Below, one piece after another: positions 1 to 43,762 of a DNA stretch of 43,762 bases. Positions within the stretch are counted from its first letter, which is position 1, and each line of letters starts with the position of its first letter. Location of the stretch: NCBI GenBank assembly GCA_024278275.1, contig JAJRTN010000164.1, positions 1 through 43,762 of the forward strand. Direction: 5' to 3'. A program made the position numbers and the translations under genes. This DNA is from Candidatus Hydrogenedentota bacterium. Its GTDB lineage: Bacteria > Hydrogenedentota > Hydrogenedentia > Hydrogenedentales > JAJRTN01. The notes under the pieces were generated by a model. The model saw only the letters and a list, made by a program, of their open reading frames with translations. It was not told the DNA's origin and searched no databases.

Positions 1-571
1 TCGTCGAAGCAACCGTCCTCGTCCGCCTTCTCCAGGCCCCCGTTCAAGCCACCTCCATAGAAATCAATCAATCAATAAAATCGGCTTTGGAATAAGGGGT
101 TGAAAAGGTCGGTCCATATCAGGGTGGGCCTTGGCCCACCAGAATTGAACCCTCACAACGAAACACACGCTCTTTGAACACAGGTGATGGTGGGCCAAGG
201 CCCACCCTACGGGATCTGTTATGCACGGACGCCCCATTTCGCCAATGAAAAACAGGCCGCCTGCCTTGCGGGCGAAGGCGACCTCTTTCACGGCCCACAG
301 TAGAAACGGATTCCAGTCGCTTTGAATGCGGCAAGATGCCGCATCTAATCTCCTTCTTCTCCACGGTTTCCCGTGCTGACGAAAACCTGTTTCCGCCTAT
401 GTCGGCGTGGCACGAACGGCGGTGGTGAAGCCCGGTTCCAACTGCGCCGGGTTTTGGGTATTCCCATGAATGTGCGTGGGAATGAGCGGGATGGGAACGC
501 TAAAACGACTTCCGGGCGGCGCCGAATCGCTTCGGGCCGCCCGGATGACAGGGCTCATTCAGGAGGTGAAA
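1..571. other. Left-edge region without an assignable gene
   Basis: No complete gene is supported here. At the extreme left edge two frames are protein-like for a short stretch. On the plus strand an open frame enters the window and stops at TAA 93-95 (about 30 residues), which could be the 3' end of a gene. On the minus strand an acidic frame runs leftward out of the window from about base 72, with a GGAGG near 57. They cannot both be real and neither can be settled from this sequence. The rest holds hairpins: inverted copies of a GTGGGCC-type palindrome, and a 19-base ATGCGGC-type hairpin at 326-344. Confidence 0.4.
122..208. repeat. Pair of inverted GTGGGCC palindromes
   Basis: The stretch at 122-140 (GGGTGGGCCTTGGCCCACC) reappears as its reverse complement at 190-208. 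Each arm is itself almost palindromic, so either arm can fold alone or the two can pair with each other across about 50 bases. This is typical of short extragenic palindromic repeats. No neighbouring gene explains it. Confidence 0.6.
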
Positions 572-1660
572 TCAGCCTTGACCGCTACGGGCGGAGGCCA
601 CGTTACCGTACATGATCCCATAAATCGGGTTATCGATTCGGGGATCAAGGGGGAATTTGTTGGAGGGGAACTTCATGAATTCCACATGGCCATCCATGTA
701 AAGAATGTTTGCGCCGCCCGGTACGTGGTTGAACTTGATGGTCGAGTCCGCCGTATCCAGGCTCGTGTTGTTGCCGTCGGTGAAATCGTCGGAGGCCTGG
801 GCGGAGACTACGTCCCACATGACAGGAATCGTGGTCTGGGCCATGGCACCGGCGGCCGGGTTATTGATGTCGGTGATCATGAAGCGCTCGGCACCTTCCT
901 TGATACGCGTGTAGCTTGTCCCGGGGATGTTTCCGGTGCTGTCGGACATCAGAGGGTGGCACCACTGCGCAAGGGGCTGTAGTGAACCGCACGACAGTGT
1001 GTCCAGATCCCGGAACATCCACGTAAAGGCATGGCCGTACTGTTCCGTGCTGGGGCGTGGCGGATCACAGGCACTGCCCGAGAAGTCATAGGAGGAGATG
1101 CCATACTTGGCGTTCTGCACGCTGATAAGGTACCTGACCTCGGCCGCGTGAACAGCCTGGATGGCCCACCAGTCCCAGACAATGTAACCGACATAGAAAT
1201 AGGAGCGGGCAATGCCCAGGACATAGTCCAGGCACTCCTTGTCAATCTCGGCGGAGGCCGGAGTAAGGTTGGGGTTCCCCACCGCATCGGCGGCACGCTG
1301 GAACACGTCCATGGGGTCGCCCGGTGGAACGAAGCCTGCTCCGACCCCATCCACGCCGTGTGAATCGGACGGACAAAGAGCAATGGCGTAATCGGTCCAG
1401 TATTCCGGATAGAGCGCCTCGCCCGATACGAACCAGTTGGCTGCCTGCAGATGCTTGGAGCGCGGCGGGAACTTGCCTTTGTTCTCGCCGCTGTACATCT
1501 TGAGAACGAGCCCCCATTGCTTGAGGTTGTTTGCGCAGCTTGCGCGGCGGGCGGCCTCGCGGGCCCGTGCCAACGCGGGCAGCAGGATCGCCGCCAGGAT
1601 ACCAATAATGGCGATAACGACCAACAACTCAATTAGTGTGAATCCTCGACATCTTTTCAT
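572..1660 (-). CDS. DUF1559-type pseudopilin-like secreted protein (copy 1)
   Basis: 362 residues. The N-terminus has a type IV prepilin/type II secretion pseudopilin signal: a short basic leader, then [20 protein letters not shown] (cleavage after Gly, Glu at mature position 5), followed by the alpha helix ending in NNLKQWG. The C-terminus has [17 protein letters not shown], the H-x(8-9)-DG motif of the DUF1559 family. Near residue 265 is the stretch [15 protein letters not shown], shared with the two other copies in this window. The body between is unrelated at a glance to those copies. The start is firm: AAAGGAG lies 9 bases before the ATG, and a strong promoter lies about 120 bases upstream. 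Proteins of this family are abundant in Planctomycetes-related bacteria. Their substrate is unknown; a role in surface or periplasmic glycan binding is only an inference. Confidence 0.9.
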
Positions 1661-1787
1661 GTTTGCCGTCTCCTTTTTGTGCCTTGCGGTGAGAACGCGA
1701 CCACCGCGCCCCGCACCATCGTTCTCCTGAATGAATTAGGCCTTGCCCGTCCGCCAGGGAGCCCGGCCGGGCAAAACACCACCTATT

Positions 1788-1816
1788 GTTATACATGGGC
1801 GCTGCCTGTCTGTCAA
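1788..1816 (-). promoter_or_regulatory. Sigma70-type promoter of DUF1559 copy 1
   Basis: On the minus strand a perfect -35 box TTGACA (1811-1816) is followed after exactly 17 bases by TATAAC (1788-1793). It would start transcription near 1781 and give a leader of about 120 bases before the ATG at 1660. This is the best consensus promoter in the window. Confidence 0.8.
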
Positions 1817-1862
1817 TGGTAAAAACAGTGGTCGTTCATGCGGCGTAGTGTACCAATAGAGT

Positions 1863-2247
1863 AGTCCCTTACCCGTGATTTCCGTATAAATGGTCGCGAA
1901 AACGTGCTTGCCCCTCCTTTCCGTCATGCCCACGGGCGCGGAAATCCTGAGCAATGACGGCCTATGGAAGACGTGAACGCATACCGACGGAGAAAACTGC
2001 TGAATTATTCGATATCTCCATCCTAACCCGACCGAGCAGGAACCAAGAATCGCTACAGCCGTCCGTGCCACGACCAACCGTCATCCCCGCGAAAGCGGGG
2101 AACCATAATAGGAAGCAACACCTTGACCTTTCCCGTGGATTCCCGCCTTCGCGGGAATGACGGAAGGGAGGGACAAAGACCCGTTTTCGTGACCATTGGT
2201 GCAGCACTTCACGGGTAAGGGACTAACCCGGTCGAGCCGGAACCAGG
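1863..2247. repeat. Composite palindromic intergenic repeat, fullest copy
   Basis: Three modules are seen. R1, about 50 bases (TCCCTTACCCGTG then ATGGTCGCGAAAACGTG), lies at 1863-1917 and again inverted at 2162-2224. R2 (GGAACCAAGAATCGCTACAG) lies at about 2038-2058, with a related GGTCGAGCCGGAACCA at 2231-2247. R3, a terminal inverted repeat element, lies at 2078-2163 with arms CCGTCATCCCCGCGAA and TTCGCGGGAATGACGG. Related modules occur at 10141-10315, 15620-15728, 35444-35500 and 43518-43640, always between genes. The structure resembles REP/MITE-type elements. No coding capacity is visible. Confidence 0.8.
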
Positions 2248-2603
2248 TTTTGTCTCCATGGGAACCCCGTGGTTCCAGGAAAAAGCAGCCACCATTCCCG
2301 GTAATTCGGTAGGGTGTCGCACTCCCACGCGACCGTTGGCGGCGAAGGCCCCACGCCAGGGGGGAGTGCCTTTCCCGGGGGGAACCGCCTTTGGTCAACG
2401 GACAAGCGCCCTACCCCCATCCGCCTGGCGCCGGCGGCACCGGCAGGGGCGTGTGCTCCGTGAACCGCTCACCACGCAACAGCGATTTTACCATGGCAAA
2501 CCGTCCCCATTCACGGGCCGCTGAGAGGTGCGTCTCGATGCACTACTACGAAGCCACTTCCGAAAATGGCACCTGTAGGGTCGTCGCCTTTTCCAACATG
2601 CAA

Positions 2604-4601
2604 TCAACCCCAGATCCGGTAGGTTTGTATTTGGGCGAAAATGCTGTATAGGGTCCAGAGGCTGCCCACGGTGAATTCGCCCATCACCAGGCCGACGAAG
2701 AAGGGCAGGGCTTTCCGGTAGAGCTGGGCGCCGCCGTAGCGCACGATGAGTGCCTTGATGAGCCAACCGAGGAAGAGGCAAAACCAGAGGCGGTCCATGG
2801 ACCAGGAGGTGGAGGTGGCGTAGCCGACGGGGTGCCATGCCCACCAGGTGAAGCGCATCCGCATGGCGCCCAGCAGGAGGGAAAAGACCAGGCCCACCAC
2901 GGTGGCCATTGTGGCCGCGATGCGTGGCCGCCGGGGAAAAACCATCCAACTGTTCATTTTATTCCAGGCCTCGGAGGAGAAAGCGTCTCCCGCGATTTTT
3001 CCGCTGTAACCATGGACATACAGGACGTGCAGCAGCGCCCAGAAGCAGATGATGGCCCCCACCACCACGGCAAGAAACATGGCCTTGGAGATACTGCGCG
3101 AAGTGATGCCGGTGAGTTGGGCCAGTTTGTAGCCTTCCATGTCGTGGGGCGAAAAGTGGGAACGGTAGGCACGGTTGAACCAGAAGAACATGGTAAACGC
3201 CGCGATGTTGCCATGTCCGAGGGCGCGCGTGCCCAAGGCGTTGTGGATGAGGGCGTCGGGTCCCATGCCATGCAGGTCGTGGGCCGGTGGGCCCAGTTCG
3301 GCCCGCATTCGGGCAATGGCTATGGAGTAGAGAAAGAAGATGGCGAAAAACACGGCGAGCACCGCCAAACTGTGAATCATGTCGCCCGCGGTTATGGTCT
3401 CGCCCTCCGGGCGGGCCATGGTCAAGAGGAGTCCCTGCGTGAGCAGGATCCCGATACAGAGCAGGAAGAGAAGCAGGATGGTGCGGTAGCGGAAGGGTTC
3501 TCTCGATTCGTCCGCCCCGCCGGGCCGGCCCAGGATGGCGAGGCCCACGCGGTAGAGATGACGCCGTGAGATCCAGATGGCGAGCAGCCCGAGGGCGATA
3601 TAGCCGCCGGCGGCCTGCTCGTTCGCAAAGGGGAACCCGGGGAGTTCGTTCATCCCAATGGCGGCGGCGATCACCTGTTGGAGTTTGAAAAAGATGAAGA
3701 AAAACCAGCAACTGAAGGCGAGGTCCACGGGGATGAAAAAGGTGAGGCCAATGACGAAGGGATAGAGGTTGAACTCGGTATTGGCAATGACGTTCCAGGG
3801 GCGCTCCACCAGGTATTCCTGAAAGGTGAATACCTTCACGATGGGAATATAGGGAAAATTGGGGTGGAGAAAGTTGATGCCGTTGATGATGTCAATGACC
3901 GCCGCGATGCCGAAGGCCAGCCAGAACAAACGGTTGGCGAGAAGCATGCGCAACTGCGTGACGATCATGATGGGGATCTGTATGACCGGGAAGGTGAGCT
4001 TCTCCCGCTCGGTCCACTGGGCGCGGAAAAACATGTTGATGGTCATGAGGGCGCCCATGAGCGCCACCAGGAACAACAGCCAGAAGGCCAGGGGAGGCGC
4101 CCAGGAGGCGAGGGTTTCCCATCGGTAGAGGGTCGAATTCCCGGTGGAGAGACCGGCTAGGGTTTCCGAATCGCCATGGACGATGGCCCAATCGGGTATG
4201 TAACGGAGAATGCCGTTTTCCCAGTTATTTTGGGGGTTGGCGGCGAACATGGGGAAGGCCAGCATGGGGATAATGATCTGGAGCAGGTCGTGACTGCAAA
4301 AGGCGCTCACGATGGAGAGCATCATGTAGATGGTGAGCAACTCTCCAGGGGTCAAAGCGTGGCGGGGCCATCGGCGTTCGACGAAAAGATTCAGCAGGGC
4401 GAGTATGAAAAGCACGAAGGTAACGTGAGCGAAAAGGGAAATGGCGGAGAAACTGGCGGAGAACCAGATCATCTCCATCTGGACCATCCAGAGGCAGAGC
4501 AGGGGCATCAAGGCGATGGCCAAGGCCATGGACCGCGCCGTCGCGAAGCGGGGCGCAACCTTCCCCGAAAGGACGGGCCCCGCCTTTTCCAACTCCGCCA
4601 T
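2604..4601 (-). CDS. Polytopic membrane protein, DUF6785/DUF6784-like
   Basis: 665 residues with more than a dozen hydrophobic segments spread from residue 20 to the end, including a dense N-terminal set, a central [20 protein letters not shown] helix and C-terminal helices. Large integral membrane proteins of this layout (DUF6785 with DUF6784) are common in Planctomycetes and Lentisphaerae relatives and are distantly reminiscent of oligopeptide-type transporters. No substrate can be assigned. The start at 4601 is preferred over an in-frame ATG 45 bases upstream because AAAGGGG sits 8 bases before it. The gene is divergent from the sulfatase at 4706, about 100 bases away, so the two may share a control region. 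A role in moving a desulfated product is speculative. Confidence 0.8.
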
Positions 4602-4705
4602 ATGCTCATTCCCCTTTCGTCCGGACGAGAAGGCGCTTCTTGCCAAACCTTCCCGCGGTGATTATGATGGGAGCGTTGGATGCCCGAACACGAAGAGGAA
4701 GCATA

Positions 4706-6136
4706 ATGAACCGGCGCAGTTTCTTCAAGACCACGGCCGCGGGTACTCTGGGCGTTTTACTGGCGGAGACTGCCCACGGCACGGGGGCCGGGGCCTCCCG
4801 CCCGAATATCATCTTCGTCATGGCGGACGATCATGCGTCGCACGCGCTAAGCTGCTATGGAAGCGTTATCAACAAAACCCCCCATCTTGATCGTATCGCC
4901 GAGGAAGGGATGCGTTTCGAGAACTGCTTCGTCACCAACTCCATTTGCGCGCCAAGCCGGGCGGTGCTGCTCACGGGGAAATACAGCCACCTCAATGGCG
5001 TACCCACCAACCGCGAAAGGTTTGATGGGGGCCAGCAGACCTTCCCCAAGTTGCTCCGGGCCGCGGGCTACCAGACGGCCCTGGTGGGCAAGTGGCATCT
5101 CAAGAGCGAACCGACGGGCTTCGACTACTGGAACATCCTCACGGGACAGGGCGTATACCATGATCCCACGTTTATCGAAATGGGTGAGCGAAAGCGTCAT
5201 AGGGGGTATGTGACGGATCTCATTACGGATTTCGCCATGGATTTCCTGGAGAGACGGGACCGGGAAAAACCTTTCTGCCTGCTCTTCCACCACAAGGCCC
5301 CCCACCGCCGCTGGTTCCCCGACGACAAGCACGCGCATCTCTACGAGGTGGTGGACATCCCGGAACCGGCGACCTTTAACGACGACTACGCCACGCGCGG
5401 CACGGCGGCCCACACCCAGGAAATGACGGTGGAGTTCCACCTGACGCCCGAGGACCTCAAGCAGGAACCGCCGGAGGGGCTGAGCGGCGCGGCGCTGAAG
5501 CACTGGAAATATGAACGGTATATCAAGGACTACCTGCGGTGTATTGCTTCCATCGATGATAACATGGGCCGTTTTCTGGACTACCTGGACAGGAGCGGAC
5601 TGGCGGAGAATACGATCATCATCTATACCTCGGACCAGGGTTTCTACCTGGGGGATCATGGCTGGTTTGACAAACGTTTCATGTACGAGGAGTCCTTGCG
5701 AACGCCCATGATCGCCCGCTTCCCCGGCCGGATCAAGGCGGGGACCGTGTGCGGGAAGATGGTGTTGAACCTGGACTGGGCCCCCACTCTGCTTGACGTG
5801 GCGGGGGTGGAGATTCCTGATGACATGCAAGGGAAAAGCCTCGTGCCGCTTATGGAAGGGAGGCGGCCCCGTGATTGGCGCAGTAGTTTTTACTACCAGT
5901 ATACGGAATACCCTTCCGTCCATGCCGTGCGCCGCCACTACGGAGTGCGCACGAAACGCTATAAGCTGATTCACTTTTATCACGACATGGACGAGTGGGA
6001 ACTGTATGACCTGAAAAAGGACCCCCACGAGTTGAAGAATATTTACGGGAAACCCGGATATGCGCGCATTACCGCCGGGCTCAAGCGGGAGTTGACCCGG
6101 TTGCGGAAGGAGTTAAAGGTTCCGGCGGAGGGGTAG
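4706..6136 (+). CDS. Tat-exported Cys-type sulfatase
   Basis: 476 residues, a normal length for family S1 sulfatases. The N-terminus (NRRSFFK followed by a hydrophobic stretch) is a twin-arginine signal. The mature protein opens with [11 protein letters not shown], whose D41-D42 are metal ligands. C81-A-P-S-R is the formylglycine signature C-x-P-S-R, so Cys81 should be converted to formylglycine. GKWHL near residue 130 and [16 protein letters not shown] near residue 315 are the other conserved active-site stretches. The start at 4706 is chosen because GAGGAAG precedes it and the Tat motif begins there; an upstream in-frame ATG at 4640 lacks both. It probably removes sulfate esters from glycans in the periplasm; the exact substrate cannot be read from the sequence. 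No dedicated formylglycine-generating enzyme is in the window. Confidence 0.93.
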
Positions 6137-6229
6137 AGGGCCTTTCACGGGATGACGGTTCCGATGGGGTTGGGAGTAACCCGGTCGGGGTGCGGCCTCC
6201 CTCCCACGCCCTACCCGCCCGTTGACGGG

Positions 6230-6823
6230 TTACCGGTTCCGCAATGCCGTCGTCGGTACGGCGCCTTCACGCAACACCCGGCCCGTGTCGGGGTCAAAGA
6301 CGGTCGAAGGTTTTCCATGCGGCAGGCGTCCGCCATCCAAGGCCAGGGCCACGCCGGGCAAATCGATTTCCTGAAGCGACCTGGCGGCCTCTTCGCCGGA
6401 GCGGTTGGCCGACGTCGAGGTGATGGCGCCGCCGAAGGCTTCGCAAAGGCGCCGGGCCACCGCGCAGTCGGGGCATCGCACGCATACCTTGTTTGCCCCG
6501 GCGGTTATTGCGTCTGGAAGGTGGTCGTTCCGGGGGAAAAGCAGCGACAGGGGCCCCGGCCAGAAGGTGTCCATGTAAACGCGTGCGGCGTGACTCACCT
6601 CGGCGGTCACGCGGGGGAGCTGGGAACGGTCCGAAACGATAAGTAGAATGGGGTTGCTTTCTTCGCGGCCCTTGACCGTGAAGAGCCGGGCGATGGCCTC
6701 GGTGGAAAAGGGATCCACGGCCAGGCCGTAGACCGTTTCGGTGGGATAGGCCACCACGCCGCCCCGGCGGAGGGCCTCGACGGCCAGGGCAATACCCGCC
6801 GCATCGGGAAGAAGGGTTTTCAT
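6230..6823 (-). CDS. tsaC: L-threonylcarbamoyladenylate synthase (TsaC/YrdC family)
   Basis: 197 residues, the size of a stand-alone YrdC domain without the Sua5 extension. It shows YPTETVYGLAVDP near residue 27, KGREESNPILLIV near residue 50, WPGPLSLLF near residue 88 and TSTSANRSGEE near residue 138, all hallmark stretches. The enzyme makes threonylcarbamoyl-AMP from threonine, bicarbonate and ATP for the t6A37 modification of ANN-decoding tRNAs. The start at 6823 overlaps the stop of rdgB by 4 bases, so translation is probably coupled. Longer upstream frames have no matching domain. Confidence 0.93.
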   Translation of the reverse strand: MKTLLPDAAGIALAVEALRRGGVVAYPTETVYGLAVDPFSTEAIARLFTVKGREESNPILLIVSDRSQLPRVTAEVSHAARVYMDTFWPGPLSLLFPRNDHLPDAITAGANKVCVRCPDCAVARRLCEAFGGAITSTSANRSGEEAARSLQEIDLPGVALALDGGRLPHGKPSTVFDPDTGRVLREGAVPTTALRNR

Positions 6824-7416
6824 GGAAGGCTTTCGAGGTAGGCCCGTATCGCGGAAAAGGCACGGCCCCGATGGCTGAGCTTGTGCTTCTCCTCGGCGCT
6901 CATCTCGCCGAAGGTACGCGCATGACCTTCGGGAACGAAGAGCGGATCGTAGCCAAACCCGTTGGCGCCAAAGCATTCCATGGCGATGTGTCCCTCCACC
7001 GTGCCACGCACCACGTGCGGGTCGCTCCCGGGCAGGATAAGGGCCGCGCAACAGACGAAGCGCGCGGTCCGTTCGTGCCAGGGGTAGTTTTCCAGGGCGC
7101 CCAGGAGCTTTTCGTTGTTGTCGGCGTAGGTGCAACCCGCGCCCGCGTAGCGCGCTGAAAAGATGCCGGGGGCGCCCTCCAGGGCGTCCACTTCCAGGCC
7201 CGAATCATCGGCGACGCAGGCGACGCCGAAGTGTTCGCCGTAGTAGCGGGCTTTCTTGATGGCGTTTTCCTTGAAGGTGGTCCCGTCTTCTTCCGGTTCG
7301 GAGACTGGGGGGAAATCCGGCAGACTCTTCACATCCCAGGGGAGACCTTCGAGCAAATGCGCGAGTTCACGGGCCTTGTCCTGGTTGCCCGAACCAATCA
7401 GCAATACGTCAGCCAC
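6820..7416 (-). CDS. rdgB: Non-canonical purine NTP pyrophosphatase (RdgB/HAM1)
   Basis: 198 residues. The start is a GTG at 7416, because AGAAGGAGG lies about 9 bases upstream and the family's first strand ([16 protein letters not shown]) begins directly after it; an upstream start would add an unrelated basic tail. Conserved stretches are SGNQDK near residue 10, [12 protein letters not shown] near residue 44, [16 protein letters not shown] near residue 70, [12 protein letters not shown] near residue 150 and the C-terminal SHRGRAF. The enzyme hydrolyses ITP, dITP and XTP to the monophosphates, keeping deaminated purines out of nucleic acids. It overlaps rph by 8 bases and tsaC by 4. Confidence 0.95.
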
Positions 7417-8119
7417 GGCCCAGTGCCTCCTTCTGTCGCGCCACGAGGGCGCGGCATCCCGTTTCACCCAGTGCCAGGAGTGTATCCAGGGCCGCGCGTG
7501 AAAAGGGTGCGCCCTCCGCGCTGCCCTGCACCTCGATAAAGTTTCCCTCGCCGTTCATGACGATGTTCATATCCACTTCGGCGGCCGAGTCTTCCTCGTA
7601 ACAAAGGTCCAGCAGGGAAAGGCCCTCGACTATTCCCACGCTCACCGCGGCGCAGTGGCTCAAGACGGGCTGCCTGTCCATACTTCCGGCGGACACGGCT
7701 TTCTCCAGGGCGTCATGGAGTGCCACGAAACCGCCGGTAATGGCGGCGGTGCGCGTGCCGCCATCGGCCTGGATGACATCGCAGTCCACGGTGATCAGGC
7801 ACTCGCCCAGGGCCTCAAGATCCACCACGGCCCGCAGCGACCGTCCGATGAGACGGCTGATCTCCATGGCGCGGCCCTTCTTCACCGAATCACGCCTGAT
7901 CCGTTCGTTCCCGCTGCCGGGCAGCATGGCATATTCCGCCGTGACCCACCCCTTGCCGGAATCCCGGAGCCAGGGTGGCACGCGTTTTTCCATGATGGCC
8001 GTGCAAATAACGCGCGTGTCGCCAAAACTCACCAGCACCGAACCGTCGGCGTGCCTGGTAAAGTGGCGCTCCATCGTGACCGGGCGCAAGGCGTTGGTCG
8101 CCCTTCCATCGCTTCGCAT
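7409..8119 (-). CDS. rph: Ribonuclease PH
   Basis: 236 residues, full length for the family. [13 protein letters not shown] opens the protein, GRSLRAV near residue 85 supplies a phosphate-binding Arg, and [16 protein letters not shown] near residue 118 is the family signature. The C-terminal part has [17 protein letters not shown]. RNase PH trims tRNA 3' ends phosphorolytically. The ATG at 8119 is preferred to the GTG at 8137 because AGGGAG is 9 bases upstream and the conserved N-terminus begins here. It is the first gene of the tight rph-rdgB-tsaC set; rph-rdgB pairing is widespread in bacteria. Confidence 0.95.
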
Positions 8120-8145
8120 GGACAAAGTCTCCCTCACCCCCTCGG

Positions 8146-9741
8146 TTAGTGGGTAACCGCTTCCGGATCCTTGGCCACGGCCTCGTGTTTGTTCTCCAGG
8201 CGTTTGGCGGTTTCGGCGGCCATCTGCGTTTCGTGAACATCGCGATGGTACTTCTGGAGCAGTTCGGTCCAGACGGAGCTCTCGCGGAGGATGTCCACGG
8301 CGCGCCGGAGCTGCCGGTCTTCCTTGGTCCGCTTTTGTTCGCGGAGGCGGTCGCCCTGCTTGGCCAGGAGATCCGCAGTCTCGTCGCCCATGACCTTTCG
8401 AACCTCCTCGATAACGCGGCGTTCCTCTTCGCTGGGGCCGTCGGGCACCTCGATGACCTTATCCCCCGTGACGCTTCCGTGGTTCAGCAGGAGCACAAGC
8501 TCCGGGTTGTCCTCGTAGGTCGAGGTCATCTGGAGATAAAGGGCGCGTTCCTCGTCCAGGTCCATAACCTCTTCCACGTCGGGCAGAATACCCTGTTTGT
8601 TAATCGTCACATCAGCGGGCGTGTAATAGAGTGCCGTGGTGAGACGCAGGGCCGTGTTCCGGGGGCGCGCCAAGGGAATAATGGTTTGTACGCTGCCCTT
8701 GCCATAGGTCTTTTCACCGACCACGATGGCCCGTTTGTGGAACTGGAGGGCGCCCGTGACGATTTCGGAGGAGCTGGCGGTCTGATCGTTGACGAGAATG
8801 ATCATGGGCATTTCTTTTGGTAAGACGGGTGACCGGCCGGTTTTGAGTACCATGTCGTCGTTGCTGGGGCGTCCGTCTTCGCTCTTGCGTCCTCGCGTAT
8901 ACGTGACCAGGGAGTGCTTGGGAAGGAACAACTCACAAACCTGCTGACTCGCCGTCAACAGTCCGCCGGGATTCCACCGCAGGTCGAGCACGAAAGACCG
9001 CATCCCCTGGTCCAGGAACTCCTCCAATCGTTTTTCCAGGTCGCGGGCCGTATTGTCCTTGAAGTCGCTGATCCGAATATAGCCGATACCACCATCGAGC
9101 AGGCGCGCTTCCTTGATACTTTCGAGGGGTACTTTGGCGCGCTTTACCTTGACCTCGATGATCTCGCCCGTGCCCGGGCCATCCCCGCCACGACGGATGG
9201 TCAGGTTGACATAGGTGCCCCGGGGACCGCGGATCCGTTTGGCCATCGCATCAAGGAGCCTGAAAGCGGGGTCGTCCGCGCCTTCTTCCATCATTTCCTG
9301 GGCGGTTTTGCCATCCACCGCCGTGATGACGTCGAATGACTTGATTCCCGCCTTGGCCGCGGGGGAACCCTTCACCGGCGAGAACACCATGACCTCGCCC
9401 GCGTCGTTGGGCTTGATGGTAATGCCGATGCCCTCGAACTCGCCTCGCGTATCTTCCTTCATCTCCTGCAAGGCCCGCTCGGGTATAAAGCTGCTGTGCT
9501 GATCCAGCGTGGCCATCATGCCGGCCAGGGCACCCTCGATCACATGGTCCAGATCGGGGTCATACACGTACTTGTCCAGGATTTCGGTCAACACGACGGC
9601 CACGGGCTCAATCTGTTGAAAGGTATCCACGGCCTCGCCCGGCTTCATACGCTGGGCAAACCCGTTGGTTAAGACCAAAGTCGCCAGGATCAAAAAGGTC
9701 AGCAAGGCCAGAAATTCACTTTTACTGCTTCGATTGCGCAT
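8146..9741 (-). CDS. ctpA: Carboxyl-terminal processing protease (S41, CtpA type)
   Basis: 531 residues. A signal anchor occupies residues 9-30. An N-terminal helical part is followed by a PDZ domain at about 105-205 (GIGITIK through [13 protein letters not shown]) and the S41 protease core at about 215-390. The catalytic dyad is most likely S323 in QTASSSE and K348 in YGKGSVQ, 25 residues apart as in the family. The last 100 residues are charged and helical. The enzyme cleaves periplasmic proteins from their C-termini. The start at 9741 has GGAG 7 bases upstream; the longer frame to 10080 runs into repeat-rich DNA and is not credible. It lies 27 bases upstream of rph and could be cotranscribed with it. 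Confidence 0.93.
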
Positions 9742-10405
9742 CAAGCTTCTCCGATTCACCCGGGAGGGCGAACGTCGTGCCGAAGCGGCACGCGCTGCCT
9801 CCCGTTCCATGAGTGTACCAAATGGCCCCCGGGATTGCATGTAAGTGCCCGGGAAGTCCGCGTACAGTGGCGGCGGTTCTCCGGGACAATGGCGGATTTC
9901 CCCGTCAAGGAATTGCGTCATCCCCAACGATCTGGCTATACTCGACGATGACAGGGAACAGGGGCATTGGAGTAACCGTTCATGCCCCTTCCATGGGCCG
10001 GCATTGCGAGGGAGCCAAAGCGACCGTGGAATCCGGGTACATCCCAAACACTCCCTTACACCCGATTGCCGTGTCACCATACTTTTCCAAAAGAGTACTT
10101 TCGCTGTCGGGCAGGGGCCTGTTCCCTGCGATAACGAATCAGTCTCTTTCCGTACGGATGGTCACGAAAATGTGTTTTTCCCTTCCTTCCGTTGTTTCCG
10201 CGAAAGGGGGAATCCACGGAATGGTCAAGGTGTTGTCCCGTGTCATGGCGCCCCGCTTTCGCGGCGATGACGCGGCTGTTGCGATGCTTGGTTCCGGCGG
10301 CGCCGGGTTAGGTTGGAGAGCCGTGAACGGCTCCCCACTAATTTAACACCCGACATGCCAGGATTATTGCATTTTCTTGTTTTTTGACGCCCGGGATGGA
10401 GAATT
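9742..10405. other. Intergenic region between divergent ctpA and lon
   Basis: About 660 bases separate these divergent genes. A reversed copy of the composite repeat lies at 10141-10315. A short hairpin (AGCCG-TGAA-CGGCT) sits near 10319-10332, just before lon. No CIRCE or other recognised heat-shock element was seen upstream of lon. No gene is supported. Confidence 0.6.
10141..10315. repeat. Composite intergenic repeat, reversed copy
   Basis: R1 (TTTCCGTACGGATGGTCACG, running to TGTTTTTCCC) lies at 10141-10185. It is followed by the R3 element at 10189-10275, whose inner part (TCCACGGAATGGTCAAGGTG) is the reverse complement of that at 2110-2140, and then R2 inverted (TGCTTGGTTCCGG) at about 10285-10297. 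The arms of R3 are more degraded than in the 2078-2163 copy. Confidence 0.7.
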
Positions 10406-12769
10406 ATGCGTAAAGATCCTTCGGACAGCAGCAATCTTCCCGCTCCGACGGGGATGCACTTTCCCGATGCCCTTCCCCTGCTTGTTCTTAAAAACCAGGT
10501 TGTTTTTCCCATTTCCCTGGCGCCTCTCGTGGTAAACGAGGAGGCGGAGAGACTCCTTATCCACGATGCCACCAAGGGTGACGGCTTGATTGTCGTGGCG
10601 ACGCAACGGCCGGGGACCGAAGAAGTACATCGCCTGGAGAACCTCTTCGACGTGGCCTGCCTCGGCCGCCTGGTCCAAGTGCAGTACAGTCCCACCGGTG
10701 AACTCAACGTTGTTATTCAGTCCCTTCGTCGTTGTTACCTCACGGGACTCGTGCGCCAGTCTCCGTACATGGTGGTGCGCCTTCGCCCCATCGAAGAAGA
10801 GCAGGTGCCCCTTGAAAAGCTTGAGCCGCTGGCCATGGCGCTTAAACTTCAGATGGCCAACCTGGTGGCCCTCTCCCCTTCCATCCCGGACAATGCGGCG
10901 CGCATTCTCGACAACATCCCCAACCCGGGCCACATGGCCGACATCATTGCCGCGAACCTGGATTTTTCCCTGGAAGAAAAGCAGCGGATCCTGGCTACGA
11001 CAAATCCCGAAAAGCGGTTGCGCACCCTCATGGGACTGGTGCAACGTGAAATAGAATTGCTTGAGATCAGCACGAAAATCCAGGCGGAAGTCAAGAATTC
11101 CTTCGAGAAACAGCAACGTGAGTACTTTCTCCGCCAACAGTTGAAGGCCATCCAGGAAGAACTGGGCATGAGCGAAACGGCGCAGCCGGAGATCGCGGCC
11201 TATCGGGAAAAACTGGAGGCCCTGGATCTTCCCGAGGAGGTCCGCGCCGAGGCGTTTCGCGAGCTGGAGCGCCTGTCGAAGATGAACGATGCCAGCGCGG
11301 AGTACCACGTTTCCACCACCTACCTCGATACGTTTCTTGAGTTGCCGTGGAATACCGTCACGAAAGACAAACTGAACATGAAGAACGCCGAGGCAATCCT
11401 TGACGAGGATCACTTTGGCCTTCAGAAGGTGAAAAAACGCATCGTGGAATACTTGGCGGTGCGCAAGTTGAAGCCCGACGCCCATGGGCCGATCCTCTGT
11501 TTCCTTGGCCCTCCGGGCACAGGGAAGACCTCCCTGGGGGCTTCCATTGCGCGGGCCCTGGGGCGGAAGTACTTTCGCATGTCCCTGGGGGGCATGCGTG
11601 ATGAAGCGGAGATCCGGGGCCACCGCAAGACCTACGTGGGCGCCCTGCCCGGGCGTATCATTCAGGGACTGCGGAAGGCGGGCTCGAAGAACCCGGTGTT
11701 CATTCTCGACGAAATCGACAAGGTGGGCAACGACTTCCGGGGTGATCCCAGTTCGGCGCTGCTCGAGGTGCTGGATCCCGCGCAGAACGGCGCCTTCGTG
11801 GATCATTACCTCAATGTGCCTTTTGACTTGTCCGGCGTCATGTTCATCGCCACCGCGAACAATGCCGACACTATTCCCTGGGCGCTGCGGGACCGCATGG
11901 AAATCATTGACATCGCCAGTTACACGCAGGAAGAGAAGCTCCAGATTGCCCGGAAGTATCTCGTGCCCCGGCAGCTTGAGGAACACGGTCTCACGGCGTC
12001 ACAGCTTCGCATCGGCCTTCCCGCGCTGCGGAAGATCATTTCGGGCTATACCCGCGAGGCCGGCGTGCGCAATCTTAACCGCGAGATCGCCCATGTTTGC
12101 CGGGGTTGCGCGAAGAAGTTCGCCGGCCGGCGCAGGAAACCTATCCATATCACGGTGAAGGATCTGAAGGAGTACCTCGGCAGCGAACGGAACTTTTACG
12201 ATACCGCCCGGCGCACGCGCCTGCCCGGTGTCGTGATTGGGCTGGCCTGGACTCCCGTGGGCGGTGACATCCTTTTCATCGAGGCCGCCCGCATGCCCGG
12301 CAAGGGCAAACTCCTTCTCACGGGACAGCTTGGCGACGTGATGAAGGAATCGGCCCAGGCCGCCCTCAGCTTCATTCGGAGCAATGCCGGAAAGCTCGGT
12401 ATTCCCCCGGAAACCTTCAGCGAGTGCGACCTGCACCTCCATTTCCCGGCGGGAGCCGTGCCGAAAGACGGCCCCAGCGCGGGGGTCGCCCTGCTCACCG
12501 CGATCACGTCCCTCCTCCTGGGCAAGCGCGTGAAGCACACCCTGGCCATGACCGGCGAAATCACCCTGCGCGGCGTTGTGCTCCCCGTGGGCGGCGTAAA
12601 GGAAAAGGTTCTCGCCGCCATACGTGCCGGCATCAAGGAAGTCATCCTTCCCGAACGCTGTGGCGTGGATCTCGAGGAAATCCCGAAAGATGTTCGCGAC
12701 AAGCTGACCGTTCACCTCGTTAAGCGCATGAATGAGGTATTGAAGATCGCCCTGGGCGTGGAGATCTGA
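10406..12769 (+). CDS. lon: ATP-dependent Lon protease
   Basis: 787 residues, typical for bacterial LonA. The N-terminal substrate-binding LAN domain covers about 20-210, with a coiled-coil part to about 310. The AAA+ domain has Walker A GPPGTGKT at 368-375 and Walker B FILDEID at 432-438. The C-terminal protease domain has the catalytic dyad S691 (in KDGPSAG) and K734 (in GGVKEKV), spaced 43 residues as in E. coli Lon. It degrades misfolded and regulatory cytosolic proteins. GGAG precedes the ATG by 4-5 bases. It is transcribed alone, divergent from ctpA; the nearest downstream gene is convergent. Confidence 0.97.
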   Translation: MRKDPSDSSNLPAPTGMHFPDALPLLVLKNQVVFPISLAPLVVNEEAERLLIHDATKGDGLIVVATQRPGTEEVHRLENLFDVACLGRLVQVQYSPTGELNVVIQSLRRCYLTGLVRQSPYMVVRLRPIEEEQVPLEKLEPLAMALKLQMANLVALSPSIPDNAARILDNIPNPGHMADIIAANLDFSLEEKQRILATTNPEKRLRTLMGLVQREIELLEISTKIQAEVKNSFEKQQREYFLRQQLKAIQEELGMSETAQPEIAAYREKLEALDLPEEVRAEAFRELERLSKMNDASAEYHVSTTYLDTFLELPWNTVTKDKLNMKNAEAILDEDHFGLQKVKKRIVEYLAVRKLKPDAHGPILCFLGPPGTGKTSLGASIARALGRKYFRMSLGGMRDEAEIRGHRKTYVGALPGRIIQGLRKAGSKNPVFILDEIDKVGNDFRGDPSSALLEVLDPAQNGAFVDHYLNVPFDLSGVMFIATANNADTIPWALRDRMEIIDIASYTQEEKLQIARKYLVPRQLEEHGLTASQLRIGLPALRKIISGYTREAGVRNLNREIAHVCRGCAKKFAGRRRKPIHITVKDLKEYLGSERNFYDTARRTRLPGVVIGLAWTPVGGDILFIEAARMPGKGKLLLTGQLGDVMKESAQAALSFIRSNAGKLGIPPETFSECDLHLHFPAGAVPKDGPSAGVALLTAITSLLLGKRVKHTLAMTGEITLRGVVLPVGGVKEKVLAAIRAGIKEVILPERCGVDLEEIPKDVRDKLTVHLVKRMNEVLKIALGVEI

Positions 12770-12881
12770 TTCGGCGCGGGGGCAAACCGGCATGGACAGG
12801 TATGGACGATCCGGCTTCCCCTTGCCCGTATAAGTCCGTGATCGCCCATATTTCCCGCGATGCGTCCGCGGAATGCAGCAA

Positions 12882-12910
12882 GGGCGGGACGCGCAGCGCA
12901 CGTCCCGCCC
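12882..12910. terminator. Strong hairpin between convergent lon and DUF1559 copy 2
   Basis: A perfect 10-base stem (GGGCGGGACG with CGTCCCGCCC, loop of 9) sits between two convergent genes, where a bidirectional terminator is expected. There is no real T-run on either side, so it may instead be a 3'-end stabilising structure or act with Rho. Confidence 0.5.
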
Positions 12911-12944
12911 GGTTGTGGGTCAAAGCAGCCGATATCCCTGGAGA

Positions 12945-14078
12945 TCAGCCCCAGCCACCGCTGGTGATAATCCAGGCGGCCAGGTAGTTGAAGTCCTCGT
13001 AGCTCCGGTAGCCGGGCAGAATGTCGTCATCCCGGGCAAGGGGGAATTTCTCGTGCCATTTCACGAACTCCACATGACCATCCATGTAGAGGACATTACT
13101 GCCACCGGGAACGTGGTTCATGACAAGGGTGCCCATGGCGCCGCCACCGAGGTGCATGGCATTGGCATAAGCGTCATACATCACGACGATGGTACTCTGG
13201 GCCTGCGCGCCCGCGGCGGGATTGTTGATGTCGGTGATAAGGAACCGTTCGATGCCTTCGCGCAAGTGCGGATAGGTGCCCTTCAGGTCCGAGCCGTCCA
13301 TGTCGTAATAGAAGTCCCAACCACCCGGGGGATTGGCGGTGGTCCAGGGCGTCTCAAAATCGCCCCACGAGGCACGCTGACTGCCCACGTAGCCCCACAG
13401 GCCGTTATTGGGGGCCATGAAGCCCGTGTTGGTCATGGAATCGCAGCCCGGGATGGTCTGCAAGTCCGTAACCGCACGCCAGTAGAAACCCGGGTCCGTC
13501 CAGGTACCGTCGATGTTGTGGGGCCATGCCTTGTCACGAAGGGCGGCCAACTGGGACGGCGTGGTAACGAGCCACGGGTGGTAGAAATACGAAATAGGCA
13601 TGTTGAGCATGATGCTCAGGCATTCTTTTTTCAGCGTTTCGTCCACGCCGGTAGCGTTGGCAATCTTGTTGATCTGCGCCGGGAAATCAGCCTGGATACC
13701 CATGGAGGAACCGATGCCGTCCCCCCCGCCGTCGGAGGGACACCGGCTGATCGCGGGATCGGTCCAATAATCGGGATAAAGCGCGTCGGCGCTGGGCGAC
13801 AAGGGCAACGTCCACGTCAGCAGGCCCTGGCCGATATCATAATGGTCGAACTGGATGATGGTTCTCCAGTCGGAATTTGGGGGGAAAAGGCCGCCTTTGC
13901 TCTCCGAGGCGAACATTTTGAAGACCAGGCCCCATTGCTTGAGATTGTTTGCACACGACGCTCTGCGCGCGGCTTCCCGGGCTCTGGCGAGCGCGGGCAA
14001 CAGGATCGCCGCCAGAATGCCGATGATGGCGATGACCACCAACAACTCAATGAGTGTGAATCCTCTACGCGAATTCAT
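12945..14078 (-). CDS. DUF1559-type pseudopilin-like secreted protein (copy 2), LacI-linked
   Basis: 377 residues. [19 protein letters not shown] is the prepilin-type signal, followed by the same helix and NNLKQWGLV as the other copies. The C-terminus has [18 protein letters not shown], and [15 protein letters not shown] is also present. The start is fixed by AAAGGAG 8 bases upstream; the in-frame ATG at 14120 lacks one. The gene is divergent from a LacI-family regulator at 14517, and its promoter carries a perfect palindromic operator in the -35/-10 spacer, so it is very likely repressed until a sugar-type effector appears. The family's function is not established. Confidence 0.9.
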
Positions 14079-14231
14079 CTTGCTTGCTCCTTTAACGGTA
14101 TTAAATGGTTGAATACTCAATAGATTTACCTTTGTTCAAGAACTTTCTGTACGTCAACATGGCACGTGTGGGATTTTTGCCGAACACCTCCTTTCCATCT
14201 CCGCACGAACCGCCCGTCGGTCCGTGCATTG

Positions 14232-14260
14232 AGTATAATGGAAACGTTTCCATTTGTCAC
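14232..14260 (-). promoter_or_regulatory. Promoter of DUF1559 copy 2 with operator in its spacer
   Basis: On the minus strand a -35 box GTGACA (14255-14260) and a -10 box TATACT (14232-14237) are separated by exactly 17 bases. That spacer is almost entirely the 18-base perfect palindrome AATGGAAACGTTTCCATT at 14237-14254, with the central CG and AAACGTTT core of LacI/GalR-family operators. A repressor bound here would block RNA polymerase directly. Confidence 0.8.
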
Positions 14261-14455
14261 GAAAAAAATCATCACATTTTCGAAATGGATTTAATGCTCC
14301 TGAAGCGGCAGGTACAAAATCCTGGGGCATGCGTGGAATGAAGATTCTTTCTCCGGGTCGTCCGGCACGGATCGCCACTGCATACCGGACCATGAAGCGC
14401 GCTCGCTAATCGCCGTCTTTTCGGAAAGGGCACCGGGTGGCGGGGAAAGCGGTTC

Positions 14456-14484
14456 TTGCTTCTGAAAACGTTTTCAGGCAAAAT
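14456..14484 (+). promoter_or_regulatory. Probable autoregulated promoter of the LacI-family gene
   Basis: A perfect 16-base palindrome CTGAAAACGTTTTCAG lies at 14462-14477, about 40 bases before the regulator's ATG. It fills the 17-base gap between TTGCTT (14456-14461) and CAAAAT (14479-14484). The operator is certain as a palindrome; the promoter boxes are weak matches. It repeats the arrangement at 14232-14260 and suggests negative autoregulation. Confidence 0.65.
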
Positions 14485-14516
14485 ATGACTTGGGGGCTGA
14501 AGGCATTGGAGCAGAC

Positions 14517-15551
14517 ATGGCAGTAACTATTCGGGACATTGCACGTCTTTCCGGGACCTCCATCGCGGCCGTGTCGCGGGTGTTGAACGGTCAGGCGGGG
14601 GTGCGCCCCCTCAAACGTGAGTCCATTTTACGGGTTGCCCGTGACCTGGGTTATATCCCCAATCGTGGGGCGCGAAACCTGGCCATGCAGCGCACGCATA
14701 TTATAGGGGTGATCGCCTCCGACCTGAGCAATCCCAACTACATTGACTTCATTCAACATGTGGAGAACCTGGGGCGAAAGCGCGATTACCAGATACTTAT
14801 CGCGGCCTCCAACATGAAGCATGAGCGCGAGGTGGCCAACGTGGCCACCATGCTCGAACATCGCGCCGATGGCCTGCTCATATTCCCCGTGGGAGAGTTC
14901 GGACTCGCACTGAACGCCGACCATTTCATGGCCCTGTGGTTGAATCGTACCCCCTTTGTTATCCATGGTGCCGTTCAGCGGGGTGCTTTTGACGCGGTTT
15001 GCATGGATGAGGAAGAGCTTGGGTACGTCATTGGAAAACATCTGACCGATTTTGGGCACAAGCGCCTGGCTGTGGCCGGCAGCCCGTTCAATAGTGAGAC
15101 GGCACGCCAGCGTTATGCCGGTTTTCAACGTGCGGCGACGGAGGCCGGCGCAAGGATCGTTTGCGATGATCTCGCATTCGAGGCCGGGGAACACGACCTT
15201 ACCGGGGTCCATGGTGATTTCTGGCGGGCCAGGTTCCAAGAGCCCGGGCGGCCCACGGCGCTGTTCACTTTCAGCGACACCTACGCCCTGTGTTTTTATA
15301 ATTTCCTGCGAAACCTGGGATTCGCCATTCCTGACGACATTTCCATCGCTTCAGTCGGGAATGAGCCGTTCAGCGCCTTTCTTTCCCCGCCCTTGACCAC
15401 CGCCGACCCCAGAATCGGAGAACGGGCGCGCTTGGGGATGAAAATGCTGCTGGAACGCATTGAGACCCCCGGCGCGCCGCCGGTCGTTCAGGACCTGCAG
15501 TACGAGTTCATCCCCCGGGAATCCACGGGGCCGTGCCAACACGGTTCTTGA
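14517..15551 (+). CDS. LacI/GalR-family transcriptional regulator
   Basis: 344 residues. An N-terminal helix-turn-helix (VTIRDIARLSGTSIAAVSRV, residues 3-22) and hinge helix are followed by a periplasmic-binding-protein-like sensor domain from about residue 60 (HIIGVIASDLSNPNY) to the end. The start at 14517 has GGAG 6 bases upstream and sets the HTH at the usual position. It probably binds the two palindromes in the divergent region upstream, one for itself and one for the DUF1559 gene. The ligand is unknown; sugars or sugar derivatives are usual for the family. Confidence 0.93.
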   Translation: MAVTIRDIARLSGTSIAAVSRVLNGQAGVRPLKRESILRVARDLGYIPNRGARNLAMQRTHIIGVIASDLSNPNYIDFIQHVENLGRKRDYQILIAASNMKHEREVANVATMLEHRADGLLIFPVGEFGLALNADHFMALWLNRTPFVIHGAVQRGAFDAVCMDEEELGYVIGKHLTDFGHKRLAVAGSPFNSETARQRYAGFQRAATEAGARIVCDDLAFEAGEHDLTGVHGDFWRARFQEPGRPTALFTFSDTYALCFYNFLRNLGFAIPDDISIASVGNEPFSAFLSPPLTTADPRIGERARLGMKMLLERIETPGAPPVVQDLQYEFIPRESTGPCQHGS

Positions 15552-15619
15552 TCCTTCGTCGAAGGCTTATTGATGGGGGTGGATGGTCGTTGTGGAGTGC
15601 ATCCCGATGATGCACGTAC

Positions 15620-15728
15620 CTGACCCGTGAAGTTCCGTACCAATGGTCACGAATACGTGTTTGCCCTTTCTTCGGTACCACGTTCTCCGTGGAGACGGCT
15701 CCTGGTTCCGGCCAAGCCGGGTCAGGGC
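15620..15728. repeat. Composite intergenic repeat, R1 plus R2
   Basis: R1 (TGACCCGTGAAGTTCCGTAC, then AATGGTCACGAATACGTG) lies at 15620-15672, and an R2-like GGTTCCGGCCAAGCCGGGT lies at 15706-15724. The copy sits between the convergent LacI-family and cystathionine gamma-synthase-like genes and lacks the R3 element. Confidence 0.7.
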
Positions 15729-16868
15729 CTACCTGCCCAGCCCGTTTTCCAGGTCCTCCCGCAGATCTTCCACGTCCTCCAGGCCGGTGCTGATGCGCAC
15801 GAGGTTCTCGGTGATGCCCATTTGTCTTCGCGCTTCTTCGGGCATGGCGGCGTGGGTCATGCTCCAGGGATGCTCGATGAGGGACTCGACGCCACCGAGG
15901 GACACGGCCTGAGAGAAGAGTTTCAGGCCGCCGAGGAAACGGTGCGTTTCCGCTATCCCCCCTTTCACAAACAGCGAGAAGACTCCCCCATGGCCCCGTG
16001 CCTGACGGCAGGCGAGTTCGTGTTGCGGGTGACTTTCCAAGCCGGGGTAAAGGACGCGATCCACCTTGGGATGTTGCTCCAGCCAGGCCGCGAGGCTCCG
16101 TGCGCTGGTGTTGTGGGCCTCCATGCGGAGGGCGAGGGTCTTGATGCCGCGCAGGACGAGGAAGCAATCCCAGGGGCCGGGCACGGTGCCCGTGGCGTTT
16201 TGCAGGTAGCCCACGCGCTCGGCCAGGGCTTCGTCGATCACCACCACCCCGCCGCCGATGACATCGGAATGGCCGTTGATGTACTTCGTGGTGGAATGAA
16301 GCACCAGGTCCACGCCCAGGTCGAGGGGGTTCTGGTAGTAGGGCGAGAGGAAGGTGTTGTCGCAGACCGTCCGTATGCCATGGTCACGGGCGATGTCCGC
16401 CAGCGCCGCGATATCCACGACCTTCATCAGGGGATTGGTGGGGCTTTCCATCCAGAGCAGTTTCGTTTCGGGCCGGATGGCGGCACGGACGGCATCCAGG
16501 TCCGCCATGTCCACGAGGTCAATGGCCATGCCCATGTTTTTCATGACATTCATCATGAGCCGGTAGGTGCCCCCGTAGATCTCGTCGCTCACGATGAAAT
16601 GGTCGCCCGCTTCGTGGAGCATGAGGATGGTGGTTTCCGCCGCCATGCCCGAGGCAAAGGCGAAACCATGGGTGCCGTGCTCCAACGAGGCGAGGCAGTT
16701 TTCCAGTGCTTTTCGGGTAGGGTTGCCCGTCCGGGAGTAGTCAAACTCCCCCGGATTGTCCGGCGCGTTGAAGGCGAAGGTCGAAGTCTGGTACACCGGT
16801 GTCATAACGGCGCCGTGGAGCGGGTCGGGCGCCTGGCCGGCATGAATGGCGCGGGTTCGGAATTTCAT
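15729..16868 (-). CDS. metB: Cystathionine gamma-synthase/lyase-family PLP enzyme
   Basis: 379 residues, normal for the Cys/Met metabolism PLP family. TPVYQTSTF near residue 23 and YSRTGNPTRKALE near residue 44 are conserved. SGMAA near 73, ESPTNP at 141-146 and the PLP lysine K195 in HSTTKYINGHSDV are present, as is LRGIKTLALRM near residue 240. It may make cystathionine from an activated homoserine and cysteine (MetB), or cleave it (MetC/CGL); family members cannot be separated securely by sequence alone, so the symbol is tentative. GGAGG lies 10 bases before the ATG. It stands alone, divergent from nth by 88 bases. Confidence 0.88.
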   Translation of the reverse strand: MKFRTRAIHAGQAPDPLHGAVMTPVYQTSTFAFNAPDNPGEFDYSRTGNPTRKALENCLASLEHGTHGFAFASGMAAETTILMLHEAGDHFIVSDEIYGGTYRLMMNVMKNMGMAIDLVDMADLDAVRAAIRPETKLLWMESPTNPLMKVVDIAALADIARDHGIRTVCDNTFLSPYYQNPLDLGVDLVLHSTTKYINGHSDVIGGGVVVIDEALAERVGYLQNATGTVPGPWDCFLVLRGIKTLALRMEAHNTSARSLAAWLEQHPKVDRVLYPGLESHPQHELACRQARGHGGVFSLFVKGGIAETHRFLGGLKLFSQAVSLGGVESLIEHPWSMTHAAMPEEARRQMGITENLVRISTGLEDVEDLREDLENGLGR

Positions 16869-16956
16869 GGTGGTAGATCCTCCGGTGAATGGGTCAAGAT
16901 ACTACAGGTGACCCGAACGAAGAAAGAAGTGGCATAATGGCGGAGGAGTCTTTTCC

Positions 16957-17634
16957 ATGAGCAGGCTGAAGTTGACCCTGACCGCGAACCGGGGGCGTGC
17001 GTTGGCGGTTTATGAGCGTCTGTACAAAGCGTATCCCGCCATCCGATGTACCTTGGATTATGAAAACCCCCTGCAACTGCTCATCATGACAACCCTTGCC
17101 GCGCAATGCACGGACGAACGGGTGAACAGGGTCTGCAGGGAGCTCTTCCAAACCTACCGGACGCCCGAAGACTTCGTGAGGACGCCCGTTGCCACGCTGG
17201 AGGAGGTTATCCGGCCGTGCGGGTTCTACCGCAACAAGGCCAAGAACATCCGTCGTCAGTGTGAACTCCTGTTGGAGCGCCACGGCGGCGAGGTGCCCCG
17301 TACGATGGCGGAACTCACCGCCCTTCCGGGCGTGGGGCGCAAGACGGCGAACGTGGTGCTTGGCGAGTGCTTCGGCGGGCAGGGGGTCATCGTGGATACC
17401 CATTGCACGCGCCTTGCCAACCGGCTGGGTTTCACCAGGAACCAGGACGCCCTCAAGATCGAGCAGGACCTGATGAAGGTGTGGCCCCCGGATCGATGGA
17501 CCCTCTTCTCGCACTTCATGGTGTTTCACGGCCGTGCGGTCTGCGTGGCGCGAGCGCCCCGGTGTTCCACCTGCGTGGTCGAGGACTTGTGCCCGTTCCC
17601 GAAAACCCGGGAAGGAAAGAAAATTGCCCAATGA
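16957..17634 (+). CDS. nth: Endonuclease III
   Basis: 225 residues. The helix-hairpin-helix is ALPGVGRKTA at 122-131 with catalytic Lys129; the catalytic Asp is D147 in VDTH. The [4Fe-4S] cluster ligands C196, C203, C206 and C212 have the expected C-x6-C-x2-C-x5-C spacing. The enzyme is a DNA glycosylase/AP lyase that removes oxidised pyrimidines. GGAG precedes the ATG by about 8 bases. Its last bases overlap the probable TTG start of the next gene, indicating an operon. Confidence 0.95.
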   Translation: MSRLKLTLTANRGRALAVYERLYKAYPAIRCTLDYENPLQLLIMTTLAAQCTDERVNRVCRELFQTYRTPEDFVRTPVATLEEVIRPCGFYRNKAKNIRRQCELLLERHGGEVPRTMAELTALPGVGRKTANVVLGECFGGQGVIVDTHCTRLANRLGFTRNQDALKIEQDLMKVWPPDRWTLFSHFMVFHGRAVCVARAPRCSTCVVEDLCPFPKTREGKKIAQ

Positions 17635-18400
17635 TGGGAAGGCAGCGATTTTTTCACCGGTGGTGACACGGCCTTGGGTGGCCGTGGCGGTGGTCGTTTA
17701 CGTGGCCCTGGCCCTGGGTGTGGACGTTCTGGCCTCCTCCCATGCCGTCTGGACCTTTGGCGTGTTCCATGAGGGATTCCACTGGAGCCGGCTGCACCTC
17801 CCCCTGGCACGGTGGCAGGCGATCCTGCCCCTGCCCGATGCGATTACGGGCTGGATGAAGACTCCCGTCCTGCGTTACCTTGACGTGTACAAGCTCACGG
17901 CCTGGCTTGTTATTCCCCTGCTGTTGAGTCTCCCAGGCATGGACTGGGGCGCGCTGGGCTTCCGCCGGTGGAAACGGGTTGACCTCTACGTTCTTGCGGG
18001 GCTGGGCATATTGGGGATTGCGGCGGTGCTGCTGATCACGCAAGTGGAGGCGCTGCGGCAGTACTACCCGAGCCTGGGCAGCCATTCCGCCGCATGGAAA
18101 GCGCATTACCTGGCGGGACAACTGGTGTGGATTGGGTCGTGGCTTCTCGGTTGGGAGTTCATGCACCGTTATTTCCTGCTGCGCCAGGTAAACGGGCTGT
18201 GGCCGCGTTTCGGCTGGCTGGCGGCACCCTTTTTCGAGGGGGCCTACCACCTGACCAAGCTGCCCATCGAAATGGCGGGCATGGTGGCCATCGCACTGGT
18301 CTTCACCTGGTGGTGCCGCGCCCGCGCCAACATCCTCCTCCCCCTGATCGTACACTTGCTTATTGAATTGGCCCTGCCGCTCACCCGTATTCTCTTATGA
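17624..18400 (+). CDS. CPBP-family intramembrane protease-like protein
   Basis: About 258 residues with some seven hydrophobic segments. The CPBP (CAAX protease/bacteriocin-processing) motifs are visible: WEFMHRYFLL near residue 177, a variant of the E-x-x-x-R box, FEGAYHLTKLPIE near residue 206, and LPLIVHLLIEL near the C-terminus. Catalytic Glu and His residues are therefore present. There is no ATG at the right place; a TTG at 17624 with AAGGAAA just upstream fits and overlaps nth by 11 bases. A GTG about 40 bases further in is an alternative. Substrate unknown. Confidence 0.78.
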   Translation: MPNDGKAAIFSPVVTRPWVAVAVVVYVALALGVDVLASSHAVWTFGVFHEGFHWSRLHLPLARWQAILPLPDAITGWMKTPVLRYLDVYKLTAWLVIPLLLSLPGMDWGALGFRRWKRVDLYVLAGLGILGIAAVLLITQVEALRQYYPSLGSHSAAWKAHYLAGQLVWIGSWLLGWEFMHRYFLLRQVNGLWPRFGWLAAPFFEGAYHLTKLPIEMAGMVAIALVFTWWCRARANILLPLIVHLLIELALPLTRILL

Positions 18401-18449
18401 CCCGAAAACCGGACGGAACGATTTGTCCGCACGAAGAGGAAAGGAAGCC

Positions 18450-19481
18450 ATGAAACGAAAAGTGACTTTCGGCGAGATCATGATGCGCCTGGCGGCGCCG
18501 TTGCACCAGCGGCTTACGCAGGCGCGCACCCTGGAGATAAGCTACGCCGGGGGCGAGGCCAACGTGGCGGCGTCCCTGGCGCGGTTTGGCGTACCCGTGG
18601 ACTTCGTGACCCGCCTGCCCGAGAACGACTTGGGCGACGCGTGCCTGGCCTTCTTGAGACAACACGGCATCGGCGTGAAGCACATTGTGCGGGGTGGCGG
18701 GCGGCTGGGGCTGTATTTCCTGGAGGCGGGTGCCGCTCAACGGGCAAGCAAGGTGATCTACGATCGCGCCGATTCCGCCGTGGCCACCATCGAACCGGGC
18801 ATGATTGACTGGCCCGGGGTCTTCGAGGGGGCGGACTGGTTTCACTGGACGGGCATCACGCCGGCCGTCTCGGAAAGGGCGGCGGCGGCGTGCCTGGAGG
18901 CCGTGCAGGTGGCGCGGTACATGGGATTGACCATTTCCTGCGACCTCAATTACCGCGCCAAGCTCTGGAAATGGGGCAAGACGGCGGGTGAGGTGATGCC
19001 GGAACTGGTGGCGTTGTGCGACGTGGCCGTGGGCAACGAGGAGGACGCCGACAAGGTTTTCGGCATTCGCGCGCCCGAGGCGGACGTGACGGGGGGCAAG
19101 GTGGATGCGACGGCCTACAAACATGTCTGCGACGGGCTTGCCGAGCGTTTCCCCGGTCTCAAGACTATCGCCATCACCCTGCGCGGATCCATCTCGGCCA
19201 GCCACAACACGTGGAGCGGCATTCTCCGTCACGAAGGAACAACCTTTACCGCCCCCACCTACGATATCCAACCCATCATCGACCGCGTGGGCGGGGGCGA
19301 CAGCTTTGTGGGGGGCTTGATCTATGCCCTGGGCGCCTATCCCGGCGGTCAGCAGGCCATTGATTTCGCGGTGGCGGCCTCGTGCCTCAAGCACAGCATC
19401 CACGGCGACTTCAACCAGGTGAGCGTGGCGGAAGTGGAAAAGCTCATGGGCGGCGATGCTTCGGGCCGTGTGAGCCGGTAG
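18450..19481 (+). CDS. kdgK: PfkB-family sugar kinase, probably 2-dehydro-3-deoxygluconokinase
   Basis: 343 residues. Ribokinase-fold features are GEIMMRL at the N-terminus, the substrate-binding YAGGEANVAASLARFG near residue 32, CDLNYRAKLW at 164-173 (typical of KDG kinases) and the catalytic anion hole GGGDSF at 281-286 with base D284. The enzyme would phosphorylate 2-keto-3-deoxygluconate, linking uronic-acid breakdown to the Entner-Doudoroff pathway. A close relative acting on another sugar acid cannot be excluded. GAGGAAAGGAAG precedes the ATG; an upstream in-frame ATG at 18363 lies inside the previous gene. Pectate-lyase-like and sulfatase genes in the window fit this role. Confidence 0.85.
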   Translation: MKRKVTFGEIMMRLAAPLHQRLTQARTLEISYAGGEANVAASLARFGVPVDFVTRLPENDLGDACLAFLRQHGIGVKHIVRGGGRLGLYFLEAGAAQRASKVIYDRADSAVATIEPGMIDWPGVFEGADWFHWTGITPAVSERAAAACLEAVQVARYMGLTISCDLNYRAKLWKWGKTAGEVMPELVALCDVAVGNEEDADKVFGIRAPEADVTGGKVDATAYKHVCDGLAERFPGLKTIAITLRGSISASHNTWSGILRHEGTTFTAPTYDIQPIIDRVGGGDSFVGGLIYALGAYPGGQQAIDFAVAASCLKHSIHGDFNQVSVAEVEKLMGGDASGRVSR

Positions 19482-19560
19482 GAGGGGGGACTGTCCTCAG
19501 CCACCGCGCATCGCACGGCGGTGCCTGGAATGGGCACATCGACTTCAGGGTGCCGGTGCT

Positions 19561-20127
19561 TCAGCCCGCCGGTACCGCGATCAGTACCGGCGTGGTGCGC
19601 AATTCGGGGCCGCTGGTGCGGTAGATGCCTTGTCCCTGGAACTCCACGGCGCCCTGGGCATCGACGGGAGCACGAAGGGCGTAGCTGAAGTTGTTGGGCC
19701 AGTCGGGCGTGGTGATCCACACGAAATCGAGTGTTCCCGTGGCATCGGGCCGGGGGGTGACGGCGGGTTGAATGCCCCCCGTCACCGCGACGAAAGTCCA
19801 GCCTTCGGGTACGATCTGGCGGATGGCCAACGCCGTGATCGGGTCGTCGCCCACGTAGTTCATGTTCACCACCACTTCCAGTTCCTCGCCCGGCGTGTAG
19901 GTTGCAGGCGAAAGGCGGTGGGTGAGTTCGAGGGCGTCCCCCGGATTGGCCGGTTTTTTTGGGGGCTCCGGTTGCTTGACGGATGGGCCGGCCGGAGCGG
20001 TTGCGCCGTCTTGCCCCGGCGCCTTGGTCTCGGGTGTTTCGGGTGTTGGCCGCGCACACCCCGGAAACAGGAGGCACAGCAGAACAAGGGCCGTCAGCCC
20101 CCCGACCCCGATGAGCGCTTTGTGCAT
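19561..20127 (-). CDS. Secreted lipoprotein with a single beta-sandwich-like domain
   Basis: 188 residues. The N-terminal hydrophobic stretch ends in a lipobox-like FPGC with Cys24 as probable lipidation site. A Pro/Thr-rich linker (about 25-65) leads to a domain of roughly 115 residues starting LSPATYTPGEELEVVV and holding ALAIRQIVPEGWTFVAV, which looks like a bacterial surface-repeat Ig-like fold (DUF11-like). Function unknown. GGGAGG lies 9 bases before the ATG. It follows the AroC-like gene on the same strand, with a strong hairpin between. Confidence 0.75.
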   Translation of the reverse strand: MHKALIGVGGLTALVLLCLLFPGCARPTPETPETKAPGQDGATAPAGPSVKQPEPPKKPANPGDALELTHRLSPATYTPGEELEVVVNMNYVGDDPITALAIRQIVPEGWTFVAVTGGIQPAVTPRPDATGTLDFVWITTPDWPNNFSYALRAPVDAQGAVEFQGQGIYRTSGPELRTTPVLIAVPAG

Positions 20128-20167
20128 GCGGTTATTCCTCCCGGTATGGCGTGCCGTTCGGTGAATT

Positions 20168-20206
20168 GTGGACTCAGTGGACGAAGTTTCCGTCCACTGA
20201 GTCCAC
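20168..20206. repeat. Perfect 16-bp inverted repeat with 7-base loop
   Basis: GTGGACTCAGTGGACG and its exact reverse complement flank the loop AAGTTTC, and the arm itself contains the repeat GTGGAC-TCA-GTGGAC. It lies between the AroC-like gene and the lipoprotein gene on the minus strand. There is no T-tract on either side, so a simple intrinsic terminator is unlikely. Confidence 0.8.
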
Positions 20207-20234
20207 TAGGCCCAGTGGGACCACCTTATCCATG

Positions 20235-21569
20235 TCAGCCCTGCCGTTTGTCGGCAAAGAGCGCCTGGTAACCCAGGTGCATCATGTACTGGTCGAGAAC
20301 GATCATGGCGGTGAAGGCCTCGGCCACGGGCCACACCCTCGCCACGATGGTCGGGTCGCGGCGGGTGACGGCGCTCAAGGTGGCGTTTTCCTTCGACACC
20401 TTGTCGATGGTCTGCTGATCCTTGGCGATGGTGGGCGTGGGCTTCACGGCGATACGCGCCACCAGGGGCTGTCCGGTGGTGAGACCACCGGTCACGCCGC
20501 CCGCGCCATTGGAGAGGAATTTCACTTCCCCATTCTCCACGCGCATGGCATCGTTGGTCTCGGAGCCCTGCATGTCTTTCACGGCGTAGCCCGCGCCCAC
20601 TTCGACCGCCTTGATGGCGCCGATGCTGAGCATACGACCCAGTTCGCCGTCGATCTTGTTAAAGACCGGCTCGCCCATGCCCGCGGGAAGCCCCGTGGCA
20701 ACCACCTCGACCAGTCCGCCGCTCGAATCGCCTTCGTCGCGGATCTCGATGATGCGCCGCTCCATCTCGAAAGCGGCGTCGATATCGGGGCAGTTCATGG
20801 TGAAATGGATGCCGTGTTCCTCGCGAATCCTTTCGAAATCCACTTCCTCCTTCATTTCACGGATGTCGAGCAGGTTCTTCTCCAGTTCCGCGATGACGGC
20901 CATCTTCTCCAGGAAGCGCATGCCCTGCTTGATACGGCCCTGTCGGAAGACCCAGTCGTAGATGGGGTCATACTGGGTGCGTACTCGGCGGAAGGTGTCC
21001 ACCTGCTTTTTCGCCGTCGCCAGATCCACCTCCGCGGCGCGGACGCCGGCGGCCTCCTTCACGTAGGAGAAGACCTCGATGCCGTGCTCTTTGAGGATGC
21101 GCCGCGCCACCGCGCCCGCCGCGACGATGGTCGAGGTGTAGCGTCCGCTGAAAAATCCCGCGCCGATGGCGTCGTCCCACTCGCCGTACTTCTGATAGGA
21201 GGCATAGGAGGCATGGCCCGGCCGGGGGGTGCGGTTGGTCACCTGGTACTGCTCGATGTGCTCGAAATGGCGATCCACGTTCGGAATGAGGATGACGAAG
21301 GGCGTGCCGTTCGTAAAACCCGCGTTGGTGAATCCGGGCATGGTGTCCGCGGCGTTGACGCCGCTGTAAATGACGGGCACGTCCGCTTCGCGCCGGGGCG
21401 AAGCCAGCTTGCTTTGTCCCGGCTTGCGCGTCAGCAATGCCTCGTAGATCTCGGCTTCGTTAATGAGTAGTCCCGGCGGCACGCCCTGCAGGACCGTCGT
21501 CAGGCCCTCCTGGTAGCTTCCCCCGGCGACGGTGGCCTGGAACAAGGTGCCATAACTGCATCCCAACAT
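20235..21569 (-). CDS. Divergent chorismate-synthase-like protein with altered active site
   Basis: 444 residues against about 360 for normal AroC. The fold is evident: SYGTLFQATVAG-SY near the start, RPGHASYASYQKYG near residue 116, PAGMGEPVFNKID near residue 300, SNGAGGVTGGLTTGQP near residue 350, and RRDPTI-ARVWPVAEAF near residue 405. The usual N-terminal GESHG, which holds a catalytic His, reads GGSYQ, the GGRSSARET loop reads AGFFSGRYT, and the GRHDP motif reads RRDP. A charged helical insertion of roughly 65 residues lies around 175-265. It may have lost or changed chorismate synthase activity. GGGAG lies 9 bases before the ATG. No other shikimate gene is in the window. Confidence 0.8.
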   Translation of the reverse strand: MLGCSYGTLFQATVAGGSYQEGLTTVLQGVPPGLLINEAEIYEALLTRKPGQSKLASPRREADVPVIYSGVNAADTMPGFTNAGFTNGTPFVILIPNVDRHFEHIEQYQVTNRTPRPGHASYASYQKYGEWDDAIGAGFFSGRYTSTIVAAGAVARRILKEHGIEVFSYVKEAAGVRAAEVDLATAKKQVDTFRRVRTQYDPIYDWVFRQGRIKQGMRFLEKMAVIAELEKNLLDIREMKEEVDFERIREEHGIHFTMNCPDIDAAFEMERRIIEIRDEGDSSGGLVEVVATGLPAGMGEPVFNKIDGELGRMLSIGAIKAVEVGAGYAVKDMQGSETNDAMRVENGEVKFLSNGAGGVTGGLTTGQPLVARIAVKPTPTIAKDQQTIDKVSKENATLSAVTRRDPTIVARVWPVAEAFTAMIVLDQYMMHLGYQALFADKRQG

Positions 21570-21647
21570 GAATCACGCTCCCAATTCTGTTACGGTTCGA
21601 GGAAATCCGCCACCACGAACCTGTGTTTTTTCCCGTGCGGAGGCCAC

Positions 21648-21656
21648 ATTATAGCA
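21648..21656 (-). promoter_or_regulatory. Extended -10 promoter of the AroC-like gene
   Basis: On the minus strand TGC immediately precedes a perfect TATAAT (21648-21653), an extended -10 element. No good -35 box is seen at 16-18 bases, which is usual for this class. The start site would be near 21641, about 70 bases before the ATG. Confidence 0.6.
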
Positions 21657-21809
21657 GCATCGCCGTACCCTCGTACACGGACCGGGAACACGGGAAAACA
21701 GGAACGGCCAAGGCCCCGTAGCGGAACATCCGGGAACACCCATGCAACAGCCAAACCACCTGTGCTAAGGTCTGCCCGGCATGGAGCCCAAAAGAAGGAG
21801 AGAAGACGA

Positions 21810-24800
21810 ATGTTCAAGTGGTTGTTGGCAATCAGCATGACCGGAGGATGGCTGTTGTGTGTCCTCGCCCAAGGCGCGGAGCCTTCCCCGGCGCCACGGA
21901 TCAGGGGTGTGCAGGGCGTGGAACCCCTGATTGCGCGGTTCGACGTGATTGACTTCCAGGCCGATCCCACGGGGAAGCGGGATTCGACCACTTCATTTCA
22001 GCGGGCGCTGGATGCCGCCCATGATGTCGGCGGCGCGGTGGTGTTCGTCCCCCGGGGCCGGTACCGTTTCGATGGGACGGTGGAGATCCCTACGGCGGTC
22101 ACCCTTCGTGGCGAGCAGGGCGCTGACGGCGTGCCGCGACTGCTGGCCTACGCGGACCGTGGCCGGACGGAAGGCCCTTCATTTATCCGTATGCACCCCT
22201 GTTCCGGATTGCTGAACTTCGAGGTTTTCCATCCCGAGCAGCGTGCCGACGCCATCGTTCCCTATCCCTGGTCCATCGAGCAAGTCGGCGGGGATAACAT
22301 CACGGTGGAGAACGTGACCCTCGTCAATGCGTACCAGGGCATCAGGATCGGCCCCCAGACCAACGAACTGCACCTCCTGCGCAACGTTCGGGGTACCCCG
22401 TTGAAGACCGGCGTTTTCATCGACAGCACCTACGATATCGGACGGTTGGAGGGCGTGCATTTCGCGCCTTCCTATTGGGTGGACACGGGGCTTTCCTCAG
22501 CGGACGGGGAAAAGTTGAAGCGCTGGATGATGGAAAACGGCCGGGCCGTGATCATGGGCCGGTCCGATTGGGAATACATGAGCGATGTCCATATCGACGG
22601 CTATCGAACGGGCTTTACCGTGCTACACGGCAAGCAGGGCGCTTCCAACGCGCAATTCATGGGTTTTGTCATCGAGAATTGCGTCGAAGCCGTGCGCGTG
22701 GAAAAGACCGATACCATCGGACTCTCCTTCACCGATGGGCGCTTCACCGCGCCGAACCGCCCGGACGCCGTGTTGGTGCGTGTCACGGAAACCTTTACCG
22801 AGGGGGCCTTGCAGTTCCATCACTGCCTGTTCACACAGCGGGGAAACACAGGGCTGGAGCTGAAGGGCATGGGCGCGGTTTCCTTCCAGGACTGCTGGTT
22901 TGCGGACGAGGCGGGCCTGGAAGGGGCCACGGTTATTGATGCCACCTCTTCGGCATTGGGCTTCCTGGAGAACTATTTCGAAGGATCCCGCCCGCCGGTG
23001 ATTCGCGCGGCGAAGGCGACCAAGGCGTTTACGTTTACCGGCAACCGCGCCAGTCAGCCGATAATTCGCGGCGCGGGCGCGTTGCCGGCGGAATTGCCCC
23101 ATGGGGGCGCGGCCACCGAGGACCTCGCGGCCTGGCGTGAACGTTTACACCGGGGCGCGCCCGCTTTCCAGGGCGCGGTCACCACGGCCAGGCTTCATGT
23201 CGTGGAGCTTCCCGCGCCACCGGGAAGCGATGCCACCGGTGCCATTCAATCCAGGCTCGACGCGGCCCGTGCAGCGGGGGGCATCGTGTATCTGCCCGCC
23301 GGGGATTACCGGATCGAGGGCACGCTTGTTGTGCCCTCGGGCGTGGAACTGCGCGGGATCTGGGACGTGCCGCACCACACCCTGGGCAAGGGAACGGTGC
23401 TGCTGGCCGTGGGCGGCAAAGGCGAGGCGGACGGCGTCCCGCTCATCACGCTGGAGCCGAAGGCGGGGGTTCGGGGCATCACGGTCTACTACCCGGAACA
23501 GGATTTTCGAGCTGTTCAGCCCTATCCCTGGACCATTCGCGGCTTGGGCGAGGGCGTGTACGCCATCAACGTGACCATGGCGAACACCTACCAGGGCATT
23601 GATTTCGCCACTTACCCTTGTGACCGTCATTTTATTGACTATGCGGCGGGCGCGCCGCTGAAGACGGGCATTCGCGTGAGCGGAAAACACGGCGTGGTAA
23701 AGAACATGCAGTTCAACCCGCACTACTGGTCGCGCTGTACCTACCCCGGTCGTCCCGATGAAAGGGGGACCGAGTTCCGGCAGGTATGGGACCAGATGAT
23801 CGGCGAGATGGACGCGCTGGTGGTCGCCGGGGCGCGGGACGAATTCCTCTTCGGCAACTTTGTTTTCGCGGCGCGTAACGGTCTGCGTTTCGTCGAGCAG
23901 AACGGTATCGCGCCGACGGCGCTGGTCATCGCCCACGGCAGCGACGCGACCGATGTGTGTGTTCGTATCGACGCGGCGGGGGAGGGTGGAATCAAGCTGG
24001 TGAACTTCCAGGGCGCGTGCGCCCACGGCAAGCAGGATCAGGCCTATATCATGGTCGCGCCCGGGGCCGGGGGGCGGGTCGAGATGAACAACGCGCTCCT
24101 TTGGGGCCAGCCTAAGCGCGGGGTTGTCACGGCGGGTAAGGAGGTCATTCTGCGGCAACTCCACTTCGTCGAGACCGGCGAACCGTGTGTTGATCTCCAG
24201 GGCGGCAACCTGTGCCTGGAGAGCGTCCTCTTCCGAACGCCCTGCGACGCGGAGATACGGCAGGACGGCGGCACGCTGACCGCGCGGGGCAACATGGCCG
24301 CTGATTTCTTCAACATCACCACCCGGAAGGGAACGGTCGCGCCCCAATCCGGGGGCAACGTCAGCCTGCTTGAAGGTTCTCTCGCGGGGTGGGAAAAGGC
24401 CCAATTGCGCCACTACCGGATGGCCTTCGGCGACGGCGGAACGGAATACCGCGCCAACTGGTATGGCGCCGAGCCGGCCAGCGAGTGGAAAAGCGACGAC
24501 AAGAAACAATGGTCCAAGCCCGGGGCCAGGGTTTACCTGCCCGTGCTGCCCGGCACGCGCTACACCATCGCGCTGGATGCGCGTGTGCCCGGAGAGGCCC
24601 TGGAGCCCGGTTCCGGACTCTACGTCGGCGGACGGTGCATCCTGCCCATTGCGAAGGCGGGCATCGGGATCATTGAGGGGAAATTCCTCACGGGCGACGA
24701 GCGGTACATTGTGCTGGAGGTGCGTTGCCGATCCTGGAAACCCATTGACCACCTGCAAGGAAGCCAGGACAGTCGCGATCTCGGGATCGCCGTGCGCAAC

Positions 24801-24869
24801 CTGACCCTGCGTGCGGCGGGCGCTGGTGACAGGATCTTCGATGTCAATACTGGCGACTGGTTGGAGTAA
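21810..24869 (+). CDS. Secreted protein with two tandem pectate-lyase-like beta-helix domains
   Basis: 1019 residues with a signal peptide at 1-23. Two homologous halves follow. Each opens with a pectate-lyase-3 (GH55-like) start, DSTTSFQRALDAAHDVGGAV near residue 60 and DATGAIQSRLDAARAAGGIV near residue 475. Each continues with VFVPRGRYRF or VYLPAGDYRI, and each contains YPW-(S/T)-I followed about 15 residues later by a VT-(L/M)-x-N-x-YQGI motif. The last 170 residues form a separate, probably beta, domain. Such proteins are lyases, hydrolases or epimerases of acidic polysaccharides, but catalytic residues cannot be named. AAGGAG precedes the ATG at 21810. It is monocistronic and convergent with the cohesin cluster. 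Confidence 0.85.
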   Translation: MFKWLLAISMTGGWLLCVLAQGAEPSPAPRIRGVQGVEPLIARFDVIDFQADPTGKRDSTTSFQRALDAAHDVGGAVVFVPRGRYRFDGTVEIPTAVTLRGEQGADGVPRLLAYADRGRTEGPSFIRMHPCSGLLNFEVFHPEQRADAIVPYPWSIEQVGGDNITVENVTLVNAYQGIRIGPQTNELHLLRNVRGTPLKTGVFIDSTYDIGRLEGVHFAPSYWVDTGLSSADGEKLKRWMMENGRAVIMGRSDWEYMSDVHIDGYRTGFTVLHGKQGASNAQFMGFVIENCVEAVRVEKTDTIGLSFTDGRFTAPNRPDAVLVRVTETFTEGALQFHHCLFTQRGNTGLELKGMGAVSFQDCWFADEAGLEGATVIDATSSALGFLENYFEGSRPPVIRAAKATKAFTFTGNRASQPIIRGAGALPAELPHGGAATEDLAAWRERLHRGAPAFQGAVTTARLHVVELPAPPGSDATGAIQSRLDAARAAGGIVYLPAGDYRIEGTLVVPSGVELRGIWDVPHHTLGKGTVLLAVGGKGEADGVPLITLEPKAGVRGITVYYPEQDFRAVQPYPWTIRGLGEGVYAINVTMANTYQGIDFATYPCDRHFIDYAAGAPLKTGIRVSGKHGVVKNMQFNPHYWSRCTYPGRPDERGTEFRQVWDQMIGEMDALVVAGARDEFLFGNFVFAARNGLRFVEQNGIAPTALVIAHGSDATDVCVRIDAAGEGGIKLVNFQGACAHGKQDQAYIMVAPGAGGRVEMNNALLWGQPKRGVVTAGKEVILRQLHFVETGEPCVDLQGGNLCLESVLFRTPCDAEIRQDGGTLTARGNMAADFFNITTRKGTVAPQSGGNVSLLEGSLAGWEKAQLRHYRMAFGDGGTEYRANWYGAEPASEWKSDDKKQWSKPGARVYLPVLPGTRYTIALDARVPGEALEPGSGLYVGGRCILPIAKAGIGIIEGKFLTGDERYIVLEVRCRSWKPIDHLQGSQDSRDLGIAVRNLTLRAAGAGDRIFDVNTGDWLE

Positions 24870-24932
24870 GCGGGAAGGGAAACCCTTCACGCCCACCCAA
24901 ACCGACATCACGAAAATGACAGGGCGGTGGGT

Positions 24933-26483
24933 TCAGCGCCGCCCCGCTGTTGTGGACAGGCGGAAATAACCACCATGGCGGATACGGGAGCCCAGGTAGG
25001 TGACGTGGGGCAACATTAATCGGAGGTATGGCTCGGGAACGAGCCAGCCTTCAACCGATTCACCGGGGTACCACGCACCCGTGTCGAGACGGTACTCGAC
25101 GGTGGCCTTTGCAGGGTCAAGATCGGGTGATAGGGGAATCCAGACACGTCGGGGTGTTTCGTATACCGTGCATGGGACCGTAAGATAGGCATATGGGCGC
25201 GCCGGGATGGTTTCGATGGGGATCACGTTTTCACCCGCATCAAGCGGCGTGTAGTCCCCCCCGGGAACAGGCTGTTTCACGGGCTCCCCGTTGTATTGTT
25301 CCGCCCGGGGCATGAAGCAGAAAGTGGCCGCGACGACGGGGACCTCGTCTCCGAGGATGTCGAACGCGCCGGCCAGCAGAATGACGGTTTTACCTTCTTC
25401 CGGGGCGGTTCGCGGTTGGAAAAGGACCCACAGGTCGTTTTCCAGGCTCCCTGCGGCTTGGAAGGATAGGGCGAAACGGTCACGGGATATTCCGAAAATG
25501 CCCGTCCAGAGGGTGGCGGAGTCAATCGCCGCCGAACCGCGCAAACGCAGTGCGGGCGTTTCATTCGGCAAGACGATATGCCGGCCCTCGTCGTCCGTCG
25601 TAACGGGCAGCACGGTTTCGTGGACGAATTCGGATTGCCCTGGCAGGGAGACAAAGGCTCCAAAAGCCACCCGACGGGCAACCGGGGTGTCGCGCGGGAT
25701 GTCACCGGCGGTTTGCCCGATCATGGAAGACCGCCGGAAAAACACGGGCGGATGAGCCGCCGATGGCGTCTCGTGTTTCACGATGACGCGGGCGGCGAGC
25801 GGCGCTTGGGGCGGGACCAAAGGCACGCCCAGTCGCGCCGGGCCGCTGACGGCCTCGACCCGCATGGGGGTATCGAGATTCGGGGTTTCGGCCGTTTCAC
25901 CGGATAGGAGCTTGAGGGTGCCGCCGGTGTTCAATACGGTCCGCCCTTCGGCCACGGTGTTAAAGGGGAAGGTGGGCGTCCCCCACTCCGCGCCGGTATG
26001 GTCGAAATCGACCCAGCTTTCAGGGCCGCGCACGTGGACATAGCCCGGCAGCCCGCTGGATGCAATGACGACGCCAAAGGGATCCGATACGGAGGTGTTG
26101 ACCACAGCTACCGTCAGCGAGATGGCCGTGACGCCGGAGGCCACGTCGAAGGATGCCAGCACGACATCGCCGTCGGGGATGACATTCTGGTTCAGTCCCG
26201 ATACGAGCACGCGGACGGCGGACGGGGAAAGACTGTACCACCCAACGCTCTTGTTCGCGGCGATGGCGGAAGGACCGGCGGTCATATTCACGGGCGTCAG
26301 CCAGGTCTCGTCGAAGGTCAGGTCAAAGCCCAGGGCAGAGGGTTCTTCCCCGTCGGCCGCGCTCAGTGCCACAGGCACGACAATCCCCGTCACGCCGGGT
26401 TGTGTTGCCGTTTGCCCTCCCGTGAGGGTGGCGCCAAAAGTCACGACATGGATGATCACTATCGACAGGATCGCAAGCCGCAT
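24933..26483 (-). CDS. Secreted cohesin-like protein with large C-terminal region
   Basis: 516 residues with a signal peptide at 1-18. A cohesin-like domain covers about 18-150 and shows the cluster motif VRVLVSGLNQNVIPDG at 91-105 and SDPFG near 133. Then comes WVDFDHTGAEWGTPTFPFNT at about 157-176, followed by VAEG and SGETAETPNLDTPMRVEA; I recognise this pattern from secreted repeat proteins of this bacterial group, where it opens a short beta-helical segment. The last 300 residues are unassigned. There is no C-terminal membrane helix, unlike the other cohesin proteins of the cluster. GGAG lies 8 bases before the ATG at 26483. It is the last gene of the cluster, 137 bases after the previous one. 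Confidence 0.75.
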   Translation of the reverse strand: MRLAILSIVIIHVVTFGATLTGGQTATQPGVTGIVVPVALSAADGEEPSALGFDLTFDETWLTPVNMTAGPSAIAANKSVGWYSLSPSAVRVLVSGLNQNVIPDGDVVLASFDVASGVTAISLTVAVVNTSVSDPFGVVIASSGLPGYVHVRGPESWVDFDHTGAEWGTPTFPFNTVAEGRTVLNTGGTLKLLSGETAETPNLDTPMRVEAVSGPARLGVPLVPPQAPLAARVIVKHETPSAAHPPVFFRRSSMIGQTAGDIPRDTPVARRVAFGAFVSLPGQSEFVHETVLPVTTDDEGRHIVLPNETPALRLRGSAAIDSATLWTGIFGISRDRFALSFQAAGSLENDLWVLFQPRTAPEEGKTVILLAGAFDILGDEVPVVAATFCFMPRAEQYNGEPVKQPVPGGDYTPLDAGENVIPIETIPARPYAYLTVPCTVYETPRRVWIPLSPDLDPAKATVEYRLDTGAWYPGESVEGWLVPEPYLRLMLPHVTYLGSRIRHGGYFRLSTTAGRR

Positions 26484-26619
26484 GAAACGCGCTCCGCCAA
26501 CATCAAAATGCCATTTAATCCAAGGAGGGGCGCAGTGGCCGGCAGAACGCCCGCCACCACGCCCCCATGGGTGCAACGTGTCATGTCCGGCCCCCAGGGA
26601 GGCCGAATCGTTGTCCGTG

Positions 26620-27465
26620 TTACCTCGCTACGGGCACCTCCACGGAGTCATCGGTCTCATGACCCCAAAGCTCACCATATTCCCGGTGGATGGGGCCGGG
26701 GATTTCCTCGGCGTACCACCGGAGATCTTCTTCCGTGGGCAGGGCATCAATTACGCGGACATGGATGTACACGTTGTTGCGCCGCGCCGCGGCACCGCAG
26801 AACTCGACATCCGCGGCCAGCTCGTTGTCCGGCACGGCGAAAGTGGCGATGTTGGCGCGCACCAGGTAATCGCCCGGTTCGGCGAAGGCATAGGGTACGA
26901 CGATGGCGGCCGTCCCCAGCGCGGGACCGCAGCCACGGCCTTCCGCCTTGTCCGCGCCGATGGGGATCCAGGTCAGGTCCTCGGCGTTCACATCGGCCAC
27001 GCCCTCGGGGGGAATGGGGATGTAGGCGACGCGCAACACCGACCGCAGCAATCCGCAGGCACCCTGGTACCAGACGCCTTCCACGTTCCGGTCATAGCGG
27101 AAGCGGATAACCGTGTCGGTCTTTACCAACATTCGACCATTCCTGCGCGGGAAATTGAAGACCGCGCCGATGGTGTCACAGGCCTGCGCCGTGTCCGGGG
27201 TAACACCGGGCTTGAGCGCCAGCGAGGCACGCGGGCTGGCCACGATGAACTGACGCCGATGACGCAGGACAGCGCTCGGCCCTTCATCCTCCAGGCCCAG
27301 CGCCTGGTTCACCACGTGCTGCACGTCCGTGGGCCCTACCTGGCCGTCGCCATCAACATCGCCTTCGATGTCCCAGGCGCCAATGGTACCCTGTGCATAC
27401 ACGGGCAACGCCACCAAGGCGCAAAGCGCCAAGGCGATCAAGCTGTATTGTGTGGAAATCTTCAT
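26620..27465 (-). CDS. Secreted protein with N-terminal dockerin-like Ca-binding segment
   Basis: 281 residues with a signal peptide at 1-24 (cleavage near VYA-Q). A single dockerin/EF-hand-like loop, DVDGDGQVGPTDVQHVVNQ, spans 36-54. The rest has a beta-rich look and conserved-looking Cys residues but is unassigned; VRVIDALPTEEDLRWYAEE lies near the C-terminus. GGAG precedes the ATG at 27465. It starts 44 bases after the preceding dockerin gene, in the same orientation, so cotranscription is likely. Binding to a cohesin of the cluster is inferred. Confidence 0.72.
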   Translation of the reverse strand: MKISTQYSLIALALCALVALPVYAQGTIGAWDIEGDVDGDGQVGPTDVQHVVNQALGLEDEGPSAVLRHRRQFIVASPRASLALKPGVTPDTAQACDTIGAVFNFPRRNGRMLVKTDTVIRFRYDRNVEGVWYQGACGLLRSVLRVAYIPIPPEGVADVNAEDLTWIPIGADKAEGRGCGPALGTAAIVVPYAFAEPGDYLVRANIATFAVPDNELAADVEFCGAAARRNNVYIHVRVIDALPTEEDLRWYAEEIPGPIHREYGELWGHETDDSVEVPVAR

Positions 27466-27509
27466 GGTGTATTCTCCATTTCTTTTTATCCTGTCGTTCA
27501 ATCTATTCC

Positions 27510-27998
27510 TCACACGTGGCGCATTGACAAGGGAATCGGGGGGGCGTGCGAGGTGAGGCGGAACAGGTAACGCATGGTTTCCGTGCTCGCCGGATGGAGC
27601 GGTACGACATTGGGAGAAGACGGTAATGCCTCTCCAAGCGCCGGGGTGGACACAAGGTGAAGCCACCAGGCGGCCGCGTGAGGTTGGGGCGCGGCGGCGG
27701 GCGCCGGGGCCAGCGCGGGCGGATACCCCATGGGAATGGGCGTATCCTGGTCGTCCGCGCATCCTTCATCGGCAAGGAAAGCCTGAAGATCGAGTACATC
27801 CACCCGGCCATCGCCATTCAGATCGGATTTCACGTTACCGCGACACAACAGGGCGGACACCAGCAACTGCATGTCAAGGACATCAATGCGTGTGTCGCCA
27901 TTGAGATCCTTTGCCATGTTGATGGTCCATGGTTGCACCATGGCCGCCACCGGCAGCATGGCGAGCAAGGCATATGTACACCAACAGCGTGACCTCAT
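27510..27998 (-). CDS. Small secreted dockerin protein
   Basis: 162 residues. A basic-hydrophobic leader (1-25) is followed by a complete dockerin-type I doublet at about 30-80: DLNGDTRIDVLDMQLLVS and DLNGDGRVDVLDLQAFLA, each with the D-x-N-G-D-x Ca-binding loop. A Pro/Ala-rich linker follows. The C-terminus carries RLTSHAPPIPLSM, recalling LTPHAPPLHA at the end of the other small dockerin protein (31329-31799). Its ATG overlaps the stop of the upstream cohesin gene as ATGA, so the two are translationally coupled. No catalytic domain is present, so it may be an adaptor. Confidence 0.8.
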   Translation of the reverse strand: MRSRCWCTYALLAMLPVAAMVQPWTINMAKDLNGDTRIDVLDMQLLVSALLCRGNVKSDLNGDGRVDVLDLQAFLADEGCADDQDTPIPMGYPPALAPAPAAAPQPHAAAWWLHLVSTPALGEALPSSPNVVPLHPASTETMRYLFRLTSHAPPIPLSMRHV

Positions 27999-29485
27999 GA
28001 GTAAAACCGTTTCCTGGTACTGCCCGCGCATAAAAGGGCGAGCATGGCCAAAAGAACGATAAGGTCCGCCGGTTTCCAACGGCCCATCACTTCACCGGAA
28101 TTACCATTACACCCAAACCCAGGCTTGGGATTCGCGGTGTTCTCCAACTCGGCGCGTGTCAAAAAACCATCACCATCGGTGTCGATGGCATCGAAGTCTT
28201 CCGCCGTAATAAGGGCCTGTTCCGCCAATGCTTCCTGGAAATCGAGGCCCTGGCTGGCATCCACATCGGCTGAATCAAATACATTGAGCAGGTGTTGGGC
28301 AATCTCCGCGAGGCTTGTTTCGCCCTCGCCTTCACCCTCGCCTTCGCCTTCACCTTCTCCCTCGCCTTCTCCTTCACCCTCGCCTTCGCCTTCACCTTCT
28401 CCCTCGCCTTCTCCTTCACCCTCACCTTCGCCCTCACCTTCACCCTCGCCCTCACCTTCACCTTCACCTTCACCTTCACCCTCGCCTTCTCCTTCGCCCT
28501 CACCTTCTCCTTCGCCCTCACCTTCACCCTCGCCCTCGCCTTCACCTTCGCCCTCACCCTCGCCTTCACCTTCACCCTCACCTTCACCCTCGCCTTCTCC
28601 TTCGCCCTCACCTTCTCCTTCGCCCTCACCTTCTCCTTCGCCCTCACCTTCACCCTCGCCCTCACCTTCTCCTTCGCCCTCACCTTCGCCCTCGCCTTCA
28701 CCTTCTCCTTCGCCCTCGCCTTCTCCTTCGCCCTCGCCTTCTCCTTCGCCCTCGCCTTCTCCTTCGCCCTCGCCTTCACCTTCACCCTCTCCTTCGCCTT
28801 CGCCCTCGCCTTCTCCTTCGCCCTCACCCTCGCCTTCACCTTCGCCCTCACCCTCGCCTTCACCTTCACCCTCACCTTCACCCTCGCCTTCACCTTCACC
28901 TTCACCCTCTCCTTCGCCTTCACCTTCACCTTCGCCCTCACCCTCGCCTTCACCTTCTCCCTCTCCCTCTCCCTCTCCCTCGCCTTCTCCCTCTCCCTCG
29001 CCTTCTCCCTCACCTTCGCCTTCACCGCCGGGGATGCGGATACCGCCAGGAACGGTGGCACCGCTTACGGGAAAGGCATCGGGATCCGTAAGAAGCAGGT
29101 TCTCCATGGTGATGGGATGGAGGCCCGGCGTTGCGTCAGGGGAAACGTTGAACAAAGTGTAGACGAGGATGCCATCGCCGAGGATGTTCTGGTTAAGTCC
29201 AATGATCAGGACACGGGTTCGTCCGCCCGGAAGGGGGGTTGCGTTGATATCCTTGTCCGCATCCGACGCGATGGGCCCGGCTTGTACCTCCTGGAGTTCG
29301 AGTAAGCCGTCTGCGGCCAAAATGTCGAATTGAACACCGGCAACCTGGTCTTCCCCACCCGAAACGATCCACACCGGCACGACAACATTATGCTGGTTGG
29401 GGACGCCTTCGATCTCCTCCACGGTCAAGGTGGCGCCGAGGAAGGTGGCAGTGGAAAGGCTCAGGAGGCAAAGCAGATTCAACAC
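27995..29485 (-). CDS. Cohesin-like surface protein with 118 Gly-Glu repeats, EF-hand and C-terminal anchor
   Basis: 496 residues from a GTG start at 29485 (AAGAAGGG about 10 bases upstream; the previous gene's stop is 3 bases before). The signal peptide is 1-18. The cohesin-like domain covers about 20-150 with [15 protein letters not shown] near 91. At 154-389 are exactly 118 consecutive GE dipeptides, about 25 kDa of acidic, flexible linker. Then come an EF-hand pair ([25 protein letters not shown]), a Gly/Cys motif, a hydrophobic helix [14 protein letters not shown] and a basic TRKR tail, like sortase-type C-terminal signals. It looks like an anchored, long-stalked receptor. Its stop overlaps the next ATG. 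Confidence 0.82.
28319..29026 (-). repeat. 708-base tract encoding (Gly-Glu)118
   Basis: 118 hexamers GGN-GAR run without interruption inside the cohesin gene. Codons alternate among GGC, GGT and GGA, and among GAG and GAA, in no fixed order, so the protein repeat is perfect while the DNA repeat is not. The last hexamers near 29000 and the middle at 28720-28760 include short runs of identical hexamers or dodecamers, showing local unequal exchange. Confidence 0.95.
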
Positions 29486-29487
29486 GA

Positions 29488-30141
29488 TTAGGTTTCCCTT
29501 CTTTTCTTGACGTGCAGACGCCGGACCGGGCGCGGCTTCCGCCTTTTCCGGGCGACTCTCGTGATGGCGAGTATGAAGCCGCAAAGCAGTATGAACAGGG
29601 GCAGGGCCATCCAGGGGATGGGTGCCCCCTGGGAGATGTGTTGACGGAGGCGAATGGGTTGGGCCGCCTGTGCGCCGGCGAAGGTCACGGGTATGGGCGT
29701 GCCAAAGGGGTCACTGAAGATGATATCGCCCAAACCGGCTATTTCCGGCGAGTCGGAGCTTCCTTCGGGCACCCGGAACACCAGGTTTGCCACCACCCCT
29801 TCCCCGATAATGTTTTGATTGAGGCCGACGAGTATTAAGCGAACTTTCGCGCGGCCCAGGGGGTTGGCGCTCAGGATCTTGGCGGCGGCCTTTCCCACCG
29901 GTCCAATTTCGGCCTTCTCGTATTCCAGGGCTGTGTCCTTCAGCAATATATCGCACTGCAAACCGGCCACTTCTTCACCAGGGGCCGTATCCAGTTGAAG
30001 AGGGATCGTCAGGGTACCATCGGTTCCGCCAACGATGGGGGCGCCCAGGGTAAGATTCGCGGCCCGGGCCGCGTCGGGGATCATCCCCAGGGCCGCGGCC
30101 AGTATGGCGATCATGGCAAGCCTGTACCCGTTCCCCTTCAT
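29488..30141 (-). CDS. Cohesin-like protein with C-terminal membrane anchor
   Basis: 217 residues: signal peptide 1-27 (ARA cleavage), one cohesin-like domain at about 28-160 with VRLILVGLNQNIIGEG at 100-115 and SDPFGTPIPV near 143, then a single membrane helix at 175-194 and a strongly basic tail (RKRRKPRPVRR). The whole protein is thus little more than a membrane-anchored cohesin. Its ATG overlaps the stop of the previous cohesin gene (ATGA), and its TAA lies 3 bases before the GTG of the next. A partner for the dockerin proteins is the natural inference. Confidence 0.82.
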   Translation of the reverse strand: MKGNGYRLAMIAILAAALGMIPDAARAANLTLGAPIVGGTDGTLTIPLQLDTAPGEEVAGLQCDILLKDTALEYEKAEIGPVGKAAAKILSANPLGRAKVRLILVGLNQNIIGEGVVANLVFRVPEGSSDSPEIAGLGDIIFSDPFGTPIPVTFAGAQAAQPIRLRQHISQGAPIPWMALPLFILLCGFILAITRVARKRRKPRPVRRLHVKKRRET

Positions 30142-31202
30142 CGCGGCCGTCTCCTCGACGGAAGCCTGTTGAAGATGAAAGCCCGGATGCCGAAAATAGC
30201 GAAAAAGGAAACGAGTCCGGCGGCCAAGGCGATGGCCCAGGAGGCCGGTTCACGCTTTGGCGAGGGGAAGGTTTCAGAAAACCAGATCGCTCCTCCCGCC
30301 CGGTCCGGGCGGGATGCCGTGGTGACGGCGTTGAGGGCCAAATGGGTCTTCGCGAAGGTATGGCCGCCCTCCTTCCCGGGGGGGGCGTAAGGGGGGCGTG
30401 CCGGGCGGTAGCGTTTGCGGTTTATGGCTCCCCCGCGCGCCTCTCGTGCCGTTGGCCCCGTATTCCGCGACAGGGCCGGATTTGTGCCGGAGCGTGGGAT
30501 CCCATGCCCGCCGGACTGGCCTCGTGTCGCCCTTTCCGGCCCGCGGCGTGCCGGGCCCCTTTCGCCACCGGACACCAGGCCGCCCGAACCGGCGAACGCG
30601 CCCGAAGAAAGGCTTTCCCCCGCGGCGTTATCAATCGGTTTCATGGACTGGCCGGCATCCGCCGCCGGGGACTCCGCCCCGTTCGTCGGTTGTTGCGCCT
30701 CTTCCGGGGGGGCCTCACCGGCGTGGGCTTCCTGCAATGCGTCGTCCACGGGTTCTCCCAATGGATCGGAGAGCAAAGGATTTTCGATTTCAAAAATGTC
30801 GTTGCTCTGTTTGGCGCCAAGGGGCTTGAGGTAGATTCGCGCCACCGTGCCCGTTTCGATAGTATTCTGGTTGAAACCGGTGATCAGCACCCGCACGGTC
30901 CCCATGCCTTGCGCGGCGAACTGCACCTCCTTACCTGCCTGATCGGCGGCGTCGCCGGAAAAGACATCCACCACTTCGTAGGCCTCGGGGTCGAAGGTAA
31001 GGTCGAAGAGGATTCCCGCCACGTCATCGGCCGTGTCCGCCGTGAGGGACACGGGAACGACAAGATAGCCCGCGTCGACACCGACAGGATCCGGGGAAAC
31101 CACCGCGGCAACGGCGATCACCGTAAAGAGGGCGGCGCACAGGGCGCCTGCCAGCAGGACGTAGCCCCGCTTATCCCGAAATACCGGTTCCACAAGCATC
31201 AT
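30138..31202 (-). CDS. Cohesin-like protein with long disordered linker and C-terminal anchor
   Basis: 354 residues. A hydrophobic segment at about 12-35 is a signal peptide or anchor. The cohesin-like domain covers about 38-160 with VRVLITGFNQNTIETG near residue 103 and SDPLGEP near 140. Residues 160-310 are rich in Ala, Gly, Pro and Arg and look disordered. A membrane helix at about 320-340 is followed by a basic end (LPSRRRPR). The start may be the ATG at 31202 or the next codon; the ribosome site is weak. It overlaps the downstream cohesin gene by 4 bases. Confidence 0.75.
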   Translation of the reverse strand: MMLVEPVFRDKRGYVLLAGALCAALFTVIAVAAVVSPDPVGVDAGYLVVPVSLTADTADDVAGILFDLTFDPEAYEVVDVFSGDAADQAGKEVQFAAQGMGTVRVLITGFNQNTIETGTVARIYLKPLGAKQSNDIFEIENPLLSDPLGEPVDDALQEAHAGEAPPEEAQQPTNGAESPAADAGQSMKPIDNAAGESLSSGAFAGSGGLVSGGERGPARRGPERATRGQSGGHGIPRSGTNPALSRNTGPTAREARGGAINRKRYRPARPPYAPPGKEGGHTFAKTHLALNAVTTASRPDRAGGAIWFSETFPSPKREPASWAIALAAGLVSFFAIFGIRAFIFNRLPSRRRPR

Positions 31203-31328
31203 GCTACATTTACCTGGCCCCAAGGGGCAATGTTTCTTCACCAGGGGAACGGAAACATTCCGATGAGGCCGCGTGCTTCGTGAACCCTTCGCCATCCGGT
31301 GGCGGCGATGTATCGCGCGTGGCCTCGG

Positions 31329-31799
31329 TCAGGCGTGGAGGGGCGGCGCGTGTGGCGTTAGTTTGCGGAGAAATTGCCGGGCGTGGGTCACGGGACCGGG
31401 TTCCACGTCCGGGCACGTGATTGCGTCGGACAATTCACGGCACTCGAAAAGTATTGCGGAAAGGTGCGTTTGGGCTACGGCAAAGACCGGCGCGCGCAAC
31501 CGGTTGGGCGGCGTGGCCTCGTCGGACGTGGAAGATTCCTCGGTCTTTCGCGGAAGACGGGCCCGGCCGGTGCGGCCCAGGAGACGCTGCAAATCCAGCA
31601 CGTTGACGGCCCCGTCGGCGTTCAAATCACCGGTCCGTCCTCCGGCCGCAAGCGTATCCGCGACCAGTGCCTGGAAATCCAGCACATTCACGGCACGGTC
31701 GCCATTCACGTCCGCATTGGGGGTGATACCCAGCAGTGGACCGAAAAATGCCGCCGCGGCAAGAACCGGAACCAGGAAGCATGTGCCAAGAAGTTTCAC
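31329..31799 (-). CDS. Small secreted dockerin protein, first gene of the cluster
   Basis: 156 residues from a GTG at 31799 with GAGGAG 12 bases upstream. A clear signal peptide (KLLGTCFLVPVLAAAAFFG) then starts the protein; the ATG at 31835 lies inside the promoter and gives no leader. A dockerin-type I doublet follows at 28-75: DVNGDRAVNVLDFQALVA and DLNADGAVNVLDLQRLLG. The C-terminal half has no known domain and ends RKLTPHAPPLHA, similar to the other small dockerin protein. A 126-base gap separates it from the first cohesin gene downstream. Confidence 0.75.
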   Translation of the reverse strand: MKLLGTCFLVPVLAAAAFFGPLLGITPNADVNGDRAVNVLDFQALVADTLAAGGRTGDLNADGAVNVLDLQRLLGRTGRARLPRKTEESSTSDEATPPNRLRAPVFAVAQTHLSAILFECRELSDAITCPDVEPGPVTHARQFLRKLTPHAPPLHA

Positions 31800-31823
31800 G
31801 CTATTTGCCGTCTCCTCGACTAA

Positions 31824-31852
31824 ACGGTACCACATGGGCCGTGATCTGTCAA
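31824..31852 (-). promoter_or_regulatory. Probable promoter of the cohesin-dockerin operon
   Basis: On the minus strand a perfect TTGACA (31847-31852) is followed after 17 bases by TGG-TACCGT, an extended but weak -10 box (31824-31829). Transcription would begin just before the GAGGAG ribosome site of the GTG-started dockerin gene. The start of the box (TTGACAGA) and a GCCCATGT stretch are shared with the promoter at 1788-1816. Confidence 0.55.
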
Positions 31853-31952
31853 AAGAGCGAAAGACAAGACGCCACAAGCGCTTGGGAATGGACGGAGTGG
31901 ACAAAAGGATTTGGACCGCTCCACCCACTGGGTCCATGGGAACGGCCAGCTA

Positions 31953-34900
31953 TTACAAGGAAAGGAGACAGAACCCGTCTTCGCTGGTGTCGCATGCCTC
32001 GTAGCCGGTGCCGTGGTACAACTGCACGATCCGAAGGAGTTCGGAGAGGGATAATCTCCAGTCCGGACCGCCCCGGTAGTCGCTGTCGTGGGGGCTGCAA
32101 GCCTGGCTTCCCGTTCCCGGCGCGAAACCATCGGCGGTCCCGGCGCAGTGGTAGGCGCCCCCCTGGTAAAGCTGAATGACCCGCAACAGTTCCCCGACAC
32201 TGATGGCTCCATCCTGGTCCGTGTCGGCGCTGTGGTAGCGGGCTTCCACCGCGACGGGGGACGTGCCCAGGTAAATGGCACCATTGGAGAGAGGGACGTC
32301 CAGGGTGAAAAGCCCCGAGGCACTCAGGCCGCCCGTGGTGTAGAAGGTGGTGTTTTCGGGGTTCCTGGTGCAGGTTACAACGACGCCTGTTCTTCCTCCC
32401 TCCAGGTTGAAGAGGGCGCCCCGGTAGCTGATGTTGCGCGCGCCAATGGCGGTGATGCCCTTGCCCGCGGGGATGCGTGGTTCGATACGCAGCCCGTTGA
32501 CGGTGGGGTCCACGCCGAAGAAGCCGTTGAAGAAAGCCGCGCCGAGGACGGAGGTTTCGGGAAACTCCGACCACACCCAACCGACGGAGCCGCCCCCGAG
32601 CGAGCCTCCCTGGATACCCTCGCCATAGAACCCCCGGTTGCCCGAAAGGCGGTCGGGGTCGACATAGCGCCGCAGGATCCACTGGAACCGTTCCCAGGCT
32701 TCGTCGGCGCCCTGGCTGGCGGCACGCGCCCAAATATCGAAGCCCGATTCATAGAGGTCGGCCCCGCCGTTCTGAAGTTGTTTGTCCCAGGCGTAGCCAA
32801 AGCCCGCGGAAGTGGGGTCGCCGCCAACCGCGGCCTGCCACCAATTGTCATTGTTCAGGGTGCTTACGCGGGGCGCGAAAAGCCAGCGGTCATAAATATC
32901 GTGTGCCCAGGGCGAGGCCCACCACCCGATGCTGCCCGAGGGGCTGGACATGCGCAGCAGGTACATGCCTTCGGGCTGTTCAGCGAAGGCCAGGGTATTG
33001 ACCGAATTGTCCGTCACATTGGTAAAACGTCGGGCGGCAATGGTTTCCCCGGTTCCGCCCCGCAGCAGGGTGAGGGTGAAGGCCGAGTTCGTCGTGCCCC
33101 AGGTGGGGTTGTGGGTGGACACCCCGGTGAAGGGGGCTTTCGCAAAAAAGGGTTGCGTAAGCTCGCCGGTGAGACGGACAGGCGTGTGGCCGGGGTCGTC
33201 CATCGGCGGGTCCATCACCTCCGTGCCATCGGTGTAGATAATGCCCACCGTCTTGGCCGGGTTATAGGGGCCGTGGTAACTTTCGCCCTGGTCCAGCCAG
33301 GCATAAATCTCCCGTACATGATCCGGGTAGCCTTCGCCAAGTCCCGCGGCCAGGGCCATGGTGTTGACGAAGGTGTAGCCATAATCGTGCGCCGCGCCGG
33401 TACCGTCCACGCAACCGATGTAACGGCCATGGCCTTCCCGGTCCAGGTCGTCGCGCCAGTAGGTCCGGTTAAAGGCGTCCCGCGCCTGCGTCATGCGCGT
33501 CCGGTACTCCTCCGAGGCCGTGACGTTGCCCAGCAGCGCTTCCAGGTCGGCCATACCGCGCAGGGACTGGTAAAAGTTGATGTCAGTGAGGGCGTCGTGA
33601 TAGCCGAAGGGGAGAATGTCGTAGTAGTTCCCCCCCAGGTCGCGGTTGCGCCCGAAATGCTCCGTGGTCCCCACGTTGCCCCCCGTGATGATTTGGTGGT
33701 TGGTATCGGCGAGAAGGGTTTGCATCTGGTAGTTCATGAGGCTGCGTGCCCGTGCGATGAGGCTTTCCGAGGGCGTGCCGTTGGTAACCGCGCCACCCCC
33801 GGGGAGTTGATCTTCCTCGGTGCCCCACCAGCCGATGGTCCCCACGGGGTTGGACATTTCCAGGTAATAGGTCCCGGCGGGCAAAGGTGAGAGGGCCGTG
33901 AGTTCCAGCCAGGAATTGTCCGCCACGTTGCTGAAGGCCTTCTGAAGGAGCATGGCACCGCCGATGCCGCGGTAGAGTGTGAAGGTACACCCGGAATCGG
34001 TGGTCGCCCAAGTGGGGGTGTGCGCGGCAATGACGGTAAAGGCTTCGGTCGCCGTGAAGGTCTGTCCCAGTGTGCCGCCCGGCACGAGTCGGGTGGGCAC
34101 GGGCGTTGGGCCGGGCGTGGTTTCCGTGGCGCCGCCGGCATAGCCGATACGAATAGCCCGGTCGGGACCGGCCTTCTCCAGGAAATCCGTGTCGCCCGTC
34201 CACATGACATAGCGCCACAGGGCCGTGATGAAAATGGCATTGGTGTTGAAATGGCGTGTGTCGCGGCCGGTGGGGAAAGGCCAGCCCGGTTGCGTGCCCC
34301 AGGTGTAGGCGTAGCCGTCGTGCCCATAGCCGTCCTCCCCCACGACCCAGCCCGGCACGGTGCTCCGGCTCGATTCACGGAAGGGCGTGTCCATGAAGGC
34401 CCCCGCCATCATGGCCCAGTCAGACCAGATACCGCCGGAATGCCCCTGCGCGCCCCACCAAAAGGTCATGTGGTGGAAAAACTCCGTGAGCAGGTCATCC
34501 AGGTCATATTGCACCGTCGGGTTGTAGAGGGGAGAGACGGTCTGTTTCGGGATCACATAGAACTCGGGTAGAACCCGGCCGTCGGTGAGGGTGACCGAAT
34601 AGCTTTTGGGCATCGTGCTGAATTGCAGGGTGGCCCCGTTTGACAGGTTGCCCTCGAAGCGCAGGGCAAGACGGTCCGCCCCCGTGTCGAAGCGGCGCAG
34701 GGGCAGGGAACCGGTAACGCGGATATCACCACCGACACGGCCTCGGCAATGGGTGGCCGCCCAGTTCACATCACGGGAGGAGCCGGCCTCCGGGACGCCG
34801 ACCGTACGCTTGAACATCTCCACCAGGCGGAAGTTGCCGTTCCGGGCGTTGTAAAAGCTCTCGAAAGGCATGTCCACCGCCACATCGGGGCCGTAGTTCA

Positions 34901-35321
34901 TTCCCGTGGCGCGGTCATAAAACCCGTCGTCCAAGTAGACCAGGCCCCAGTCCACGCGCACCGTCCTCGTGCCGGAATAACTTAACTGGATGGTGAGAAT
35001 CGCGCCGTTCAACGTGAACTCCAGTGTCGCCCCCAAGGGCAGGCCGGAAAGGGTGAGCTTCGAGGCCGTGGCCTGCCAGGTGGCGGAAGAAGAAGCGAGG
35101 GCCGTGCCGTCCAGCGAAAAGCCCAGGCTGGACGTGGCACTGATGGTATTGGAGCCGTGGTTTCCGCCCCCCGTGGGGTCGAAACGCAGATCAGTGAGGA
35201 CGCCATTTTCTCCGCCAATCTGGAAGTAGCCGTTGCCCAGGCGATAGGTCCCGGTGGACTGTGCCCAAACACATGGCATGGCAAGGAGTAAAACGGCGCA
35301 AAGACGCGGAATCCTGTACAC
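31953..35321 (-). CDS. Secreted (alpha/alpha)6 glycosidase-like protein with C-terminal dockerin-like doublet
   Basis: 1122 residues from a GTG at 35321 (GGGAG 8 bases upstream; signal peptide RIPRLCAVLLLAMPCVWAQ); the ATG 15 bases upstream lacks a ribosome site. An N-terminal beta-sandwich (about 25-260) precedes a six-hairpin toroid (about 270-930) as in GH78/94/95-type enzymes, closing with NGLRIEPRIPAG and a beta domain. Two homologous modules of about 85 residues (about 417-502 and 714-801, each ending in GxIGWW) interrupt the toroid. The end (about 1032-1122) is a duplicated Ca-binding segment with DTDQDGAIS and ELLR-(V/I)-(I/V)-QLY in both halves. Substrate unknown; DWA and E-rich loops could be catalytic. 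Confidence 0.8.
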   Translation of the reverse strand: MYRIPRLCAVLLLAMPCVWAQSTGTYRLGNGYFQIGGENGVLTDLRFDPTGGGNHGSNTISATSSLGFSLDGTALASSSATWQATASKLTLSGLPLGATLEFTLNGAILTIQLSYSGTRTVRVDWGLVYLDDGFYDRATGMNYGPDVAVDMPFESFYNARNGNFRLVEMFKRTVGVPEAGSSRDVNWAATHCRGRVGGDIRVTGSLPLRRFDTGADRLALRFEGNLSNGATLQFSTMPKSYSVTLTDGRVLPEFYVIPKQTVSPLYNPTVQYDLDDLLTEFFHHMTFWWGAQGHSGGIWSDWAMMAGAFMDTPFRESSRSTVPGWVVGEDGYGHDGYAYTWGTQPGWPFPTGRDTRHFNTNAIFITALWRYVMWTGDTDFLEKAGPDRAIRIGYAGGATETTPGPTPVPTRLVPGGTLGQTFTATEAFTVIAAHTPTWATTDSGCTFTLYRGIGGAMLLQKAFSNVADNSWLELTALSPLPAGTYYLEMSNPVGTIGWWGTEEDQLPGGGAVTNGTPSESLIARARSLMNYQMQTLLADTNHQIITGGNVGTTEHFGRNRDLGGNYYDILPFGYHDALTDINFYQSLRGMADLEALLGNVTASEEYRTRMTQARDAFNRTYWRDDLDREGHGRYIGCVDGTGAAHDYGYTFVNTMALAAGLGEGYPDHVREIYAWLDQGESYHGPYNPAKTVGIIYTDGTEVMDPPMDDPGHTPVRLTGELTQPFFAKAPFTGVSTHNPTWGTTNSAFTLTLLRGGTGETIAARRFTNVTDNSVNTLAFAEQPEGMYLLRMSSPSGSIGWWASPWAHDIYDRWLFAPRVSTLNNDNWWQAAVGGDPTSAGFGYAWDKQLQNGGADLYESGFDIWARAASQGADEAWERFQWILRRYVDPDRLSGNRGFYGEGIQGGSLGGGSVGWVWSEFPETSVLGAAFFNGFFGVDPTVNGLRIEPRIPAGKGITAIGARNISYRGALFNLEGGRTGVVVTCTRNPENTTFYTTGGLSASGLFTLDVPLSNGAIYLGTSPVAVEARYHSADTDQDGAISVGELLRVIQLYQGGAYHCAGTADGFAPGTGSQACSPHDSDYRGGPDWRLSLSELLRIVQLYHGTGYEACDTSEDGFCLLSL

Positions 35322-35443
35322 GGCATGGTCTCCCATGGTTCAAAGCGGCAACTATAAGGGCAGTATGCCACAGGGTTTGGCGTGATACACGTTTCATTCC
35401 CCGGTCTCCGCGTCACTCCGCGGTGCCCGGGAGAAGGATCGGT

Positions 35444-35500
35444 TTGTCCCTTACCCGTGGATTTCTGCGCAAATGCTTCACGAATACGTGTTTCCCCCCT
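35444..35500. repeat. Composite intergenic repeat, R1 module only
   Basis: TGTCCCTTACCCGTGGATTT followed by GCAAATGCTTCACGAATACG and GTTTCCC matches the R1 module at 1863-1917. It lies between the GT39-like and glycosidase-like genes on the minus strand. Confidence 0.65.
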
Positions 35501-35518
35501 CCCGGCGGGGTAACCTTA

Positions 35519-38509
35519 TCAATCGGCGAAGGTGATTCTCCGGGTGGTCACATCGTAGCGCATGCAGGCATTGGGGTCGCCGGAAACGAATTGGCCCAAG
35601 GTAATGCGTTCGAGAACCACTTCGTATTCCCCGGATTTACGGTTTTTCATTTCTTCAGGAAAGTCAACATCCAGCATCCATTGTTTCACCTTGCCGGTCC
35701 ATGAACTTTTGTCGCACAGCCGAGCACGATACTCGCCCGGTTTGCCTTCGATGGGCAGCAGTTGGAGGCCCCGCTCGTGAGAAAAGGGCCACTTGCCCCG
35801 TGCCGTGTCCGCCGGGCTTGCCCAGTAGATGTGGGTCCGTTCAACGGGGTAGGTCCGGCCCTTCTCATCGCCCGCTTTTTTCAGGGCGAGACGGACATCC
35901 AGGTAATCCGCGTCGGAAGTGTTCAAGGGAAAGGTCAGCCTGGCCAACGGACCGTTCTTGCCTACTCGGATGGCAACGCCGTTTGACGGGGAGGACGAGA
36001 CGGGCCATAAAATGGTCCAGTTTTCGTCGGTGGCAGGGTCCGGGGGAAATCGCCAGGACTTGAGCGTTTTTTCCACGGGCTGTTCCGGGATGTTGAAATC
36101 CATGGCGATCATGGCCTGATTGAGGATTCCGGTCCAGTTGTATTTCTTGGCGATGCGCGTTTCCCAAACACCAGGCTTCACGGGATACAGTTCGACGGCG
36201 CGATGATTGTTGAAAACGGAGCCGCCGGCATAGGCGTGTTTTGGGTTGGCCCAAAAGAAGTAGACGCGCGTTGGTCCCACGCCGGTTTGAGCCGGATTGT
36301 CGTGGCAGGTTACCGCGGCTTCAAGACGGACTACACTTACGTCGGCCGTGTCGATGGATAGGGGGCGCAAAAACATGATGGGGCCGGACTGGCGGATGCA
36401 CTGCCGCGTGCCCTGGGCGTTCGTATCGATCACGTTTCGTATTTCCCAGTCACCCGTCGGCGAAGGGGGACGGCTAAAGTCCCAGCGTTTCGTGACGCTT
36501 CGGTCTTGGAGCGCGCGCCCCATGACCGTAAAGTTGCCGCCGGGTTCGAGACTGTACCTCGGACTGAAAAAGTGCCCCACCACTTCAAAACCCAATTGAA
36601 CGAAATGCCGTTGCCACGCGGCCTCCACTTTCTCCGCTTTGGCTCGTTGCGCCTCCCCGTTTTTCGCCTTGGGGTCAAAGCCCATCTTGATGAGGACAAA
36701 GTCGGTGGCGTCCAGTTTTTCATCCAGGTCCTTGGGGTCGTGCTGCCAGCGGGTGCCCAGCAACCTCATTCTCACGGGGCTGGTGGTTTCGGAAGGCAGC
36801 GAAAAACGGTGATTGGGCCAATAGTGCTCTTGGGCGAATTCCGTACCCTCGAACTGGTGCGTGTTGGTCAGCAGTTGGTAGTTCGCCCATTCCTCGTGGA
36901 TGGGTTTACGGTCCATCATGTCCTTGATCATCATCCTGAGCAGTTTGTCCGTGAAACCGGGTTCGCGCTGGGCCGCGTGGATCGCATAGTTGCCCTGGAT
37001 AAGCCGGTCTTTCAGGAGGGGAAAGCCGCCCCGCGCGCCATAGACGCCGGTGTTTCCCGTAAGGAACTCCGGCAGCCGCACGGTTTCGGCATAACCCGGC
37101 AGTCCCGTGGTGAGCCGGATGAACTGGAGCAGCAGCAAAGCCAGGGTCGCGGTGACACAGGCCCGGCGCACCCGGGGGAAAGGGATGTGTACCAGGGCAT
37201 AGGCCGCCAGGATACCAATGGCCGGAACCGCGGGCACCATGTAACGGGGCACGCGCGTCTTGAAGAGCAGGGTAAGGAGGACATAACTTCCCAGGAGCCA
37301 CAAGATGATCAACACCAGGGGTACAGTCCGATTCTTTCTCCGGAGAGCTGCCACCAGCCCCGCCAGCGCAAGGATGAGCACATGTAGAAATCCCCCCTCT
37401 TCAACGAGGAAGTTGGCATAGATGGAGAAACGTCCGGCATGGAGCAGGGCAAAGCCCACGACAAGTGCCGTGGCCAGGCAGGCGGCCATGGCAGGCAATT
37501 TGCTCCCCGCCGCCTTGCAGCGCGCCCGGAGTTTGACCACGTACTGAAAAAACAGGACAGCCGCCGCGGCTGCCAGGCAAGCCAGGGCGCCATACTTCAG
37601 TACCGGCGTGAGGAGTGACGGCCAATCCGGATAGTCGAAGAAGCGCCTGCCAAAACGGCTGATCCAGAAGCCGAATAAATAGTCGGAGTGGTAAATGTAC
37701 CAGGGGACCAGCACGGCCAGGCTCAAGGCCAATACAATGGCCGCGTTCAGGATAATACTTTTCGCGCTCCGCCAATCGGCCCGTGGAAACTGAACCGCTC
37801 CGATGAATCCAATCGCCACGCTTGCGAGGCTGGGGACAAACAGGAACACAACGCTTGTTTGCCGGGCCAACATGCCCAGGCCCACGAGAAAGGCAAAGGC
37901 CAATGCCCAGGGGAGTTTTCGGAACCGGTCCGATTTAAGCAAGGCATAGAAGGCCCAGACAACCAGCGCGGCCGACAGGTAGTCGGTCATGAAGAGCCTG
38001 GAGGAACCGTAAATCATGGGGCACAAACCCACGATCACGGTGGCGAGGAAGGCTTCACGGCGGGAGAAAATAAGGCGGGAGACAAGGAATGTCCCGAGCA
38101 ACAGGAGAAAGAAAACGGGCGTCATGGCCAAGGCAAGGTGGTCGGGGTGGTAGCCCATGACACCGAGGAAGACCGCGCCAAGAAGATGGGTCAGTGGCGG
38201 GTAATACTGGCTCGTCTCAAAGGCTTTCCGCAGCCGCCCGGCCAGGGGCGTGTTTTCCCCCAGAAAAAGAGTCGCGTAGTGGTCCCGGGCGTAGGCCATG
38301 TGCATGGCTTCATCGGCGTGATAGGCATGATTGTCGTGCCTTAGCCACCAGAGGTTCATGGCCCCGTGAAAAAGCAGCAACGCCAAGAACACCACGCAGA
38401 GCGTCCGTCTTGAAATATCCTGTTTACCGCTTGACATGCCGCGCAAACAACAATCTTCCGGGGGTTGTGTTTTCATCCCCGGGGCCGCCCGGGAACCTTT
38501 TCCTCTCAT
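35519..38509 (-). CDS. GT39/ArnT-like membrane glycosyltransferase with large C-terminal domain
   Basis: Up to 996 residues. About a dozen hydrophobic segments lie between residues 35 and 490. The first extracytoplasmic loop has HADEAMHMAYARDHY, with the acidic pair typical of GT-C enzymes that use polyprenyl-phosphate sugars. About 500 C-terminal residues are soluble and likely periplasmic, with two beta-like repeats near 730-850 and 850-990. It probably adds a sugar to a cell-surface acceptor. The start is uncertain: ATGs at 38509, 38476 and 38437 are in frame and none has a clear ribosome site. It is not obviously in an operon. Confidence 0.78.
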   Translation of the reverse strand: MRGKGSRAAPGMKTQPPEDCCLRGMSSGKQDISRRTLCVVFLALLLFHGAMNLWWLRHDNHAYHADEAMHMAYARDHYATLFLGENTPLAGRLRKAFETSQYYPPLTHLLGAVFLGVMGYHPDHLALAMTPVFFLLLLGTFLVSRLIFSRREAFLATVIVGLCPMIYGSSRLFMTDYLSAALVVWAFYALLKSDRFRKLPWALAFAFLVGLGMLARQTSVVFLFVPSLASVAIGFIGAVQFPRADWRSAKSIILNAAIVLALSLAVLVPWYIYHSDYLFGFWISRFGRRFFDYPDWPSLLTPVLKYGALACLAAAAAVLFFQYVVKLRARCKAAGSKLPAMAACLATALVVGFALLHAGRFSIYANFLVEEGGFLHVLILALAGLVAALRRKNRTVPLVLIILWLLGSYVLLTLLFKTRVPRYMVPAVPAIGILAAYALVHIPFPRVRRACVTATLALLLLQFIRLTTGLPGYAETVRLPEFLTGNTGVYGARGGFPLLKDRLIQGNYAIHAAQREPGFTDKLLRMMIKDMMDRKPIHEEWANYQLLTNTHQFEGTEFAQEHYWPNHRFSLPSETTSPVRMRLLGTRWQHDPKDLDEKLDATDFVLIKMGFDPKAKNGEAQRAKAEKVEAAWQRHFVQLGFEVVGHFFSPRYSLEPGGNFTVMGRALQDRSVTKRWDFSRPPSPTGDWEIRNVIDTNAQGTRQCIRQSGPIMFLRPLSIDTADVSVVRLEAAVTCHDNPAQTGVGPTRVYFFWANPKHAYAGGSVFNNHRAVELYPVKPGVWETRIAKKYNWTGILNQAMIAMDFNIPEQPVEKTLKSWRFPPDPATDENWTILWPVSSSPSNGVAIRVGKNGPLARLTFPLNTSDADYLDVRLALKKAGDEKGRTYPVERTHIYWASPADTARGKWPFSHERGLQLLPIEGKPGEYRARLCDKSSWTGKVKQWMLDVDFPEEMKNRKSGEYEVVLERITLGQFVSGDPNACMRYDVTTRRITFAD

Positions 38510-38728
38510 CTCCAGCCGAGTCCGCGGGATGGGAACGCGCTTATCGCGCTCGCGCGGTCAAACGCGCACGGGTAGCGTCGTGTTCGTGGTGAACATGCCC
38601 GTATTGTCGCATACTCCCCCATTCTCATCCCATTTTTCTTGTGCCTTTGCGAAATCGGGGGGGCTTTTTCCGTGCCATTCACATGCCGAAGGCACCCCAC
38701 GCCCGGTGAACGGACCGCTTTGATTGAG

Positions 38729-39700
38729 TCAGGATGACCTATTCGAACGGCGGAACTCACCCGGTGAAATGCCGTAATAGTCTACGAAACGGCGGCGAAA
38801 ATGGGCGTAGTCCGAAAAACCGAGTGTATGGGCCACCTCGGTGATGCTCATTTCCGGGGCGAGAAGCATGCGCGTCGCGCGCTGAAGGCGGCGCTGCTGG
38901 AAGTAGCGCATGATGCTCAGGCCCGTCGCGCGCCGAAACTCGCGGGTAAGGTGCTCGGGCGACCAACCACAGGCCGATGCCATGGCCGCCACGTTGACGG
39001 GCATGCCCAGGCCGATTCGGCGTTCCACCTCTTCCAGTACGGACCAGATCTTCCGGCGGAAGTGGTGTCCTTCATCACCGCCCCACACGCGCGCGTAGGC
39101 CTCGTGGAGCAGGACCAGCAGCTTCATCAGGCAGGCGCGCAGGAACAGAAGGTTGGGTTGGGGACGGGACTGCTGGCGCGCGATGTCGTGCAGCTCGTGC
39201 AAGCAGGCGGCCAAACGGGCCTCATCCAACTGGACACTGTGTACACGCACGCCCAGTGCCGTTTCAAACAGGGCGGCCCCCATGAAGAGGCGAACCAACG
39301 CCTGGTGGCGCCACACGTCCGAAAGGTCTTCCGCCAGCCACTCGGCGATATAGAATAGATTCAGCACTTCGAAGTTATGGTACATGTCGTAGCCATGGAC
39401 TTGTCCCCGGGGAATCACCACCACGGTACCACGCCGAATCGTATCGGTTCCCGCATCGGTAACGTGTTTCGCCGTACCGCCCACCACCAGGGCAACTTCA
39501 TAGAAATCGTGGTCATGGGGCAGGGCGAAGGGCTCGTGACGGTTGGTCCGCGTCAGTCCACCCGTTTTCAACGCCGGTGTTGGATTCGTTCCGCCGGAAT
39601 CGGAGACGCTTGGATAGTAATCCCAATGCACGGAGAGCGGCATTCGCGGGGAGAGATGAACGTGCTCCAGTGGAAAAGTATATACAGGCTGAAGCGGCAT
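38729..39700 (-). CDS. AraC-family transcriptional regulator
   Basis: 323 residues. The N-terminal half is a cupin-like sensor: LPHDHDFYEVALVVGG near 61-76 and RRGTVVVIPRGQVHGY near 90-105. The C-terminal 100 residues hold two helix-turn-helix motifs: VNVAAMASACGWSPEHLTRE, and SITEVAHTLGFSDYAHFRR near residue 290 with the family ending YYGISPGEFRR. Most relatives activate sugar-use genes. It is divergent from DUF1559 copy 3, with 218 bases between, which makes that gene the leading target. A short palindrome ATGATTATCAT lies at 39837-39847 in the gap. Confidence 0.92.
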   Translation of the reverse strand: MPLQPVYTFPLEHVHLSPRMPLSVHWDYYPSVSDSGGTNPTPALKTGGLTRTNRHEPFALPHDHDFYEVALVVGGTAKHVTDAGTDTIRRGTVVVIPRGQVHGYDMYHNFEVLNLFYIAEWLAEDLSDVWRHQALVRLFMGAALFETALGVRVHSVQLDEARLAACLHELHDIARQQSRPQPNLLFLRACLMKLLVLLHEAYARVWGGDEGHHFRRKIWSVLEEVERRIGLGMPVNVAAMASACGWSPEHLTREFRRATGLSIMRYFQQRRLQRATRMLLAPEMSITEVAHTLGFSDYAHFRRRFVDYYGISPGEFRRSNRSS

Positions 39701-39918
39701 ATCAGATTCATACCTACAGGTTGCCTGATTTATTCTAGCAGAAAAAGGGCGGATGGGATAGCCTTGAGATGATACTTGTTCAATGCGTTATTGCGTGTCA
39801 TCCGTTAGAGCGCCTTTTCGCAAATGGTACCCGGGAATGATTATCATGGCAGACGGCGTCCATACCCGGCAGCGGGCCGGTTCAGGGGCCGCCAAACGAA
39901 ACGGAGGATTCTTTACTC

Positions 39919-40974
39919 ATGGTTATGCGACGAGACAGGGGATTCACCCTCATTGAGCTGTTGGTGGTAATCGCCATCATCGGCATCCTGGCGGCTATTC
40001 TGCTGCCGGCCCTGGCGCGGGCGCGGGAGGCGGCGCGCCGCGCGTCGTGCGCGAACAATTTGAAGCAGTGGGGTCTGATTCACAAGATGTACGCTTCGGA
40101 GAGCCGAGGTGTTTTCGCACCGCGCACGCGCTGGAGTAGCGGTCATTTTCCCATTTTCGGCATGGCGGCAGACGTGCTTTACCCGGATTATTGGACGGAC
40201 CTGGGTATTTGGGTGTGTCCCTCCGACAGTCGCACCACGGATTTCTGGGGGCTTGCCTGGGGTATTCAGGATGATCTCATTGAACAGGTAAAGGCCATCC
40301 AGGAGCGGGGCGCCCCGGCCAAGGATTGTCTTTGGGCCATGATGGGACTCGCACCGTCCTACCTCTATTTGCCGTGGCTGCTTGATGATGCTTCGACCTT
40401 CACGGATGCACACCTTTCCATGTCTTTCCCCGGAAGCCCTGGTGTCACCTTTTCACACACCGCGTCGGATTCGGCCGCGATGGGTTGTGAGGCGTCTCCG
40501 GGCGCCCAATGGGCGCCATTCCAGGTGGCCTACAATGAATGGGGTCAGGGTGATCTGGACAGTTTCTTCGTGGTTAATCCCGGCGTGCTTCCCGCGACGC
40601 TCCGTTTCAAGGATGATGGTGTAACGCCGCTGCCCACCCGCTATCCCCGCTTGAAAGAAGGAATCGAACGCTTCCTTATCACGGACATCAATAATCCGGC
40701 GGCCGGCGCGGAAGCTCAAAGCACCATTCCCCTGATGTTTGATGTTTTAGCCACGGGGCAAAATGACTACTGGGGCGGCCAGGGCGACAACCAACCCCTG
40801 ATTCGCATGAATCACCTTCCCGGCGGCAGCAATGTACTCTACATGGACGGGCACGTGGAGTTCCTTCGCTACGCCGACCAGTATCCCATCATCAACAATA
40901 CGAAACTGCCCGATGGCGCGCTTGGCCAATACTTTTTCAGAATCGAATTGGCCATCGCGGGTGGCTGGGGCTGA
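39919..40974 (+). CDS. DUF1559-type pseudopilin-like secreted protein (copy 3), AraC-linked
   Basis: 351 residues. The prepilin signal [20 protein letters not shown] and NNLKQWGL are the same as in the other two copies. [15 protein letters not shown] and [18 protein letters not shown] are at the C-terminal side. GGAGG lies 11 bases before the ATG at 39919; a second ATG two codons on is also possible. It ends at a classic hairpin plus T-run terminator. The gene is divergent from an AraC regulator. The type IV pilus or type II secretion machinery that would process it is not in the window. Confidence 0.9.
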
Positions 40975-40996
40975 TTCCCGCCGTCACGTGATTTTC

Positions 40997-41032
40997 AGCG
41001 CCCGGTGGCCAAAACTGCCGCCGGGCGCTTTT
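40997..41032 (+). terminator. Intrinsic terminator after DUF1559 copy 3
   Basis: A perfect 9-base stem (AGCGCCCGG with CCGGGCGCT, loop of 15) is followed by TTTT, 22 bases past the stop codon. An ATG at 41005 inside the hairpin could open the next frame but is therefore unlikely to be used. Confidence 0.8.
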
Positions 41033-41049
41033 CCACAAGGAGTACTCCC

Positions 41050-42930
41050 TTGACCCCGTGCCTCTTCGCCTCCCTGACGCTTGTCCTGGGCGCATCTCCG
41101 GCTCCCTTGCCCGAAGGCCGGGACGCCTTGCTCGCCGATCTCCAGCAACGGACCATGCTGGTGGCCACCTGGGGCTGGCCCCCGGAGGAAATGGCCCCGG
41201 CCGCCCGCGCGGCGGGTTACGAAGTCGTCAACGGTCCCGTCGGCAACAACGTGAACAAGCTGCGGGAGGAAGCGAAGGCCTGGACCGGGGCGGGGTTGGC
41301 CCTGCTGGGGCGGGTTGCCGTGCCGGTGGTGGATCCTTTCGACCCCGAGCAGGTTCGGAAGGGATGCGAAACCATGAAAGAGGCCGTGCGCTTCTTCGAC
41401 GGGCACCCCCGCGCCTACGGTGTGGTCTTGTCCTGGGGACTCTATGGCGAAGGAGGCTTTCCTTTCGATTACCGCTTCAGCGACACGGCGCGCCGGGCGT
41501 TTAACCGTCACCTGGCACGGGATCCGGAAACCCCGCTGCCCGCTCCGCCCAAACCGGGGTATCCCGGTTCGCTGCGTTGGGTGCAGTGGATCGAATTCCG
41601 GTCTGCCACGCTCCGTGATTTTCGCGAAACCTATGTTCGGGCGGCCAAGGCGGCCACGGACAAGCTGGTGGGCACATGGAGCGAGTTCTATCCCACGGAG
41701 AACTACATGCTCAACATGGGCGTGGCGCCGGGGGCGGATTTCGAGTTTTACGACTGTTCCTTCGGCGACTATTCGGTCCATCCGGCCCGGACCTTCGCCG
41801 AGACCCACGGCGATATGCAGCACTTTGCCACCTATGCGGCCTGGCGCGATCACGAGCTGCCCCGCGCGGCCCATGCGGTGGGGTTGGGCGTGGTTCCCAT
41901 CGGGTTCCAGTTTCCCATGCGCCGGGGCCATGCCACCGACTTTCTCCGGAAAACGGAGGTTTTCATCGACCACATTGAGGACGAGTACGCCCTGCGCTTC
42001 CAAACGGAGATCCGCAAGCTTATCCGGGCGGTCCAGGACCGTGTCCGCGCGCCGGAGGTGGCGCTTGTCTACCAGTCTTTCGCGGCGGCCGCCTTGCCCG
42101 CCTCGGCCCAATTCGTCCCCGGCACCAACGCGCCGAACGTGGACGGCTTCTACGCTCACGGTGTGCGGCTCATGGAAGGACTGATGCGCCAAATGGGGGT
42201 CGATGTGCGGGTCATCCCCTATGAGTTGCTGGCGACCGACGATCTCACCCGCTACAAGATCGTCATCATCCAGGACCCGCTCTACCTCACCTCCGCCATG
42301 TGGAAAAACCTGGAGAAAGCGCCGCGCGTGTTGTACAGCGGGGAGTTTCTTCTTACGCACCACGACCCGGCCACCGAGCGGGGCGACTACCCTTCCGGCT
42401 GGTCCGCAAAAGGGACCTGGAACGGGTTGCGCCTGCGCTATGGACGAGCCAGGGGGGGCGCATTGACGGCCACCGGCGAAGGGCCTTCCTGGATGGCGGG
42501 GGTGTTGGCAACCCCGGTAAACTACCCGGAAGATCAGGTGGTACGTTACGCGGAGCGCCCCGCCGGTGCCGTGGTGGTGGCACGCGTTGGCGAGACCCCC
42601 TTTCTCCTCGCCACGGAAGACGTACGGCGCGCCTGGTTGCCCAACCGCTTTTTCAACCACGCCTGGAACGCCGGGGATGCCGCGCTGGAGGAGGTGGCCT
42701 ACCGGCTTCTCCGCAACCTGCTCGAGGATGCCGGCGTGATGGTTCGCGTCGTTACACCGCCCCTGTGCCGGGTGAAAGAAGGCTTCCCTTTCGGACCCTA
42801 CGGCGTGACGGGCTATGTGGCCTGGAACAGTCTCGGCAAAGCGCTGACCCTGAGCCTGGCGGACGGCGGGACCTTCACCGTGCCTGCCCATGGCTGGACG
42901 CTAACGCCCGATGGGGAAAAAGGGAAGTAA
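41050..42930 (+). CDS. Secreted GH42-like (beta/alpha)8 protein
   Basis: About 626 residues from a TTG at 41050 with AAGGAG 8 bases upstream; the ATG at 41005 lies in the preceding terminator. A hydrophobic leader (TPCLFASLTLVLGASPA) suggests export. The first 350 residues look like a TIM barrel, with WGLYGEGGFPFD and GTWSEFYPTENY offering candidate acidic residues. The middle part (PEVALVYQSFAAA through YKIVIIQDPLYLTSAMWKNL) resembles the Rossmann-like trimer domain of GH42 beta-galactosidases. The standard GH42 catalytic motifs are not clear, so the enzyme class is tentative. It follows the terminator and probably has its own promoter. Confidence 0.65.
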   Translation: MTPCLFASLTLVLGASPAPLPEGRDALLADLQQRTMLVATWGWPPEEMAPAARAAGYEVVNGPVGNNVNKLREEAKAWTGAGLALLGRVAVPVVDPFDPEQVRKGCETMKEAVRFFDGHPRAYGVVLSWGLYGEGGFPFDYRFSDTARRAFNRHLARDPETPLPAPPKPGYPGSLRWVQWIEFRSATLRDFRETYVRAAKAATDKLVGTWSEFYPTENYMLNMGVAPGADFEFYDCSFGDYSVHPARTFAETHGDMQHFATYAAWRDHELPRAAHAVGLGVVPIGFQFPMRRGHATDFLRKTEVFIDHIEDEYALRFQTEIRKLIRAVQDRVRAPEVALVYQSFAAAALPASAQFVPGTNAPNVDGFYAHGVRLMEGLMRQMGVDVRVIPYELLATDDLTRYKIVIIQDPLYLTSAMWKNLEKAPRVLYSGEFLLTHHDPATERGDYPSGWSAKGTWNGLRLRYGRARGGALTATGEGPSWMAGVLATPVNYPEDQVVRYAERPAGAVVVARVGETPFLLATEDVRRAWLPNRFFNHAWNAGDAALEEVAYRLLRNLLEDAGVMVRVVTPPLCRVKEGFPFGPYGVTGYVAWNSLGKALTLSLADGGTFTVPAHGWTLTPDGEKGK

Positions 42931-43115
42931 AAGTGGCGTCCATGGTCTCCGGGGGCTGTGTTAATACCGCCGGGACGAACACGGACAAGCACGGACGGCC
43001 ACGGACCCAACTCTTTGTGCCCGGCCGTACCCCGTTGACCACGGGGCCAAGTACCTGTAGACTACGCCTTACGGCACCTGTCAATGAAACAGGCCAAACC
43101 GGGGAGGCAACAGGC

Positions 43116-43424
43116 ATGAGTGAACCGTATAACGTCCCGCCGTCGGGGGGCATTGCCCAGGAAAGCAACGGCCTTGCCATTGCGAGCATGGTCCTGGGGA
43201 TTATCAGCTTTGTCTGTGGCGGGCCTTTCGCCGCGCTGCCCGCCGTGATTTGCGGTCACCTTGCGAACGGAAAAATCCGGCGTGGCGAAATGGCGCGGGA
43301 CGCCAAGGGCTTTGCCACGGCGGGGTTGGTGCTGGGTTACATCAACCTAGCGGTGATCACGCTTGGGGTTCTAGCCTACGTCGCTATCATCGCCTTGGCG
43401 ATCATGGGTTCACAATTGGGGTAG
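43116..43424 (+). CDS. Small DUF4190-type membrane protein
   Basis: 102 residues. Two hydrophobic segments (about 19-46 and 70-97) flank a short polar loop; GLAIASMVLGIISFV and GHLANGKIRRG followed by GFATAGLVLGYINL match the DUF4190 pattern. GGGGAGG lies 9 bases before the ATG. The short Pro/Ser-rich N-terminus is cytoplasmic by the positive-inside rule. Function unknown; the family occurs in many bacteria. It stands alone, 185 bases after the GH42-like gene. Confidence 0.82.
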   Translation: MSEPYNVPPSGGIAQESNGLAIASMVLGIISFVCGGPFAALPAVICGHLANGKIRRGEMARDAKGFATAGLVLGYINLAVITLGVLAYVAIIALAIMGSQLG

Positions 43425-43762
43425 GGAGCCCCGCGTGGCTGAGTGGATGGGTGCCGCGCCGATAATCGTGACAGTCCGCCGCACAGCGGGGATGTTCGGT
43501 GTTTGCCCCAATCCAGCCCGGCCGGAACCAAGAATCGCTGCCGCCGTCCAGGCCACGCCCCACCGTCATTCCCGCGAATGCGGGGCTCCATGATTGGGAC
43601 AAGCCCTTGACCTTCCCCGTGGATTCCCGCATTCGCAGAGATTTTTTGAAGGGGTTTAATTTTGTTTCATTTTAGCAAGGGTGGCAATCCCAAGGGCACC
43701 CAAGAGGGATTAGTATACTTAATTATGGCGGTATTTTATTCGAGTAATAATGATGACGAGAA
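43425..43762. other. Right-edge intergenic region
   Basis: It contains one composite repeat copy (43518-43640) and then an AT-rich stretch from about 43650 to the end, clearly different in composition from the rest of the window. The AT-rich end could be a promoter region for a gene beyond the window. No gene is seen here. Confidence 0.6.
43518..43640. repeat. Composite intergenic repeat, R2 plus truncated R3
   Basis: R2 (GGCCGGAACCAAGAATCGCT) is followed by the left arm of R3 (CCGTCATTCCCGCGAA at 43563-43578) and the inner CCTTGACCTTCCCCGTGGAT. The right arm stops at TTCGCAGAG and lacks GGGAATGACGG, so R3 is truncated where the AT-rich DNA begins. Confidence 0.75.

Follow-up and report, generated by a model that had tools for sequence, protein, structure and literature searches.

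Chorismate synthase (AroC, EC 4.2.3.5) catalyzes the last step of the pathway to the aromatic amino acids, in which EPSP is converted to chorismate and phosphate. In N. crassa numbering, the literature attributes the protonation of the leaving phosphate to His17, that of the flavin to His106 and the priming of N5 to Asp367 (PMC3509576, PMC2386126, PMC7144000). The phosphate-side histidine, which belongs to the GESHG motif, is stated to be present across all known species (PMC2386126). In the literature it passes for invariant and is taken to donate the proton to the departing phosphate, in a reaction of unusual chemistry. A set of arginines has been assigned a role in EPSP binding (PMC11633415) and is numbered here after the S. 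pneumoniae structure 1QXO. AroCs also split into monofunctional and bifunctional classes, the latter catalyzing the NAD(P)H-dependent reduction of FMN (PMC7144000), a capacity that sequence does not yet allow one to predict (PMC2386126).

We examined a 43,762-nucleotide stretch of DNA (the window) from a Candidatus Hydrogenedentota bacterium genome that is 96% complete. An ATG-started open reading frame at 20235-21569 on the minus strand, preceded by a Shine-Dalgarno-like GGGAG, encodes 444 amino acids without an internal stop. The protein matches the AroC family profile at full length (PF01264; 2.2e-92, 309.7 bits, residues 10-429, model positions 1-327 of 327) and scores 316 bits against TIGR00033 aroC, above the cut-off of 212, while narrowly missing NF003793 (318.5 vs 321). 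Automatic annotation would, from the PF01264 and TIGR00033 matches, label it chorismate synthase. The AF2 model depended on its input, with a pLDDT of 70 from an alignment of orthologues only and of 94.3 (pTM 0.94) from the deep alignment that we used instead. The first 28 Foldseek matches to this model reached TMt values of up to 0.93 and, like every PDB match with an E value below 0.001 (best E 2e-28), were chorismate synthases. The predicted fold is that of an intact AroC.

Within this fold the signature motifs are changed, and an earlier note on this DNA had read them correctly. All on the minus strand and in alignment with 1QXO, GGSYQ (residues 16-20; 21510-21524) replaces GESHG, RPGHAS (residues 116-121; 21207-21224) keeps the EPSP-binding Arg and the FMN-protonating His and carries Ser for the Asp of HADY, GAGFFSGRYT (residues 136-145; 21135-21164) is the counterpart of GGGRSSARET and retains the substrate-binding Ser and Arg, and TRRDPT (residues 402-407; 20349-20366) is the counterpart of GRHDPC, with the catalytic Asp405 and Arg403 kept and His404 changed to Arg. 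GGSYQ, GAGFFSGRYT and TRRDPT are invariant or nearly so across all orthologues of the window protein, which argues that the changes are not sequencing errors. We also rejected an assembly error, because identical motifs occur in dozens of independent genomes, and a degenerate copy or pseudogene, given the intact frame, the invariant motifs and a dN/dS of about 0.1. The latter ranged from about 0.10 to 0.14 against the orthologues of the Hydrogenedentota type and indicates purifying selection. The FFSGR stretch was considered as a novelty and discarded, since ordinary single-copy AroCs that contain the histidine carry HFSGRLT or FFSGRMT. The genuine peculiarities are Tyr19 and the T-R-x-x-T pattern within TRRDPT.

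Matching residues to 1QXO by alignment located the change in the active site. Tyr19 aligns with His10 of 1QXO and His17 of N. crassa and is Tyr in 37 of 37 GGSYQ-type proteins, the position being His in 93 of 93 canonical ones. All other residues with an assigned role that we compared are invariant in the same 37 proteins: the EPSP-binding arginines (R39, R107, R134 and R337 of 1QXO and the Arg after GRHDP), S132 together with R134, and the equivalents of H110 and D339 (H119 and D405). From the known roles of these residues and their conservation, the changed catalytic residue is the phosphate-side one. The protein belongs to the AroC family by its fold, by its profile match and by most residues of the active site, and departs from it at the phosphate-side histidine. 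The replacement is accompanied by others, as six conserved positions, all inside signature motifs, shift together between 38 Tyr-type and 65 His-type proteins (H19Y, D121E/S, G137A, G402T, H404R and C407T). Position 404 is Arg in every Tyr-type protein (38/38) and in none of the His type (0/65), and position 121 is Asp in 65/65 His-type proteins and Glu or Ser in the Tyr type.

The charged helical insertion reported from the sequence proved real in the alignment, where it measures 63 residues (193-255; 20805-20993, minus strand) and is missing from every non-GGSYQ AroC. It lies within a four-helix stretch, residues 183-252, predicted by AF2 with a pLDDT mostly of 93-98 (helices 183-199, 202-209, 219-238 and 245-252). 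The Pfam scan of the window protein returned PF01264 as its sole match and no recognisable domain in the insert. A second insert that had escaped the earlier note, the 10 residues NAADTMPGFT (72-81; 21327-21356, minus strand), is shared by the whole GGSYQ clade.

Six peptide patterns taken from the window protein, which reach close relatives only, were run against 84,980 species genomes and recovered 29 orthologues (59-81% identical). The MAGs that carry them are assigned to Hydrogenedentota, Armatimonadota (Hebobacteria), Verrucomicrobiota, Planctomycetota, Bacteroidales and other groups; the label of any one MAG may be wrong. Calling types by match length (~1,255 nt with the insert vs 930-1,120 nt without), we found the GGSYQ type in 26 of 68 Hydrogenedentota genomes, in 9 of 151 genomes of the Armatimonadota, the phylum of Ca. 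Hebobacterum abditum (G007; 90.6% complete, PMC10290634), and in 20 of 148 relatives of the Bacteroidales genome G018. It also occurs in 9/289 Verrucomicrobiota genomes (the phylum of G009) and 11/294 genomes of the Planctomycetota (that of G004). One MAG, which may be mixed, holds two different GGSYQ-type copies (L156, G006:C9; and G006:C81) without an ordinary AroC. The gene for EPSP synthase, aroA, lies directly upstream in 31 of the 47 GGSYQ loci, and several of the exceptions are contig ends.

The GGSYQ protein is the only AroC in many of these bacteria, among them the closed Bacteroidales chromosome of G018 and a genome assembled as one 3.15-Mb contig (G196). With sole-copy genomes that are mostly MAGs, and with Fisher tests that treat genomes as independent although they are not, another AroC was absent from 9/9 GGSYQ genomes sampled in the Armatimonadota, where 11/142 other genomes had no AroC at all (2e-9), and an ordinary AroC from 7/9 Verrucomicrobiota carriers vs 2/280 others (4e-11), being nearly universal in the remainder of that phylum; the same test gave no or weak support in the Hydrogenedentota and the Bacteroidales family (1.0 and 0.04). 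In these two groups an ordinary AroC coexists in 22/26 and 16/20 carriers, respectively. The active-site residues are the same in sole-copy and two-copy carriers. The gene content of the sole-copy organisms indicates that they need chorismate, since 32 of the 33 sole-copy Tyr-type genomes examined encode Chorismate_bind enzymes (TrpE/PabB-type) and all 14 examined for aroA have it. The earlier note had named a genome with no other AroC, together with complementation of an aroC mutant, as the outcome that would speak against loss of function, and the genomic half of this was found in many orthologue genomes. As a separate observation, five sole-copy genomes with aroA and the GGSYQ-type aroC (G005, G014, G132, G170 and G196) gave no match to aroB (TIGR01357), which may reflect an alternative dehydroquinate synthase or missing sequence. 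The aroB match of G018 is broken, and this chromosome may have assembly or masking problems.

The genome of the window carries in addition a normal AroK-AroC fusion (contig 12, 28057-29055), with aroA about 1.5 kb upstream, and the window gene is therefore a second copy, a paralogue as had been suspected. In the tree all Tyr-type proteins form one clade with 100/100 support and the local AroK-AroC falls outside it. The window gene thus represents an old separate lineage, and we rejected a recent duplication of the local AroC. The end branch of the window copy is not accelerated (0.099). The sister group of the GGSYQ type consists of 15 single-copy AroCs of the Armatimonadota with GESYG, a Tyr for His in an otherwise ordinary motif without inserts. 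These are the sole AroCs in their genomes and 13 of 15 lie directly after aroA. Because this sister clade carries Tyr as well and is likewise the sole AroC, the residue is compatible with the job of a chorismate synthase. The tree proposed in the earlier note shows a distinct GGSYQ lineage, whose closest relatives argue against lost function. Of the statement that known enzymes need two conserved histidines, the replacement of the GESHG histidine was borne out but not the functional consequence, as genomes with the Tyr form as their sole AroC show that this histidine is hardly strictly defining for the family. Other variants were seen in passing. Two single-copy AroCs keep the histidine within altered flanks (GNSHD in L169 of G373; GASHD in L170 of G322), and a homologue with GEAKG, a disrupted PRPGH and a long branch (L161, G160:C39:57817-58758), present beside a normal AroC in its genome, is probably a degenerate or repurposed copy.

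The window gene is flanked on one side by genes for an endonuclease III, a CAAX-type membrane protease, a PfkB kinase and a lipoprotein, and on the other by one for a pectate-lyase-like protein. The description of a gene that stands alone with no shikimate gene nearby is accurate for this copy but not for most of its relatives, which have aroA directly upstream. A promoter of its own was not supported, as a sigma-70 search found no match for the gene; the intergenic DNA shared with its divergent neighbour, some 190 nt long, could accommodate one. About 30 nt past the stop codon, a perfect 15-bp inverted repeat (20169-20205, minus strand) that occurs once in the window could form a very stable hairpin (-33.9 kcal/mol, z -7.1) that lacks a clear T run, and could serve as a transcription end or a binding site. 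Elsewhere in the window, the divergently oriented gene at 21762-24869 encodes a long protein with two tandem pectate-lyase-like (RHGA/epimerase) stretches, and weak cohesin-domain matches occur in three proteins of one stretch (24933-26576, 29488-30141 and 30138-31295).

Taken together, genome distribution, sequence and structural model suggest that the protein of the window gene is a true chorismate synthase that depends on FMN and belongs to a separate Tyr-type lineage, a working enzyme, a reading to which we assign a probability of about 0.77. An active rather than a dead or repurposed protein is most likely because many bacteria have no AroC but the Tyr version. Against it stand the loss of the first catalytic histidine, the position of the window copy away from aroA and the redundancy with an ordinary AroC in this genome and in most Hydrogenedentota and Bacteroidales carriers. 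In such an enzyme Tyr19, the new Arg404 or both, with the existing phosphate-binding arginines, would take over the work of His10/His17 as an acid or a phosphate clamp, and the remaining steps would run as in an ordinary AroC. The lineage may have arisen beside aroA in Armatimonadota-like bacteria in the form of GESYG enzymes, then gained the helical insert to give the GGSYQ type and passed from phylum to phylum, sometimes with aroA and sometimes without it. In the genome of the window the Tyr-type protein would be a second isozyme next to the normal AroK-AroC, and conditions of flavin supply, oxygen or pathway branch are guesses at why both are kept.

A refinement of this reading gives the insert a function of its own. 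The protein would be a specialised isozyme with the same chemistry that serves conditions where the ordinary enzyme fails, and the insert would supply flavin reduction, docking to a flavin reductase or to EPSP synthase, or protection from oxygen. The confident fold of the insert, its conservation across the GGSYQ clade and its absence from the GESYG enzymes are consistent with such a role, as are the linkage to aroA and the existence of monofunctional and bifunctional AroCs (PMC7144000). Yet no domain was recognised in the insert, with PF01264 the only match to the protein, the sole-copy GESYG enzymes manage without it and bifunctionality escapes prediction from sequence (PMC2386126), so we regard this claim about the insert as doubtful. 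A more radical departure would be a shift, in two-copy genomes, to a different reaction, with EPSP or a close analogue as substrate, such as an altered elimination or rearrangement that yields a product for special metabolism, with the ordinary AroC making chorismate. A shifted function is possible in the two-copy Hydrogenedentota and Bacteroidales carriers because an ordinary AroC coexists there, and the joint change of six signature-motif positions, the inserts at 72-81 and 193-255 and the separation of the window copy from aroA would fit it. For such a reaction on EPSP or a related enolpyruvyl compound, the phosphate side might have been rebuilt by Tyr19, Ser121 and Arg404, and the insert might close the site or feed reduced flavin, a scheme we consider improbable. 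The shift itself is unlikely, as there are genomes in other phyla with the same conserved protein (~68-71% identical) and no further AroC, its active site does not differ between sole-copy and two-copy carriers, the window gene is under strong purifying selection with an unremarkable end branch, and no linked biosynthetic genes lie within the window. Far less credible still is a protein that has lost catalysis and acts as an FMN-binding regulator, or as a helper in mixed tetramers with the ordinary AroC; one of two histidines is indeed lost and the ordinary enzyme is present in this genome, but the Tyr type is the sole AroC of many genomes, purifying selection is strong, and the catalytic Asp, the flavin His and all EPSP-binding arginines are kept. 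Thus, the new reaction, FMN regulator or loss of function that the earlier note had drawn from the missing histidine is less likely, even in two-copy genomes, than a working chorismate synthase: orthologues with the same change are sole AroCs, mostly in an aroA-aroC pair, and a sister lineage of single-copy AroCs shares the replacement.

A literature search, with most subscription papers outside its reach, found no description of a Tyr-type AroC, of an AroC paralogue class or of a replacement of the histidine. The Tyr-type AroCs apparently form an unnoticed enzyme class, concealed by the annotation 'chorismate synthase'. With whole lineages that have no other AroC, this natural Tyr clade opens the role of the residue to direct testing, and it is relevant to inhibitor design and to pathway calls in MAGs. 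Further, it accounts for the second AroC copies of Hydrogenedentota and Bacteroidales, which belong to a distinct, old lineage instead of stemming from recent duplication.

Among known systems, the canonical AroCs (1QXO, 1UM0, 4LJ2 and 1R52) share with the window protein the fold, the FMN site, the EPSP-binding arginines, the flavin-protonating His and the catalytic Asp. They differ in the GESHG motif, where the window protein has Gly for Glu, Tyr for His and Gln for the second Gly, in HADY (HASY) and GRHDPC (TRRDPT), and in the absence of the inserts of 10 and 63 residues. The 'HFSGRLT'-type AroCs of the Bacteroidota (L041, ~333 aa) and L187 share the F-S-G-R variant of the third motif, but they keep the catalytic His (GESHG; GTSHG in L187) and GRHD and form a separate clade in the tree. 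Closest are the GESYG-type AroCs (for example, L173 in G222), which have Tyr at the same place, TRRDPT and usually aroA directly upstream, yet retain GESxG and GAGRASGRET, lack the inserts and are 41-48% identical to the window protein.
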